DNA of 64,000 nt, from NCBI GenBank assembly GCA_020854035.1, contig JADZGE010000012.1, positions 62,001 through 126,000 of the forward strand, read 5' to 3'. The notes under the pieces are model-generated. The model did not search any database and was not told where the DNA came from. It was given only the letters and a program-made list of their open reading frames with translations. This stretch comes from Burkholderiales bacterium. Its GTDB lineage: Bacteria; Pseudomonadota; Gammaproteobacteria; Burkholderiales; SG8-41. Positions within the stretch are counted from its first letter, which is position 1, and every line of letters starts with the position of its first letter. The position numbers and the translations under genes were made by a program. Below, one piece after another: positions 1-64,000 of the stretch.

Positions 1-1121
1 GGAGACCACCCGTCCGCGCGCGCGTAACCCTCCGAGTCGGCGGCGCGCGTGACCCGCACGGCAAGCGCCGGGTCGTGCCAGCGGGCGGCGTCCACGCAGT
101 AGCGCGGATAGCTCGGCAGGCGCTCGACGAGGACCTTGCCGCAGGAGGCGGTGAGCTCCTCCAGCGCGGCAAGCGAGGGCCAGGGCCGCTCCGGGTTGAC
201 GTGATCGGGCGTGACGGGGGAGACGCCGCCCCAGTCGTTCACCCCGGCCGCGATGAGATCGGCGCAGTCCGGCCCGGCGAGATTCGGCGGGGCCTGGATG
301 TTCATGTCGGGACCGAGTATCAGGCGCGCGGCCGCTACGGTCCACAGGTGCTCCTCGCGCGGGCAGTCCGGCGCGCCCGACATGCGCGTGCCGGGCTTGC
401 CGCGGAAATTCTGAACGATCACCTCCTGCACGTGCCCGTAGCGCTCGTTGAGCGCGCGGATCGCGACGAGCGCGTCGATGCGCTCGCGGCGGGTCTCGCC
501 GATGCCGACCAGGATGCCGGTCGTGAACGGCACGCGCGCTTCTCCCGCGAGGCGCAGGGTTTCGAGCCGGACGGAGGGCCGCTTGTCGGGCGCGCCCGCG
601 TGCGCGCCGCCGCGCGCGCACAAGCGCTCCGCCGTCGATTCGAGCATCAGCCCCTGCGATGCGCTCACCCGGCGCAGGCACTCGATATCCTCGCGCGTCA
701 TCACGCCCGGGTTGACGTGCGGCAGCAGACCCGTCTCGCGCAGGACCCTTTCGCACATCGCCGCGAGATAGCCGATGGTGCTCGCGTGCCCCCGCGCCGC
801 GAGTTCCTCGCGCGCGACGCGGTAGCGCAGTTCCGGCTTGTCGCCGAGCGTGAAGAGCGCCTCGTGGCAGCCGGCTTCGCGCCCGGCCCGCGCGATCGCG
901 ATCACCTCCTCCGGATCGAGAAAAGCCCGCGCGCCCGGCCGCGGCGCCCGCGCGAAAGCGCAGTAGCCGCACGCGTCGCGGCAGAGGCGGGTGAGCGGGA
1001 TGAAGACCTTGCGCGAGTACGAGACGACGCGCCCGTGTCCCGCGTCGCGCAGCCGGGCGGCTTCCGGCATCAACGCCGCGGCGCCCGCGGCGGCGAGGTT
1101 GCACAGGACGCGCTCATCCAT
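1..1121 (-). CDS. cofG: 7,8-didemethyl-8-hydroxy-5-deazariboflavin synthase, CofG-type radical SAM protein (3' end outside window)
   Basis: Minus-strand reading from ATG at 1121: MDERVLCNLAAAGAAALMPEAARLRDAGHGRVVSYSRKVFIPLTRLCRDACGYCAFARAP...; CxxxCxxC radical SAM motif (CRDACGYC) and CofG-like VNDWGGVSPVTPDHVNPERPWP. Absent from the ORF track because it runs off the edge. Could be the N-terminal half of a CofGH fusion. Confidence 0.88.
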   Translation of the reverse strand, partial: MDERVLCNLAAAGAAALMPEAARLRDAGHGRVVSYSRKVFIPLTRLCRDACGYCAFARAPRPGARAFLDPEEVIAIARAGREAGCHEALFTLGDKPELRYRVAREELAARGHASTIGYLAAMCERVLRETGLLPHVNPGVMTREDIECLRRVSASQGLMLESTAERLCARGGAHAGAPDKRPSVRLETLRLAGEARVPFTTGILVGIGETRRERIDALVAIRALNERYGHVQEVIVQNFRGKPGTRMSGAPDCPREEHLWTVAAARLILGPDMNIQAPPNLAGPDCADLIAAGVNDWGGVSPVTPDHVNPERPWPSLAALEELTASCGKVLVERLPSYPRYCVDAARWHDPALAVRVTRAADSEGYARADGWS

Positions 1122-1156
1122 TTCGTTCTGCCTCAAGAGTTCGGACACCGGGCGGG

Positions 1157-2125
1157 CTACAGCGGCTTGACGCCCGTCGCCTTCACCACTTCCGCCCAGG
1201 CCTTCGTGTCGCGCTCCATCGACTCGAGGACCTGCGCCGGGGTCATGACGAGCGTCTCCGCGGCATTCTGCTCGTACACTTCCTTCGCGCGGGGTGCTTC
1301 CGACGCCCTGGCGTATTCCGCGTTCAGGCGCTCGATGATCGCCCGCGGCGTCCCCGCGGGAGCGAGCACGCCGGAGATCACCGCGCCCTCGACGCCCTTG
1401 ATGGTCTCGCCGATCGTCGGGATCTCCCGCAGGAACGGGGAGCGCTTCGTCGCGGCGAGCCCCAGCGCCACGAGCTTGCCCTTCTGCACGTACTGGATGC
1501 TGGCCGGCACCGTCGCCATGACCATCGCCACTTCGCCCCCGAGCGCCGCGATCACGGGCGTCGCGCCCCCCTTGTAGCTCACCGCCGTGACTTCGATGCC
1601 GGCGCGCCAGCGGAAGCGCTCCGCGGTCATGTGCGTGACGGTGCCGATGCCGGAATTGGCGAGCGTGATCCCGGGATGCTTCTTCGCCATCGCCACCAGC
1701 CCGGCCACGTTCTTCACGCCGACCGATGGGTGAGCGACGAGCAGCAGCGGCGAGGAATTGACGGCCGCGACCGGCGCGAAATCGCGCAGCGGGTGGTAGG
1801 GGAGCCTTGCATACAGCGACGTGCTGATGGTATGGGTCGAGAGATCGGTGAAGAGCAGCGTGTAGCCGTCGGGCGCGGCCTTGGCGACGATGTCCGCCGC
1901 GATGGTCGTGCCGGCGCCCGGCCGATTTTCCACGATTACCTGCTGGCCGAGGTTTTTCGTCATCTCCGCGGCCGTCACGCGCGAGAAAAGATCGGTCGCG
2001 CCGCCGGGCGGAAACGACACGATGACGCGGATCGGTTTCACCGGATAGTTCTGGGCCGGGAGGCTCTGGCTCAGAATGATCGAGATGATTCCCAGGGTGA
2101 TTCTTGACGCCGCCCTCATGGTCAA
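1157..2125 (-). CDS. Bug/TctC family tripartite tricarboxylate transporter substrate-binding protein
   Basis: QNYPVKPIRVIVSFPPGGATDLFSRVTAAEM...VIVENRPGAGTTIAADIVAKAAPDGYTLL; signal peptide. Confidence 0.93.
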   Translation of the reverse strand: MTMRAASRITLGIISIILSQSLPAQNYPVKPIRVIVSFPPGGATDLFSRVTAAEMTKNLGQQVIVENRPGAGTTIAADIVAKAAPDGYTLLFTDLSTHTISTSLYARLPYHPLRDFAPVAAVNSSPLLLVAHPSVGVKNVAGLVAMAKKHPGITLANSGIGTVTHMTAERFRWRAGIEVTAVSYKGGATPVIAALGGEVAMVMATVPASIQYVQKGKLVALGLAATKRSPFLREIPTIGETIKGVEGAVISGVLAPAGTPRAIIERLNAEYARASEAPRAKEVYEQNAAETLVMTPAQVLESMERDTKAWAEVVKATGVKPL

Positions 2126-2147
2126 TGCTCCTCTCCAGTCTCCGCTC

Positions 2148-3122
2148 TCAAGCCGCCCCCGCCTTCGCCGCCCCGCCGGTGAAGGCGGGGGCGACTTCCG
2201 CCACGAACTTTTCGAGTTGCGGCAATTGATCCGTGCCCGCGAAGCGCACGCACAGATCGGTGACGCCGGCGCGCTCGTAACGGCGCAGCACCTCGATGAC
2301 GGCCGACGCCGGGCCGAGGCCCATCAGGCCCCGATAGTTTACGCCGCCGCCGTAGTATCTCCGGAGAAAATCTCGCGTGAGTGCCTCCGCCCTGGCGGCG
2401 TCCTCCTCCAGCCGCACGGTGGTATAGACGCACATCGGGAAGCCCGGGCGGGCGCGGCCGTGCTTCTCCAGCGCCGCCTCGCACGCTTCCCGCAGGCGCC
2501 GGCAGTCTTCGTCCGTGAGGTAGGTCGTGATGACGCCGTCGCCGAGCCTGCCGACGCGGTCGATCTGCGCCGGGATCATCTCGCCGCGGTTGCCGGCGGT
2601 CATCAGCACCGGCGGGCCGGCCTCCCGCCACGGCAAAGGGCCGATCGTGTGGCCGGACAGGCGAAAACCGTTGCCCTCGTGCGTGACGGGCTCGCCGCTC
2701 CAGAGCTTGCGCCAGACGAGCACGTGCTCCTCGAGATCGCGCACGCGCCGCTTGTGCTCGCGCCCGCACGCTTCCCACTCGCGCGCGATCTCCGGCAGGC
2801 CCCAGCCCACGCCCAGCCCCAGCACGAGCCGGCCCGACGCGAGCTGGTCGATCGTCGCGAGCGCGTGCGCGAGCACCGTCGGCTGCCGCAGCGCGGGCAG
2901 CAGGATCGCGGTGCCGAGCCGCGCGTGCCGGGTGATCGCCGCGAGGTAGGACAGGGTGGCAAGCGGCTCCAGCCGCGGCTTGGCGACGACACTGTCGCCC
3001 ACCCACAGGTCCATGCCCGCGCCGTCGCACACCCGCGCGAGCTCCCAGCACTCCTCGAGCGGCGGCCGCCGCGCCGATTGCAGCACCACCGCGCGGTGCG
3101 GCAGCAGCACTCCCAGTCTCAT
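2148..3122 (-). CDS. LLM-class (luciferase-like) F420-dependent oxidoreductase
   Basis: MRLGVLLPHRAVVLQSARRPPLEECWELARVCDGAGMDLWVGDSVVAKPRLEPLATLSYLAAITRHARLGTAILLPALRQPTVLAHALATIDQLASGRLVLGLGVGWG; typical LLM fold motifs, next to cofG. Confidence 0.85.
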   Translation of the reverse strand: MRLGVLLPHRAVVLQSARRPPLEECWELARVCDGAGMDLWVGDSVVAKPRLEPLATLSYLAAITRHARLGTAILLPALRQPTVLAHALATIDQLASGRLVLGLGVGWGLPEIAREWEACGREHKRRVRDLEEHVLVWRKLWSGEPVTHEGNGFRLSGHTIGPLPWREAGPPVLMTAGNRGEMIPAQIDRVGRLGDGVITTYLTDEDCRRLREACEAALEKHGRARPGFPMCVYTTVRLEEDAARAEALTRDFLRRYYGGGVNYRGLMGLGPASAVIEVLRRYERAGVTDLCVRFAGTDQLPQLEKFVAEVAPAFTGGAAKAGAA

Positions 3123-3159
3123 CGTTCACCTTTCATGCCGCGGCTCCCGCGCATGTCGA

Positions 3160-3243
3160 TATCAGCCGCGGAGACGCAGAGCACGCCGAGGGCCATTGAC
3201 GATCAAGGGGCACTTTCTCCGCGGCCTCCGCGTCTCCGGGGCG
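3160..3243. repeat. Intergenic inverted repeat, CGCGGAGACGCAGAG family (copy 1)
   Basis: Left arm gccgcggagacgcagagcacgccgag (3165-3190), right arm ctccgcggcctccgcgtctccgggg (3217-3241), reverse-complementary with few mismatches. Confidence 0.75.
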
Positions 3244-3254
3244 GAAACCACGAT

Positions 3255-5405
3255 TCACCTCAGCACGGCGAGCGCGTCGGCCGCGACGACGCCCTTGCCG
3301 CGGGGGCGCACCAGCAGCGGGTTCACGTCGAGCTCCGCGAGCCTGTCGCACAGAGCCCACGCGAGCGCGGAAATTCGCGCGAGCGCCTCGGCGAGCGCCT
3401 CCGCGTCGAGCGCGGGCCGGCCCCGCGGCGCTTCGAGCAGCGCGCGCCCGCGCAGCTCGCCCATCATTTCCCGGGCCGTATCGACGCCGAATGGCGCCAC
3501 GCGGAACGTCACGTCGCGCAGCGTCTCGGCGAATACGCCGCCCAGTCCGAGCGCGACCACCGGGCCGAAGGCGGTGTCGTTCACGACGCCCACGATCGCT
3601 TCCATCGCGTCACAGACCATCTCCGAGGCGAGCAGCCCGTCGAGGCGCGCGCCGGGAACGGCGGCGCGCGCTCGCGCCACGATCTCCGTGGCGGCGCGCG
3701 CGAGCTCGCGCGCGTCGGCGATGTTCAACCGCACGCAGCCGATGTCCGACTTGTGCGCGATGGCGGGAGAGACGATCTTCAGCGCCAGCGGAAAGACGAG
3801 CCCCGCGCATTCCCGTGCGTCCGGTTCGAGCGGCAGCAGGCGATCGCGCGTCACCGGGATGCCCGCCGCGGCGACGAGGCGCTTCGACTCGTGCTCGTTC
3901 AGCGTCGCGGCGCCCGGCGGCAACGGCGGCAGGAGGGCACCGGCGCCCGGCGCGGGGCGCTCCGGCACCCGCGCGCGCCGCCGAGCCGCGGCGTAATCCG
4001 CGAGCCGCGCCATCGCCGTGGCGACCCGCCGGGGCGAAGCGAGCACCGGTATCCCCGCCGCGCGCAGCCGCGCCATGCCCTCCGGCGCGAGCGCCTCGTT
4101 CATGCTCGAGTACGCCACGATGGGCTTCGGGCTTGCGCGCGCCACTTCCGCGAGCACTTCGCCGCCGTGGACGAGCTGGCCGGGCCCCGCGGCGGCGAAC
4201 ATGACCGCCATCTGGTCGATGTCCGGATCGCCGATCACCGCCGCGAAAGCGCGGCGGAAATCGAGCCCCTCGCCCGCCCGGGGATACCCGGCGGTATAGT
4301 CGACCGGATTCCCGAGCGAGGCGAGCTTCGGCAGCGTCGCCCGCAACACCTCGAGTGTCTCGCCGGAGAACGGCGGCATCGCGAGCTCGTGGCGCTCCGC
4401 GTTGTCCGAGAAGCTCGCCGCGGCGCCGCCGGAGCCGCCGATCGCGGCGACCCGGCGTCCCCCGGGCAGGCGCCCGCCGGCGAAACACAGCGCCGCGTCG
4501 GCGGCTTCGTGCACGTCGTCCACCTCGACGACACCGCACTGCCGGAACGCGGCGCGGTAGGCGTCGTAGCTTCCGGCGAGGTTCGCCGTGTGCGACTCGG
4601 CCGCGCGCCGGCCCTGCTCCGTGTTGCCCGCCTTGATGACGATGACGGGCTTGCCAGCGGCGAGCGCGCGGCGCGCGGCGGCCATGAACGCCCGGCCGTC
4701 GCGGACGCCCTCGAGGTAGGCGAGGATCACCCGCGTGCCGGGATCCCCGGCGAAGGCGTCGATCAGCTCCGGCGCGGTGATGTCCGCCTCGTTGCCGCTC
4801 GTCACCACGTAGCGAAAGCCCAGCCCGGCGGCGGTGCACTGGATGACGATGCCCATGCCGAAGCTCGCGCTTTGCAAAACGGCGGAAACCGGGCCGGGCT
4901 GCATGCGCGGCGGGCGCGTGAGGCTGCCCCACGCGGCGTACGCGCGCGCGCCGACATTGACGAACCCCAGGCAGTTGGGGCCGATGATGCGCACGCCGCG
5001 CGCGCGCGCGGTCGAGAGCATCGCCGCCTCGAGCGCCGCGCCCGCTTCGCCGCTCTCGCGGAAACCGCCTCCCAGCACGACCGCGTAGCGGATGCCGCGC
5101 TCGGCGCAGTGGCCGATGCTCGCCGGCACCTGCGCCGCCGGCAGCGCGATCACCGCCACGTCGCACGCGCCCTCGATCGCGGCAAGCGAGGGCAGGCAGC
5201 GATAGCCGTCGAGCTCCGTGTATCGCGGGTTGACCGGATAGACGCCGCCCTCGTAGCCGAGCTCCTTCAGCGTCCTCACCGTCTGCGCCCCGGGGCGCGC
5301 GGGATCCGCGCTGGCGCCCACGATCGCGATGCCGCGCGGGTCGAGCAGGCGCTCGAACGCGTTCACCGGCGCCGGCGCGGTGACGGTGCTCACGTCACCG
5401 GCCAT
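3255..5405 (-). CDS. Acetate--CoA ligase family protein / NDP-forming acyl-CoA synthetase
   Basis: MAGDVSTVTAPAPVNAFERLLDPRGIAIVGASADPARPGAQTVRTLKELGYEGGVYPVNPRY...; CoA-binding, succinyl-CoA ligase-like and ATP-grasp regions. Start trimmed from the 1210-aa ORF. Confidence 0.88.
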   Translation of the reverse strand: MAGDVSTVTAPAPVNAFERLLDPRGIAIVGASADPARPGAQTVRTLKELGYEGGVYPVNPRYTELDGYRCLPSLAAIEGACDVAVIALPAAQVPASIGHCAERGIRYAVVLGGGFRESGEAGAALEAAMLSTARARGVRIIGPNCLGFVNVGARAYAAWGSLTRPPRMQPGPVSAVLQSASFGMGIVIQCTAAGLGFRYVVTSGNEADITAPELIDAFAGDPGTRVILAYLEGVRDGRAFMAAARRALAAGKPVIVIKAGNTEQGRRAAESHTANLAGSYDAYRAAFRQCGVVEVDDVHEAADAALCFAGGRLPGGRRVAAIGGSGGAAASFSDNAERHELAMPPFSGETLEVLRATLPKLASLGNPVDYTAGYPRAGEGLDFRRAFAAVIGDPDIDQMAVMFAAAGPGQLVHGGEVLAEVARASPKPIVAYSSMNEALAPEGMARLRAAGIPVLASPRRVATAMARLADYAAARRRARVPERPAPGAGALLPPLPPGAATLNEHESKRLVAAAGIPVTRDRLLPLEPDARECAGLVFPLALKIVSPAIAHKSDIGCVRLNIADARELARAATEIVARARAAVPGARLDGLLASEMVCDAMEAIVGVVNDTAFGPVVALGLGGVFAETLRDVTFRVAPFGVDTAREMMGELRGRALLEAPRGRPALDAEALAEALARISALAWALCDRLAELDVNPLLVRPRGKGVVAADALAVLR

Positions 5406-6820
5406 GCGAGTTTCATCACCTGCTTCATGTCGAGCCGCCCGGCGATGCGCGCGGCCGCGGCGGCGGCCACGCGCAGCACTTCGTCCTGGTCGACCCGGAC
5501 GAGGCGGCCCTCGCTGAGCACCTGCTCGCCCGCGACGAACACGTGTTTCGCGGTGTTGCCGGTCGCGCTGTAGACGAGGTTCGACACCGGGTTGTGGAGC
5601 GGCTGCCATTCGGGCGTCGCCGCGTCGAACAGCACGAAGTCGGCTTCCCGGCCGGTTTCGATCGACCCGATGCGATCGGCGAGACCGGCGCCGCGCGCCC
5701 CGTTCACGGTCGCCATCTCCAGCACCTGCTCGGGCGGCATCAGCCGGGGATTCAACCGGATCTCCTTGTAGCCGCACGCGCAGTAGCGCATCTCCTGCAC
5801 GAGATCGACCGTGCCGGAGCTGGCGTGATCGGTGCCGAGGCTCACGTTCACCCCGAGCGCCATCAGCTCCGGGTGGCGCCCCACCGCGAGATTGCCGTAG
5901 CCGTTGTGGATCGAGGAAGACGGGCAGCACACGATGGTCGGCCTGCGCTTCGCGATGAGCGCGATCTCGCGCGGCTCGAGCCAGCCGCCGTGGAGGAGCA
6001 GCATGTGCTCGTCGAGCACGCCCAGGGACTCGAGCCGCTCGATCTCGGGCTTGCCGCACTGCACGAGGCTCGCGTCGTGCGTGAAATACGAGTAGCAGGC
6101 GTGGGTCTGGAGGATCGCGCGGTGGCGCACCGCGATCTCCTTCAGCGCGAGGATCAGCTCGTCGGAGGTGTTGTTCATCCCGCGGAAGGACGCGCTCACG
6201 GTGAGCCGGCCGGCGTGCGTCCCGGCGTAGCGCCCGAAGAGCGCCTCGGTCTTCGCGACGCAGCGCGCGGTATCCTCGACCATGCTCCCGGGGAGGATCC
6301 CGGTCACCGACTTGCCGCGGTCGAAGCAGCTCACCGCGAGCACCATGCGCATGCCCGCGGCCATCATCGTTCGCACCGTCGCATCCGGGTGGTAGTTGCC
6401 CGGCTCGATGTAGCAGGTGACGCCGTGGCGCAGCATTTCGAGCGCCGCAAGGCTCGCCGCCGCGGCGCAATCCTCCTCGCCCATCGCCGCTTCGTAGGGG
6501 TACATGTGCTCGAAGAGGAACGCCTGCGCGTTCGACTCGTCGGCGAGCCCGCGCGCGAGCTGGAAGGACGAATGCAGGTGATTGTCGACGAGGCCGGGCG
6601 TTGCCACGGTGCCGCGGCCCTCGACGACGCGCGCGCCGCGCCACGCGGCTTCGATCGCCGCCGACTTGCCGATCGCCGCGAACCTGCCGTCCTTCACCGC
6701 GAGCCCCGCGTCCCGGATCACCCGCCGGCCGGCGTCGACGGTGACGAGCCAGTCGATGCGCGTCACCAGGAGGTCGGCTTCGTTCACTGCGCTCATGGGT
6801 CCGGTCGGTTCGCGAGCCAC
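5390..6820 (-). CDS. Amidohydrolase family protein (ATZ/TRZ, cytosine deaminase-like)
   Basis: 476 aa; ATPGLVDNHLHSSFQLARGLADE, HACYSYFTHDASLVQCG, VSLGTDHASSGTVDLVQEM metal-binding motifs. Confidence 0.88.
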   Translation of the reverse strand: MAREPTGPMSAVNEADLLVTRIDWLVTVDAGRRVIRDAGLAVKDGRFAAIGKSAAIEAAWRGARVVEGRGTVATPGLVDNHLHSSFQLARGLADESNAQAFLFEHMYPYEAAMGEEDCAAAASLAALEMLRHGVTCYIEPGNYHPDATVRTMMAAGMRMVLAVSCFDRGKSVTGILPGSMVEDTARCVAKTEALFGRYAGTHAGRLTVSASFRGMNNTSDELILALKEIAVRHRAILQTHACYSYFTHDASLVQCGKPEIERLESLGVLDEHMLLLHGGWLEPREIALIAKRRPTIVCCPSSSIHNGYGNLAVGRHPELMALGVNVSLGTDHASSGTVDLVQEMRYCACGYKEIRLNPRLMPPEQVLEMATVNGARGAGLADRIGSIETGREADFVLFDAATPEWQPLHNPVSNLVYSATGNTAKHVFVAGEQVLSEGRLVRVDQDEVLRVAAAAAARIAGRLDMKQVMKLAWPVT

Positions 6821-6875
6821 GTATTCTAGCCGATGCGATTCGCGCGCCGCCGCGTGCTATCGTGGCGGGCGCTCC

Positions 6876-6915
6876 CCTCACCGTCACCCGTCACCCATCG
6901 CGCATCACCCACGAC
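6876..6915. repeat. TCAC-type iterated repeat directly upstream of a start codon (family A, copy 1; right arm only)
   Basis: ccctcaccgtcacccgtcacccatcgcgcatcacccacgac immediately before ATG 6916; units gtcaccc/gtcaccc/atcgcgc/atcaccc. Confidence 0.6.
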
Positions 6916-7710
6916 ATGGACTGGTGGTGGGCCTACCTCGCGGTAGGCGTCTTCGTCGGCTTCTTCAGCGGGCTCCTCGGCATCGGCGGGGGCTCGGCGC
7001 TCGTGCCCGTGCTCGCATTCATCTATGCGGCCAAGGGCTTTCCCGCGCCGTACGTGGTGCACCTTGCGCTCGGCACTGGCATCGCCGCGATCTGCCTCAC
7101 CGCGACGGCCAGCGCGTGGAGCCATCACCGCCACAATGCGGTCAACTGGCGCCTGTTCGCGCGCTTTCTGCCGGGCGTGACGCTCGGCACGCTCGCCGGG
7201 GTACTGCTCGCGAGCCACCTCGATGCGCGGCTGATCAGCATCGTGTTCACCGCGCTGATTTTCTACGTCGCGGCGCTGATGCTCATCGAGCGACGGCCCC
7301 GCCCGAAGCGGGAGCTCCCCGGCGCGACCGCCATGTCGGTGATGGGCGGCATTGTCGGACTGTTTTCCAGCCTCACCGCGACCGGCGGCGCGACCATGAT
7401 CGTCGCCTACCTCGTGCGGCGCGATGTTCCGGTGCACGAAGCGATCGGCACCGCCTCGGCGGCGAGCTGGTCGCTCGCGCTGGCGGGCACGGCAGGCTAT
7501 ATCGCGGCGGGGGCGCGCGTGCCGGAGCTTCCCGCGGCGAGCCTGGGTTTCGTCCATCTTCCGGCGCTCGCGTGGATCGTCGCCGCCAGCATGCTGCTCG
7601 CACCGGTCGGAGCGTCGGTGGCGCACCGCACGCCGGGGAAAGCGCTGAAGCGCATCTTCGCGGTGGTGCTGCTCGCGCTGGCGACGGGGATGCTGGCCGG
7701 GTTCTTCTAG
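6916..7710 (+). CDS. Sulfite exporter TauE/SafE family membrane protein
   Basis: MDWWWAYLAVGVFVGFFSGLLGIGGGSALVPVLAFIYAAKG; GxLGIGGG motif, multiple TM segments. Confidence 0.88.
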   Translation: MDWWWAYLAVGVFVGFFSGLLGIGGGSALVPVLAFIYAAKGFPAPYVVHLALGTGIAAICLTATASAWSHHRHNAVNWRLFARFLPGVTLGTLAGVLLASHLDARLISIVFTALIFYVAALMLIERRPRPKRELPGATAMSVMGGIVGLFSSLTATGGATMIVAYLVRRDVPVHEAIGTASAASWSLALAGTAGYIAAGARVPELPAASLGFVHLPALAWIVAASMLLAPVGASVAHRTPGKALKRIFAVVLLALATGMLAGFF

Positions 7711-7815
7711 AGCCGCCGGTGCGCGCCGCTTCGACCTCCGCCCGCCCGTGCAGTGCACGGGCGGCGAGACCCTTGCCGGCGTGCCCCGGCGTTCATCGGC
7801 GGGCGGTCTCGCCTT

Positions 7816-9039
7816 TCATACGATTCCATCCGCCCGCAGCCGCGTCACCTCCGCCTCGCTCATGCCGAGCAACCCGCGCAGCACCGAGTCCGCGTGCTCG
7901 CCCAGCGTCGGCGGCGGCACCTTGTGCTCGAGCGGGGTGCCGGAGAAGCGCATCGGACTCCTCACCAGCGACACCTTGCCCGCGAGCGGATGGTCGAGTT
8001 CCATCCGCAGGCCCCGCGCGAGCGCCTGCGGCTCCTCGAATACCTGCCTGAGGTTGTTGATCGGTCCGTTCGGCACGCCGGCCGCCTCGAGCGCGTCCAC
8101 CCAGTCGCGCGTGGTGCGTTTCACGAAGATCTCCGAGAGCAGCCGCGTGATCTCGGCGCGGTTCTCGACGCGCCTCGCGTTCGTCGCGAACCTGGGGTCG
8201 GCCGCGAGGTGCTCGCACTTCGCGACCTCGCAGAACCTGCGGAACAGGTTGTCGTTGCCGCAGGCGAGGATGATGTCGCCGTCGGCGGTGCGGAACGTCT
8301 GGTAGGGCACGATGTTGGGGTGCGCGTTGCCGAGCCGCCCCGGGGGCACGCCCGTGGCGAGGTAGTTGCCGCCCTGGTTGGACAGGATCGCCGTGAGCGA
8401 GTCGAAAAGCGCGAGGTCGAGATGCTGGCCGGCGCCGGTTCGCTCGCGGCTCGCGATCGCCGCGCACACGGCGATCGAGGCATACATCCCGGTGATGATG
8501 TCGCCGATCGGGATGCCCGCCTTCTGCGGGCCGCCGCCGGGCAGATCATCGCGCTCCCCGGTGACGCTCATGATGCCCGCCATGCCCTGGATCATGAAGT
8601 CGTAGCCGGGGCGCTCCGCGTACGGACCCGTCTGGCCGAAGCCGGTCACGGAGCAGTAGATGAGCCGCGGGTTCACTTGCGCGAGGTCCTCGTACCCGAG
8701 CCCGTAGCGCGCGAGATCGCCCACCTTGTAGTTCTCCAGCAGGACGTCGCTTCGCGCGGCGAGCCGGCGCACGATGTCCTGACCGTCGGGTTTCGAGAGA
8801 TTGACCGTGAGCGACTTCTTGCCGCGGTTGGCGCAGGCGAAGTAGGCGGACTCCGTGGTGTCCCGGCCCTCGCGGTCCTTCAGCCACGGCGGCCCGAACG
8901 CGCGCGAGTCATCACCGGTTATCGGGCGCTCGATCTTGATGACCTCGGCGCCGAGGTCGGCGAGGTTCTGCCCGGTCCACGGCGCGGCGAGCACCCGGGA
9001 GAGGTCGATTACACGGATGTGCGATAGCGGTCCCGGCAT
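7816..9039 (-). CDS. CaiB/BaiF family CoA transferase
   Basis: MPGPLSHIRVIDLSRVLAAPWTGQNLADLGAEVIKIERPITGDDSRAFGPPWLKD...; FDFMIQG..GIMSVTGE region. Confidence 0.93.
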   Translation of the reverse strand: MPGPLSHIRVIDLSRVLAAPWTGQNLADLGAEVIKIERPITGDDSRAFGPPWLKDREGRDTTESAYFACANRGKKSLTVNLSKPDGQDIVRRLAARSDVLLENYKVGDLARYGLGYEDLAQVNPRLIYCSVTGFGQTGPYAERPGYDFMIQGMAGIMSVTGERDDLPGGGPQKAGIPIGDIITGMYASIAVCAAIASRERTGAGQHLDLALFDSLTAILSNQGGNYLATGVPPGRLGNAHPNIVPYQTFRTADGDIILACGNDNLFRRFCEVAKCEHLAADPRFATNARRVENRAEITRLLSEIFVKRTTRDWVDALEAAGVPNGPINNLRQVFEEPQALARGLRMELDHPLAGKVSLVRSPMRFSGTPLEHKVPPPTLGEHADSVLRGLLGMSEAEVTRLRADGIV

Positions 9040-9426
9040 CGTCGTGTCCCATGCTGTTCATCGCGGCGGCGCGGAGCAGTCCCGGAGCGGGCGATCCGTC
9101 CCCGGCATTCCGGGCGTCCCCGCGGTTCGGTCTACCCGCCCGGGAACTCCGGTTCGCGTTTCGCGGTGCGCGCCGCCATGGCATCGCGACAGCCGGCGGT
9201 GGAGAAGCCGGTATGCGCGTCGCGCGGTGCGGCCGCTGGCGCCATTCTACCCGCGGGCGGGCGGCTCCCGGTGCGCGACGGCGGGGGCCATGCCGGCTGA
9301 CGTTTCGGCGAACCCGTGTCAGAATGAAGCGCAGCCCGCACCCGCGAGTCGCGGAGCACTCGCCGTCCGGGGATCGAGGGCGTGCCCGCTGGTCGTGGCG
9401 GGCGCCATAATGGAGAGGAGGAATCC

Positions 9427-10392
9427 ATGATCGTGAGAAATCTTGCCGCAGTCGCGGCGCTGGCGTTCGCCGCATCCGCGGGGTATGCGCAGGACTATCC
9501 AGCGCGGGCCGTCACCATCGTCGTGCCCAATCCCCCCGGGGGGATGAACCAGATCCACGCCCAGCCGCTTTCGGTGGTGTGGGAGAGAATCACGAAGCAG
9601 CCCGCGCCGGTCGTGAACCGGCCCGGCGCGACCGCCGCCCTCGGCACCGCCTTCGTCGTCGCCCAGCAGCCGGCCGACGGCTACACCCTGCTCGTCTCGA
9701 CCGGCAACATGCACCTCGTGATCGAGAAGGACAAGCTCTACGGCGCGCCGACCGCGTACTCGCTCGACCAGGTGGAGTTTCTCGCGCTCCTTTCCGCCGA
9801 CCCGATCATCATGGTCGCCCACCCGTCCCTTCCGGTGAAGACCGCGAAGGACGTCGCGGCGCTCGCACGATCCCGTCCCAACGAGATCGTGTTCTCCTCC
9901 TCGGGTGTCTACGGCGTCACGCACGCGCCGCTCCAGTTGTTCCTCGACGCGGCGAAGGTGAAGATGCGCCACCTGCCGACCACCGGCGGCGGTCCGGCCC
10001 TCACGCAGGCTCTGGGCGGGCATTCGCAGATCACGTCGGGGGGGCCCGCCGCCGTTTACCAGTACGTGAAATCCGGGAAGCTGCGGGCGATCGCGAGCTA
10101 CGGCGTGAAATCGCACCCGGCGCTGCCGGACCTGCCCCTCATGAAGAACTCCGGCTACGACATCGAATCGTACCTGTGGGTGGGACTCTTTACCCGCAAG
10201 GGCGTGCCCGAGCCGGTGCTGGCGAAGATGCGCGAGACGATCGCGAAGGTGGCCGCCGACCCGCAGTTCCAGCAGGCGCTCCGGAACGTGCAGGTCGTGC
10301 CCGAGTACCGCGACGGTCCCGAGTTCCGGAAGTTCTTCGAGGCCGATCACAAGCGCATGGCGGCGGCGATCAAGAGCATCGGCAAGCTGTGA
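9427..10392 (+). CDS. Bug/TctC family substrate-binding protein
   Basis: MIVRNLAAVAALAFAASAGYAQDYPARAVTIVVPNPPGGMNQIHAQPL...VVNRPGATAALGTAFVVAQQPADGYTLL; RBS ggagaggagg upstream. Confidence 0.93.
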   Translation: MIVRNLAAVAALAFAASAGYAQDYPARAVTIVVPNPPGGMNQIHAQPLSVVWERITKQPAPVVNRPGATAALGTAFVVAQQPADGYTLLVSTGNMHLVIEKDKLYGAPTAYSLDQVEFLALLSADPIIMVAHPSLPVKTAKDVAALARSRPNEIVFSSSGVYGVTHAPLQLFLDAAKVKMRHLPTTGGGPALTQALGGHSQITSGGPAAVYQYVKSGKLRAIASYGVKSHPALPDLPLMKNSGYDIESYLWVGLFTRKGVPEPVLAKMRETIAKVAADPQFQQALRNVQVVPEYRDGPEFRKFFEADHKRMAAAIKSIGKL

Positions 10393-10494
10393 CCGGGTGA
10401 CGGGCGTCGCGGCGCTACCGTACGCCGCCGCTCGTCGGCCGTCGCGCCTGCTCCCCTCGCCAGTCACGCATCATCAACCATCACCGATCCCACC
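10388..10494. repeat. GTGA.../...TCAC intergenic inverted repeat (family A, copy 2)
   Basis: gtgaccgggtgacgggcg (10388-10405) and cagtcacgcatcatcaaccatcaccgatcccacc (10461-10494) before ATG 10495. Confidence 0.5.
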
Positions 10495-11607
10495 ATGAAC
10501 ATCAGGCATATCGAAACGCTGGCGGTCAGCCTGCCGATGAAGAAGCCGGTCAAGATGGCCTTCGAGGAGGTAAAGAGCGCTGAAAACGTGCTCGTGCGCC
10601 TCGAAACCGACGAGGGCGTCGTCGGCTGGGGCGCCGCCGCGGCCGCGCCAACGATGACCGGCGAAACGGTGGCGGGCATGGCGGCCGCGATCCGTTATCT
10701 CGCGCCGAAGCTGGAAGGCATGCCGCTGGAGGATATCGGCGCGATCATGGCGCGCGCAGGCAGCTACCTCCACGGCAACCAATCCGCCAAGTCGGCGATC
10801 GATATCGCGCTGCACGACGCGATCGGGCGGAGAACCGGCACGCCGGCGCACAATCTCCTCGCGACGAAACGCCGCAGCCGCATTCCCGTCCTGTACATCG
10901 TCGGCACGGGCAAGGGCGCGGCGGGCGACGTGGACGAGGCGCTGCGCACCCTTGCCGAGGGGCACGTTGCGTTCAAGATCAAGGTGGGCGTGGCCGATCC
11001 GCGCGAGGACGCGGAGCGCACGCGCCGGATCTGCGAAGCCCTCGACGGGAAGGGCGAGCTCCTCGTTTGCGCCGACGCGAACCAGGGCTACACGGCCGAG
11101 CAGGCGATCGCCTACGTGCAGGCGGTGTCGGACACCAGCCTCGCGTACTTCGAACAGCCGGTCGCATGGGACGATCTCGAAGGCATGGCGCGCGTGGCGA
11201 AATCGAGCCGCGTTCCGATCGGCTGCGACGAGGGCCTGCACTCGCTGGCGGACCTGAGGCGCCACCACGAAAGCGGGGCCGCGCGCGGCTTCAGTCTCAA
11301 AACCATCAAGCTCGGCGGCATGAAGCCCGCCTACGAGGCGGGAATGCTCTGCGAAAGGCTCGGCATGAAGGTGAACCTCGCCTCGAAGGTCGCGGAAACC
11401 GGCATCTCGACCGCCGCGATCCTGCACCTCGCCGCGGCGCTCCCGGCGATCGACTGGGGCGTCGGCTTCTCCAGCCAGATGCTGACGGAGGACATCCTCG
11501 AGACGCCGCACGTTTTCGCGGGCGGGCATGTCGGCGTGCCCGCCGGTCCGGGGCTGGGGATCGAGGTGGACGAGGCGAAGGTGCGCCGCTACGCCAGGGA
11601 AGCGTAG
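10495..11607 (+). CDS. Mandelate racemase / muconate lactonizing enzyme family protein
   Basis: MNIRHIETLAVSLPMKKPVKMAFEEVKSAENVLVRLETDEGVVGWGAAAAAPTMTGET; FKIKVG and DANQGY motifs. Confidence 0.92.
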   Translation: MNIRHIETLAVSLPMKKPVKMAFEEVKSAENVLVRLETDEGVVGWGAAAAAPTMTGETVAGMAAAIRYLAPKLEGMPLEDIGAIMARAGSYLHGNQSAKSAIDIALHDAIGRRTGTPAHNLLATKRRSRIPVLYIVGTGKGAAGDVDEALRTLAEGHVAFKIKVGVADPREDAERTRRICEALDGKGELLVCADANQGYTAEQAIAYVQAVSDTSLAYFEQPVAWDDLEGMARVAKSSRVPIGCDEGLHSLADLRRHHESGAARGFSLKTIKLGGMKPAYEAGMLCERLGMKVNLASKVAETGISTAAILHLAAALPAIDWGVGFSSQMLTEDILETPHVFAGGHVGVPAGPGLGIEVDEAKVRRYAREA

Positions 11608-11640
11608 CCGCGGGAAGGGCGTCGAGCCTTGCGCGCCCGC

Positions 11641-12534
11641 TCAAAGCTTGATCCTCGGATCCAGCCAGTCGCGCAGCGAATCGCCGAAGAGATTGAACGC
11701 GAACACCCCGAGGCTGATCGCGATGCCCGGGAAGACGATCATCCACGGCGCCTGCTGGTAGAAATCCGCGGCCGAGCCCGAGAGCATGAGCCCCCACGAG
11801 GGCGTGGGCTCCGTTACCCCCAGCCCCAGGAAGGACAGCGAGGCTTCCGCGAGGATCGCCTGCGCGACGAACGCGGTCAGCATGATGAGGTAGGGCGCGG
11901 TGACGTTCGGCACCATGTGCCGGAAGATGATGCGCGCGTGCGAGTAGCCCGCCGCGCGCGCGGCGTCCACGTAGGGCAGCTCGCGCACCGCGAGGGCGGA
12001 GGCGCGCACGACGCGCTCGACCCGCGGCATCATCGGGATCGCGATCGCGATGACGAGATTCACGTCGAGCCCCAGCACGACGTGGTTGCCGAGGATCGCC
12101 ACCACGGTGATCGCGAGCACGATGATCGGGAACGAGAGCAGCACGTCCATCACGCCCTGGATGACGAGGTCCACCTTGCCCCCGAAGTACGCGGACACCA
12201 CGCCGATCACCGCGCCGACGGTCGAGCCGGCGAACGAGGCGACGAAGCCGATCGCGAGCGCCGTGCGCGCGCCGTAGACGATGCGCGCGAGCACGTCCCG
12301 CCCGAAGGAATCCGTGCCGAGCCAGTGCGCCATCGAGGGCGCGGCGAGCATCGCGGCGTAATCGACCGCGAGCGGATCGTAGGGCGCGATCCACTGCGCG
12401 AATGCCGCGCACACGCCCATCAGCACGATGACGACGAGCCCCGCCGCGCCGAGCGGCTGCTGCGTCATGAACAGCACCGCCGGGTGGCGGCGCTTCGGGA
12501 CCTTGTAGCGGATGGCGGGGGCGGCGGTGCTCAC
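11641..12534 (-). CDS. ABC transporter permease (DppC/OppC family)
   Basis: MSTAAPAIRYKVPKRRHPAVLFMTQQPLGAAGLVVIVLMGVCAAFAQWIAPYDPLAVDYAAML; GTDSFGRDVLARIVYGART. Confidence 0.93.
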   Translation of the reverse strand: MSTAAPAIRYKVPKRRHPAVLFMTQQPLGAAGLVVIVLMGVCAAFAQWIAPYDPLAVDYAAMLAAPSMAHWLGTDSFGRDVLARIVYGARTALAIGFVASFAGSTVGAVIGVVSAYFGGKVDLVIQGVMDVLLSFPIIVLAITVVAILGNHVVLGLDVNLVIAIAIPMMPRVERVVRASALAVRELPYVDAARAAGYSHARIIFRHMVPNVTAPYLIMLTAFVAQAILAEASLSFLGLGVTEPTPSWGLMLSGSAADFYQQAPWMIVFPGIAISLGVFAFNLFGDSLRDWLDPRIKL

Positions 12535-12540
12535 GGCGGG

Positions 12541-12581
12541 CAGGGCGTGATGGGTGACTCGTCACCCATCGCTCATCACGC
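12541..12581 (-). repeat. GTGA.../...TCAC intercistronic hairpin (family A, copy 3)
   Basis: gcgtgatgggtgactcgtcacccatcgctcatcacgc; perfect 10-bp inverted repeat gatgggtgac-tc-gtcacccatc between the two permease genes. Confidence 0.8.
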
Positions 12582-12584
12582 TTT

Positions 12585-13544
<960 letters not shown>

Positions 13545-13551
13545 TTCCCTG

Positions 13552-15135
13552 CTACTGGTCCAGCCACACGTCGGCGAGATCCTGCCCGACGTAGTGGCTG
13601 GGCGTGATGTGCCAGCCCTTCAGCTGCCGGTGCAATACGACGATGCGGTGCCACCAGATGGTCGGGATGGTGTAGGCCTGTTCGAGGGCGCGCTTCTCGA
13701 ACTCGCGCAGCAACGCGTAGCGCTTCTTGCGGTCGAGTTCTCCCGACTGCCTGTCGAAGAGGTCGTCCAGCACGCGGTCGGTCTGCTGCGCGTAGTTGAT
13801 GCTGGAGCGGTCGTTCGAGAGGTACTTCTGCAGCTGCAGGTTCGGCTCGTCCATGAAATCGCAGTTGAAGTCGAGCGCGGCATCGAACGTGGGATTGTCG
13901 CGCTGCTGGGCGGCGAGGTAGAGCCGGGTCTCGAGCTGCTCGTGCTTGACGTTGACGCCCGCCTGCCGCCACTGGTCGATCAGGAACACGCCGACCGGGG
14001 TGTAGGGCATGGCCACGTTGCGGTTGGTGAGCGTGAACGCGAGGTTCGGCACGCCCGCTTCCTTGAGGAGCTTCCTCGCCTCGGCGCGCGCGGCGGTGAT
14101 GTCCTTCGAAAAGCCGGGATAGCCGGCGAGCTCCTTCTCGCTCGCCGCGAGGTCGTAGCCGGGGCGCAGTATGCCGCCCACGTGGCGCACCAGCGCCACA
14201 CGGGAGAGCGCCTGGGCGCCGCCCCAGCGGTCGATCGCGAGCGAGAGCGCCTGTCTCACGCGCCGGTCGTCGAAGGGTTTCTTCTTCGTGTTGAAGGTCA
14301 CCACCAGCGAGCACACCCAGGGCGACTCCTGCACGGTGGCCTTCTGTCCGAGCGTTTTCATGACGCGGTCGCGATCGGCCGGCGAGTGGCCGCGGAACTC
14401 GACGAGCACCTCGCCCGCCGCGAGCGCGTTCACCATCGGCGCGCCGGAAATGAAGATGGCGAGGTACCCGGCCAGGTAGGGCTTGCCCTTCTCGAAGTAG
14501 TGCTCGAACCTGCGCCCGGTCCAGTGGGAGCCCGCCACGTGGCCGGCGAAGGTGAACGGCCCGGTGCCGAGGATGTTGCGCTCGGGAAAGCGCGGGTCCT
14601 GCTTGAGCTTCCCGGCGCTGTACACGCAGTCCCACGGGCTCGCGAAATTCGCGAGCATGGCCGCGTTGGGCTTCTTCAGCCGGAACACGACCGTGAGCGG
14701 GTCCGGCGTCTCGATCGAGGCGATGTCGGCGTAGCTCGCCTGGCGGATCGAGAGCACGCCCTTCGGCGGATTGCGCAGCCGCTCGTAGGTCGCCTTGACG
14801 TCCTCGGAGGAGAGCGTCGAGCCGTCGTGGAACTGCACCCCCTTCACGAGCCTGAAGGTGTAGGTGAGACCGTCCTTCGCCACGGTCCACGACTCCGCGA
14901 GGTCGCCCTTGATCGCCGGGTACTTCGCCGTGTCGAACTTGAGCAGCGTGTTGTAGTGCGGGCGCACCGGGTGGATGAACGCGAACGAGGTCTGCGCGTG
15001 GCAGTCGTAGTTGGGAGGCTCCGCGCTCACCGCGAACTTGAGCACGCCGCCCGACTTCGGCGTGTCGGCGGCGGGCGCCGCGGCCGCGAAGCCGAGCGCG
15101 GCCGCCCCCAGCAGCAAAGCGAGATGTCGATTCAT
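13552..15135 (-). CDS. ABC transporter substrate-binding protein (peptide/SBP_bac_5 family)
   Basis: MNRHLALLLGAAALGFAAAAPAADTPKSGGVLKFAVSAEPPNYDCHAQTSFAFIHPVRPHYNTLLKFD; RBS aaaggaggaggc. Confidence 0.92.
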   Translation of the reverse strand: MNRHLALLLGAAALGFAAAAPAADTPKSGGVLKFAVSAEPPNYDCHAQTSFAFIHPVRPHYNTLLKFDTAKYPAIKGDLAESWTVAKDGLTYTFRLVKGVQFHDGSTLSSEDVKATYERLRNPPKGVLSIRQASYADIASIETPDPLTVVFRLKKPNAAMLANFASPWDCVYSAGKLKQDPRFPERNILGTGPFTFAGHVAGSHWTGRRFEHYFEKGKPYLAGYLAIFISGAPMVNALAAGEVLVEFRGHSPADRDRVMKTLGQKATVQESPWVCSLVVTFNTKKKPFDDRRVRQALSLAIDRWGGAQALSRVALVRHVGGILRPGYDLAASEKELAGYPGFSKDITAARAEARKLLKEAGVPNLAFTLTNRNVAMPYTPVGVFLIDQWRQAGVNVKHEQLETRLYLAAQQRDNPTFDAALDFNCDFMDEPNLQLQKYLSNDRSSINYAQQTDRVLDDLFDRQSGELDRKKRYALLREFEKRALEQAYTIPTIWWHRIVVLHRQLKGWHITPSHYVGQDLADVWLDQ

Positions 15136-15152
15136 GCCTCCTCCTTTTGTTC

Positions 15153-15243
15153 GGTGACGCAGTGATGGGGTGATGAGGTGGCGGCAGCCCGGGGGCTCCG
15201 GCGCGGCGCGGTCACTCCATCACCACATCGCTTCATCACTTCT
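15153..15243 (-). repeat. GTGA.../...TCAC intercistronic inverted repeat (family A, copy 4)
   Basis: ggtgacgcagtgatggggtgatgaggtg (15154-15181) and cactccatcaccacatcgcttcatcac, arms near-complementary, GC-rich loop. Confidence 0.75.
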
Positions 15244-17319
<2,076 letters not shown>

Positions 17320-17332
17320 GCGCAGCGCCGTC

Positions 17333-17914
17333 TCAGCGCGGGATCGGCGCGACGCCGATCAGCCACAGGTGGGCCCAAAAGGCGAACGCCGCCCACACGG
17401 CAGTCCCGGCGATCACCGCGGTGGCGGTACCGACCGCTCGTCCGGCCGGGTGGCGCGTTCCCGTTGCGCGGTCGCGCCGGCGCGCGGCGGCGAAATCCGC
17501 GATCGCCCACGCGAGGAACGCGCCAAAGAGAATCACGTCGGCGAGCCGCCCGTTGGCGAGGAGGTGAGCGAACGCCCAGACCTTGACGCCGGCCGCCATC
17601 GGGTGGCCGATCGCGGCCTTGATGTGATTGGCGGGGACGTACGCGGCGGCCACGAACACGAAGGCGACGAGCGTCAACAGGGAGGCGAGGTGATACAGGA
17701 CGCGCGGCGGATCGTAGAGAAGGACCGGCACGCCGCGCGCCTCGCCGTAGCCCCACACGAGCAGCACGAACCCGGCGAGGGACACGAGCGAATAGCCGCC
17801 CTTCCACGCCAGCGCGCCCACGCGAGCGATGGCGCGCCTGCGCCAATCGTCGGCGAAGATGCGCACCGAGTGGGTGCCGACAAACAGGATCAGTCCGACG
17901 ATCAGGAGCGTCAT
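17333..17914 (-). CDS. NnrU family membrane protein
   Basis: [60 protein letters not shown]...[27 protein letters not shown]. Confidence 0.88.
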
Positions 17915-18211
17915 GGGATTCCGGCCGCGGGCCCCGCGGGTGCCTGCGGGATTCTATCCTGCGCCGCCGCCGGGCGGTCGCCCGCGTGCCGCCGGACGAT
18001 CGTTACCGGGCCCGACCCGGACTCGCTCCGGTCTCCCCGTTCCCCCCGGGAGAAGGGCGGGTGCACCGGTCGGAACCGGAGCAGGACGCGCTTGCCGCTG
18101 GCAGGGTCCTGTCGGAACGGCCGGCGCCTGCCTCCGATTCTCCCGGCATCCCTGCGAGTAGGATTTGGCCGTCGTGTGCATTCGATTCCGTACCGGCGAT
18201 GGGAGAATCGG

Positions 18212-18493
18212 GTGCGCCCCGGTGATCTGAAGCGGGCCTGGAAGGCCGCGGGCCTGACCGATGTCGTGCAAGACATGCTTACGATCTGCATGGATTTCGC
18301 GTCGTTCGAGGATTTTTGGGCGCCCCTGGAAGGCAAGGATGGTCCCTACGCGGACTATGTCCGTACGCTTGCACCTGAAGCGAAAGCAATCTTGCGCGAC
18401 AAGTTGCGGCTGGACTATGTGGACGGCGAGGCGGACGGACGGCGTTCGTATGCCGCGACTTCCTGGGTCGTGAGACGGACAGTGCCGGTTTGA
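18212..18493 (+). pseudogene. C-terminal remnant of a SAM-dependent methyltransferase-like protein
   Basis: VRPGDLKRAWKAAGLTDVVQDMLTICMDFASFEDFWAPLEGKDGPYADYVRTLAPEAKAILRDKLRLDYVDGEADGRRSYAATSWVVRRTVPV*; resembles only the C-terminal part of the family, no SAM-binding domain upstream. Confidence 0.55.
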
Positions 18494-18628
18494 GTGCGGC
18501 CATCCTGCCCGATTTATTGCATCAAGTCGGGCGCTCGCCGTCTCGAAGCATGCTCCTCGAATTTCCGTCGCGCTCTCGGGCAGGAGGGGAAGTTCAGGTA
18601 AAGCAGGTCGGCTCGCGCGGGAACGCGG

Positions 18629-18727
18629 TCACGCCAGCGCCCGCTGCAGTACGCGCGCGACGTGCAGGCCCTCGCCCTGCGCGCCGTCGGCGATCTGGTG
18701 GTGGCAGCGCGTGCCGGCCGAGACCAT
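18629..18727 (-). pseudogene. C-terminal remnant of FAD/Fe-S oxidoreductase, paralogous to the 25394..28393 gene
   Basis: Minus translation MVSAGTRCHHQIADGAQGEGLHVARVLQRALA* matches VVAAGTSCRHQIADGAHREAVHVARVLERALG* of the intact gene. Confidence 0.7.
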
Positions 18728-18825
18728 GCGTTCATTCGACGAAGAGCAGCTTGCAGCGGAATTGACCGGCATGGCACGTCCCGCGAGATTGACGCGTCAT
18801 GTGGGACGTCCGGCGAACGGCGGCC

Positions 18826-19848
18826 TCAGGTGCTCTCGCGCTGGATCACCTCGAAGCCGAGGTCCAGGCGGATCCTTTCCTCCTTGCCGCGCAGGCGATC
18901 GATCAGCGACTCGGCGCTGCGCCGCCCGATCTCGAGCCGTGGCAGCCGCAGGCAGGTCACCCGCGGCACCGCGTGTTGCAGGATCTCGAGGTCGTCGAAG
19001 CCGGCGATGGCGATCCGGCCCGGGACCGCCCAGCGTCGCCGCTGCGCTTCGAACAGCGCTCCGACGGCGAGCACATCTCCGGCGAAGAAGATGGCATCGA
19101 CGCCCGGTACGCGGCTCACCATGTCGACCATCGCGCGCGCGCCGGCGGTCATGCCGGGGCCCACTTCCATCGTGAGTCGCGGATCCGGCGGACGCTTGAG
19201 GATGCGTAACGCCGCCAGGTAGCCGCGCTGCCGCTCTCGGGCGCGCCGGTTGACCCGCGTGACCAGGCTCACGCAGCCGATCGAGCGATAGCCGCGCGCG
19301 GCGAGGTGCAGCGTCATCGCCCTGGCGGCGTTGAAATTGGAGTAGCTGATGCTCATGTCGACCGGCCGGCGGGCGAGGTCGCCGGTCTCGATCACCGGCA
19401 CGCCGCTGCGCCTGATCATCTCGACCGCGCGCGGCGTGTGCTCGGTGTTGTGCAGGATCAGGCCCGAGACGCGCTGGGCTACGAAGGCGGCGATCAGCGC
19501 CTCCTCCTCCTCCAGCGAATAGCCGCTGTCGGCGAGCATCAGCTGCATCCCCGCCGCGCGCAACACGTCCGCGGTGCCCTTTACGGTGTCGACGTAGAGC
19601 GAGTTCTGGATGCTCGGCACGATCTGCCCGACGACGCTGGAACGGGCCGAGGCGAGGTTGGCGGCGATGCGGTTGGGGACGTAGCCGATCCTGCGGACCG
19701 CGTCGAGCACCGCCTTGCGCGTCTCCCCGGACAGGCGCTCGGGCTCGCGCAACGCACGCGACACCGTCATCAGCGAGACGCCGGCCGCGGCGGCGACATC
19801 CCTCATCCGCACCGCCTGTCCGCCCACGCGGCGGCGCCCCTCACCCAC
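18826..19848 (-). CDS. LacI family transcriptional regulator
   Basis: VRMRDVAAAAGVSLMTVSRALREPERLSGETRKAVLDAVRRIGYVPNRIAANLASARSSVVGQIVPSIQN; LacI HTH plus periplasmic-binding-like domain. Confidence 0.95.
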   Translation of the reverse strand: MGEGRRRVGGQAVRMRDVAAAAGVSLMTVSRALREPERLSGETRKAVLDAVRRIGYVPNRIAANLASARSSVVGQIVPSIQNSLYVDTVKGTADVLRAAGMQLMLADSGYSLEEEEALIAAFVAQRVSGLILHNTEHTPRAVEMIRRSGVPVIETGDLARRPVDMSISYSNFNAARAMTLHLAARGYRSIGCVSLVTRVNRRARERQRGYLAALRILKRPPDPRLTMEVGPGMTAGARAMVDMVSRVPGVDAIFFAGDVLAVGALFEAQRRRWAVPGRIAIAGFDDLEILQHAVPRVTCLRLPRLEIGRRSAESLIDRLRGKEERIRLDLGFEVIQREST

Positions 19849-19941
19849 GCTTCATCCCCCGCTCCCGGCGTTGCCCGGCTGCGATGATAGCGCGCCGCAC
19901 CGGGCACGCTGCCCCGGCGTCGCCCGGGCGTGCGGACGATC

Positions 19942-20832
19942 TCAGCGCTTCCCCTGCGACCAGCTCTCGATCGACTTCACCAGCTCGGTCATGTCGCGCT
20001 GCATGCCGTCCTGCCGTCCGGCGAAATTCCACAGTTGCCGCACGGTGTTGCCGACCCACGTCGGCACGCCGAGCGCCTCGCACTCCTCGATCGCGAGGCC
20101 GATGTCCTTGCAGACGCTCGCGACCGGGAATCCGAAGTCGAACGTACCCGGCAGCACCTCCTTCATGAACTTGTCCTGCGAGGCGCCGCTGCGGCCGCTG
20201 CCGGCGTTGATCGCGGCCATCATGATCTGCGGATCGAGCCCGCCCTTGATGCCGGCGACGAACGCCTCGGAAGTGATCGCGAAGGCCGTCGACGACAGCA
20301 TGTTGTTCAGCAGCTTCAGGAGCTGCGCCTGCCCCGGTTCGGGCCCGACCATGAAGAGCTTGCCGAACACAGCGAGCAGGTCTTTTACCTGCTCGACCGC
20401 CGCCGGACGCCCCGCCACCATCACCGCCAGCGTGCCGGCCCTGGCGCCCGCTGCGCCGCCGCTCACCGGCGCGTCGACAAGGTCGATGCCCTTCGCGAGC
20501 AGCCCGGCAGCCGCGTGCCGGGTCGCTCGCGAGCCGACGGTGGAAAGGTCGACGGCGATCTTCACCGCCTTGCCGTTCTGCAGTCCGCCGGCGCCCACCA
20601 TCACCTCGGTAAACACCGCCGGGCTCGGCAGGCTGGTGAAGACGACGCGTGCCCGATCGGCGACGTCCAGTGCGCTACCCGCCCCCGTGGCGCCGGCGTC
20701 GACCATCGCCCGCTGCGCCGTGTCGCTGCGGTCGTAGACGATCACCTCGTGCCCCTTGGCGAGCAGGTGCTTCGACATCGGGTTGCCCATCACCCCGACG
20801 CCGACGAATCCGATGGTTCTGCGCTCCGACAT
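19942..20832 (-). CDS. NAD(P)-dependent oxidoreductase (3-hydroxyisobutyrate dehydrogenase family)
   Basis: MSERRTIGFVGVGVMGNPMSKHLLAKGHEVIVYDRSDTAQRAMVDAGA. Confidence 0.92.
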   Translation of the reverse strand: MSERRTIGFVGVGVMGNPMSKHLLAKGHEVIVYDRSDTAQRAMVDAGATGAGSALDVADRARVVFTSLPSPAVFTEVMVGAGGLQNGKAVKIAVDLSTVGSRATRHAAAGLLAKGIDLVDAPVSGGAAGARAGTLAVMVAGRPAAVEQVKDLLAVFGKLFMVGPEPGQAQLLKLLNNMLSSTAFAITSEAFVAGIKGGLDPQIMMAAINAGSGRSGASQDKFMKEVLPGTFDFGFPVASVCKDIGLAIEECEALGVPTWVGNTVRQLWNFAGRQDGMQRDMTELVKSIESWSQGKR

Positions 20833-20903
20833 GTTTTCCTCCCGCGGGCCGACGCGGCCCGATTGCTGAAACGTTCGCGCCCTGCGCCCGCGTTGCCGGC
20901 AGA

Positions 20904-21973
20904 TCAGCCTGCCGCCGGCGCGGCGAGCACCATCACCCGGCCGGCGTCGGCGTGCTCGTCGAGATGCCACAACGCGTCGAGGAGCGGCGCCGGGTCTACG
21001 CCGCTGCCCCCCCACGCGCAGAGATCCTGCGTCTTCCTGCCGAGGTCGGCGTCGGTGAGCGGCACGGCGAGGCTGCCGCGCGCGTGCTCGACGTGGCGCC
21101 GGCGGCGGCTGCCGTCGCGCAGCGTCAGCGTCACCGTCGCCGATTCCACCCCCTGGCTCGCGTCGTCGACGAAGCGCAGTGCCTCGGCGAGCCGGCCCGC
21201 GTCCGGGTGGGCGACAGCGGCGTCGCTGAACTCGTCGAGCCCGGCTCGCCCCCGGGCGAGCACGATCGCCACCGCGTGGTGCGCGCTCACCTGCGACTCG
21301 CGCCCGGAGCGAGGCAGGCCGCGGTCGGTGCGCTGGCGCAGCAGCGGGTGCCCCGCGAGCTCCGCGCCGACGACGTCGCCGAGCCGGACGCCGTCCTCGT
21401 GGTGGAGCGCGAGACACGCCTCGATCACCGGATTGAGCACCACACCGCAGGGATACGGCTTGTAGGTATTGCTGGAGAGCTCCCAGCGCTCGCCGAGGCC
21501 CTGCGAGAGCGCCGCGGCGTCTGCCGCCTCCCCCATCACCGCGAGAAACCCGCGCGGACCTTCGAGCGGCAGCGCCGGCCCGGAGAAGCCGCGCTCGGCG
21601 AGCATCGCCGACAACACGCCGTTCGCCGCCGCGTTGCCGACGCCCACGCTCTTGGCCATGGTGCCGAGCGTCAATCGAACACGTTGCCCGCCATCGCGTT
21701 GAGCGATGCGGCGTGGAGCAGGTCGCTCAACTGCGCGCGACCGATCACCGTGCAATCGCGCCGCGCCGCGGCGAGCTCGTCGAACAGCGCCGCCGCCGTC
21801 ACCACCGCCGGATCGCCTCTGCCTGCCAGCGCGGTGCCAAAGAAGTTGACGAGCGCGCGCTTCGCTTCGTGCCGCAGCGTCGCGGGAACGTCCTCCCAGC
21901 GCACCTGCACCGCGAATCGGGCGAGCCCGGCGCTCGGGCCGGCATCCTGTGCGCCGTCGCGAACCACGGCCAT
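20904..21973 (-). pseudogene. MmgE/PrpD family protein, internally deleted and frameshifted
   Basis: N-terminal part MAVVRDGAQDAGPSAGLARFAVQVRWEDVPATLRHEAKRALVNFFGTALAG...NAMAGNVFD* in one frame; LTLGTMAKSVGVGNAAANGVLSAMLAERGFSGPALPLEGPRGFLAVMG... continues in another. About 115 residues present in the intact paralogue 42743..44101 are missing. Confidence 0.78.
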
Positions 21974-22785
21974 CAGCCCGCCAGCCAGCCGCCTTCCACA
22001 GGCAGCATGGCACCGTTTATGTCGCGGCTCGCCGGTCCGCAGAGGAACACGACCATCGCGGCAACGTGGGCGGCGTCGATCAACTCCCCGCCCGGCTGCT
22101 TGCCGGAGAGGAAGCGCCGGGTGGCGGCGGCACGGTCGAGCCCGTGCTGGTCCATCAGCGCGCGCACACGCGAGTCGATGCTGGGCGTCAGCACCGTGCC
22201 GGGACAGATCGCGTTGCAGGTGACACCCTGGCCGACCGTCTCCATCGCCACGGCGCGCGTCATGCCGAGCAGCGCGCTCTTGGTCGTGACGTAGTCGATG
22301 CGGTTCGCGGTGCCGCGCGAGCCGTACACCGAGGTCATGTTGAAGATGCGCCCCCAGCCGCGCGCGCGCATGCCGGGCAGCGTCAGGCGGATGAGGTGGA
22401 ACGCGGCAGTCACGTTGACCGCAAGCGCAGCGTCCCACGCTGCGCGCGGAAACGCCTCGACGGGCGCGAAGTGGCGGACGACGGCGTTGTTCACCAGCAC
22501 GTCGATGCCGCCGCGCGTGCGGCGCACCTCGCCCGCCAGCGATTCGATCGCATCGGGGTCCGTGAGGTCGGCCCGGACGTAGTCCACTTCGACCCCGTGA
22601 GCAGCGGCGATCGCCTCCCGCACCCCGCCCACCGCGGAGGGGGGTTCGAGCCCGTGCAGGACGACGTTGCACCCGGCCCCCGCAAGGCCCTCGGCGATGG
22701 CACGGCCGAGACCGGCGGCCGATCCCGTGATCAGCGCCGTCTTGCCGGGGAGGCCGATCGTCGTTCGATCCATGGTCGGTGGCAA
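21973..22785 (-). CDS. SDR family oxidoreductase
   Basis: MPPTMDRTTIGLPGKTALITGSAAGLGRAIAEGLAGAGCNVVLHGLE...YVTTKSALLGMTRAVAME; TGxxxGxG and YxxxK. Confidence 0.93.
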   Translation of the reverse strand: MPPTMDRTTIGLPGKTALITGSAAGLGRAIAEGLAGAGCNVVLHGLEPPSAVGGVREAIAAAHGVEVDYVRADLTDPDAIESLAGEVRRTRGGIDVLVNNAVVRHFAPVEAFPRAAWDAALAVNVTAAFHLIRLTLPGMRARGWGRIFNMTSVYGSRGTANRIDYVTTKSALLGMTRAVAMETVGQGVTCNAICPGTVLTPSIDSRVRALMDQHGLDRAAATRRFLSGKQPGGELIDAAHVAAMVVFLCGPASRDINGAMLPVEGGWLAG

Positions 22786-22804
22786 CAGACTTTTCAGTGG
22801 TGTA

Positions 22805-22818
22805 TGATAGCGGTAACA
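22805..22818. promoter_or_regulatory. Candidate LacI-family operator
   Basis: TGATAGCGGTAACA: 14-bp imperfect palindrome with central CG fitting the generic LacI-family operator shape, in the divergent SDR/MBL intergenic region. Confidence 0.55.
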
Positions 22819-22876
22819 TTATGACCTGAACGCTGCGCGAAAGATACCCCCGGCGCCTCGCTCACACACCGCGGCC

Positions 22877-23674
22877 ATGACCACTCCCGAAACGTATCGC
22901 GTCTACGCCATCAAGTATGCGCACCACGGGCGGCGCTCGTCGCAGAACTTCCTCGGCGGCGACGCGCACGACGTGCCGATGCCGCTCGACTATTTCGTCT
23001 GGGCGGTGGTCGGCGCCACGCGCGCCTTCCTCGTCGACACCGGCTTCGACCAGGCCGGCGCCGAGAAGCGCGGCCGCAGCCCGGCGCGTCCGATCGACCA
23101 GGGGCTCGCCGAGCTCGGCATCGAGCCCGCCGCGGTCCAGGACATCATCATCACCCACATGCACTACGATCACGCCGGCAATCGCGATCTCTTCCCGGGT
23201 GCGCGCTACCACGTGCAGGACCGCGAGATGGCGTTCTGCACCGGGCGCTGCATGTGCCACCAGCCGCTCGCCGTCCACTTCGAGCCCGCCGACGTGGCGA
23301 GCATGGTGCACAAGGTATTCGCCAAGCGCGTCGCCTTCCACGACGGCGACGCCGAGATCGCCCCCGGCCTGAGCGTCCACCACATCGGGGGCCACACCGC
23401 GGGGATGCAGGTGGTGCGGGTGCGCACCGCCCGGGGCTTTCTGGTGCTCGCCAGCGACGCCTCGCATTTCTATGCCAACTTCCAGCAGGCCCGCCCGTTC
23501 CCCGCCGTGCACAACGTCGCCGAGGCGCTGGAGGGCTACCAGCGCATCCACGCGCTGGCCGACTCGCCGCAGCAGATCATTCCGGGACACGACCCGCAGG
23601 TGCTGGCGCGCTATCCCGCCGCCAGCGCCCGACACGAGGGCTGGATCGTGCGCCTGGACGGCGATACCCGTTGA
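22877..23674 (+). CDS. N-acyl homoserine lactonase family / MBL-fold metallo-hydrolase
   Basis: MTTPETYRVYAIKYAHHGRRSSQNFLGGDAHDVPMPLDYFVWAVVG...IIITHMHYDHAGNRDLFPGA; HxHxDH motif. Confidence 0.88.
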   Translation: MTTPETYRVYAIKYAHHGRRSSQNFLGGDAHDVPMPLDYFVWAVVGATRAFLVDTGFDQAGAEKRGRSPARPIDQGLAELGIEPAAVQDIIITHMHYDHAGNRDLFPGARYHVQDREMAFCTGRCMCHQPLAVHFEPADVASMVHKVFAKRVAFHDGDAEIAPGLSVHHIGGHTAGMQVVRVRTARGFLVLASDASHFYANFQQARPFPAVHNVAEALEGYQRIHALADSPQQIIPGHDPQVLARYPAASARHEGWIVRLDGDTR

Positions 23675-23682
23675 GCCCGAAC

Positions 23683-24663
23683 ATGACCGCGACCGGAATC
23701 CGATTCTCTTGGCCGGCTCGGGTCCTGGCGATCGCAGGTCTCGCGGCAAATTGCCTCGCGACCCAGGCGGCGGACTACCCGGTTCGTCCCGTTCGGCTCG
23801 TGGTGGTGGCCTCCGGCGGGGCGGCGGACATACTCGCCCGGCTGATCGGCAGCCACCTTTCGACCGTGTGGGGCCAACAAGTCATCGTCGATCCCAGGCC
23901 CGGTGGATCGGGTGTCGTCGCTGCCCAGATCGTCGCTCGGGCAGCGCCGGACGGTTATACGCTGCTCTTCACCTTTCATGGGCACACGCTCAGTGCCGCG
24001 CGCGGGGAGAAACTGACCTACGATCCGATAAGGGACTTCACGCCGATCACGCAGATCGGTTCTTCCGGCTCGGTTCTCACGATCCATGCGTCGGCGCCGC
24101 CTCGAAACCTGGACGAGTTCGTCGCCTGGACGCGCAACGCGAAGGCAAATTTGAACGTGGGCGTGCCGGGTATTGGAAGCGGCGGATACTTTGCCGCGAG
24201 CACATACAATCGGATGGCCGGCGTGAATGCAGCGTTGATCAACCACGCCGGATCCGCACCGGCGCTGGTCGGTGTCGTGAGTAAGCAGTACGACTATGCA
24301 TTCAGCAGTGTGGCGAGCGCCATGGGATTCATCCGCAATGGGCAACTGCGGGCCATTGCCGTCACGTTGCCCAAACGCATCAAGGTGCTGCCCGCGATTC
24401 CGGCGATGGCCGAAGCGCTTCCGGGATTCGACGTGTCGGGATGGTGGGGCGTGCTGGCACCGGCGAACGCTCCTCGCCCGATCGTCGGCAGACTGCACTC
24501 AGAAATCGTCAAGGCCCTCGCGACGCCCAGACTGGTGAGCGCAATCGAAGCGGACGGCACCGAGATCGTGGGCAGTTCTCCGGAGGCGTTCGCGACTTTC
24601 CTCGCGCGCGACATCGACAAGTGGAAGAAGGCCGTTGGATCCGGCCGGGATCCGGCCAGGTAG
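23683..24663 (+). CDS. Bug/TctC family substrate-binding protein
   Basis: MTATGIRFSWPARVLAIAGLAANCLATQAADYPVRPVRLVVVASGGAADILARLIGSHLSTVWGQQVIVDPRPGGSG. Confidence 0.92.
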   Translation: MTATGIRFSWPARVLAIAGLAANCLATQAADYPVRPVRLVVVASGGAADILARLIGSHLSTVWGQQVIVDPRPGGSGVVAAQIVARAAPDGYTLLFTFHGHTLSAARGEKLTYDPIRDFTPITQIGSSGSVLTIHASAPPRNLDEFVAWTRNAKANLNVGVPGIGSGGYFAASTYNRMAGVNAALINHAGSAPALVGVVSKQYDYAFSSVASAMGFIRNGQLRAIAVTLPKRIKVLPAIPAMAEALPGFDVSGWWGVLAPANAPRPIVGRLHSEIVKALATPRLVSAIEADGTEIVGSSPEAFATFLARDIDKWKKAVGSGRDPAR

Positions 24664-24684
24664 CATCTTTGAAGGACTGCTCAC

Positions 24685-25386
24685 ATGATCTATCAGCATC
24701 GTCTCGTCATCGCACGCGGAGGTCGCCTGGTCAAGCGACATGCCGCATTCCAGCGGGAAGCGCTGGGAGCCCTCGAAGAGCACGGTTCCGTGCTGATCGG
24801 CGCCTGGGAGGTCTGGATCGGCGCCGAGGCCGGATGCGGGGTCTACCAGATTCGCCAGTTCGAGAGCCTTGCCGCCTGGGAGCAGCATCGCGAACGCGTG
24901 CACCAGGACGCGTCGCTCAATGAACGCTATCGAAGCAACCTCTCGCCGCACAACGATTTCGTCGAGACGGCGATTGTGAAATGCGCCGACGGCGCGCCGC
25001 CGCTCGCGCAGGCCTGGGCGCCCGTGGATGCGGTGCGCGGAACACCCCGGGGGTTCTTCGAGCAGCGCATTCTCTACTTCCGCCCCGGCACGGCGGCGGC
25101 GCACCACCGGTTCTACTTCGAGCATCTCGTGCCGGTACTTGAGCGTGACGGCGCGACCCTGAAGGCGTTTTTCGATACCGTGATCGGACCGGGGACCACC
25201 AACACGGGTTCGCATCGAAGCATCGAGCTCAGGCGTTTTTCCGACATGGCGAGTTGGCAGCGCTGGCGGCTCGCCCAGGAGTCGGACGAGGATCTCGCGA
25301 AGCTCGTCAAGGAGAGCTGGCTCGGCAAGGTGGAGCGGGTCGAAAGCGTGCTGCTCTACCCGTTGGACTACAGCCGCATGCGCTGA
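24685..25386 (+). CDS. NIPSNAP family protein
   Basis: MIYQHRLVIARGGRLVKRHAAFQREALGALEEHGSVLIGAWEVWIGAEAGCGVYQIRQFESLAAWEQHRERVHQD; two repeated ferredoxin-like NIPSNAP segments. Confidence 0.75.
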   Translation: MIYQHRLVIARGGRLVKRHAAFQREALGALEEHGSVLIGAWEVWIGAEAGCGVYQIRQFESLAAWEQHRERVHQDASLNERYRSNLSPHNDFVETAIVKCADGAPPLAQAWAPVDAVRGTPRGFFEQRILYFRPGTAAAHHRFYFEHLVPVLERDGATLKAFFDTVIGPGTTNTGSHRSIELRRFSDMASWQRWRLAQESDEDLAKLVKESWLGKVERVESVLLYPLDYSRMR

Positions 25387-25393
25387 AGCGCGC

Positions 25394-28393
25394 TCACCCG
25401 AGCGCGCGCTCGAGCACCCGCGCGACGTGCACCGCCTCGCGGTGCGCGCCATCGGCGATCTGGTGGCGGCAGCTTGTTCCGGCCGCGACGACAAGCGTGT
25501 CGGACGCCGCGGCGCGCACCGCCGGCAGGAGCGAGAGTTCGCCCATTTTCAGCGACACCTCGTAATGCTCGGCCTCGTAGCCGAAGCTCCCCGCCATCCC
25601 GCAGCAGCTCGACTCCACCGTCTCCACCGCGAGCTCCGGCACGAGCTTCAAGGTCCGCTCGACGGCGGACATCGTCGCGAACGCCTTCTGGTGGCAATGA
25701 CCGTGCAGCAGCGCCCGGCGCTGCGGCAGCGGCTTCAACTCGAGGTTGAGTCGCCCCGCGTCGGCTTCCCGCGCGAGGAACTCCTCGAACGTGTACGAGT
25801 TCGCCGCGAGCCGGTCGGCGGCGGGGCCCGGCAGCATCGAGCGCAGTTCGTCGCGCAACCCGAATACGCACGAGGGCTCGAGCCCCACGACCGGCAATCC
25901 GCGATCGAGCGCGGGCGCGAGCGCGTCGAGGAGACACCGGGCTTCCGCGCGCGCTTCGTCCACGAGCCCCGCCGCGAGAAAAGTCCGCCCGCAGCAGAGC
26001 GGGCGCCCGCGGTCGGCCGGGCGCGCCGGGTGACAATGGAACCCGGCGGCCTCGAGGACGTGCATCGCCGCCGCGAGGTTGTCCGGTTCGAAGTAGTTGT
26101 TGAACGTGTCGGCGAGCAGCACCACTTCCCCCGCGACGCCGGAGCCCTTGAACCCGGCCGACTCGCCTTCGCGCGTCGCCCGCAGCCCGCCCAGGAACGT
26201 GTCGCCGCGCCACGGCGGGAGCCTGCGCCGCGGCGCGAATCCGACGTGCCCCCTGAATGCGTCTTGCAGCGGGTTAACGAGCCACGCGAGCCGCGCCGCA
26301 AGCGGCGCGTAGCGCGGCAGCCAGGCAATCAACCTTTCCCTGACCGGAAGTGCATGGCGCTTCCGGTAATGGTGGAGGAACTCCACCTTCATCTTCGCCA
26401 TGTCGACGCCGGTGGGGCATTCGCGGCGGCAGCCCTTGCACGAGACGCAGAGCTCCAGCGCGCCGCGCACCTCCTCCGAGCCGAGCGGATCCGCGCCGAG
26501 CTGCCCCGAGAGCGCGAGGCGCAGCGTGTTCGCCCGGCCGCGCGTGAGATGGCGCTCCTCGCGGGTCGCGCGATACGACGGGCACATCGTGCCGGCGTCG
26601 AACTTGCGGCAGTGTCCGTTGTTGTTGCACATCTCGACGGCCCTGGCGAAACCGTCTCCGGGGCGCGTCGTGCCGTCCTCGTGCTCGCTCCAGTCGAGCG
26701 CCGTCGCGACGGGAATCGTGCGGTAGCCGGGCGCGAAGCGGAAGAGCGACCGGTCGTCCTGCTTCGCCGGCCGCACGATCTTGCCCGGGTTCATGAGGCC
26801 CTTCGGGTCGAAGATTGCCTTCACCTCGCCGAACGCGCGCGCGAGCTTGGGGCCGTAGAAGGGCTCGATCCATTCGGAGCGCACGAGCCCGTCGCCGTGT
26901 TCGCCCGAGTACGACCCCTTGTACTGCCGGACGAGATCGGCCGCCTCCTCCGCGATCGCGCGCATCTTTGCCGCCCCGTCGCGGCGCATGTCGAGGATCG
27001 GGCGGACGTGAAGGCAGCCGACCGACGCGTGCGCGTACCACGTGCCCTGCGTGCCATGCTTCTCGAAGACCCGCGTGAGCCGCCCGGTGTACTCGGCGAG
27101 GTGCTCGAGCGGCACCGCGCAGTCCTCGATGAAGGAAACCGGCTTGCCCTCGCCCTTCATCGACATCATGATGTTCAAGCCCGCCTTGCGCACTTCCCAG
27201 AAATCGCGCTGCAACGCCGGATCCACCACCTCGACGACGCTCCCGGGGAGCCCCCGGTCGGCCATGAGCTCGGTCAGGCGCGCGAGGCTCGCGATCTGCG
27301 CGTCGCGTTCCTCCCCGGCGAATTCAACCAGCAGGATCGCCTCCGGCTCTCCCTTCACGCACGCGTCCACCGTTGCGCGGAACGCCGGGTTGGCGCGCGC
27401 GAGCCCGATCATCGTCCGGTCAACGAGTTCCACCGCGCTCGGCGAGAGCCCGACGATATGCCGCGGCGCCTCCATCGCGCGATAGAAGCTCGGGAAGTGG
27501 CACACGCCCAGCGTGCGGTGCCGCGGCAGGGGCGACAGATCGAGGTGCAGTCGCCGTGTCCAGGCGAGCGTCCCCTCCGAGCCGACGAGGAGGTGCGCCA
27601 TGTTGAACGCCGGGTCGCCCCCATCCCCGCCCCGGCCCTCCCCTTGGAGGGGAGGGTGAGCTCCGCGCGGCGGTGATTGATTGAAGGGAGCGCCGAGCAG
27701 CATGTCGAGGTTGTAGCCCGCGACGCGCCGCAGGAGCTTCGGCACCCGGTGCTCGATCTCCTCGGCTTCACGCACGGCGATCGCGCGGATGCGTCGCACG
27801 AGCTCGACGTATCCGGCCGGGGCGGCGAGGCGGGCGGGGTCGCCCGTCACCTCGCCGAAGGTGTATTCGGCGCCGTCCGGCAGTACCGCGTCGATCGCCG
27901 CGACGTTGTGCACCATGTTGCCGTAGCGTATGGAGCGCGAGCCGCACGAGTTGTTGCCGGCCATGCCGCCGAGCGTCGCCTGCGCGCTGGTGGAGACATC
28001 CACCGGGTACCACAGGCCGTACGGCCTGAGGTACGCGTTAAGCTGGTCAAGCACCACGCCCGGCTGCACGGTCACCCTGCGCGCTTCGCGGTCGAAAGCG
28101 ACGATGCCGTTCAGATGACGGGAGTGATCGATGACGAGCGCCGCGCCGACGCTCTGGCCGCATTGCGAAGTGCCGCCGCCGCGCGCGAGTACCGGCACGC
28201 CGGCGTCCACGGCGACGCGGAACGCGGCGAGCGCGTCCGCTTCCGTCGCGGGCACGACGACGCCGATCGGCTCGATCTGGTAGATGGAGGCGTCCGTGGA
28301 GTAGCGGCCGCGCGAAGCGGGGTCGAAGAGCACGTCGCCGCGCATTTCGCGCTTCAGCCGGGCCGCGAGGGCGGAATCGCCGGGGGAGAGCAT
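25394..28393 (-). CDS. FAD-binding and (Fe-S)-binding domain protein (glycolate oxidase/D-lactate dehydrogenase GlcD-GlcF-like fusion)
   Basis: MLSPGDSALAARLKREMRGDVLFDPASRGRYSTDASIYQIEPIGVVVPATEADALAAF...; CVSCKGCRRECPTGVDMAKMK and CCGMAGSFGYEAEHYEVS. Start trimmed from 28516. Confidence 0.93.
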   Translation of the reverse strand: MLSPGDSALAARLKREMRGDVLFDPASRGRYSTDASIYQIEPIGVVVPATEADALAAFRVAVDAGVPVLARGGGTSQCGQSVGAALVIDHSRHLNGIVAFDREARRVTVQPGVVLDQLNAYLRPYGLWYPVDVSTSAQATLGGMAGNNSCGSRSIRYGNMVHNVAAIDAVLPDGAEYTFGEVTGDPARLAAPAGYVELVRRIRAIAVREAEEIEHRVPKLLRRVAGYNLDMLLGAPFNQSPPRGAHPPLQGEGRGGDGGDPAFNMAHLLVGSEGTLAWTRRLHLDLSPLPRHRTLGVCHFPSFYRAMEAPRHIVGLSPSAVELVDRTMIGLARANPAFRATVDACVKGEPEAILLVEFAGEERDAQIASLARLTELMADRGLPGSVVEVVDPALQRDFWEVRKAGLNIMMSMKGEGKPVSFIEDCAVPLEHLAEYTGRLTRVFEKHGTQGTWYAHASVGCLHVRPILDMRRDGAAKMRAIAEEAADLVRQYKGSYSGEHGDGLVRSEWIEPFYGPKLARAFGEVKAIFDPKGLMNPGKIVRPAKQDDRSLFRFAPGYRTIPVATALDWSEHEDGTTRPGDGFARAVEMCNNNGHCRKFDAGTMCPSYRATREERHLTRGRANTLRLALSGQLGADPLGSEEVRGALELCVSCKGCRRECPTGVDMAKMKVEFLHHYRKRHALPVRERLIAWLPRYAPLAARLAWLVNPLQDAFRGHVGFAPRRRLPPWRGDTFLGGLRATREGESAGFKGSGVAGEVVLLADTFNNYFEPDNLAAAMHVLEAAGFHCHPARPADRGRPLCCGRTFLAAGLVDEARAEARCLLDALAPALDRGLPVVGLEPSCVFGLRDELRSMLPGPAADRLAANSYTFEEFLAREADAGRLNLELKPLPQRRALLHGHCHQKAFATMSAVERTLKLVPELAVETVESSCCGMAGSFGYEAEHYEVSLKMGELSLLPAVRAAASDTLVVAAGTSCRHQIADGAHREAVHVARVLERALG
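27612..27672. repeat. Palindromic REP-like repeat (family C) inserted in frame within a CDS
   Basis: CCCTCCCCTTGGAGGGGAGGG at 27636-27656, encoding [20 protein letters not shown] within GAPFNQ...DPAFNMAHLLVGSEGTL. Confidence 0.8.
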
Positions 28394-28404
28394 GGTCTTG
28401 AACA

Positions 28405-28516
28405 AGGTAACGAGGTGATGGTGACGATCGATGGTGACAAGGGGAAAGCGCCGGAAGCGGACGGATTCCGGTCGCTCGCACCTCGTCACCCGTACCTCGT
28501 CACCCTCATTCGTCAC
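28405..28516. repeat. GTGA.../...TCAC intergenic inverted repeat in a divergent promoter region (family A, copy 5)
   Basis: aacgaggtgatggtgacgatcgatggtgac...gcacctcgtcacccgtacctcgtcaccctcattcgtcacc. Confidence 0.75.
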
Positions 28517-28534
28517 CTTTCGGATACCAGAGCC

Positions 28535-28540
28535 TATAAT
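28535..28540 (+). promoter_or_regulatory. Candidate -10 element (TATAAT) of the aminotransferase gene
   Basis: gcctataataccc 25 bp upstream of ATG 28565; no strong -35, the -35 position falls in the repeat. Confidence 0.45.
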
Positions 28541-28564
28541 ACCCCCTCACTCCGGAGACGCCCC

Positions 28565-29767
28565 ATGACGCACCAGAGCGGCCGCCATTTCCTGCAGATT
28601 CCCGGACCGACCAACGTGCCCGACCGCGTGCTGCGTGCCATCGACAACGCGACCGTGGATCACCGCGGACCGGAGTTCCAGAGAATGTCGAGGGAGGTGC
28701 TGGCGGGGCTGAAGGAAGTGTTCCGGACGAGATCCCCGGTCGTCGTGTTTCCGGCCTCCGGCACCGGCGCGTGGGAGGCGGCGCTCGTCAACACGCTCTC
28801 GCCCGGCGACAGGGTGCTCATGGTCGAGACCGGCCACTTCGCGACGCTGTGGCAGAACATGGCGCAGAAACTGGGTCTCGCGCCCGAGTTCATCAAGGGC
28901 GACTGGCGGCATGGCGCCGACCCGGCGGCAATCGAGGCGAGGCTCGCCGAGGACGCGAAGCGCGAGATCAAGGCGGTGTGCGTGGTGCACAACGAGACTT
29001 CCACCGGTGTGACCTCGAGGATCGCCGAAGTGCGCAAGGCCATCGACCGTGCCGGGCACCCGGCTCTTTTCATGGTCGACACGATCTCCTCGCTCGCTTC
29101 GATCGATTATCGCCACGACGAGTGGGGCGTCGACGTGACCGTCGCCGGCTCGCAGAAGGGCCTCATGCTGCCGCCGGGGCTCTCGTTCAACGCGGTCTCC
29201 GGCAAGGCGCTCGCGGCCGCGAAGGGCGCGAAGCTGCCGCGCTCCTACTGGAACTGGGAGGAGATGATCGCGGCGAACCGGGACGGCTGGTTTCCCTACA
29301 CGCCGGCCACCAACCTCCTCTACGGCCTGCGCGTCGCCCTCCGGATGCTGCTGGAGGAAGAGGGGCTGGAGAACGTGTTCCGGCGCCACGACCGGCACGC
29401 GGAGGCGGCGCGCCGCGCGGTGCGCGCGTGGGGGCTCGAAATCTTCTGCGCCAGCCCCGCCGAGTATTCCGGCTCGCTCACGGCGGTGCTCATGCCCGGG
29501 GGCGCCGGCGAGATCGAGTTCCGCCGCGTCGTGCTGGAGCACTTCAACCTCTCGCTCGGCTCGGGCCTGTCCAGGCTGCGCGACAAGGTGTTCCGCATCG
29601 GGCACCTCGGCGATTTCAACGACCTCATGCTCTGCGGCACGCTCTGCGGCATCGAGATGGGGCTCGCGCTGGCGGGCGTCCCCCACCGCAAGGGCGGGGT
29701 CGCGGCGGCGATGGATTACCTCGCCGGCGGCGCGGCCGCCGGCGAGAAAGCGCGCGCTGCGGCGTGA
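28565..29767 (+). CDS. Class V aminotransferase (serine--glyoxylate aminotransferase-like)
   Basis: MTHQSGRHFLQIPGPTNVPDRVLRAIDNATVDHRGPEFQRMSREVLAGLKEVF; VTVAGSQKGLMLPPGLSFNAVS. Confidence 0.93.
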   Translation: MTHQSGRHFLQIPGPTNVPDRVLRAIDNATVDHRGPEFQRMSREVLAGLKEVFRTRSPVVVFPASGTGAWEAALVNTLSPGDRVLMVETGHFATLWQNMAQKLGLAPEFIKGDWRHGADPAAIEARLAEDAKREIKAVCVVHNETSTGVTSRIAEVRKAIDRAGHPALFMVDTISSLASIDYRHDEWGVDVTVAGSQKGLMLPPGLSFNAVSGKALAAAKGAKLPRSYWNWEEMIAANRDGWFPYTPATNLLYGLRVALRMLLEEEGLENVFRRHDRHAEAARRAVRAWGLEIFCASPAEYSGSLTAVLMPGGAGEIEFRRVVLEHFNLSLGSGLSRLRDKVFRIGHLGDFNDLMLCGTLCGIEMGLALAGVPHRKGGVAAAMDYLAGGAAAGEKARAAA

Positions 29768-29812
29768 GTGGAGGTGACGATCTCGCCCCGTCACCCTCGC
29801 CTCGCCACCTCT
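29765..29812. repeat. GTGA.../...TCAC intercistronic repeat (family A, copy 6)
   Basis: gtgagtggaggtgacgatctcgccccgtcaccctcgcctcgccacctct immediately before ATG 29813. Confidence 0.55.
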
Positions 29813-30643
29813 ATGACCCTGAAAGACCGCATCGGAGTCGACATCAGCCGGCGCCTCAAGCTGGAGGACGCCATCGAGTGGGCGGCGCGGAACCGCGTTC
29901 GCCATATCGACATCCAGCTCGATACCGGCGAGAACGCGCTGCCGTCGTTCGACACGAAGCGTTGCGCGACGGTGAGAAAACTCCTCGAGCGCCACGGCGT
30001 GGCGCTCGGCCTGCACACGAACTCGGCGGTGAACGTGGCCGAATACTCGCCGCACGTCGCCGACGCGGTGACCGACTATCTCAAGCGCTACGTCGACCTC
30101 GTGCCGCGGCTCGGCGCGAGCTGGACCGAAATGCACGCCGGCTATCACTTCACGAAGGACCGCAAGGCGCGGATGGAGGCGGGCAAGGAGCGGCTGAAGC
30201 GCGTCGTCGAGCACGCGCAGAAGAAGAAGGCGCTGGTGCTCCTGGAGAACCTCAACAAGGAGCCCGAACTGGCCGAAGTGCACTACCTCGCGCACACGGT
30301 CGAGGAATGGCAGTACTACTGGGACATCCCTTCGCCCTGCTTCAAGCTCTGCTTCACGGTGAATCACGCGCACCTTGTCCCGGAGGGGGTGGAGGGATTC
30401 GTCGCGGCGCTCGACTTCGCGCGGGTGGGTGAGGTGCGGCTCGCCGACACCTGGAGAAACGGCCACGAGGTTCACCTCAGGCCCGGCGCCGGCGATCTGG
30501 ATTTCGGGGCGGCGTTCAAGGCGATGGAAGGCAAGGGCTACCGGGGCTGCTACACGAACGCGTTCACCACGCTGGACGAGATGCTCGCGGCGCGAGACTA
30601 TCTCGTCGAGCGGGCGCGCGAAGCCGGGGTGCGGGTCGACTGA
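29813..30643 (+). CDS. Sugar phosphate isomerase/epimerase-like TIM barrel protein
   Basis: MTLKDRIGVDISRRLKLEDAIEWAARNRVRHIDIQLDTGENALPSFD...LVLLENLNKEPELAEVHYLAHT. Confidence 0.8.
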   Translation: MTLKDRIGVDISRRLKLEDAIEWAARNRVRHIDIQLDTGENALPSFDTKRCATVRKLLERHGVALGLHTNSAVNVAEYSPHVADAVTDYLKRYVDLVPRLGASWTEMHAGYHFTKDRKARMEAGKERLKRVVEHAQKKKALVLLENLNKEPELAEVHYLAHTVEEWQYYWDIPSPCFKLCFTVNHAHLVPEGVEGFVAALDFARVGEVRLADTWRNGHEVHLRPGAGDLDFGAAFKAMEGKGYRGCYTNAFTTLDEMLAARDYLVERAREAGVRVD

Positions 30644-30755
30644 CGCCGCAATCGCGCCTCGCCGGCGTGGAATTCGCGAGGGGCCCCGGCGCACACGGGC
30701 GCGACGGCGGGAAGCGGCGGAGGAAGAAGAGCCGCGCGAACACGAGGAGGAGAGC

Positions 30756-31724
30756 ATGATGCTTCTGGCACGCGTGACACTGCTGGCGGCGGCACTCGCC
30801 GCCGGCGCGGGCGCCGGCGCGGCGGACAGGTATCCCGCCCGCCCGGTCCGGCTCGTCGTCCCCTTCGCGCCCGGCGGCGGCACCGATATCAGTGCGCGCA
30901 TCCTCGCCGAGGGACTCGGCAGGGAGCTCGGCGAGACGGTGGTGGTGGACAACCGCCCCGGCGCCGGCAGCGTGCTCGGAACCGAGATCGTCGCCAAGGC
31001 GGCGCCCGACGGCTACACGCTGCTTCTCGGCAACATCAGCATGGCCTTCAACGCGGCCCTCTACCGGAAGCTCCCGTACGACACGCTCCGCGGTTTCATC
31101 CCGATCTCGCTCGTCACCGACCAGCCGAACATCCTGGTGGCGCACCCGACGCTGCCCGCGAAGACGTTCCGGGATTTCATCGCGCTCGCCCGCGCCCAGC
31201 CCGGCAAGCTCACCTACGGTTCGGCGGGGCTCGGCTCCGGCACGCATCTCGCGATGGAGCTGCTCGTCATGTCGCAGCAGTTGACGCTCGTGCACGTGCC
31301 GTACAAGGGGACGGGGCCCGCGCTCACCGCCTTGCTGGGCAGCCAGATCTCGGTGTTCTTCTCGACCTTCGCCTCGGCGCTGCCGCACGTGAAGGCCGAG
31401 CGCCTGCGCGCTTTCGCCGTCACCAGTCTCAAGCGCGCGCGCACGCTGCCGGAAGTGCCGACCGTGGCGGAATCGGGAGTGCCCGGCTACGAGTACAGCA
31501 CCTGGTACGGATTGCTCTCCCCGGCGGGGGTGCCGCGCCCGATCGTCGAGCAACTGAACCGCGCCGCGGTCGCGGCGCTGAAAACGCCCGAAATCCAGGG
31601 CCGCTACCTCTCGCAGGGTCTCGACCCGATACCGTCCACGCCGGCCCGCTACGCCGCCTACCTCAAGTCCGAGACCGACAAGTGGGCGAACGTCGTGCGC
31701 GCCGCGAAGATCGAGCAACAATAG
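30756..31724 (+). CDS. Bug/TctC family substrate-binding protein
   Basis: MMLLARVTLLAAALAAGAGAGAADRYPARPVRLVVPFAPGGGTDISARILAEGLGRELGETVVVDNRPGAGSVLGTEIVAKAAPDGYTLL. Confidence 0.94.
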   Translation: MMLLARVTLLAAALAAGAGAGAADRYPARPVRLVVPFAPGGGTDISARILAEGLGRELGETVVVDNRPGAGSVLGTEIVAKAAPDGYTLLLGNISMAFNAALYRKLPYDTLRGFIPISLVTDQPNILVAHPTLPAKTFRDFIALARAQPGKLTYGSAGLGSGTHLAMELLVMSQQLTLVHVPYKGTGPALTALLGSQISVFFSTFASALPHVKAERLRAFAVTSLKRARTLPEVPTVAESGVPGYEYSTWYGLLSPAGVPRPIVEQLNRAAVAALKTPEIQGRYLSQGLDPIPSTPARYAAYLKSETDKWANVVRAAKIEQQ

Positions 31725-31811
31725 ACCCGGCCCGCAGACCGGGGCAGGGGGATCCGCCCGGGGAGTCCGACAGGGGACGCACCGGCACATCAACGAGGAA
31801 GGAGGAGAACG

Positions 31812-32783
31812 ATGAAGTACGTCAGGCTCGCCGCGATTCTCGCCGGGATGATCGCCTCCGGCGCGGGTCTCGCCCAGATCGAAATCAAGCTCGGCCATGT
31901 CGGCGAGCCGGGTTCGCTCTTCCAGAAGTCCGCCGACGAGTTCGCGAGCCGCGCGAACGCGAAGCTCGGCGGCAAGGCGCGGGTGGTCACGTTCGGCTCG
32001 AGTCAGTTGGGCGGCGACAAGGAGCTCCTGCAGAAGCTGAAGCTCGGCACCGTCGAGCTCGCGCTGCCTTCCACCGTCATGTCCTCGGAATCCGACCTTT
32101 TCGGCATCTTCGAGATGCCCTATCTCGTGAAGGACCGCAAGCACATGCAGGCGATCGAGAAGGCGGTTTTCTGGCCGAACCTCGCGCCGGAGGTCGAGAA
32201 AAAGGGGTTGAAGGTGCTCGCGGTATGGGAGAACGGCTACCGGCACATCACCAACAACCGCCAGCCGATCGTCAAACCGGCCGATCTGAAGGGCATCAAG
32301 CTGCGCGTGCCGGAGGGCAAGTGGCGGGTGAAGATGTTCCAGACCTACGGCGCGAACCCGAGCCCGATGAAGTTCTCGGAAGTGTTCACCGCGCTGCAGA
32401 CCGGGGTGATGGACGGCCAGGAGAATCCGTTCTCGCAGATCGTCTCCGCCAAGTTCCAGGAAGTCCAGAAGTTCATTTCGCTCACCGGTCACGTCTACAC
32501 GCCGGCCTACCTTGCGACGGGCTCGAAGAAGTGGGCATCGCTGCCGGCGGAGGTGCGCACGGTCCTGGAGAGCGCGGCGAAGGAGATGCAGTCCACCGTC
32601 TACTCGATCGCCGAGAAGGACGAGAGCGAGCTTCTCGCGAAGATCAAGGCGGCCGGCGTGAAGGTCAACGAGGCGGACAAGGCGGCCTTCGTCGCCGCGA
32701 GCAAGGCGGTCTACGAGGAATTCGGCAGGGAAGTGAAGGGTTCGAGGGAGCTCATCGACAAGGCCCTCGCGCTTGCCAGGTGA
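31812..32783 (+). CDS. dctP: TRAP transporter substrate-binding protein DctP
   Basis: MKYVRLAAILAGMIASGAGLAQIEIKLGHVGEPGSLFQKSADEFASRANAKLGGKARVVTFGSSQLGGDKELLQKLKLGTVELALP. Confidence 0.93.
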   Translation: MKYVRLAAILAGMIASGAGLAQIEIKLGHVGEPGSLFQKSADEFASRANAKLGGKARVVTFGSSQLGGDKELLQKLKLGTVELALPSTVMSSESDLFGIFEMPYLVKDRKHMQAIEKAVFWPNLAPEVEKKGLKVLAVWENGYRHITNNRQPIVKPADLKGIKLRVPEGKWRVKMFQTYGANPSPMKFSEVFTALQTGVMDGQENPFSQIVSAKFQEVQKFISLTGHVYTPAYLATGSKKWASLPAEVRTVLESAAKEMQSTVYSIAEKDESELLAKIKAAGVKVNEADKAAFVAASKAVYEEFGREVKGSRELIDKALALAR

Positions 32784-32785
32784 TC

Positions 32786-32891
32786 CGGTAGTGATGCGCC
32801 GATGAAGTGACGAGGTGAGCGGCCGCCACCCGCCGCCTCGTCTCGTCACGGCATCCCTCATCATCGCCTCACCTCGTCACCGCGTCACCCG
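32786..32891. repeat. GTGA.../...TCAC intercistronic inverted repeat (family A, copy 7)
   Basis: gtagtgatgcgccgatgaagtgacgaggtgagcgg...cctcgtctcgtcacggcatccctcatcatcgcctcacctcgtcaccgcgtcacccg, directly abutting ATG 32892. Confidence 0.75.
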
Positions 32892-33392
32892 ATGCTCGCG
32901 CGCGCGCGTAACGCCTGCGAGAAGTTCCTCGAGGCGATCGTGATCGTGCTGATGATCGCGCTCGCGGTCGAGGTGACGCTCGGCGTCGCGTTCCGGTACG
33001 CCGGCCACGCGCTCGTCTGGTATGACGAAGTGGCCACGATCCTGCTCGCGTGGATCACGTACTACGGCTCCGCCCTCGCGGCGCTCAAGCGCGCGCATCT
33101 CGGCGTGCCCGAGCTCGTCCGCGCCATGCCGCCCGCGCCGCGGGTCACCGTGGCGCTCTTCGCCGAGCTCGCCGTCTTCGCGTTCTTCGCCCTGCTCGCC
33201 TGGGTCGGCTGGTCGGTGCTCGAGGTGCTCGCCACGGACAACCTGGTGTCGCTGCCGGCGGTATCGGTCGCCTGGACGCAGTCGGTCATTCCCGTGAGCG
33301 CGGTGCTCATCGTGATCGCGGAGGCGCTGGTGCTGCCCGAGGTGCTGCGGGAGGCGCGCCGCGGCGACGCCGCGCCGGACGGCCCCGCATGA
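32892..33392 (+). CDS. dctQ: TRAP transporter small permease DctQ
   Basis: MLARARNACEKFLEAIVIVLMIALAVEVTLGVAFRYAGHALVWYDEVATILLAWITYYGSALAALKRAHLGV. Confidence 0.92.
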   Translation: MLARARNACEKFLEAIVIVLMIALAVEVTLGVAFRYAGHALVWYDEVATILLAWITYYGSALAALKRAHLGVPELVRAMPPAPRVTVALFAELAVFAFFALLAWVGWSVLEVLATDNLVSLPAVSVAWTQSVIPVSAVLIVIAEALVLPEVLREARRGDAAPDGPA

Positions 33393-34672
33393 GCGAATTC
33401 CTCCTCTTCGCCGGCGTCTTCGCGCTGGTTCTGATCAACGTCCCGATCGCGGTGGCGCTCGGGATCGCGGCGGTGGCCGCCATCATCGCGGCGCAGGGCG
33501 CGGCGAGCCTGCCCAACGTCGCGATCGTCATGTACCAGGGGGCGACGAGCTTTCCGCTCATCGCCATCCCGCTCTTCATCCTCGCCGGGGCGATCATGAA
33601 CACCTCCGGCATCTCGCAGCGGCTGATCGACTTCTGCAACGCGCTGATCGGCTCGGTGCGCGGGGGACTCGCGCAGGTGAACGTGGTGACCTCGATGTTC
33701 TTCGCCGAGATCTCCGGGTCCGCGGTCGCCGACGTCGCCGCCACCGGGCCGGTGCTGATCCCGGCGATGAAGAAGCAGGGCTACTCGGGGCCGTTCACCG
33801 CCGCCGTGACTTCCTCCACCGCGTCGCTCGCGATCATCATCCCGCCGTCGATCCCGATGATCCTCTACGCCGTGATGGCGGGCACCTCGGTCGTGCAGCT
33901 CTTCGTGGCCGGGATCGTGCCGGGCCTCGTCGCCGGGTTCGCGATGTGCGGGCTGTGCTACTGGTACGCGATACGCTACAACCACCCGGCCGGCGACCCG
34001 TTCCGGCTCGCCAGGCTGTGGCGCTCGTTCAAGGACACCGGCTGGGCGTTGACGCTCCCGCTCATCATACTCGGGGGCATTTTCGGCGGCGTGGTGACGG
34101 CGACGGAAGGCGCCGCGCTCGCGGTGCTCGCGGCGCTGTTCGTGGGTGGCGTGGTCTACCGCGAACTCGACTGGAAGCACCTGCGCGCCGCGATCGTGGA
34201 CGGCGCCGTGCAGACCGCCGCCGTGATGTTGCTCGTCGCCTGCTCGGCGCTGCTCGGGACCTACCTCACCGAGATCCAGCTGCCGCAGAAGCTCGCCCGG
34301 CAGATGCTCGCCCTCAGCAACGAGCGGTGGATGGTGCTCGCGGTGCTCAACGCGTTCTTCCTTTTCATCGGCATGTTCCTGCACTCCGCGGCCGCGATCA
34401 TCCTGGTGGTGCCGATCGTGATCCCGCTCGCGACCGCCGTCGGCATCGACCCGGTCCACTTCGGCATCATCGTCACGCTCAACCTCGCGATCGGCCAGCA
34501 GACCCCGCCCGTGGCGAGCGTGCTGATGATCACCTGCTCGATCGCGAAGGAGAACGTCTGGGACGTCACCCGGGCGAACCTGCCCTTCATCGGCGTGCTG
34601 CTGGCGACGCTCCTCCTCGTCACCTACGTGCCGGCGGTGCCGATGTCGCTCGTGGAATTTTTCTACCGTTGA
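33389..34672 (+). CDS. dctM: TRAP transporter large permease DctM
   Basis: MSEFLLFAGVFALVLINVPIAVALGIAAVAAIIAAQGAASLPNVAIVMYQGATSFPLIAIPLFILAGAIMNTSGIS; ATGA overlap with dctQ. Confidence 0.94.
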   Translation: MSEFLLFAGVFALVLINVPIAVALGIAAVAAIIAAQGAASLPNVAIVMYQGATSFPLIAIPLFILAGAIMNTSGISQRLIDFCNALIGSVRGGLAQVNVVTSMFFAEISGSAVADVAATGPVLIPAMKKQGYSGPFTAAVTSSTASLAIIIPPSIPMILYAVMAGTSVVQLFVAGIVPGLVAGFAMCGLCYWYAIRYNHPAGDPFRLARLWRSFKDTGWALTLPLIILGGIFGGVVTATEGAALAVLAALFVGGVVYRELDWKHLRAAIVDGAVQTAAVMLLVACSALLGTYLTEIQLPQKLARQMLALSNERWMVLAVLNAFFLFIGMFLHSAAAIILVVPIVIPLATAVGIDPVHFGIIVTLNLAIGQQTPPVASVLMITCSIAKENVWDVTRANLPFIGVLLATLLLVTYVPAVPMSLVEFFYR

Positions 34673-34822
34673 GGAGTCGCGCCGCCCGCGTGCTCCCGCG
34701 AGGCGCCGGGGCGGCCGTGTTCGCGGCGAGCGCCTCGCCTCGTGCCGCCACGGGGTCCGGCGGGGGGAGGTTACCCCCGCGAGCGGGCCACGGATGACCG
34801 TTCCCGGGCATTCCCGGGCGTC

Positions 34823-34851
34823 TTGCGGAGTACTGGCGTTTTCCCTATTAT
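34823..34851 (+). promoter_or_regulatory. Candidate sigma70-type promoter upstream of tctBA
   Basis: TTGCGG-17 nt-TATTAT, about 340 bp before tctB. Confidence 0.4.
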
Positions 34852-35186
34852 CCGTCCCGTGGATGGGGCCATATGCTGTCGGAGGCCGGTCCACGGGTGC
34901 GAAAGTCATCCATTCTGCCGCGTAGAGCAGGAAGCAGGTCGCCTTCGGAGGAGTTCGGCGTCAAATAACAAGGACGGGGCAGGGACGGGTGGGCCGCGGG
35001 CGTACGCGCTCCCCTCAATGAGGTTGCGGCCGGCCCTCGGCGTCACGGTCCCGGCGCACAAGCAGGCGGCTGGCTCCGACAGGGTTTGCGACGGGCCCGA
35101 AGGGGGGACTGGCGGGCGCCGGGTCGAGGTCGGGGATGCAGGGTGATCCCGGGAGCACGGGTGGATCGAGCAGAGGAGAATCACGC

Positions 35187-35645
35187 ATGAAGTTCGACTG
35201 GCGCAACAACCGCGATTTCTTCGCGGGCCTGCTCTACATCGTGACGGGGGCCGTCGCGATGTGGATCGCCCGGGACTACCCCATGGGTACCGCGCTGCGC
35301 ATGGGGCCCGGTTACTTCCCCACCGTGCTCGGCGGCATCACCGTCGCGTTCGGCATCGCCGTGCTGCTGATGGGCGTGAAGAACAACGAAAAGATCAAGG
35401 GCAACTGGTCGATCCGCGCCCTGATCGTGCTGCCGTTGTCGATGGTGATATTCGGCATCCTCATGGAGGAGGCCGGATTCATACCCGCGCTCTTCGTCCT
35501 CGTCGTGATCTCCGCGCTTTCGGGCAGGGAGTTCAAGTGGCGCGAGGCAATCCCGCTCGCGATCGCGCTCATCGTCATCTGCACGCTGGTGTTCATCTAC
35601 GGGCTGGGGCTGCCCTACCCGCTCATCAAGGGCTACTGGGGATAA
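35187..35645 (+). CDS. tctB: Tripartite tricarboxylate transporter TctB family protein
   Basis: MKFDWRNNRDFFAGLLYIVTGAVAMWIARDYPMGTALRMGPGYFPTVLGGITVAFGIAVLLMG; RBS agaggag. Confidence 0.93.
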   Translation: MKFDWRNNRDFFAGLLYIVTGAVAMWIARDYPMGTALRMGPGYFPTVLGGITVAFGIAVLLMGVKNNEKIKGNWSIRALIVLPLSMVIFGILMEEAGFIPALFVLVVISALSGREFKWREAIPLAIALIVICTLVFIYGLGLPYPLIKGYWG

Positions 35646-35649
35646 CGCG

Positions 35650-37158
35650 ATGGAACTCTTCCACAACCTCATTTTCGGCTTCAGCGTCGCGCTCTCGCTC
35701 CAGAACGTCATCTACTGCTTCGTCGGGGTGCTGCTGGGCACCCTGATCGGCGTGCTCCCCGGCATCGGCCCGCTCGCGACCATCGCGATGCTGCTGCCGA
35801 TCACTTTCAACCTCGCGCCGGTGCCGGCGCTCATCATGCTCGCCGGCATCTACTACGGCTCGCAGTACGGTGGATCGACGACGGCGATCCTCGTCAACCT
35901 GCCGGGAGAAACCTCGGCGGTGGTGACGTGCATCGACGGCTACCAGATGGCGCGACAGGGTCGCGCCGGGCCGGCGCTCGCGATTTCCGCCATCGGCTCG
36001 TTCTGCGCGGGCACCGTCTGCACGATGCTGATCGCGCTCTTCGGCCCGCCGCTCGCGGAGGTGGCGCTCAAGTTCGGCGCGCCGGAGTACTTCTCGCTCA
36101 TGCTGATGGGGCTCGTCGCGGCGGCGGTGCTCTCGAGCGAGAACATGACCAAGGCGCTCGCGATGGTGGCGATGGGGCTCATCATCGGTATCGTCGGCAC
36201 CGACGTCAACTCGGGCATGGCGCGCTACAGCTTCGGCATCGCGGAGCTCACCGACGGCATCGGCTTCGTCGTGATCGCCGTGGGCGTGTTCGCAGTCGGC
36301 GAAATCATCTCCAATCTCGGGGACCCGGAGGAGCGCAAGGTTTTCACCTCGAACGTCTCCGGCCTCATGCCGACGATGAAGGATCTCCGGGATTCCGCCG
36401 GTCCCATCGCGCGCGGCACCGCGATCGGAGCGTTCCTCGGCGTGCTGCCCGGCACCGGACCGGCGATCGCGTCGTTCTCCTCCTACATGGTCGAGAAGAA
36501 GCTGTCGAAAACGCCGGAGCGTTTCGGCAAGGGCGCGATCGAGGGCGTCGCGGGGCCGGAGTCGGCCAACAACGCCGACGCGCAGTGCAAGTTCATCCCG
36601 ACGCTGACGCTCGGCATACCGGCGAGCGCGACGATGGCGCTCATGCTCGGCGCGCTGACGATACAGGGCATCGCGCCGGGGCCGCAGGTCATGACGCAGA
36701 AGCCCGATCTCTTCTGGGGTCTCGTCGCGAGCATGTGGGTCGGCAACGCCATGCTGGTGGTCCTCAACCTGCCGCTCGTCGGCATGTGGGTGCAGCTCCT
36801 CAAGGTGCCCTACCGGCTGCTCTTCCCCGCGATCATGGCGTTCTCGTGCATCGGCATCTACAGCGTGAACAACAGCCCCTTCGAGATCTATCTCTCGGCG
36901 CTCTTCGGATTGATCGGGATTGCGTGGATGAAGCTCGAAATGCCGCCCGCGCCCATGCTGCTCGGCTTCGTTCTGGGCCCGCTGATGGAGGAGAACCTGA
37001 GGCGGGCGCTCCTCATTTCGCGCGGCGATCCGACGGTCTTCTTCACGCGGCCGATCAGCCTGGGCTTCATGATCGCGACGGCGCTCATCATCATCATCAT
37101 GGTGCTCCCGGCCGTCAAGGCGCGGCGCGCGGCGATCACCGATACGACGACGACCTGA
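35650..37158 (+). CDS. tctA: Tripartite tricarboxylate transporter permease TctA
   Basis: MELFHNLIFGFSVALSLQNVIYCFVGVLLGTLIGVLPGIGPLATIAMLLPITFNL...YYGSQYGGSTTAILVNLPGE. Confidence 0.95.
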   Translation: MELFHNLIFGFSVALSLQNVIYCFVGVLLGTLIGVLPGIGPLATIAMLLPITFNLAPVPALIMLAGIYYGSQYGGSTTAILVNLPGETSAVVTCIDGYQMARQGRAGPALAISAIGSFCAGTVCTMLIALFGPPLAEVALKFGAPEYFSLMLMGLVAAAVLSSENMTKALAMVAMGLIIGIVGTDVNSGMARYSFGIAELTDGIGFVVIAVGVFAVGEIISNLGDPEERKVFTSNVSGLMPTMKDLRDSAGPIARGTAIGAFLGVLPGTGPAIASFSSYMVEKKLSKTPERFGKGAIEGVAGPESANNADAQCKFIPTLTLGIPASATMALMLGALTIQGIAPGPQVMTQKPDLFWGLVASMWVGNAMLVVLNLPLVGMWVQLLKVPYRLLFPAIMAFSCIGIYSVNNSPFEIYLSALFGLIGIAWMKLEMPPAPMLLGFVLGPLMEENLRRALLISRGDPTVFFTRPISLGFMIATALIIIIMVLPAVKARRAAITDTTTT

Positions 37159-37183
37159 GGCGGGGCTCGGCGGGTACTCCGGA

Positions 37184-37211
37184 AACGGCGCCGCGCGGCG
37201 CCGTTTTCTTT
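37184..37211. terminator. Rho-independent terminator after tctA (possibly bidirectional with the minus-strand YrdC-type gene)
   Basis: aacggcgccgc-gcggcgccgtt followed by ttctttc; perfect inverted repeat. Confidence 0.8.
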
Positions 37212-38191
37212 CATGTTCCACCCGCCGCGGGGGTGCCCGCCGCCGCGCGCGCGAGCCGGTCGTTCACCGCGGTCCATTCCGCGGCGGCCGGCGGCCTCTC
37301 GACGATGATGACGTCACACCGGGCGGCGTCGAGGCGCCGCAGGTTCGCGTAGAGCGCGTGCGCGTAGCGGGCCGGGTGATCGCTCCCGGGAATCCAGAGC
37401 ACGGCGGGGTCACGCGGGTCCGGCATCGATGACCCCAGCACACCCGCCTTCCTGCCGCGCCGGGCGAACGATGCGACGAGCGCCGCGAGTTCGTCCGGCC
37501 CGGCAAGCATGAGCGGCGTGCGCGGCGCGTAATGCGCGGCCGGCGTCCCCGGCGCGCGCGGCGCCGCAGCGCCGGCGTCCGCCAGCGGCACACCCGCCGC
37601 GTCCTCGACGGCGCGCGCGCCGATCGAGCCGGGGCGAAGCAGTCGCGGCGCGGCCCCGGAGAGATCGACGATCGTGGACTCGATTCCGACATCGGCTTCG
37701 CCGCCGTCGAGCACGCATTCCACTGCCGCGCCGAATTCTTCGCGTACGTGCGCGGCGGTGGTGGCCGACACGCGGCCGTAGCGGTTCGCCGAGGGCGCCG
37801 CGATGCCGCCGCCGAAACGCCGCAGCAGCCGCTGCGCCACGGGATGCGAGGGCACGCGCACGGCGATCGTGTCCTGCCCGCCGGTCACGAGGTCGCCGAC
37901 CCCGGGCGCGCGGGCCAGAACGAGCGTGAGCGGTCCGGGCCAGAACGCGCGGGCGAGCCTGTGGGCCGTCTCGGGGATGCCGCGCGCCCAGTTCGCGGTC
38001 TCGATCGCGTCGGCGAGGTGGACGATGACCGGATGATCCGCGGGCCGGCCCTTGACTGCGTAGAGCCGCCGCACCGCCGGCGGATTCGCCGCGTCGGCGC
38101 CCAGCCCGTAGACGGTCTCGGTGGGAAAGGCGACGAGCCCCCCGGCGCGGAGCACGGCGACGGCGTTGTCGATTTCGCGATCGCCTGTCAC
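37211..38191 (-). CDS. L-threonylcarbamoyladenylate synthase (Sua5/YciO/YrdC family)
   Basis: MTGDREIDNAVAVLRAGGLVAFPTETVYGLGADAANPPAVRRLYAVKGRPADHPVIVHL; C-terminal Sua5 domain. Confidence 0.94.
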   Translation of the reverse strand: MTGDREIDNAVAVLRAGGLVAFPTETVYGLGADAANPPAVRRLYAVKGRPADHPVIVHLADAIETANWARGIPETAHRLARAFWPGPLTLVLARAPGVGDLVTGGQDTIAVRVPSHPVAQRLLRRFGGGIAAPSANRYGRVSATTAAHVREEFGAAVECVLDGGEADVGIESTIVDLSGAAPRLLRPGSIGARAVEDAAGVPLADAGAAAPRAPGTPAAHYAPRTPLMLAGPDELAALVASFARRGRKAGVLGSSMPDPRDPAVLWIPGSDHPARYAHALYANLRRLDAARCDVIIVERPPAAAEWTAVNDRLARAAAGTPAAGGT

Positions 38192-38267
38192 GTTCGAGCC
38201 GCCGATTGGCGGCCCATCGCCCTTTCCGGCATACTATCTCTCAAGGGTCAGGGTGAGAGCGGAAGGC

Positions 38268-39215
38268 ATGAAGGCTCGGGCTCTCCTCGCAACGGTGGTG
38301 CTCGCGGCGGCCATGCGTGTCGCGGCGACGCCGCTCGACGTCCATCTGGTACTCGATTCCACGGCGTACGGCCCGCCGCCCTCGGGGGGAGAGACGTTCT
38401 CCGGCATCCTGCGCGAAGGCGCGGGTGCGCCCGCGGTGGGCGTGATCCTGCTGCACGGCCGCGGCCTGCACCCCGACAGTCATGTCGTCGGGCCGCTCCG
38501 CGCGAGCCTGAACGGCCTCGGCTATACGACGCTTTCGATCGCTCTCCCGGTGCCTGCGGATACCGACGGCCATCCCGGCGCCACGGACTTCCAGGATTAC
38601 GTGAACGACGCGAGCGGCCCGAACTACGCCTTCCCCGAGCTTTATGCGCGGGTGCGCGCCGCCGAGGACCACCTCGATTCGCTCGGGGTGGAACGTGTCG
38701 TGCTGATCGGCTTCAGCCTGGGCTCGCGCATGGGCGCCGCCTACATGGCCAGGGCGGCATCGGCGAGCATGCTGCCGGTGATCGCGTTCGCCGGCGTGGG
38801 CATGGGCACGGGCTCGATCGATCCGCTCGACGCCGCCGCGACGCTCGACGAAGTCGCCGTGCCCGTGCTGGACCTCTACGGCAGCCTGGATCTCTCGGAA
38901 GGCGTCGTGGCGGGCGCAGCGGCGCGGGCGGCCGCGTACGGCTCGTTCCCGAGTCCGGGCCCCTCCTACACCCGGATCGTCGTTCCGCAGTCGGGCGCGC
39001 CGCTCGACAACGACGCGCACCAGTTCGACAACCTGCACGGCACTCCCGAGTCGGAGGTGAACCAGACGCGGATGCTGCTGGATGTGGGCAACTGGGTGAG
39101 TGAGCATGCACCGCTCCCCGTGCCGGAACCGGGCAGCGTGCCGCTTCTGGCGCTTGGCCTCGCGGCCTGGCTTACCGCCGGCGGGCTGAGGAGGGCGCGG
39201 CCGGCGCAGAACTGA
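38268..39215 (+). CDS. Secreted alpha/beta hydrolase-like protein with PEP-CTERM sorting signal
   Basis: MKARALLATVVLAAAMRVAATPLDV...GVILLHGRG...VVLIGFSLGSRMGAAY...PLPVPEPGSVPLLALGLAAWLTAGGLRRARPAQN. Confidence 0.82.
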   Translation: MKARALLATVVLAAAMRVAATPLDVHLVLDSTAYGPPPSGGETFSGILREGAGAPAVGVILLHGRGLHPDSHVVGPLRASLNGLGYTTLSIALPVPADTDGHPGATDFQDYVNDASGPNYAFPELYARVRAAEDHLDSLGVERVVLIGFSLGSRMGAAYMARAASASMLPVIAFAGVGMGTGSIDPLDAAATLDEVAVPVLDLYGSLDLSEGVVAGAAARAAAYGSFPSPGPSYTRIVVPQSGAPLDNDAHQFDNLHGTPESEVNQTRMLLDVGNWVSEHAPLPVPEPGSVPLLALGLAAWLTAGGLRRARPAQN

Positions 39216-39225
39216 TCGCCGCCCC

Positions 39226-39672
39226 TCAGGCGGCGGAGGTGCTGACTTCGACCTTCACTTCCGGCGTCGCGACCGCGACGCTGCCGTAGAGCGGTCACCT
39301 GCCCTTGAACCGCTCGATGAGGTCCTCGCCCTGCCGCTGTGTCACTCCGGCGAGCTGGAAGCTGAGCCGCACGCTGTTGAATACCGTCACGTCGCGCCGC
39401 ACCGGGTTCGCCCGGTCGAGGGTGCCCTCGATCTCCACCGCCACCCGCGGCGCGAGCTGCTCGCTCCTGCCGATCGATTGCACCAGCTCGACGCCGCACG
39501 CCGCGACGCCGGCGAGGAAGAGTTCCGCCGGGGTGACCTCCTCGCCGGGACAGCCGTTCTGCACCGGGCCGTCCACGATGAAATGATGGTTGCGCGCGTT
39601 GCACAGCACCCGGCCGAAGGTATCGGTCGAGCGCGCAGCGACCCTGTATCCCCTGACTTCCGACTGTGCCAT
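39226..39672 (-). CDS. OsmC family protein, candidate selenoprotein (in-frame TGA at 39295-39297 read as Sec)
   Basis: MAQSEVRGYRVAARSTDTFGRVLCNARNHHFIVDGPVQNGCPGEEVTPAELFLAGVAACGVELVQSIGR...GEDLIERFKGR[TGA]PLYGSVAVATPEVKVEVSTSAA*. TGA occupies the CPxY catalytic Cys position; OsmC-like C-terminus continues in frame; hairpin follows. ORF track ends at 39295. Confidence 0.75.
39264..39283 (-). promoter_or_regulatory. Candidate bacterial SECIS hairpin
   Basis: mRNA-sense 5'-GCGUCGC-GGUC-GCGACGC-3', perfect 7-bp stem; the GGUC loop lies at nt +21 to +24 after the UGA. Confidence 0.6.
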
Positions 39673-39741
39673 GTGCCGTGCCGGCTGCGCCGCTCCGATC
39701 CGTTGTCGATACCGGTATTGTGCGCTTCCGCGCGACCCCGC

Positions 39742-40980
<1,239 letters not shown>

Positions 40981-41064
40981 GGAGGCGATTGTGCGCCTTG
41001 CCTCGCGCCTGCGCCGGCGCCCGCCGGGCCGTGCGCGCGCTCGGGTGCGTCCCGGGCGCCGCGC

Positions 41065-41955
41065 TCAGGCGGTGAGCAGCGCGAGCACTTCCTGGTACTT
41101 CTCCGAGGTCCTGCGCAGTACGTCCGCGGGCAGACGCGGCGCGGGCGCCTTCTTGTTCCAGGGCTGGGTTTCGAGCCAGTCGCGCACGATCTGCTTGTCG
41201 AATGACGGCGGACTCGTCCCCACGCGGTATTCCGACACCGGCCAGAATCGCGACGAGTCGGGCGTGAGTATTTCGTCGATGAGAACGAGGCCGCCGTCCC
41301 GGTCGACCCCGAATTCGAACTTGGTATCGGCGATGATGATCCCGCGCGTGCGCGCGTAGTCGGCCGCCTCGCTGTAGAGCCTGATGGAGACCGCGCGCAC
41401 CTTCTCGGCGAGCCCCGCGCCGACGATCCGCGCGGCCTGTTCGAAGGAAATGTTCTCGTCGTGGCTCCCCGCCGGCGCCTTGGTCGCGGGCGTGAAGATC
41501 ACCTCCGGCAGCTTCTCGGCTTCGCGCAGGCCCGCCGGCAGCCGGATGCCGCACACCGCTCCCGTCTTCTGGTAGTCCTTCCAGCCCGAGCCGATGATGT
41601 AGCCGCGCACCACCGCCTCGATGAGCAGCGGCGCAAGTTTTCTCACGACCATGGCGCGCCCGGCGACCTGATCGCGCTCGCCCGGGGCAACGACCGTTTC
41701 CGGCGCGACGCCGGTCAGGTGGTTGGGCATCACGCCGCCGAGCTTTCCGAACCACCAGAGCGACATCTCGGTCAAGACCCGCCCCTTGTCCGGGATCGGA
41801 TCCGGCAACACGACGTCGAAGGCCGAGAGGCGGTCGGTCTGGATCACGAGCAGGCGGTCCTCGCCGACCGCGTAGAGGTCGCGCACCTTGCCGCGGTGGA
41901 GGAACTTCAGGCTCTTGATGCTGGATTCGAACAGCGTGGCGCTAGCGGCGGTCAT
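41065..41955 (-). CDS. purC: Phosphoribosylaminoimidazolesuccinocarboxamide synthase
   Basis: [72 protein letters not shown]. Confidence 0.96.
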
Positions 41956-41963
41956 CGGGCTTT

Positions 41964-42080
41964 CGGGGTGGGAAAAGTGGCGGGGTACGGGTGGCGATCA
42001 CGGGTGGCGGGATCGAGGTGCCGAATAACGCCGACGAGCCGGATTGCGTCACCGTTAGCTCGTCACCCTCATCTCGTCAC
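41964..42080 (-). repeat. GTGA.../...TCAC intercistronic inverted repeat between purE and purC (family A, copy 8)
   Basis: cggggtgggaaaagtggcggggtacgggtggcgatcacgggtggcgggatcgaggtg ... gtcaccgttagctcgtcaccctcatctcgtcactcg; the purE stop TGA lies in the repeat. Confidence 0.65.
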
Positions 42081-42583
42081 TCGAGTTCGGGCAGCGTCGC
42101 GGCCTGAACGGATTCGGCCTGCTCCCGCCGGAATGCCGCGAGCTTCGTGGCAAGGCCCGTGTCCGCGAGCGCCAGCATCGCGACGGCGAACAGTCCCGCG
42201 TTGGCCGCGCCGGCGTCGCCGATCGCGAAGGTCGCCACCGGTATGCCCCTCGGCATCTGCACCATCGAGAGCAGCGAATCGAGCCCCTGGAGATGGCGCG
42301 AGGGAATCGGCACGGCCAGCACCGGAAGCGTCGTCTTCGCCGCGACCACGCCGGCGAGGTGCGCGGCGCCGCCCGCCCCGGCGATGAAGCATTTCGCGCC
42401 CCGCCGCGCGAGCCCGTCGATCCACTCGACGAGGAGGTCGGGCGTGCGGTGCGCCGAGAGCACGCGCGCTTCGTAGGCCACGCCGAAATCCGCGAGGCTG
42501 CGGGCGGCATGCCGCATGGTGCCCCAGTCATTGGTGCTGCCCATGACGATGCCGACCCGGGGATTTTCTGCTGGCGTGCTCAC
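42077..42583 (-). CDS. purE: 5-(carboxyamino)imidazole ribonucleotide mutase
   Basis: [51 protein letters not shown]...[29 protein letters not shown]. Confidence 0.96.
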
Positions 42584-42742
42584 GGTTCGTTGCTCGCGCG
42601 GAGGCCGTATTCTATAGCACGGGTCGCCCGTCGAGTTGAGTGCCCGGCCGCGCGCTGATAAGATTTTTCCCTGTGCGGCGGCGAGTCGGGTTCGCCGCCG
42701 CCCGCGTTCGCCACCCTCGCTTCGCCGCGCCGCCCCTCACCC

Positions 42743-44101
42743 TTGTCCGCCCTGGAACCCACTCGCGCCCTCGCCCGCTACCTCGTGCAGGCCCGGGGCG
42801 AGGATCTGCCGGCGGCGGTGCGCCACGAAGCCGCGCGCGCGCTCCTCAACTTCATGGGCTGCGCGATCGGCGCCTCACGCCATGCGACGACCGGGCGCGC
42901 GCTCGCGGCCGTGCGCGAGTTCGCGGGCCCGCCGCAGGCAACGGTGCTCGGGCGAGGGGAGCGGCTCGACTGCCTCAACGCCGCGCTCGTGAACGGCATC
43001 AGCGCTCACGTGCTCGACTTCGACGATACCCACGCCCAGGCGATCCACCCGAGCGCTCCGGTGTGGCCGGCGCTCCTCGCCTGCTCGGAATGGCGCCGGG
43101 TTTCCGGTCCGGAACTGCTGAACGCGTTCGTCCTCGCCGTCGAGGCCGAGGAGCGCGTGGGGCTCTCGGTGTTTCCGGAGCATTACCAGGCAGGCTGGCA
43201 CATCACCGGCACGGCGGGCATGTTCGGCGCGGCGGCGGGGGTGGGCCGGCTGCTGCGCCTCGACGAACAACGGATGGCGTGGGCGCTCGGCATCGCCGCC
43301 ACCCAGGCCTCGGGCCTGCAGGAGATGTTCGGCAGCGACTGCAAGAGCCTGCACCCGGGACGCGCCGCGCAGGGCGGCATGACGGCGGCGCTGCTCGCCG
43401 CGGCGGGTTTCACGAGCTCCGAACGCGCCATCGAGGCCCCGCGCGGTTTCGGCCACGTGCTCTCGACGAAATTCGATCCCGCGGTGATTACCGAGGGGCT
43501 CGGCAGTCGCTACGAGCTCCTCTCGAACATGTACAAGCCGTACGCCTGCGGGCTCGTGGTGCACGCCGCGATCGACGGCTGCATCGAACTTTCCCGGGAG
43601 CACGGTCTCGCGCCGGACGCGATCGAAGCGGTGGAGCTGACGGTGAGCCCGCTCGTGCCGCGGTTGACCGGTAACCCCGCGCCACGCACCGGGCTCGAGG
43701 GGAAGTTCAGCGTGTTTCACGCCGTCGCCGCCGCCATGATCCACGGCGCGGCCGGCGAAGCGCAGTTCAACGACGCCTGCGTGAACGACGCGCGCGTCGT
43801 GGCGCTCCGCGCCCGGGTGAGCCTGAAGGTCGACGAGCGAATCGGCCGGACCGAGGCGCGCGTGGCGATCCGCACGCGCGACGGGCGCGTGTTCCTCGCG
43901 CACGTGCCGCACGCGCTGGGCACGCTCGCCCGGCCCATGAGCGAGCGCGACCTCGAGGACAAGTTCCGGGCGCTCGCGGCCGATGTCCTGCCCGAGCCGC
44001 GGATACGGAACCTGATCGATCTGTGCTGGACGGTGGAGAAGCTCGACGACGCGGGCGCCCTCGCGCGCGCCGCGGCCGCGCCCGCACCGGCACCCGCCTG
44101 A
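42743..44101 (+). CDS. MmgE/PrpD family protein
   Basis: MSALEPTRALARYLVQARGEDLPAAVRHEAARALLNFMGCAIGAS...HVLDFDDTHAQAIHPSAPVWPALLA. Confidence 0.94.
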   Translation: MSALEPTRALARYLVQARGEDLPAAVRHEAARALLNFMGCAIGASRHATTGRALAAVREFAGPPQATVLGRGERLDCLNAALVNGISAHVLDFDDTHAQAIHPSAPVWPALLACSEWRRVSGPELLNAFVLAVEAEERVGLSVFPEHYQAGWHITGTAGMFGAAAGVGRLLRLDEQRMAWALGIAATQASGLQEMFGSDCKSLHPGRAAQGGMTAALLAAAGFTSSERAIEAPRGFGHVLSTKFDPAVITEGLGSRYELLSNMYKPYACGLVVHAAIDGCIELSREHGLAPDAIEAVELTVSPLVPRLTGNPAPRTGLEGKFSVFHAVAAAMIHGAAGEAQFNDACVNDARVVALRARVSLKVDERIGRTEARVAIRTRDGRVFLAHVPHALGTLARPMSERDLEDKFRALAADVLPEPRIRNLIDLCWTVEKLDDAGALARAAAAPAPAPA

Positions 44102-44122
44102 GACGAACACGGACGAGCCGCG

Positions 44123-46249
44123 ATGACAAGCCCCGATTCCACTTCTCTCGCCCAGGCGGTATTCTCGCCGCGTTCGGTGGCGTTGATCGGCGCCTCCGGC
44201 GACGAAGCCAAGAACACCTCCCGCCCGCACCGCTACCTGCGCAAGTACGGCTACCCCGGCGCGGTCTACCCGATCAACCCCGGCCGCGCGGAGATCTTCG
44301 GCGATCGCGCCTACCCGGAGCTCGCCGCCGTGCCGGGCGAGGTGGACCACGCCTTCATCATGGTGCCGGCACGGTCGGTCAAGGCCGCGCTGGCGCAGTG
44401 CGTGGCGAAAGGCGTGCGCGTCGTCACGATCTACAGCGACGGGTTCGCCGAGACCGGGCCCGAGGGCCGGCGCGAGCAGGCGGAACTCGCCGCGATCGCG
44501 CGCGCGGGCGGCGTGCGGTTGATCGGCCCGAACTGCATCGGCCTCTACAGCGCCCAGACGCGGCTCGCGCTCTCCGTCAACGCCGTGCTCGAAGAGGCCG
44601 ACATCCGCCCGGGCCCGCTCTCCCTCGTGTCGCAGAGCGGCAGCATGATCGGGGGGCTGCTCTCGCGCGGACTCGCCCGCGGCGCGGGCTTCGCGAAGCT
44701 CGTCTCGGTCGGCAACGAAGCCGACATGGGCGTGGGCGAGCTCGCCGGCATGCTGGTGGACGACCCGCACACGGGTGTCATCCTCCTCTTCATGGAGACG
44801 ATCCGCGACGCGGAACACCTCGCGCGCGCCGGGCGCCGCGCCCACGCCGCCGGCAAACCCGTCATCGCCTACAAGCTCGGCCGTTCCGAGGCCGGGCAGG
44901 ACCTCGCGGCCTCGCACACCGGAGCGATGGCGGGCTCCGACGAACTCGCGGACACGTTCTTCAAGGCGCACGGCATCCTGCGCGTCGACATGCTGGAGAC
45001 GCTCTTCGAGCTGCCCGCGCTCGTCGCCGGACAGAAGCCGCGCGCGCGCCACCGCGTCTCGGTGCTCACCACGACCGGCGGCGGGGCGGCCTGCGTGGTG
45101 GACCGCATGGGCACGCTCGGCATCGAAGTCGTGCCGCCGACGGGGCGGGTGATCGAGAATCTGGCGCGGAAGAACGTGAGGATCGGGCCGGCGCGGGTGA
45201 CCGATCTCACGCTCGCCGGCGCGCGCCGGGAGATCTACGAGGCGGTGCTGAACGAGTTGCTCGCTTCCGGGCATTGCGAGCTCGTGCTGGCGGTCGCCGG
45301 CAGCTCCGCGCAGTTCCGGCCCGAGGCGACCGTGGGGCCGGTGCTCGAGGCCGACCGCCGCGACAAGGTGCTCGCGTCCTTTCTCGGCCCGCACGCCGAG
45401 CGCGCGCTGGAACTTCTCGCGCAGGCGGGAGTCGCCGCGTTCCGCACGCCGGAGTCCTGCGCCGACGCGGTGCGTGCCTGGCGCGACTGGCGGGCGCCGC
45501 TCGACGCGCCCGCCGCGGAACGCACGCGGCTCGACGCCGCCGCGACGCTCGTCCGCGCGCCCGGCGCGGCGCAACTGACCGAGTACGAGGCCTGCCGCGT
45601 GTTCGGCGAGCTCGGGATCGCGCCGGCGCCGAGCGTGGTGATGAAGGAGGCGGGAGAGACGGCGAACCTCGCCTTCCCGGTGGTCGCGAAGATCGTGTCG
45701 CCCGACATCCTGCACAAGACCGAAGCGCGGGCAGTCCGGCTCGGCATCCGCTCGCGGGAGGAACTGGCGGCGGCGCGCGAGGAGATCCTCGCGAACGCGC
45801 GCGCGTACCGCCGGGATGCCCGGATCGAGGGCGTGCTCGTGCAGCGAATGGAGAAAGGCCTCGCGGAGGTCATTCTCGGCTTCAAGCGCGACCCGCAGGT
45901 GGGGCCGGTGGTCGTGCTGGGCGCGGGCGGCGTCCTCGCCGAGATCTACAAGGATTTTGCTTCGCGGCTCGCGCCCGTCGCCGTGGAGGAGGCGCTGCGC
46001 ATGGTCGACGAAGTGAAGGGACTCGCCGTGATCCGCGGTTACCGCGGCATGCCGCGCGGAGACACCGACGCGCTCGCGCGCGCGGTCGCCGCGTTCTCGC
46101 AACTCGCGTACCTCGAGCCGGCGGTGCGGGAAGCCGAGGTGAATCCGCTGATCGTCAAGGCCGAGGGAGAGGGCGTCGTCGCGGTGGACGGGTTGCTTGT
46201 GCTTGAAAGCGCCCTGGATCAAGCGTCTCGGATAGCGCGTCCCGGATAA
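44123..46249 (+). CDS. Acetate--CoA ligase family protein / NDP-forming acyl-CoA synthetase
   Basis: MTSPDSTSLAQAVFSPRSVALIGASGDEAKNTSRPHRYLRKYGYPGAVYPINPGRAEIFGDRAYPELAAVPGEVDHAFIMVPA... Confidence 0.92.
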   Translation: MTSPDSTSLAQAVFSPRSVALIGASGDEAKNTSRPHRYLRKYGYPGAVYPINPGRAEIFGDRAYPELAAVPGEVDHAFIMVPARSVKAALAQCVAKGVRVVTIYSDGFAETGPEGRREQAELAAIARAGGVRLIGPNCIGLYSAQTRLALSVNAVLEEADIRPGPLSLVSQSGSMIGGLLSRGLARGAGFAKLVSVGNEADMGVGELAGMLVDDPHTGVILLFMETIRDAEHLARAGRRAHAAGKPVIAYKLGRSEAGQDLAASHTGAMAGSDELADTFFKAHGILRVDMLETLFELPALVAGQKPRARHRVSVLTTTGGGAACVVDRMGTLGIEVVPPTGRVIENLARKNVRIGPARVTDLTLAGARREIYEAVLNELLASGHCELVLAVAGSSAQFRPEATVGPVLEADRRDKVLASFLGPHAERALELLAQAGVAAFRTPESCADAVRAWRDWRAPLDAPAAERTRLDAAATLVRAPGAAQLTEYEACRVFGELGIAPAPSVVMKEAGETANLAFPVVAKIVSPDILHKTEARAVRLGIRSREELAAAREEILANARAYRRDARIEGVLVQRMEKGLAEVILGFKRDPQVGPVVVLGAGGVLAEIYKDFASRLAPVAVEEALRMVDEVKGLAVIRGYRGMPRGDTDALARAVAAFSQLAYLEPAVREAEVNPLIVKAEGEGVVAVDGLLVLESALDQASRIARPG

Positions 46250-46258
46250 GGCGTATCA

Positions 46259-47236
46259 TCACGCGGTCCCGCGCTTCCCGCGCAGGCTCGCGACATCGGG
46301 GCTGGAGCCGGCGCCCTTCAGCAGGTCGTAGCAGCGCGAGGCGAGCGCGAGATCCTGCAAGGCGCTGCCGACGGACTTGAACACGACCATCCCGTCGCGC
46401 GGCACGCTCACCGTCCCGGCGACGAGCCGGGCGAGCGGCGCGCGCTTCTCCCCGGGCAGCGCGCCGGCGGCCACGGCGCGGCGCATCTCCCCCGCTTCGT
46501 GGAGCGCATGCTCCGAGTCCACGACCACCAGGCTCGCCGCGCGGATGCACTGCTCGTCGATCTCGGCATACGCGGCCCGCGTGTTGCCCACCGCGCAGAG
46601 GAGCCGGCACTCGCCGAGCCACTCCCCGCGCAGGAACGGCTCGCTCGTGCGCGCGCTGCTCGCGGTGGCGACGACGCTCCTGCCGCGAACCGCGGCCTCG
46701 AGCGAGGCTGCCGCCGCGACCGGAAACCCGAGCCGGTCCGACATTTCGACGGCGTACGCCTCCCGGTTAGCCGGCGTCGGGCTGTACACGGCGGCCCCCT
46801 TCACCCGGTACACGGCGGCGAGCGCCTCGAGCTGGGCGCGAGCCTGGTTGCCGGCGCCGATGACTCCCACCGTGACATCGCCCGCCACCGCTACCCGCCG
46901 GGCGGCGACCCCGCTCGCCGCGCCGGTGCGAAGATCGGTGATGACGCGCCCGTCCATCACCGCGAGCACTTCCCCGGTCCGCAGGCTGTAGAGCGTCACC
47001 ACGTAGCGGGTGCCCACGCCGGTGACGTTGTGGTAGGCCTTCATCGCCGCGCGATCGGCCGCGCGATCGGCCGCGAAGAGCACGCGCATCGCGCCTTGCT
47101 CGAACTCGGAGACGAACTTGGGCGAGACGAAGGTCGCGCCGGCCGCTTCGTGAGCGAACGCCTGCTCCAGGAGGTCGATGGCATCGCGCATGCCGAGCAC
47201 GCCCTCCACGGCGTGCGCGTCCAGCAGGACGGTCAC
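46259..47236 (-). CDS. Ornithine cyclodeaminase family protein (GTG start)
   Basis: VTVLLDAHAVEGVLGMRDAIDLLEQAFAHEAAGATFVSPKF...VAVAGDVTVGVIGAGNQARAQLEALAAVYRVKGAAVYSPTPANREAYAVEM; overlaps the upstream Bug stop (GTGA). Confidence 0.9.
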   Translation of the reverse strand: MTVLLDAHAVEGVLGMRDAIDLLEQAFAHEAAGATFVSPKFVSEFEQGAMRVLFAADRAADRAAMKAYHNVTGVGTRYVVTLYSLRTGEVLAVMDGRVITDLRTGAASGVAARRVAVAGDVTVGVIGAGNQARAQLEALAAVYRVKGAAVYSPTPANREAYAVEMSDRLGFPVAAAASLEAAVRGRSVVATASSARTSEPFLRGEWLGECRLLCAVGNTRAAYAEIDEQCIRAASLVVVDSEHALHEAGEMRRAVAAGALPGEKRAPLARLVAGTVSVPRDGMVVFKSVGSALQDLALASRCYDLLKGAGSSPDVASLRGKRGTA

Positions 47237-48246
47237 GGTTGCGCCCTGGCGTAGCCGAGTTCCGTCAATACGGTGCGCGATACTTGATACTCGGCTTCGA
47301 GGAAGCGCGCGAAGTCCGGGCCGCGCGCGAACACGTCCGGGTACTCGCCCTGCTCGAGCCAGCGCTTCCAGTCCTCGGTTGCCGCCATCTTCGCGAACGC
47401 GTCCTCCCAGAACGCCGCCTGCGGCGGTGCGATCCCGGGGGCGCCGAACACGCCCCGCCAGTTGGTGGTGAGCGGCACGTCGATGCCCTGTTCCTTGAGG
47501 GTCGGCACCTGCGCGAGCGTTCCCGGCTGCCGCCTCGGCGCCGCGATCATGAGAACACGCGCGGTGCCCTGCTGCACGAACGGCCGCGCGGCGGTCGCCG
47601 AGGAGGCAACTGCGTCGATGTGGCCGCCGGCGACCCCCAGGTACGACTCGACGTTGGTCTTGAACACGATGACCTTGAGGCGTTTCGAGTCGATTCCCGC
47701 GGCGCGCGCGACCTGCGACAACGCGATGTGGTTCGACCCGCCCCTGCTCACGAGCCCGAAGGAAACCGACTGTGGATCCGACTTCAGCTTCGCCGTGAGG
47801 TCGCTTATCGTCCGGAGTGGCGAGGCGGAACTCACCGACAGCACGCTGTACTCGGTGAGCAGCAGCGCGATCGGGGCGAGGTCGGTGTACACCTGCTGCA
47901 CGAGCCCGGTGATCTGCGCCGTGAAGATCGACGACGTGGAGTAAAGGAGGAAATGCGGGTCGCGCGCGTGCTGCCGCAGGTAGGTCGGCGCGAGCGTCTG
48001 GTTGCCGCCCGCCTTGTTCATGACGAGCACGGGCGCCGGCACGAGCTTCCGGTCCTGCAGGATCCTCTGTATCAGGCGGGCGACGTTGTCGTTCGCCCCG
48101 CCCGCCGCGGTGGGGAGGATGAGCTCCACCGGCTTCTCGGGACGCCAGGACGCCTGCGCCCCGGCGCGCTCGACCCCGCCGGCGCCAAGCAGCGCCAGCA
48201 GGGCGAGGCACGGGAGGAACGGGGATTTTCCCTTCTTTCGGATCAT
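47233..48246 (-). CDS. Bug/TctC family substrate-binding protein
   Basis: MIRKKGKSPFLPCLALLALLGAGGVERAGAQASWRPEKPVELILPTAAGGANDNVARLIQRILQDRKLVPAPVLVMNKAGGNQ. Confidence 0.9.
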   Translation of the reverse strand: MIRKKGKSPFLPCLALLALLGAGGVERAGAQASWRPEKPVELILPTAAGGANDNVARLIQRILQDRKLVPAPVLVMNKAGGNQTLAPTYLRQHARDPHFLLYSTSSIFTAQITGLVQQVYTDLAPIALLLTEYSVLSVSSASPLRTISDLTAKLKSDPQSVSFGLVSRGGSNHIALSQVARAAGIDSKRLKVIVFKTNVESYLGVAGGHIDAVASSATAARPFVQQGTARVLMIAAPRRQPGTLAQVPTLKEQGIDVPLTTNWRGVFGAPGIAPPQAAFWEDAFAKMAATEDWKRWLEQGEYPDVFARGPDFARFLEAEYQVSRTVLTELGYARAQP

Positions 48247-48287
48247 GGGTCGGGCCTCGAACGGGTGGTGGGAGGAGCGGCGACGTA

Positions 48288-49202
48288 CTACCAGCCACGC
48301 GGCTCGGCGCGCAGATACGACAGCGCGCTCACGCGCTCCATGAAGCACGCGAGCTCCGCTTCGCCGAGCGGCAGCGCCGGCAGGCGCGGCCCGCCGCAGT
48401 CCCGCCCGAGGGCCCGCATGGCGCCCTTCAGCCCGGAGCGCCCCGCGACCTTCACGAGGTGGTGCAGCTCCGCGAGCTGCTCCTGGATCTTCCGGGCCCG
48501 GGTGAACTGCTGCCCGCGGCAGAGCTCGTAGAGCTCGCGCACGAGCCGCGGCGCGATGCCCGCGAGCGGCGAGAACGCGCCGTTGCCGCCGACGACGCCG
48601 TTCGGCACCATCATGTCGGTGCCCGCGAGCAGTTCGAAGGATGGCCGGATTTCCCGCCCGAGGGAGATCGTCTCGACCATGAAGACGAAGCGCATGCTGG
48701 CATCGACCAGCCCCGCCACGTTGTCGAGCTGCTTCAGCACGTCGAGCACGATCTCGGCGGTGAGGTGCGTTCCGGCGTCCTCGACCGCCGGCGTGCAGAT
48801 GAAGAACGGCAGCCCGGTCGCGCCCCCGACCTCGACGAGGTGTTCGACGACCATGGCGGGCCGGGGATGCCAGAAATACGGCGGATGCGAGGCGATGGCG
48901 GCCGCGCCCAGCGTCGCCGCGTGCTTCGCGCGGGCGACGGCGATCGCGGTGCCGGAATCACCGGCGTGGGCGATGACCGGCGCCCGCCCCGCGACGTGCC
49001 TGACGGCGAAGGCAAGAAGCGCCCGCTGTTCGGCGTCGGTGAGGCTCACGTCCTCGCCCTGCGGCATGGGCAGCGCCAGTGCGTCGGCGCCGTTTCCGAG
49101 GTGAAAGTCGAGAACTCTGGCGTAGCGGTCGTAATCGATGCTCTGGTCCGCCCGGAACGGCGTGACCGGCACGTGGACGAGTCCCGGCTTGAATGTCTTC
49201 AT
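48288..49202 (-). CDS. Dihydrodipicolinate synthase family protein
   Basis: MKTFKPGLVHVPVTPFRADQSIDYDRYARVLDFHLGNGADALALPMPQGEDVSLTDAEQRALLAFAVRHVAGRAPVIAHAGDSGT. Confidence 0.88.
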   Translation of the reverse strand: MKTFKPGLVHVPVTPFRADQSIDYDRYARVLDFHLGNGADALALPMPQGEDVSLTDAEQRALLAFAVRHVAGRAPVIAHAGDSGTAIAVARAKHAATLGAAAIASHPPYFWHPRPAMVVEHLVEVGGATGLPFFICTPAVEDAGTHLTAEIVLDVLKQLDNVAGLVDASMRFVFMVETISLGREIRPSFELLAGTDMMVPNGVVGGNGAFSPLAGIAPRLVRELYELCRGQQFTRARKIQEQLAELHHLVKVAGRSGLKGAMRALGRDCGGPRLPALPLGEAELACFMERVSALSYLRAEPRGW

Positions 49203-49220
49203 GTGCGTGCGCTCCCGCGT

Positions 49221-50183
49221 CTACCAGCCGTGCGGCTCGGTACCGATGATGTCGAGCTCCTCGAGCCGGCGGCACAGGAACTCCACCCGCTCCTTCGTCG
49301 CCGTGGGCAGCGGCGGCCGCGTCGGGCCGACGGAGCGCCCCATGTTGATCATGGCGCCCTTGAGAGAAGAGGGGTACTGATCCTTGAACAGCCGGTAGAG
49401 CTTCGTGATCTTGTACTGGCACGCGCGCGCGCCGGGCCAGTCGTTCGCCTCCAGCGCGGCGAAGAACCGGTTGCAGAGGTTGGGGGCGATCGCGCCGCAG
49501 GAAGAGAACGAGCCGCAGGCGCCGAGCGGGTACGAGGCGAGCAGGTGCTCGACTCCCATGATGATCGAGAAGCCCGGCCGCATGTCGAGCGCCACGCGGG
49601 AGATCTCGAGGAATTTCTCGCTGTGGAAGCTCGCGTCCTTCATCCCGATGTAGTTGGGCAGGCGCTCGATCAGCCGCGCGACCAGGTCGCTCGTGAACTC
49701 CACGCCTTCGCCGTTTCGCCACGGCGAGTTGTAGGTGAGTACCGGCAGGCTCGTGTGCGTGCCGATGCGCACGATCGAATGGAAGATCTCTTCCTGCGAG
49801 GGGCGGCGGCAGTAGGGAGAAATGGCGAGGAGCATGTCGGCGCCCGCGCGCTCGGCGTGCCGGGCGATGTCGAGGGCGTCTTCTTCCGAAAGCGCCGCGG
49901 CGAAGATGGAAACCGGCACCCGCTTCGCCACCGTCCGGATGAGCACCTCGGCGCCCTGTTTGCGCTCCTCGAGGGTCAGGTTCGGCGATTCGGCCTTGTG
50001 GTGCGGCCAGGCGATCGCCGGCGCGCCGTTCCTGACGTGGAAATCGACCATCTTCGCGAGACCGTCGTAGTCCACGCTGAAGTCGTCGTGAAGCGGCGTC
50101 ACGGGCGCCTGCATCACGCCCTTCAGGACAAGACGTTTCGCGGGAGCCTTCGCTCCCGGCGGGGACTCGAGCACGGTGGACAT
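49221..50183 (-). CDS. Dihydrodipicolinate synthase family protein
   Basis: MSTVLESPPGAKAPAKRLVLKGVMQAPVTPLHDDFSVDYDGLAKMVDFHVRNGAPAIAWPHHKAESPNLTLEERKQGAEVLIRTVAKRVPV. Confidence 0.88.
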   Translation of the reverse strand: MSTVLESPPGAKAPAKRLVLKGVMQAPVTPLHDDFSVDYDGLAKMVDFHVRNGAPAIAWPHHKAESPNLTLEERKQGAEVLIRTVAKRVPVSIFAAALSEEDALDIARHAERAGADMLLAISPYCRRPSQEEIFHSIVRIGTHTSLPVLTYNSPWRNGEGVEFTSDLVARLIERLPNYIGMKDASFHSEKFLEISRVALDMRPGFSIIMGVEHLLASYPLGACGSFSSCGAIAPNLCNRFFAALEANDWPGARACQYKITKLYRLFKDQYPSSLKGAMINMGRSVGPTRPPLPTATKERVEFLCRRLEELDIIGTEPHGW

Positions 50184-50379
50184 GGGCTCCTCCTGCGGTG
50201 AGGGATTCGCGCGCCCGGCGGGCTTGCGGGACCGGGCGCGCGTGGCGTGCAGCTTGCGATTCTATGAGCCGTCCCGGTGGAGAACACCCGCCGGGGCTAG
50301 AATGACTGTTAACGCCGGCATTAACAATGGGGGACGAAATGCGGGGATACTCCCGGCATGACCCGGGGGACGGGACAGG

Positions 50380-51279
50380 ATGGACCGCCTGCACGGCATT
50401 CTCGTCTTCCTGAGGGTCGTCGAGCACGGCACCCTGAGCGGCGCGGCGCGCGCCCTGGGCGTTTCCACCGCGGCGGTGAGCGCGGCGGTGACGCGGCTGG
50501 AGCGCCAGCTCGCGGTGCGGCTCCTCACCCGCACCACGCGCCGCGTCGGCACCACCGCCGAGGGCGCCGAGTTCTACGCGCGCTGCAAGCGGATCACCGC
50601 GGACCTCGCGGAAGCCGAGCGCGCGGTCGGTCGTGCCGCGCGCGGGCCGAGCGGGCTCATTCGCGTGCGCCTGCCGTTGACGCTCGGGCGCATGTGGATC
50701 GTGCCGCGGCTGCCGGAGTTCATGGGGCGGTATCCGGAGCTCACCGTCGAGGTCGTCTGCATGGATTTCGTGCCCTACACCATGGAAGAGGGCATCGACC
50801 TCTCGGTGCAGACGGGCGAGCTGCACGATTCCAGCCTCGCGGTGCGGCGGCTCGCCACCGCGGGGTACGCGGTCTGCGGCTCTCCCGGCTACTTCGCGCG
50901 GCGCGGGCGGCCGGCGGCGCCGGACGAACTGCGGCACCACGCCTGCATCGCCTACCGCCGGCCGCGCACCGGCCGCATCCGCGACTGGCGCTTCGAGGCG
51001 GGCGGCGCGACCCGCGAAGTGCCCGTGAGCGGCGCGCTTGCATTCAACCGTATCGAGCTCCTGATCGAAGCCGCGATCGCGGGCTGCGGGCTGATCCAGA
51101 TCCCCGAATGCTACGCGCAGCCCGCGCTCGCGCGCGGCGAACTCGAACTGGTGCTTCGGGACTGCCGCGCGGGCGGCTACGAGATTTCTGCGGTCTACCG
51201 CCAGCAGCACCGGCAGACCCCGAACGTGCGGGCGTTCATGAATTTCGTGACGGCGCTCTTCGACCCGCCGCCGTGGTGA
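50380..51279 (+). CDS. LysR family transcriptional regulator
   Basis: MDRLHGILVFLRVVEHGTLSGAARALGVSTAAVSAAVTRLERQLAVRLLTRTTRRVGTTAEGAEFYARC. Confidence 0.95.
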   Translation: MDRLHGILVFLRVVEHGTLSGAARALGVSTAAVSAAVTRLERQLAVRLLTRTTRRVGTTAEGAEFYARCKRITADLAEAERAVGRAARGPSGLIRVRLPLTLGRMWIVPRLPEFMGRYPELTVEVVCMDFVPYTMEEGIDLSVQTGELHDSSLAVRRLATAGYAVCGSPGYFARRGRPAAPDELRHHACIAYRRPRTGRIRDWRFEAGGATREVPVSGALAFNRIELLIEAAIAGCGLIQIPECYAQPALARGELELVLRDCRAGGYEISAVYRQQHRQTPNVRAFMNFVTALFDPPPW

Positions 51280-51367
51280 CGGCGCGGCCCGCGCGCTCCA
51301 CGGCGCGAACGCGCGAGCCGCGCGACGGATCACAGCCGGTAACGTACGCCTTTTCCCGGAGGAAGAC

Positions 51368-52339
51368 ATGCAGATCGCAGTGGTGATCGCGCTCGGTTTC
51401 ATCGTGGCGGCGGGTCAGGCGTGGGGACAGGAGTGGCGGCCGGAACGCCAGGTCGAGCTCGTCGTGCCCACGGCTCCCGGCGGTGGCAACGACGCGATGG
51501 CGCGCCTCATGCAAAGGATCATGCAGGAGCGGAAGATCGTCGCCTCGCCCGTGCTCGTCATGAACAAGCCGGGCGGAAGCCAGGCGTTGTCGGCCACCTA
51601 CCTCACCCAGCAGGCCGGGAGCCCCCATCACCTCCTCTTCGCGACCGCGACGCTCTTCACCAACCAGATACAGGGCCGCACGAAGTTCCCCTACACGGAT
51701 TTCGCGCCGCTCGGCCTGGCGTACATCGATTACAGCGCCATCATGGTGCCGGCGAATTCGCCGGTGAGGACCATGCGCGAGCTCGTCGAGCGCCTGAAGG
51801 CCGAACCGGAGTCGGTGGCGTTCAGCACGGTCGCGCTGGGCGGCACCTCGCACGCGGCGCTCGCGCAGGCGGTGAAGGCCGGGGGCGTCGACCCCAGGCG
51901 GTTGAAGATGGTGGTCTACAAGACGAGCGCGGAGGCGTGGACGGCGCTCATGGGAGGACATATCCAGGCGTCGATTTCCTCCGTATCGGGTTCCGCGGCG
52001 CAGGTCGTCGCCGGCAATATCCGCATGCTGGCGATCGCGGGGCCGCAGCGCCGCGCCGGGCCGCTCGCCGACGTGCCGACGCTGAAAGAGACCGGGCTCG
52101 ACGTGCCGGGCGTCGCGACGTGGCGCGCGATCTTCGGCGCGAAGGGCATCACCCCGGCGCAGGCGAGGTACTGGGAGGACGCGCTCGCGAAGGTCTTCGC
52201 CTCGGACGAATGGCAGGAGCGCGTGACGAAGGACAACGTGCAGGCCCCGGTGCTGCGCGGGAAGGAGCTCGTCAAGTACTTCGAGGAGCAGTACGCTTTC
52301 ATGCGCGGCGTGCTCGTTGAGCTCGCGCTCGCGCAGTAG
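51368..52339 (+). CDS. Bug/TctC family substrate-binding protein
   Basis: [72 protein letters not shown]. Confidence 0.92.
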
Positions 52340-52364
52340 CCGCGGCGCGCGCGCCGCCTCACTT

Positions 52365-52480
52365 CGCTCGCCCTCCCCTTGAAGGGGAGGGTGGGGTGGG
52401 GATGGGGTACAACGATGAACCGGGCCGCGCTGAACCCCACCCCCATCCCGGCCTTCCCCCTGAAGGGGAAGGTGAGAGGC
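52365..52480. repeat. Mirrored pair of palindromic REP-like repeats (family C)
   Basis: ccctccccttgaaggggagggtggggtggggatgggg ... aaccccacccccatcccggccttccccctgaaggggaaggtgagagg. Confidence 0.85.
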
Positions 52481-52494
52481 ACGCTGCGCAAACG

Positions 52495-53040
52495 TTGCTG
52501 ATCGCTTTCAACAAGCCATTCAACGTGCTCTGCCAGTTCACCGACGGGGCGGGCCGGGCGACGCTCGCGGATTTGGTGAGGGTGCCCGGGGTCTATCCCG
52601 CGGGCCGACTCGACTACGACAGCGAGGGGCTGCTCCTCCTGACGGACGACGGCGCGTTGCAGAAGCGCATCGCCGATCCGCGCCACCGGATGGAGAAGCG
52701 CTACCTTGCGCAGGTCGAGCGCGCGCCCGGCGAGGCCGCGCTCGAACACCTGCGGCGGGGAGTGAAACTTTCCGGCGGCATGACGGCGCCCGCCGGCGCG
52801 CGGCTCGTCGCGGAGCCCGAGTGGCTCTGGCCGCGCGAGCCGCCCATCCGCTACCGGAAGAACGTCCCGACGGCGTGGCTCGAGTTGACGCTCACCGAGG
52901 GCCGCACTCGCCAGGTGCGGCGCATGACGGCCGCGGTGGGACACCCCACGCTGCGGCTCATCCGCGTGGCGATCGGGCCGTGGGGACTCGACGCGCTGAA
53001 GCCCGGGCAGTGGCGGGCTGAGGACAGCCGCCCCCGGTAG
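52495..53040 (+). CDS. rluE: rRNA pseudouridine synthase (RsuA/RluE family); start uncertain, TTG at 52495 suggested
   Basis: [75 protein letters not shown]...[29 protein letters not shown]. Confidence 0.88.
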
Positions 53041-53046
53041 CGCGCC

Positions 53047-53241
53047 TTGCTTCGTTTTTCCCGGGAGACCGCGCGCTGGTTTGACATGAGGACGCTCGAC
53101 GGAAAGACGGTGACGAGGGGGCCGGCACGAAACACGGTCGTGATGCAAAAGCGCGGTGATCGGTGGCTCATTGTCCAGTTTCACAACTCACCGACGCCCA
53201 AGCCGCCTGCCGGGGCGCCGGCTGCCTCCCCATCGCGTTGA
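53047..53241 (+). pseudogene. Possible C-terminal remnant of a SnoaL/SgcJ-like (DUF4440-type) protein
   Basis: RFSRETARWFDMRTLDGKTVTRGPARNTVVMQKRGDRWLIVQFHNSPTPKPPAGAPAASPSR; no N-terminal half upstream. Confidence 0.4.
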
Positions 53242-53682
53242 GTGTGCGCGATCCTGCGCGATTGACGCTGCGCCCCTCGCGGCATAGATTGCGGGGTCTC
53301 GAAAAGACCGGCGTTGAAACGCGTGACAGGGCGAACGCATGGAAAAGGAACTCGTGGGGAAATACACGGTGCCCGGCATCGGCTTTGGCACGCTCGGCAA
53401 TACGGGCGGTGCCGGGGCTGCACCCCGCGATTCGCGCAATCGACGTCCTCGAGCCGAACCCGCTGACGGGCCGGCCGGTCGAAGGGCACCCGAGGGAACG
53501 GGTGACCGGGCGTGGCGCCCGCGGCTGCGTCGCGCTGCATCGGTACGTGGAAGAGCTCGATACCGCCTTCGTCCTCGCCATTCGCGGTCGGAGGGAACCC
53601 GGCTACGAGCGAGAGGTCCCTTGAGCGCGGGCGCCTGCCCTGTCAGCGTGTTCCCGGCCGCTTGCGGAAAAGTGAGCCCACC

Positions 53683-54909
<1,227 letters not shown>

Positions 54910-54972
54910 ACCACCGCTTCGCGTTCGATCCGCGGATCGCGCACGGGCGCGAGCGGGCCCGCCCGCAACCCG

Positions 54973-55863
54973 CTACTCGGGCCCGACGAACCCGATGTAG
55001 GCGCCGCAGGCGTGCGCCGGCGCGACGAGCATCGCGTGCTCGCCGGTGTCACGCACCCCCCGCGCGGGAGGCGGCATGCCGTGCCGCTCCATCCAGCGCG
55101 CGGCGGCGCCCATGCTCGTCGTGCGGAAGAGCGCCTGGAACGGGCCTTCGCCGCGGCGCTCGAGCGATTCGGCGGCCGGCCCCGGCGCGTAAGGGTGCGC
55201 GATGGTGAGGCCGGCGGCGCCGTACTGGAAAACCGCCATGTGCGACATGATGACCGTGCCCTTGTACATTCGCGGCGCGGGCGCGCCGAGCACCTTCGCG
55301 TAGAGCGCGACCGACGCTTCGAGGTCGTTCACGACGATATAGACGCGTTCGAGGAAGCGCACGCCGTTCGGGTGCGGCCCCGCGGCGGGGGTGTGCGCGC
55401 GGCGCTCCTCCATCGGGGTGAGATGCTGGATGAAAAAGACCGGCAGCGGGTTCCCCGGCCCGAGTCGCGCGGCCTTCCACCGGAACTCGTGCCCGTCATC
55501 GACGATGCGCCGGCCGTCGAGCGGATCGGTCACGTCCACGCCGCGACCGCGCATCGCCGCGACGTCGGCATCGAGGTCGTCGCTTTGCACGATGACGTAG
55601 CGGATGCCGCCGCCCGCCGCGACGAAGCCGGGCAGATCCGTACCCCAGCTTCCCGCGCCCGCGCTCGCCGCCCGTTCCTCCGCGGGATCGCGGATCGCGA
55701 GGAGCTCGACGTAGTCCTCCTCGTTGAACGCGATCGCGTTGTGGGTACCCTTCCCGGGATGCACGCCTCCTGGCTGGATGTTGAAGCCCATGCGCCGGTA
55801 GGCATCCGCGCCCCGCTCGAGGTCCGGAACGCAGATCATCAAGTGGTCGATTCGAACGAACAT
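54973..55863 (-). CDS. VOC family protein (glyoxalase-like domain)
   Basis: [57 protein letters not shown]. Confidence 0.9.
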
Positions 55864-55927
55864 GCGGGCAGGTTAACCGAAGCACGAACCGGATGCACGC
55901 CCGGGGCCGTGCGGCACCCGCTGCCGC

Positions 55928-56818
55928 TCACGCCCGCTTCGGCAGCCCCCCCATCACCCGCAGCACCTCGATGAACGCGGAGCTGTCCATGTCACCCAGC
56001 CCCTGCTGGTAGGCCGCCTGCTGGAGCTGCGTCCACAGGCTCGCGACCGGCATCGGCACGCCGAAGCGGTGCCCCTGCTCCAGCGCGAGGCGACCGTCCT
56101 TGAGCGAGGTCTTCACATGCCCCTCGGGCGTGAAGTCCCCGCGCAGCATCTTCGGGCCCTTGTCGATCATCGTCTTCGAGCTGCACGCGCCGTCCTGCAC
56201 GACCTTCAACAGGTTCTCGGCGTCGAGCCCGGCCTTCTGGCCGAACACGAGCCCTTCGGCGAGCGCGAGGCGGTTGCCGAAGAGGATGAGGTTGATGACG
56301 AGCTTCGTCATCGCGCCCGAGCCGGCCGGGCCCATGTGGTAGGCCGAGCGGGCGAAGCCGGCGAAGAGCGGCGCGCACGCCGCGAACGCTTCCGCCGTTC
56401 CGCCCGCGATGACGATGAGATCCTTCTTCCACGCCATGGCGCTCGTGCCGCTCACCGCCGAGTCGAGGAATCCGATGCCCCGCTTCGCCAGCTCGGCGCC
56501 GAGCTTTTCCGAATCCTCCGGCCGCGACGTGCTCGCATCCGCCACGATCAGGCCCGGCGCCGCGCCCTCCGCGATGCCGCCTCGCCCGAGGACGACTTCG
56601 CGCACGATGTCGCTCGTCGGGAGCGAGGTCACCACCCAGCGCGCGCCCTTCGCCGCGGCCGCGGGCGACTCCACCGGTGTCCCGCCGCGCTCGTGGAGCT
56701 GGCGCCCGCGCGCTTCATCGATGTCGAAGCCCTGCACCTTGAAGCCGCCCTGGATGAGATGGTGCGTGAACGCCGATCCCATCAGTCCCATGCCCACCAC
56801 ACCCACGCGGTCGCTCAT
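55928..56818 (-). CDS. NAD(P)-dependent oxidoreductase (beta-hydroxyacid dehydrogenase family)
   Basis: MSDRVGVVGMGLMGSAFTHHLIQGGFKVQGFDIDEARGRQLHERGG. Confidence 0.92.
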   Translation of the reverse strand: MSDRVGVVGMGLMGSAFTHHLIQGGFKVQGFDIDEARGRQLHERGGTPVESPAAAAKGARWVVTSLPTSDIVREVVLGRGGIAEGAAPGLIVADASTSRPEDSEKLGAELAKRGIGFLDSAVSGTSAMAWKKDLIVIAGGTAEAFAACAPLFAGFARSAYHMGPAGSGAMTKLVINLILFGNRLALAEGLVFGQKAGLDAENLLKVVQDGACSSKTMIDKGPKMLRGDFTPEGHVKTSLKDGRLALEQGHRFGVPMPVASLWTQLQQAAYQQGLGDMDSSAFIEVLRVMGGLPKRA

Positions 56819-56927
56819 GCGCGCACTCCTGTCACGACGATGTTGTCGAGGGGCCGATGATGCCACAGCACCGGCGAGTGCCGGTCGGACGCGGGCACCG
56901 CCCGGATCGCGAAGAGCAGCGATGGGC

Positions 56928-56970
56928 CAACCCCATCCCCACCTCAACCCTCCCCTTGAAGGGGAGGGAG
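56928..56970. repeat. Palindromic REP-like repeat (family C)
   Basis: caaccccatccccacctcaaccctccccttgaaggggaggg; palindrome 56948-56968. Confidence 0.8.
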
Positions 56971-57029
56971 CCGGTTTCACCCTGCCCGGCGCGCTTCGTG
57001 TTCGCCGCGCAATGCCCGCCGGGGGCGCG

Positions 57030-58217
57030 CTAGGTTCGCAGGCTCCCGGCGAGCCGGTCGACGCCCTCGGCGAGCCGCTCCACGCCGGAAGCGAAGCACC
57101 AGCGCACGAAACCCTCGCCTTCGGGCCCGAAGGCAACCCCGGGCGCGAGACCGAGCTTCGCTTCGGCGACGAGCTTCTTGCAGAACGCGAGGCTGTCGGT
57201 CATCCCGTCGATGCGCAGGAACGCGTACATCGCCCCCGGCGGGCTCGCCGCCTGCACTCCCGGAATCGCGTTGAGGCGCGGGATGAGGAAGTCGCGCGCG
57301 CGCCGGTAACGCTCGACCGTGTGCGCGATCACCGGCTCGCCCGATTGCACCGCCGTGAGACCCGCGCGCTGGATGAACGGCGGCACGCAGGAAGTGTTGT
57401 ACTCGATCAGCTTCCCGATCTGGATCGCGAGCGGCGGCGGCGAGACGAGCCACCCGATCCGCCAGCCGGTCATCAGCCACGACTTGGAGAACGTGTTGGT
57501 GCTGACGAGGCGCTCGCCCGGTTCCGCGATGTCGAGAAAGGACGGCGCGGCCTTCCCCTCGCCGAAGTAGAGCCGGTCGTAGGCGTCGTCGGCCACGACC
57601 CAGATGCCGAGGCGGCGGCAGTGGTCCAGGATGACCCGCTGCGCCTCGCGCGTGATGGTCCAGCCGGTCGGGTTGTTGGGCGAGTTGACGTAGAGCGCGC
57701 GCGTGCCGGGCGTCAGCGCCGCGAGGAGCCGATCGAGGTCGAGCGTCCAGCCCGATGGCGCGAATGCAAGCGGCACGCATTCGACCCGCGCTCCCAGCAC
57801 CTTGGGAATCTCGACGAGATTCGGCCAGAGCGGGGTCACTTCGACCACGCGGTCGCCCGGGCCGGCGAGCGCCTGCGTCGCGAGCATGAGCGCCGACATC
57901 CCGGAGCTCGTGACGACGATGCTCTCGACCGCGACGGGACGGTGCAGGCCCGACAGGTAGGTCGAGAGCGCCGCGCGCAGTTCCGGGATGCCGTGGTTGT
58001 GGGTGTAGAAGGTCTCCCCGGCCTGCAGCGCCGCGATGCCCGCTCGGCGGATGAACTCGGGGGTCAGCTCGTCGGGCTCGCCGAACCAGAAGGCGAGGAC
58101 GTCGCCGCGGCCGAGGCTCGCGTTCGCCACCTCGCGGATCCTGGAGGCGCGCAGGCGGAGCACCGCCTCGCGGGCCGTGAGCTCGTTGGGAGGCGTGGCG
58201 ATCCCGGGGAGGCTCAT
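57030..58217 (-). CDS. Pyridoxal phosphate-dependent aminotransferase (class I/II)
   Basis: MSLPGIATPPNELTAREAVLRLRASRIREVANASLGRGDVLAFWFGEPDELTPEF...YVNSPNNPTGWTITREAQ...STNTFSKSWLMTGWRIGWL. Confidence 0.94.
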   Translation of the reverse strand: MSLPGIATPPNELTAREAVLRLRASRIREVANASLGRGDVLAFWFGEPDELTPEFIRRAGIAALQAGETFYTHNHGIPELRAALSTYLSGLHRPVAVESIVVTSSGMSALMLATQALAGPGDRVVEVTPLWPNLVEIPKVLGARVECVPLAFAPSGWTLDLDRLLAALTPGTRALYVNSPNNPTGWTITREAQRVILDHCRRLGIWVVADDAYDRLYFGEGKAAPSFLDIAEPGERLVSTNTFSKSWLMTGWRIGWLVSPPPLAIQIGKLIEYNTSCVPPFIQRAGLTAVQSGEPVIAHTVERYRRARDFLIPRLNAIPGVQAASPPGAMYAFLRIDGMTDSLAFCKKLVAEAKLGLAPGVAFGPEGEGFVRWCFASGVERLAEGVDRLAGSLRT

Positions 58218-58636
58218 GCCGCCGCCCAGGGATCGACGACGGGCACTTTCAGGTCCGCGAAATGCCGGGCGTTTCGTGTCGCGAGCGTCGCATGCCGCGC
58301 GAGCGCGATGCCGGCGATCTGCGTGTCGCGCATGTCCACCGACCGGCCGGCGCGGCTCCGCTCGGCGGCAAGCGACGCCGCCTCGGTCGCGGCCGTGCCG
58401 TCGAAATCCAGCACCCGATTCTCCAGGTCCTCCTCCAGCAATCGCGAGAACGCCGATTCCAGCGCAGCCCGGCGCCGGCCCCGGGGAAGCGACGCCAGCC
58501 CGACGCGCGCCTCGAAGAGCGTGACGCTGGTGATCCACACGGACTCGGCCGGCTGGCGGTCGAGCCAGGCGACGACCCTCGCTTCGGGCGGCGTGCGCAT
58601 CAGCGCCGAAAGCACGTTGGTGTCGAGAATGATCAT
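58214..58636 (-). CDS. PIN domain toxin (VapC/FitB-like)
   Basis: MIILDTNVLSALMRTPPEARVVAWLDRQPAESVWITSVTLFEARVGLASLPRGRRR...DTQIAGIALARHATLATRNARHF. Confidence 0.93.
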   Translation of the reverse strand: MIILDTNVLSALMRTPPEARVVAWLDRQPAESVWITSVTLFEARVGLASLPRGRRRAALESAFSRLLEEDLENRVLDFDGTAATEAASLAAERSRAGRSVDMRDTQIAGIALARHATLATRNARHFADLKVPVVDPWAAA

Positions 58637-58845
58637 TTGCCGAAGTGCGCCGATATCGGGCGTTCCCCGCGCAATTCGGGCAGCTCCCCGGTAAGCCCGG
58701 CTTTCCGGAAGCGCGCCGCGATGCGGGAGCCGAGCGCGGTCGCCGGGCGCCGGTCCTGCTTCGTGGCGTCTCGCTGGATGTGGCGAACTTCCTCCTCCAT
58801 GTTGCGGCCGTGCCGCTCGGCCCTGCGCTTGAGGCGGGCTTTCAC
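58633..58845 (-). CDS. FitA-like RHH antitoxin, apparently lacking its N-terminal strand
   Basis: (V)KARLKRRAERHGRNMEEEVRHIQRDATKQDRRPATALGSRIAARFRKAGLTGELPELRGERPISAHFGK; usual (LV)RxLDxxV N-terminal strand not found in frame. Confidence 0.7.
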   Translation of the reverse strand: MKARLKRRAERHGRNMEEEVRHIQRDATKQDRRPATALGSRIAARFRKAGLTGELPELRGERPISAHFGK

Positions 58846-58855
58846 GTCGTCTCGG

Positions 58856-58964
58856 ACGCCTCGGCGCGGCGGAGGAAATCGCGGCGATGGTCCTCGCCGT
58901 GGCTGCGAACGCCTGCATGACGGGCCAGACCGTTGCCGTGAACGGCGGGCTCACCTTCAACTGA
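58856..58964 (+). pseudogene. C-terminal remnant of an SDR family oxidoreductase
   Basis: + strand GRLGAAEEIAAMVLAVAANACMTGQTVAVNGGLTFN*: typical SDR C-terminus with no upstream SDR sequence. Confidence 0.75.
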
Positions 58965-58992
58965 GCGGTGGCCCGCTGCAAGGGCTTCAGGG

Positions 58993-59306
58993 ATTGCCGC
59001 GGAGACGCAGAGATCACAGAGAAAAATCGCTCAGCGTCGAGACGGCGAATATCGCGAGGAATGAACCTGTGGAGAATTGGCCGCCGGTGAACGCCGATAA
59101 ATCGGTGGGTTACAGGCACCAACTCATTCAAGTTGCGAGTGACGGCCATGACCCCCGTCCGTCCCTCCGATTCCGCGACGCTCATCGGCGTTTATCGGCG
59201 TTCATCGGTGGATGAACTGCCGCTTTGGGGATGAATAGGCGGGGTCTACTGGAAAGTCCCACCGAGGCCCGCCACTCTCCGCGGCCTCTGCGACTCCGCG
59301 GCTGAA
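58993..59306. repeat. Nested composite inverted repeats: outer CGCGGAGACGCAGAG arms, inner ACGCCGATAAA arms
   Basis: Outer arms gccgcggagacgcagag (58996-) and revcomp in ctctgcgactccgcggc (59285-); inner arms ccgccggtgaacgccgataaa (59081-) and tttatcggcgttcatcggtgg (59191-59211). Confidence 0.8.
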
Positions 59307-59316
59307 CCATGCCGGC

Positions 59317-60309
59317 TCACTGCGGCTGCAGCCCGATCTGCTTCGCGATCGCCGCCTGGTGCGCGACATCCTGCTCGAGGAACGCCCGGAACTCCGCGGG
59401 CGAATTCCCGACCGGGAAGTAGAAGGCCTCCGCGAGGAACTTGCGCGCCGCGGGCGACGCGAGCGCCTTGATCGTTTCCGCGCTCACGCGATTCACGATG
59501 GCGGCCGGCGTGCCCGCGGGAAAATACACGCCGTGATAGCAGGTGTAGTCGTAGCCGGCAAGGCCCGCTTCGTGAAAGGTCGGGACGTCGCCGAGCGCCG
59601 GCACGCGCCGCGGGCCCGCCAAACCGAGGGCGCGGAGTCGGCCCTGCTGCATGTACGGCAGCGCGAACGAGGGGCTCACGAACATCAGCTCGACGTGGCC
59701 GCCGACGAGATCGGCGAGCGCCGGCACGTTGCCCTTGTAAGCGACGTGCGTCAGCTTGATCCCCGCCATCGCGGCGAAGAGCGCGCCCGTGACGTGCTGC
59801 GGGCTGCCGACGCCCGCTGAGGCGTAGTTCAACTGCCCCGGGCGGGCCCTGGCGAACGCGATGAACTCCTTCACCGAGCGCACCGGGAGCGAGGCGTGGA
59901 CGGCGAGGAGGTTGCCGGAAGTGACCGTGAGCTGGGTGATCGGCGCGAAGTCGGCGAGCGTGTCGTACGGGAGCTTCCTGTAGTAGGCGACGTTCGACGA
60001 GTGCGCGCAGTTGGCGATCAGCATGGTGTAGCCATCGCGCGGGGCGCGGGCGACGATCTCGCTCCCGATCGTGCCGCTCGCGCCGGGCCGGTTGTCGTAC
60101 ACGAACGGCTGCCCCAGGCCTTCGGCAAGGCGCGGGGTGAACGAGCGCGCGAGGATCTCGACCGGCCCGCCGGCCGGAAACGGCACGACGAGCCGGACGG
60201 GCTTGACGGGGTACGGCGGGTCGGCGGCAAGGGACGGCGCCGCCAGGTATTGCGCGGTCACGCTCGCTGCGGCGAGCGCGTGGCACCACGAAGGCTTCTT
60301 CGCTCTCAC
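59317..60309 (-). CDS. Bug/TctC family substrate-binding protein (GTG start suggested)
   Basis: VRAKKPSWCHALAAASVTAQYLAAPSLAADPPYPVKPVRLVVPFPAGGPVEILARSFTPRLAEGLGQPFVYDNRPGASGTIGSEIVARAP. Confidence 0.92.
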   Translation of the reverse strand: MRAKKPSWCHALAAASVTAQYLAAPSLAADPPYPVKPVRLVVPFPAGGPVEILARSFTPRLAEGLGQPFVYDNRPGASGTIGSEIVARAPRDGYTMLIANCAHSSNVAYYRKLPYDTLADFAPITQLTVTSGNLLAVHASLPVRSVKEFIAFARARPGQLNYASAGVGSPQHVTGALFAAMAGIKLTHVAYKGNVPALADLVGGHVELMFVSPSFALPYMQQGRLRALGLAGPRRVPALGDVPTFHEAGLAGYDYTCYHGVYFPAGTPAAIVNRVSAETIKALASPAARKFLAEAFYFPVGNSPAEFRAFLEQDVAHQAAIAKQIGLQPQ

Positions 60310-60420
60310 GTTCCCCCTCCCCGGCGGCCCGGTGCGGCGCGGCGGCTGCCGGGGACTATCGTGCCACAACCTCGGGCGGCGCGGCGCCCGTGGCGCGCCC
60401 GCCCCCCGCACCGGGCGCGG

Positions 60421-61845
60421 CTAGCGGCGGCGCTTGCGCGCGCTCGCGCGCGGCGCGTGCCGTTCCTGCGAACGGGCTATCGCTTCGCCGCTTTGCCCGT
60501 CGAGCTTCGGCTGGACGTTGTCGTCGATCCACTTCTGGTCCCACCATTCGACCGGCAGGATGGCGACCCCGTTGAGATACACCCCGTAGTGCAGGTGATC
60601 GCCCGCGGCAAGCCCCGTCTCCCCGGTCCGGCCGAGAATCTGGCGCTGCCTGACCGGTTCGCCCACCTTGACCTCGATGGCGCTCAGGTGACCGTAGAGC
60701 GTGTAGAGCCCCAGCCCGTGGTCGAGGATGACGGTATTGCCGTAGATGCCCATGTCGCCCACGAACGCGACCGTGCCGCTGTTGGCCGCCTCGACCGGGT
60801 AATGCCTGGTGACGGAGAGATCGTAGCCCAGGTGATAGGCGTGGTCGATCGTCTCCCCGTCGTGGGTATAGGTCCGGGCGTCGGCGAAATTGGCTTCGAC
60901 CTGGGAGTTGCTCAACTGGCTGAACGCGCCTCGCCACAGTATCGCCGGGCTCGCCTTCTTCGTGATCGCGGCGATTCGCTCTTCGTTCTCCTTTCTCATC
61001 CCCTTGTTGACCCGCAGGAAGATCTCCTTGGGGGTCCCCTGCCGCGCGCCCTCGTCGCGCAGCAGCGGCGCGATCTTGTTCTGGATGAAGGCGTCGGAAA
61101 TGGCGATGGTGCTCTTCCGGTACCGTACGTTCTTCAGCTCGTAGACGAGCCGCATCTCCCGGGTGTTGCCGGCCCGGTCGGTGGCGACGAGCGCCGCCCT
61201 CGCGTCGGCCGGCAGGTCGTAGGGATGGGCGAAGATGACGACATGGCGATCCGGATGGTCCTTCACCTGGCCCGGGTAGCCCGGAAAGAAATACTCCCCG
61301 ATCCTCACGCCGCTCGTCGCCGTGTCGGCCGAGGGCTTGTAGACGAGCATCCCGGCGCCGCCGAAGTTCACGTAGCGATCGTCGGCGATGAGCTCCAGCG
61401 TGGGCGGGGTGACGTCGATCGTCAGATTCTTCCGGATGCTCATTTCGTTGCCGCGGAAAAGATTCCACAGCGAGCGATCCCGCGCGGTGACGTGCAGGAC
61501 CGCGGGGCCTTCCTTCACTGCGGCAAGTTTCGCGGCCAGGCTCACCGCGATCTTCTTCTCGGCCACCGCCTCGGCGTAGTGCTCCGAGGCGAGCGTGTGC
61601 TCGGTGCCACCTGCCGAGAGCGTCGCGGTGACCGCCAGCAGCCCGGATCCGCGATCGGCGACCACGATCTCCATCGGCGCCCGGCCGAGCACGCCGGAGT
61701 CCGGCCTCAGCTCGATTCGCGGCGGGTCGCGCTCGAAGCGCGGCGCGAGATACCACCCGCCGGCGGCAAGCCCCGCGACGAGGACGAGAGTGAGGGCGAG
61801 AATCGCCCGGAAACTGCCGGGGGCGCGGGATTCGGCGGCGCTCAT
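60421..61845 (-). CDS. M23 family metallopeptidase
   Basis: C-terminal YHLGYDLSVTRHYPVEAANSGTVAFVGDMGIYGNTVILDHGLGLYTLYGHLSAIEVKVGEPVRQRQILGRTGETGLAAGDHLHYGVYLNGV (HxxxD, HxH). Confidence 0.92.
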   Translation of the reverse strand: MSAAESRAPGSFRAILALTLVLVAGLAAGGWYLAPRFERDPPRIELRPDSGVLGRAPMEIVVADRGSGLLAVTATLSAGGTEHTLASEHYAEAVAEKKIAVSLAAKLAAVKEGPAVLHVTARDRSLWNLFRGNEMSIRKNLTIDVTPPTLELIADDRYVNFGGAGMLVYKPSADTATSGVRIGEYFFPGYPGQVKDHPDRHVVIFAHPYDLPADARAALVATDRAGNTREMRLVYELKNVRYRKSTIAISDAFIQNKIAPLLRDEGARQGTPKEIFLRVNKGMRKENEERIAAITKKASPAILWRGAFSQLSNSQVEANFADARTYTHDGETIDHAYHLGYDLSVTRHYPVEAANSGTVAFVGDMGIYGNTVILDHGLGLYTLYGHLSAIEVKVGEPVRQRQILGRTGETGLAAGDHLHYGVYLNGVAILPVEWWDQKWIDDNVQPKLDGQSGEAIARSQERHAPRASARKRRR

Positions 61846-62275
61846 CTTTCGGGTGAGTCGGGGTCAGGGAACGCGCGTCGTCCCGGCTTGGGCCCTTGCC
61901 CTGGCCTCGGCATCCGCGCTGGCCTTCGCCTCCGCTTCGCCTCGGCGTCGTCGCCCGGCGGCGGGGCCTCGTCGCACGCCACGAACCCGGCCAGTGCCGC
62001 CTCTGCAAAAATCGATCCCGGACTGCGATTCATCGCGAACGTCCCACGTTTTTGTTCAGACGAGGGCAGGATTGTATTGGGCGCTCCGGCGCGAATCAAA
62101 TCCGACCGATCCGCCGTTGCGACGGTGGAGGGCGGTGGCGCGTCGCCGACTGGACTCTCTGCCCGCCCCTCCCCCACAACCTGCCCCTGTTCGCTCACAA
62201 CATCCGCTGCGATATGATGCGCGGGGAGTCCTCGGGACCCGCCCCGGTCGTGGGCAACGGCGAGGAGAAGGACCA

Positions 62276-63415
62276 ATGGCCATATCCCTGCCCGACAAAC
62301 CGATATTCATCGTCGGTCAAGAGCGATCCGGCACCACGCTGCTCATGGCAATGCTCGGCTGTCATCCCCGCGTGGCGGTCCCGGAGGTGGCGTGGTGGTA
62401 TCCCCGCTTTCGCGGCTATCTGCATACCTACGGCGATCTCGACTCCGGGGAAAATCTGCGAACGCTCGCGAACGAGATGATCTTCGGCCTGATGGTTCCC
62501 TTCTGGGGAATGCCTGCAAACCCGAGAACGATCGCCGACGAGGTGATTTCGAATCTCAGGGAGCGGTCGTTCGCGGGCATCTACTGTTCAATGCTGGAAC
62601 GCTACGCACGCTGGGTCGGCAAACCCCGCTGGGGAGAAAAGACGCCGAACAACGTGTTCTATGTCAGGGAGATTCTGGAGGATTTTCCCGGCGCCCAGTT
62701 CCTGTGCCTGACGCGCGATGCGCGCGATGTGGCGGCAGACGCGATAAGGTCGAGTTTCGGTCCCACCAATGCCTACGCGGCCGCGAAGGAATGGAAGTTC
62801 GGGCAGCAGACGATACAGAGACTGCGCGCGAATCTGCCGTCGGCGGCGTGGCTCGATATTCATTACGAGCGGCTCGTGAATGAACCCGAAGACACGCTGC
62901 GGCTGGCGTGCGGGTTTCTGGGAGAGGAATATTCAAACGGCATGCTCGATTTCCATCGTGCTTCGATCGCGCGGAACCGCGCGAGGATTCGCGACCATAG
63001 CGCTCTGGGCGGGCCGGTCACCACTCGTTACGTTGGAATATACAAGGAGCAACTGAGCATTCGTGACCAGCGCATAGTCCTGGGCGTGGCTGGGCCGGAA
63101 ATGAAGACCGAGGGGTATACCAGTGACCTGGAGCCTCTCGTGCTGGAGGCGGAGGAGGCCGCGTATCAGGATGAACTCGATGGCCGTTATCGCGCGGCCA
63201 TGCTCGACGGGCCGGGCGGTCGCCAGCACGTTTGGGAAAGCTACAACGACTGGCTGGCAGACCAGAGGGAGGCGCGGCGAAAGCGCGGCGTATGGCGCGA
63301 ATCGGACATCCCCCGGGACGGCATTGTCGGGCATGAGCATGAAGACCTGATGACGGGCGTGCGCGCGCCCGCTCGATGGAAAAGGCGCTTTTCCTTCAAG
63401 CCCCGTTTCGCCTGA
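62276..63415 (+). CDS. Sulfotransferase family protein
   Basis: MAISLPDKPIFIVGQERSGTTLLMAMLGCHPRVAVPEVAWWYPRFRGYLHTYGD; 5'-PSB loop QERSGTTLL and FLCLTRDARDVAAD 3'-PB motif. Confidence 0.9.
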   Translation: MAISLPDKPIFIVGQERSGTTLLMAMLGCHPRVAVPEVAWWYPRFRGYLHTYGDLDSGENLRTLANEMIFGLMVPFWGMPANPRTIADEVISNLRERSFAGIYCSMLERYARWVGKPRWGEKTPNNVFYVREILEDFPGAQFLCLTRDARDVAADAIRSSFGPTNAYAAAKEWKFGQQTIQRLRANLPSAAWLDIHYERLVNEPEDTLRLACGFLGEEYSNGMLDFHRASIARNRARIRDHSALGGPVTTRYVGIYKEQLSIRDQRIVLGVAGPEMKTEGYTSDLEPLVLEAEEAAYQDELDGRYRAAMLDGPGGRQHVWESYNDWLADQREARRKRGVWRESDIPRDGIVGHEHEDLMTGVRAPARWKRRFSFKPRFA

Positions 63416-63524
63416 TCGCGAAGGTTTCGCCGCGGGATGGGCCATGGGGCGGTTGGCGCCAGCCCGGATTGGCGAGCGGATCGACGAAGCGGGGTACTCG
63501 ACATCGTTGTCCGGGACAACCACC

Positions 63525-64000
63525 ATGCGGTCATTACGCACCAGCCACGCAGGCTCTCTCGTTCACCGGATGTTCTCCGCGGTGGCGGCGGCTTGCGCCC
63601 TCGTCTTCCCGCAACACGCCGGCGCGCAGTATCCGCAAAAGCCGGTGCAACTCGTCGTGCCGTTTGTGGCGGGAGGGACACCGGATTTCATCGCGCGCGT
63701 GCTCGAACCGGGACTTTCCAGTCAGTTGGGTCAGCGCGTCTTCATTGACAATCGTCCGGGTGCGGGGGGGTTGATCGGAACGGAATTCGCGGCGAGGGCG
63801 GCCCCGGACGGCCATACCCTGGTCGTCGGCGGTAATACCACGTTTTGCGTGACACCCGCCCTGCAGCATCGCAACAAGAGATACGACGTCATGGAAGACT
63901 TCGTCCACATTGCGCTGCTTGCCGAGGCACAGCTTCTCCTGGTGTCCCATCCGTCGTTGCCCGCGAGAAATATCCGTTCGCTGGTCACCCTGGCAAAGCG
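63525..64000 (+). CDS. Bug/TctC family substrate-binding protein (truncated by window end)
   Basis: MRSLRTSHAGSLVHRMFSAVAAACALVFPQHAGAQYPQKPVQLVVPFVAGGTPDFIARVLEPGLSSQLGQRVFIDNRPGAGGLIGTEFAARAAPDGHTL. Confidence 0.92.
   Translation, partial: MRSLRTSHAGSLVHRMFSAVAAACALVFPQHAGAQYPQKPVQLVVPFVAGGTPDFIARVLEPGLSSQLGQRVFIDNRPGAGGLIGTEFAARAAPDGHTLVVGGNTTFCVTPALQHRNKRYDVMEDFVHIALLAEAQLLLVSHPSLPARNIRSLVTLAK

Follow-up and report, generated by a model that had tools for sequence, protein, structure and literature searches.

The window, by which we mean the whole stretch of 64,000 nucleotides analysed here, carries on its minus strand the gene of a FAD-linked oxidase/4Fe-4S oxidoreductase (Table 1), in which the Pfam domains FAD_binding_4, FAD-oxidase_C and Fer4_8 are recognized. 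By sequence as well as by fold, the PDB entries closest to this protein are D-lactate dehydrogenases, and it appears to be D-lactate or D-2-hydroxyacid dehydrogenase-like. The adjoining genes at 28771-30643, as read from their translations, resemble a serine-glyoxylate type aminotransferase and a hydroxypyruvate isomerase and would provide a glyoxylate-metabolism setting for the oxidoreductase. The features discussed below, including a REP-like hairpin that lies within the codons of the oxidoreductase itself, are collected in Table 1.

Table 1. Features of the window and one example peptide from relatives (positions are those of the window)
Feature	Position	Strand	Remark
FAD-linked oxidase / 4Fe-4S oxidoreductase gene	25394..28516	-	1040 aa, intact ORF
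Fe-S/CCG interdomain linker, residues 768-800	26117..26215	-	hotspot in relatives
78-bp in-frame insertion, residues 280-305 (26 residues)	27602..27679	-	absent from orthologues
Direct repeat TTGAA, copy 1 (coding strand TTCAA)	27603..27607	+	possible target-site duplication
REP-like element: C-rich tail CCCCCATCCCCGCCCCGG and hairpin CCCTCCCCTTGGAGGGGAGGG, then TGA	27618..27659	+	genome-wide consensus match
Hairpin core CCCTCCCCTTGGAGGGGAGGG	27636..27656	+	within minus-strand ORF 25394-28516
Direct repeat TTGAA, copy 2	27681..27685	+	possible target-site duplication
Inverted pair of REP-like element (BIME-like)	52371..52472	.	hairpins 52371-52391, 52452-52472
Extragenic copy of REP-like element	56948..56968	+	upstream of 6PGDH/HIBADH-type dehydrogenase gene
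Example of a predicted linker REP-encoded peptide, genus of G031/G036: PHPNPLPALRGEGA			

The first-pass annotation had read a REP-like palindrome inserted in frame inside this gene, and both the sequence and the reading are confirmed. The extent it had proposed, 27612-27672, needs correction, since comparison with orthologues places the in-frame insertion at 27602-27679. In the orthologue alignment the segment is missing and the homologues do run directly to AHLL, as had been stated: close relatives without the insert read GAPFNMAHLL (L030) and PAPFNMAHLL (L043), the empty site in L030 being GGCGCCCCGTTCAACATG. A comparable palindrome was found at the insertion site in none of the approximately 138 orthologues examined, which represent a sample, and a stem of at least 9 bp occurs in the FAD-domain loop of the window's gene only. 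What had been a hint of a target-site duplication becomes, at the DNA level, a 5-bp repeat of TTGAA, which was also considered as a MITE feature. That said, a 5-bp repeat with the same spacing and no more than 6 bp from a given junction is met at 1.3% of positions in the oxidoreductase gene, and a true target-site duplication is therefore suggested, but not proven. As for the structure, the AlphaFold model, calculated from a 46-sequence alignment, has a mean pLDDT of 83, with values below 50 only at residues 1-42 and 277-299, the latter stretch nearly coinciding with the insert. In line with the earlier proposal to look for it in a loop, the insert is predicted to form a disordered Pro/Gly-rich loop of the FAD domain.

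The hairpin has many relatives in the same genome. Namely, 7 matches were found within the window as compared to 0.01 expected by shuffling, while a degenerate form of the hairpin gave 34 forward and 34 reverse matches in the whole 5.03-Mb genome and 0 in the reversed control, that is, approximately 34 dispersed hairpins. The aligned copies yield a consensus of a C-rich tail and a hairpin, roughly ACCCCATCCCCACCCNNA-CCCTCCCCTTGAAGGGGAGGG, the tail being confined to one side and a fixed tag such as GTAG or CGTC being absent. Several copies are arranged as inverted pairs (BIME-like), including one in the window, and the palindrome noted earlier at 52365-52480 and 56928-56970 is real, with its hairpins at the positions given in Table 1. 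The inverted pair in the window lies just upstream of the likely start of an RluE-type pseudouridine synthase; pseudouridine synthases are a gene class already known to carry REPs (PMC3733652). Five of the six reading frames are without stops, in 27 to 34 of the 34 copies, and the in-frame copies appear, by eye, to favour the reading phase PPL(Q/E)GEG. No Rfam family covers the element, the best match, RF01762, scoring 13.5 bits where the cut-off is 37. The hairpin has no copies in the nine other same-genus genomes searched, and over 60 genomes of the family its distribution is very patchy, with 22 copies in the window's genome on this count and 52 in G022. Separately, approximately 14 hairpins lie within 20 kb at G000:C64:24609-44286 (L147, L148, L149), three of them in a 66-bp tandem array, which is possibly a REP-rich or foreign island. 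A codon-bias score for telling coding from non-coding copies was also tried and abandoned as too noisy, as it failed to pick out the GlnS and DnaE2 copies described next.

Further in-frame copies, for which a scan of the genome had been proposed, are present in the same genome: of the 20 loci retrieved from it, 3 fall inside conserved genes, all of them in frame (the identities of host genes outside the window come from Pfam and alignment). In GlnS (L155), there are approximately 45 residues, including SPPPQGEGQGGGGG, where the relatives run HPG-(A/T)G-RDFL..DLNPDS; Pfam anticodon-binding domains lie on both sides of this insert, and so does the hexamer CCCGGC. In DnaE2 (L158), two REP-like stretches are found between CTLE and AVRLGL. 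In 6 of 46 sequences the GlnS loop contains REP-like peptides, and these are not all of one type. In the relative G019, an inverted pair lies in frame within a DNA methylase (L206). The DnaE2 loop of G016 (L265/L276) contains an unrelated 14-bp perfect palindrome, CTCGGAGGAAAACC..GGTTTTCCTCCGAG, again in frame. In three same-genus genomes (L254, L256, L259), short tandem repeats of the GAGTCAC kind, in frame as SRVTSHESRL, occupy the same DnaE2 loop as the REP of the window's genome.

A more extensive picture emerges from a second region of the oxidoreductase, the Fe-S/CCG interdomain linker. The window protein has no palindrome or REP in its own linker, but the G021 orthologue (L188) carries the C-rich REP-like element of the window precisely there, in frame. 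Among the 138 linkers, 20 contain a perfect stem of at least 9 bp (1.18 expected), 13 a stem of at least 10 bp (0.55 expected) and 8 a stem of at least 12 bp (0.05 expected), where the expectations come from segments of equal length taken from other parts of these genes and where only perfect stems are counted, such that decayed inserts are missed. The palindromes are of different kinds, including a CCCTCCCC-type, a CCCTCTCCC-type, TGTCGAAG..CTTCGACA in two Comamonadaceae, for whose hairpin sequence a literature search found no paper, and TGGGGTCAGACCCCA in L060. In the hosts tested they are dispersed, with 12 and 11 copies, 3 to 32 copies, and 18 copies; the places of those with 3 to 32 copies include the linkers of G022, G036 and G014, while the 18 copies are those of TGGGGTCAGACCCCA in G103, several of them in closely spaced pairs that run in the same or in opposite directions. 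When the two variable regions are left out of the tree, the linker palindrome label needs at least 14 changes, gains and losses taken together, of which 11 are forced by starred branches. One hairpin, with its 13-bp stem intact, is common to L045, L286 and L304 and looks inherited. Unrelated palindrome families have inserted convergently into the Fe-S/CCG linker.

In-frame palindromes as such are already known, both as the palindromic elements of Rickettsia (RPEs) and as GTAG/CGTC REPs. RPE-1 to RPE-7 are, like the element here, palindromic repeats in open reading frames with the frame kept, and they lie in exposed regions of proteins that include the DNA polymerase III alpha subunit and a tRNA synthetase (PMC3767692). 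By the same measure, the insertions in the window gene, in GlnS and in DnaE2 are all in frame and leave the reading frame open. The RPE unit is, however, 100-150 bp long as compared to about 40 bp here (PMC3767692), the host is Rickettsia instead of a member of the Burkholderiales/betaproteobacteria, and unrelated palindrome families at one site are a feature of the present case, with a bearing on the hotspot question raised for the RPEs (see below). The Rickettsia parallel drawn in the first-pass annotation holds as far as the in-frame position and the intact frame go, but is too narrow, since intragenic REPs are known as well (PMC3733652). In that report (Di Nocera et al. 2013, PMC3733652), REPs tagged with GTAG/CGTC lie inside genes for DnaE2, tRNA synthetases and pseudouridine synthases and are, like the element here, small dispersed palindromes, present as singles and dimers and in frame in genes. 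The present element differs from them in having a C-rich tail and hairpin and neither tag, and because both tags are missing we do not file it in the GTAG/CGTC super-families; the portion of that source consulted makes no mention of unrelated families entering one and the same linker repeatedly. As regards REPs in general, the element is a short (20-40 bp) dispersed palindrome in many copies, with alternating inverted pairs (BIME-like). With the TnpA-REP (RAYT) or REPtron systems (PMC2817692, PMC8266576) it shares inverted pairs and the presence of Y1 genes in the genome, but differs in having no GTAG and no hairpin at the three own-genome Y1 genes examined. The intragenic enterobacterial RU/MITE elements are likewise small mobile repeats with open frames, although longer (103-168 bp), according to PMC2759123. 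All in all, the C-rich element works like the GTAG/CGTC REPs and the Rickettsia RPEs; what is new here is an untagged C-rich family, together with the convergence of unrelated palindromes on a single linker as their insertion site.

The best explanation, whose probability we put at roughly 0.85, is that a dispersed, non-autonomous C-rich REP-like element inserted into the FAD-domain loop of the oxidoreductase and was tolerated. Following this scheme, the element would land in the codons of the loop, and the oxidoreductase would stay in frame because the number of inserted nucleotides is divisible by three and five of the six frames are stop-free in most copies, with the enzyme gaining a disordered and tolerated Pro/Gly-rich loop. 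Judging from the overall pattern, frame-keeping insertions in loops and linkers would survive while others would be lost, and selection, by removing the harmful ones, would leave loops and linkers as hotspots. The effect of the insertion is best read as near-neutral, i.e. as neutral tolerance. Three observations weigh against this explanation. First, the nine same-genus genomes searched are without the hairpin, meaning that they offer no close empty-site strain. Second, the three Y1 loci of the genome that were examined do not carry it. Third, around the insert the mRNA folds in an ordinary manner (z -1.29), and mRNA structure was discarded as a reason for its retention.

Concerning the moving step, a TnpA-REP (HUH/Y1) transposase acting on the single-stranded hairpin would be the leading candidate, by analogy only. 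Y1 transposase genes do exist in the window's genome, with two weaker matches besides the three loci examined. Across the 60 genomes, the number of Y1 genes bears by eye no obvious relation to the number of hairpins: in G022, 52 hairpins are accompanied by no Y1 match, and in G009, 8 Y1 matches by no hairpin. With no hairpin at the three loci and counts unrelated by eye, a link of the hairpin to the Y1 transposases gained no support. For this step only, one can tentatively consider that the elements spread without a transposase, through slippage of replication or a switch of template at hairpins that have short direct repeats, a possible if doubtful route that is otherwise compatible with the best explanation. 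The 5-bp repeat at the window's insert, the CCCGGC flanking the GlnS insert, the examined Y1 genes without an adjoining hairpin and the missing GTAG tag all speak for it; however, the dispersed, unlinked copies require a copying step, and the direct repeats may be due to chance.

Could the REP-encoded segments have been kept since longer linkers and loops improve or retune the enzymes? Such an adaptive role would fit the recurrence of inserts in one linker across many species, and likewise the single REP with an intact stem that L045, L286 and L304 share. We consider it quite improbable, given that the inserts vary in family, length, frame and sequence, that many close relatives have no insert at all, and that disordered loops accept insertions without benefit. 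Much less probable still is the decay of the gene into a pseudogene. While the end branch of the window protein on the orthologue tree is fairly long (0.29), its reading frame is full-length, with no stops or frameshifts, and over the 311 columns of the orthologue alignment with at least 95% conservation it departs only at 2, both times mildly and conservatively. To the notion that the repeat was stitched into the gene during assembly, the misassembly against which the first-pass annotation had itself cautioned, we likewise give very little credence. The draft genome, probably a MAG, consists of 128 contigs, with a completeness of 86% and a contamination of 5.8%, but the flanks belong, in the correct order, to a single collinear gene on a 241-kb contig, the element is far shorter than a read, and equivalent inserts occur in independent genomes. 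Finally, that no insertion took place and codon bias let a Pro/Gly-rich loop become a palindrome by drift is barely conceivable, for although the length of this loop varies naturally (L018, L019, L032, L085, L103), tail and hairpin fit the genome-wide consensus at the DNA level, extragenic copies included, and no other orthologue loop has a stem of at least 9 bp.

Insertion in frame thus recurs across genes and related species, with unrelated repeats entering the same tolerant sites. For the Rickettsia RPEs, two accounts of shared sites were left standing: hotspots that receive insertions of different origin, or one old insert that has since diverged (PMC3767692). Linker palindromes of unrelated sequence, each dispersed in its own host where tested, are direct evidence for the hotspot answer in the oxidoreductase. 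With approximately 20 of 138 linkers, there is also a large natural data set for judging whether the peptides encoded by repeats serve as neutral filler or supply useful linker sequence. It is unlikely, in our estimate, that unrelated palindromes converge on the Fe-S/CCG linker, the GlnS C-terminal loop and the DnaE2 loop beyond what tolerance allows, via targeting or positive selection of the flexible segments that they encode. If this were true, dispersed palindromes would regularly supply the proteins of these bacteria with new linker sequence.

Follow-up and report, generated by a model that had tools for sequence, protein, structure and literature searches.

In the window, a stretch of 64,000 nucleotides from a Burkholderiales bacterium, a minus-strand gene for an OsmC/Ohr-fold protein carries an in-frame TGA at the codon for its second redox cysteine, followed directly by a hairpin that co-varies among relatives. 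From sequence comparison, we put the probability that this gene encodes a genuine OsmC selenoprotein (Sec-OsmC), with a predicted selenocysteine (Sec) at the second cysteine, at about 0.93.

An in-frame TGA at the second OsmC cysteine

Retranslation of the minus-strand frame gave 125 codons, a TGA at 39297-39295, 22 more codons and a final TGA; the locus is summarized in Table 1. The read-through frame, the 148-residue product and the position of the TGA (39295-39297) had been proposed in a first-pass annotation of the window, and all three stand. When the TGA is read as a residue, the sequence becomes ...GEDLIERFKGR-U-PLYGSVAVATPEVKVEVSTSAA (148 aa). With residue 126 as Sec, the protein scores 33.3 bits against the Pfam OsmC model PF02566 (cut-off 27.5) in a match that spans residues 43-141, on both sides of the TGA; this score and the two redox positions, C59 and U126, which are invariant as Cys/Sec, place it in the OsmC superfamily. 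Against the Ohr model TIGR03561 it reaches 26.2 bits (cut-off 88.85), which leaves it outside Ohr proper.

Table 1. Features of the Sec-OsmC locus, in window coordinates.
Feature	Coordinates	Strand	Remarks
Sec-OsmC coding sequence (type II)	39226..39672	-	148 residues + stop TGA 39226-39228
Start ATG of Sec-OsmC gene	39672-39670	-	
In-frame TGA, codon 126 (predicted Sec), pairs with second OsmC/Ohr cysteine	39295..39297	-	
Cys59 codon, counterpart of first (peroxidatic) OsmC/Ohr cysteine, invariant	39496..39498	-	Ohr AAC-cysteine alignment
SECIS hairpin, 7-bp stem GCGUCGC/GCGACGC, loop GGUC	39264..39281	-	nt 17-34, UGA = 1-3
Invariant loop G-U, first two bases of Val134 codon, nt 25-26	39272..39273	-	
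NhaA-type Na+/H+ antiporter gene, upstream, same strand	39742..40980	-	ORF, identity read from sequence

In profile and single-sequence alignments to Ohr structures, the AAC cysteine in the central helix falls opposite Cys59 and the Cys-Pro cysteine of the second site opposite residue 126, and in an alignment with the genome's other OsmC proteins these two columns were the only fully conserved ones. Both sets of alignments bear out the proposal that the TGA pairs with the second OsmC cysteine, and the other OsmC domain of the window (~54.6 kb, L103) does have Cys there (CPVHRTL), as had been noted. The label "catalytic Cys" holds in part: residue 126 is the second redox cysteine, but by Ohr homology it occupies the resolving position, not the peroxidatic one. 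In Ohr of X. fastidiosa, Cys61, the first of the pair, acts as the peroxidatic residue and Cys125, the second, as the resolving one (PMC5962072). A fold search with an AlphaFold model (mean pLDDT 83.4) returned OsmC/Ohr structures as best matches, with modest PDB TM-scores of 0.40-0.60.

Comparisons within the family used 33 Sec forms and 8 Cys forms, all of them distinct. Cys59, Arg21, Glu50 and Arg125 are invariant in the family alignment, and the most conserved stretch lies around Sec126 (F122, R125-U-P-L-Y-G130, V132 and A133), with the motif U-P-L-Y-G in all 33 Sec forms. The catalytic Glu51 of Ohr, which follows Asn-Pro, has no counterpart at that place; the invariant Glu of this family, Glu50, comes one residue later, so that the attacking and resolving roles could differ from those in Ohr. 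Two adjacent histidines, residues 29-30 (RNHHFIVDGP; 39583-39588, minus strand), are also invariant and are absent from the genome's OsmC paralogues; they form a possible metal or proton-relay site.

The NhaA-type antiporter gene upstream is probably outside the Sec-OsmC system, since the linkage is not kept at other loci. The convergent neighbour (38121-39215, plus strand) encodes a hydrolase-like protein whose C terminus bears a PEP-CTERM-like sorting signal (VPEPGSVPLLALGLAAWLTAGGLRRARP). Flanks vary among the compared loci, in which no conserved operon or partner genes were found, and the phage and plasmid collections searched gave no match to Sec-OsmC.

Conservation of the codon and of the downstream hairpin

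Codon 126 is TGA in 33/33 Sec forms, from Betaproteobacteria, Acidobacteriota and Gemmatimonadota, and TGC or TGT in the 8 homologues; the in-frame UGA thus aligns with a conserved Cys of homologues, as is asked of bacterial selenoproteins, and by alignment at least three bacterial phyla share the TGA arrangement. Among 100 relatives, every full-length orthologue (65-78% identity) has an internal TGA at the same codon, and a terminal TAG is additionally crossed by two matches that extend to the extreme end. Scanning 85,462 species, with one genome per species, returned 24 loci (TGA in 22, TGC in two) in Betaproteobacteria, Acidobacteriota, Gemmatimonadota and one Deltaproteobacteria record (Myxococcota in the tree labels). 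When 200-400 sampled genomes were searched per phylum, strong full-length matches came from 1/399 in the window's phylum (the window's own genome), 3/347 on the Acidobacteriota side, 6/200 on the Gemmatimonadota side and 2/284 on the Delta side; remoter Cys relatives occur in four Acidobacteriota-side genomes. The family is discrete and sporadic in distribution. Two pairs of Cys forms are nested inside the Sec forms in the tree, which suggests Sec-to-Cys changes within the family, with rooting by the distant Cys group uncertain.

Codon-level conservation downstream of the TGA, a check proposed in the first-pass annotation, is kept in 33 distinct sequences; this, with conservation of the TGA itself, excludes a sequencing error at the codon. 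Synonymous identity is 0.72 at codons +1 to +11 versus 0.43-0.58 in upstream blocks. In one genome, G047 (L036:1500-1584, minus strand), a gene remnant comprises the last part only, with the TGA and an intact SECIS (YKGR-U-PLYGSVAVATPDVKVKITTG), and adjoins a thiamine-diphosphate-enzyme-like gene.

The hairpin had been described as a perfect 7-bp stem, GCGUCGC-GGUC-GCGACGC, with its loop at +21 to +24 after the UGA, and so we found it; a 6-bp core, nt 18-33 with UGA as 1-3, is common to all members. Among the 1357 TGA triplets that the window contains on its two strands, the one at codon 126 alone is followed by a perfect 6-bp stem in the same register with G at loop position 2. RNAfold, suggested as a check, gave the 61-nt stretch taken alone an energy ordinary for GC-rich DNA (z = -0.33), with 75/200 shuffles as good as the native sequence. 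Folding energy was therefore rejected as proof of a SECIS, and covariation was used instead.

Four stem pairs are invariant over the 33 Sec forms, and the three variable positions show matched double changes only (C-G/G-C 22:11, C-G/U-A 30:3, and loop ends G..C/A..U 18:15). The cells of the variable pairs are paired in 99/99 cases, compared with 65.2 on average and at most 79 in 20,000 trials with shuffled partners. On 31 rows, a dedicated covariation tool gave 100% of cells paired, 27 double-change cells versus 9.5, and a score of 0.331 versus 0.130 (slid controls <=0.098). By codon usage alone, any one sequence would satisfy the three variable positions in about 5% of cases. Most of the pair changes are synonymous: Ala-Val is encoded either by GCG-GTC or by GCA-GTT, with no mixed form, although each of the four combinations would give the same residues, and switches between the two occur several times, spread over the tree. 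One sequence from the Acidobacteriota side, L085, has its outer pair the other way round, by way of synonymous Thr codons on each side. This SECIS is unusually informative because the protein sequence and the RNA fold restrict one another at the level of single codons.

The loop GT is present in 33/33 Sec forms versus 0/8 Cys forms, all eight of which have Ala (GCN) there; as GU makes residue 134 Val in Sec forms, the RNA appears to dictate this residue. A stem of 5-6 bp, lacking the loop GU, persists in four Cys homologues from Acidobacteriota. Part of the stem is thus due to protein sequence and codon usage, and the SECIS-specific signals are the loop GU and the covariation only. Published criteria for bacterial SECIS elements are a loop of 3-9 nt, a stem of 4-16 bp, a distance of 16-37 nt from the UGA, a G in the first two loop positions and an MFE <= -7.5 (PMC13188914); all 33 Sec forms have a 4-nt loop, a 6-7 bp stem, the G and a distance of 20 nt, with MFEs of -8.9 to -13.1 kcal/mol. 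Rfam returned no SECIS match, only a chance miRNA match. The covariation, the invariant loop GU and the published criteria identify the hairpin downstream of the TGA as a genuine SECIS.

Sec machinery and a second TGA-containing OsmC gene

The window is part of contig C12 of a 5.03 Mb genome in 128 contigs that is 86% complete. Contig C18 carries tRNA-Sec (77 bits; ARAGORN agrees), selB (412 bits) and selA, recognised by its translated sequence, close together, and selD is on contig C21 (396 bits). A search for sel genes had been put forward as a check, and selA, selB, selD and tRNA-Sec(UCA), the set looked for in a genome with bacterial selenoproteins, are all present. The selD gene is itself Sec-containing, with an in-frame TGA at the usual UGCK site (FSHGGG-U-GCKLSP; L072; C21:189270-190199), and near selA a glutaredoxin-like gene has an in-frame TGA (FTQPG-U-SSC); several genes of the genome thus use Sec. 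This glutaredoxin-like gene (L017:7701-8473, minus strand; TGA 8426-8428), which reads MNTPAEKFVLFTQPG-U-SSCLRAKEF..., probably encodes a Sec glutaredoxin fused to a helical domain. Between selB and tRNA-Sec, a thioredoxin-reductase-like FAD protein with a CADC motif (L017:2917-3834, minus strand) may be the reductant for Sec proteins.

Among the 100 relatives, selB was detected in 17/18 with the Sec-OsmC gene versus 51/82 without it (Fisher p = 0.01). Nearly the whole family has selB, as do both of the two Cys-form genomes examined, so this co-occurrence is weak evidence, and we rejected it as proof of Sec use. Two genomes with Sec forms yielded no selB: G008, which is 72% complete, and G116, whose sole match resembles EF-Tu.

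A scan of the genome for OsmC domains identified a second TGA-containing gene, P0002 (L108:1447-2004, minus strand; contig C65:83550-84107), whose TGA (Sec) falls at the position of the first OsmC cysteine (GF-U-LLT), while the second is Cys; its product scores 164.3 bits against NCBIfam NF041052, "OsmC-related (seleno)protein". The gene has a SECIS-like hairpin, UGCGC-GGUAU-GCGCA. Its matches in relatives keep the internal TGA in all but one, which is partial (position checked in 15), and some relatives (G013, G041) have up to 5-6 copies of the UxxT-type OsmC gene. An OsmC-like selenoprotein with the motif UxxT is listed in surveys (PMC1088965, PMC2398784, PMC9312934, PMC13188914); it is known from the Sargasso Sea and GOS surveys, appears in Table 1 of PMC13188914, and is the one OsmC entry in that 2026 inventory of 119 prokaryotic selenoprotein families. 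From the motif and the NF041052 membership of P0002, the Sec of the Sargasso UxxT protein would correspond to the first OsmC cysteine.

Alternative readings, proposed chemistry and known systems

The TGA could be a real stop in a truncated gene or pseudogene; the protein would then have 125 residues, and the similarity beyond the codon would be left over from a cysteine lost not long ago. ORF callers do end the gene there, and G047 has a decayed C-terminal fragment; nonetheless, we regard this as extremely improbable, because the codon is TGA in every Sec form across three phyla and never TAA or TAG, amino acids and synonymous sites are better conserved after the TGA than before it, and the SECIS co-varies. 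Read-through of UGA to Cys or Trp is known elsewhere, and a code change or near-cognate reading might decode the TGA as one of these without selenium. No support for such decoding was found in this analysis, and the idea is hardly credible here given that TGA is a normal stop in the genome, including at the end of the Sec-OsmC gene itself, that the sel genes and tRNA-Sec(UCA) are present, and that a co-varying SECIS with a SelB-type GU loop would serve nothing. It is also very unlikely that the gene is a plain member of the described UxxT family. The Pfam domain is the same, and 30/31 members of the window family show weak NF041052 similarity (best E 2.7e-8), but the NF041052 score of the window protein is 17.7 bits (cut-off 95), its motif is U-P-L-Y in place of UxxT, and the genuine UxxT protein of the genome, P0002, has Sec at the first OsmC cysteine. 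No NCBIfam model (release 20) claims the window protein. The suggestion that the family may not be new was therefore half right: Sec-OsmC proteins of the UxxT type are known, and the window gene represents a separate subfamily with Sec predicted at the other cysteine. The same domain with a different Sec position defines a distinct subfamily under the rule of PMC13188914, and OsmC is listed there once; among the libraries and open-access papers searched, the window gene is, as judged by sequence, a new selenoprotein subfamily with predicted Sec at the Ohr/OsmC resolving-cysteine position.

For the Sec-OsmC protein, we propose that SelB with Sec-tRNA would bind the hairpin directly downstream of the UGA, leading to insertion of Sec at residue 126 of a 148-residue protein of OsmC/Ohr fold. 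Cys59, the first OsmC cysteine, and Sec126, the second, would form the redox pair. By homology to Ohr, from which we infer peroxidase-like chemistry, Cys59 would attack first, on a hydroperoxide or other electrophile; Sec126 would resolve the intermediate to a Cys59-Sec126 selenenylsulfide, and a dithiol reductant would open it. A resolving Sec126 is the most economical reading because the Ohr alignment equates the first Cys with the peroxidatic and the second with the resolving residue, and we lean slightly towards it. The reverse, in which Sec126 attacks as the peroxidatic or nucleophilic residue and Cys59 resolves, has somewhat less than an even chance. Sec in thiol oxidoreductases usually takes the attacking position. 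A passage on MsrA in PMC13188914 agrees with such a placement, the surroundings of Sec126 are the most conserved part of the protein, and the Ohr-type Glu right after Pro is absent near Cys59; the invariance of Cys59, Arg21 and Glu50 argues the other way, as does the clean alignment to Ohr, where the first Cys attacks.

The combined picture, an unlisted subfamily whose Sec takes the resolving place in an OsmC/Ohr peroxidase-type site, beside a separate Sec-OsmC with Sec at the first, attacking position in the same genomes, seems reasonably likely. If true, a single fold has received selenium at one or the other partner of its redox pair in the course of evolution. One genome would combine both placements of Sec, first and second redox position, in proteins of this fold, and Cys forms are nested among the Sec forms; the family would provide a natural experiment that makes selenium at the resolving position a directly testable question. 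As the subfamily is absent from both NCBIfam release 20 and the 2026 inventory, standard pipelines probably truncate the gene.

Compared with Ohr (TIGR03561), the window protein has the same fold, both redox positions, the second-site Cys-Pro (here Sec-Pro) and the Arg of the N-terminal loop, but it has Sec for the resolving Cys and its post-Pro Glu is shifted by one residue. The alpha/beta hydrolase-OsmC protein of the window (53683-54909) shares the OsmC domain and both cysteine positions (GACTAM..., RCPVHRTL), whereas it has Cys at both, no TGA, and a fusion to another domain. UxxT proteins (NF041052, OsmC_like_Se) resemble the window protein in their PF02566 domain, one Sec, a bacterial SECIS directly downstream and occurrence in the same genome; the arrangement is opposite, with Sec first and Cys second in the UxxT member of this genome and Cys first and Sec second (R-U-PLYG) in the window protein. 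The E. coli SECIS requires loop G23/U24 and a bulged U17 (PMC8659212). Like that of fdhF, the window hairpin follows the UGA directly and carries GU in a small loop near position +20, its nt 25-26 corresponding to G23/U24; unlike it, the window hairpin is without the bulged U17 and has its loop 2 nt farther from the UGA.
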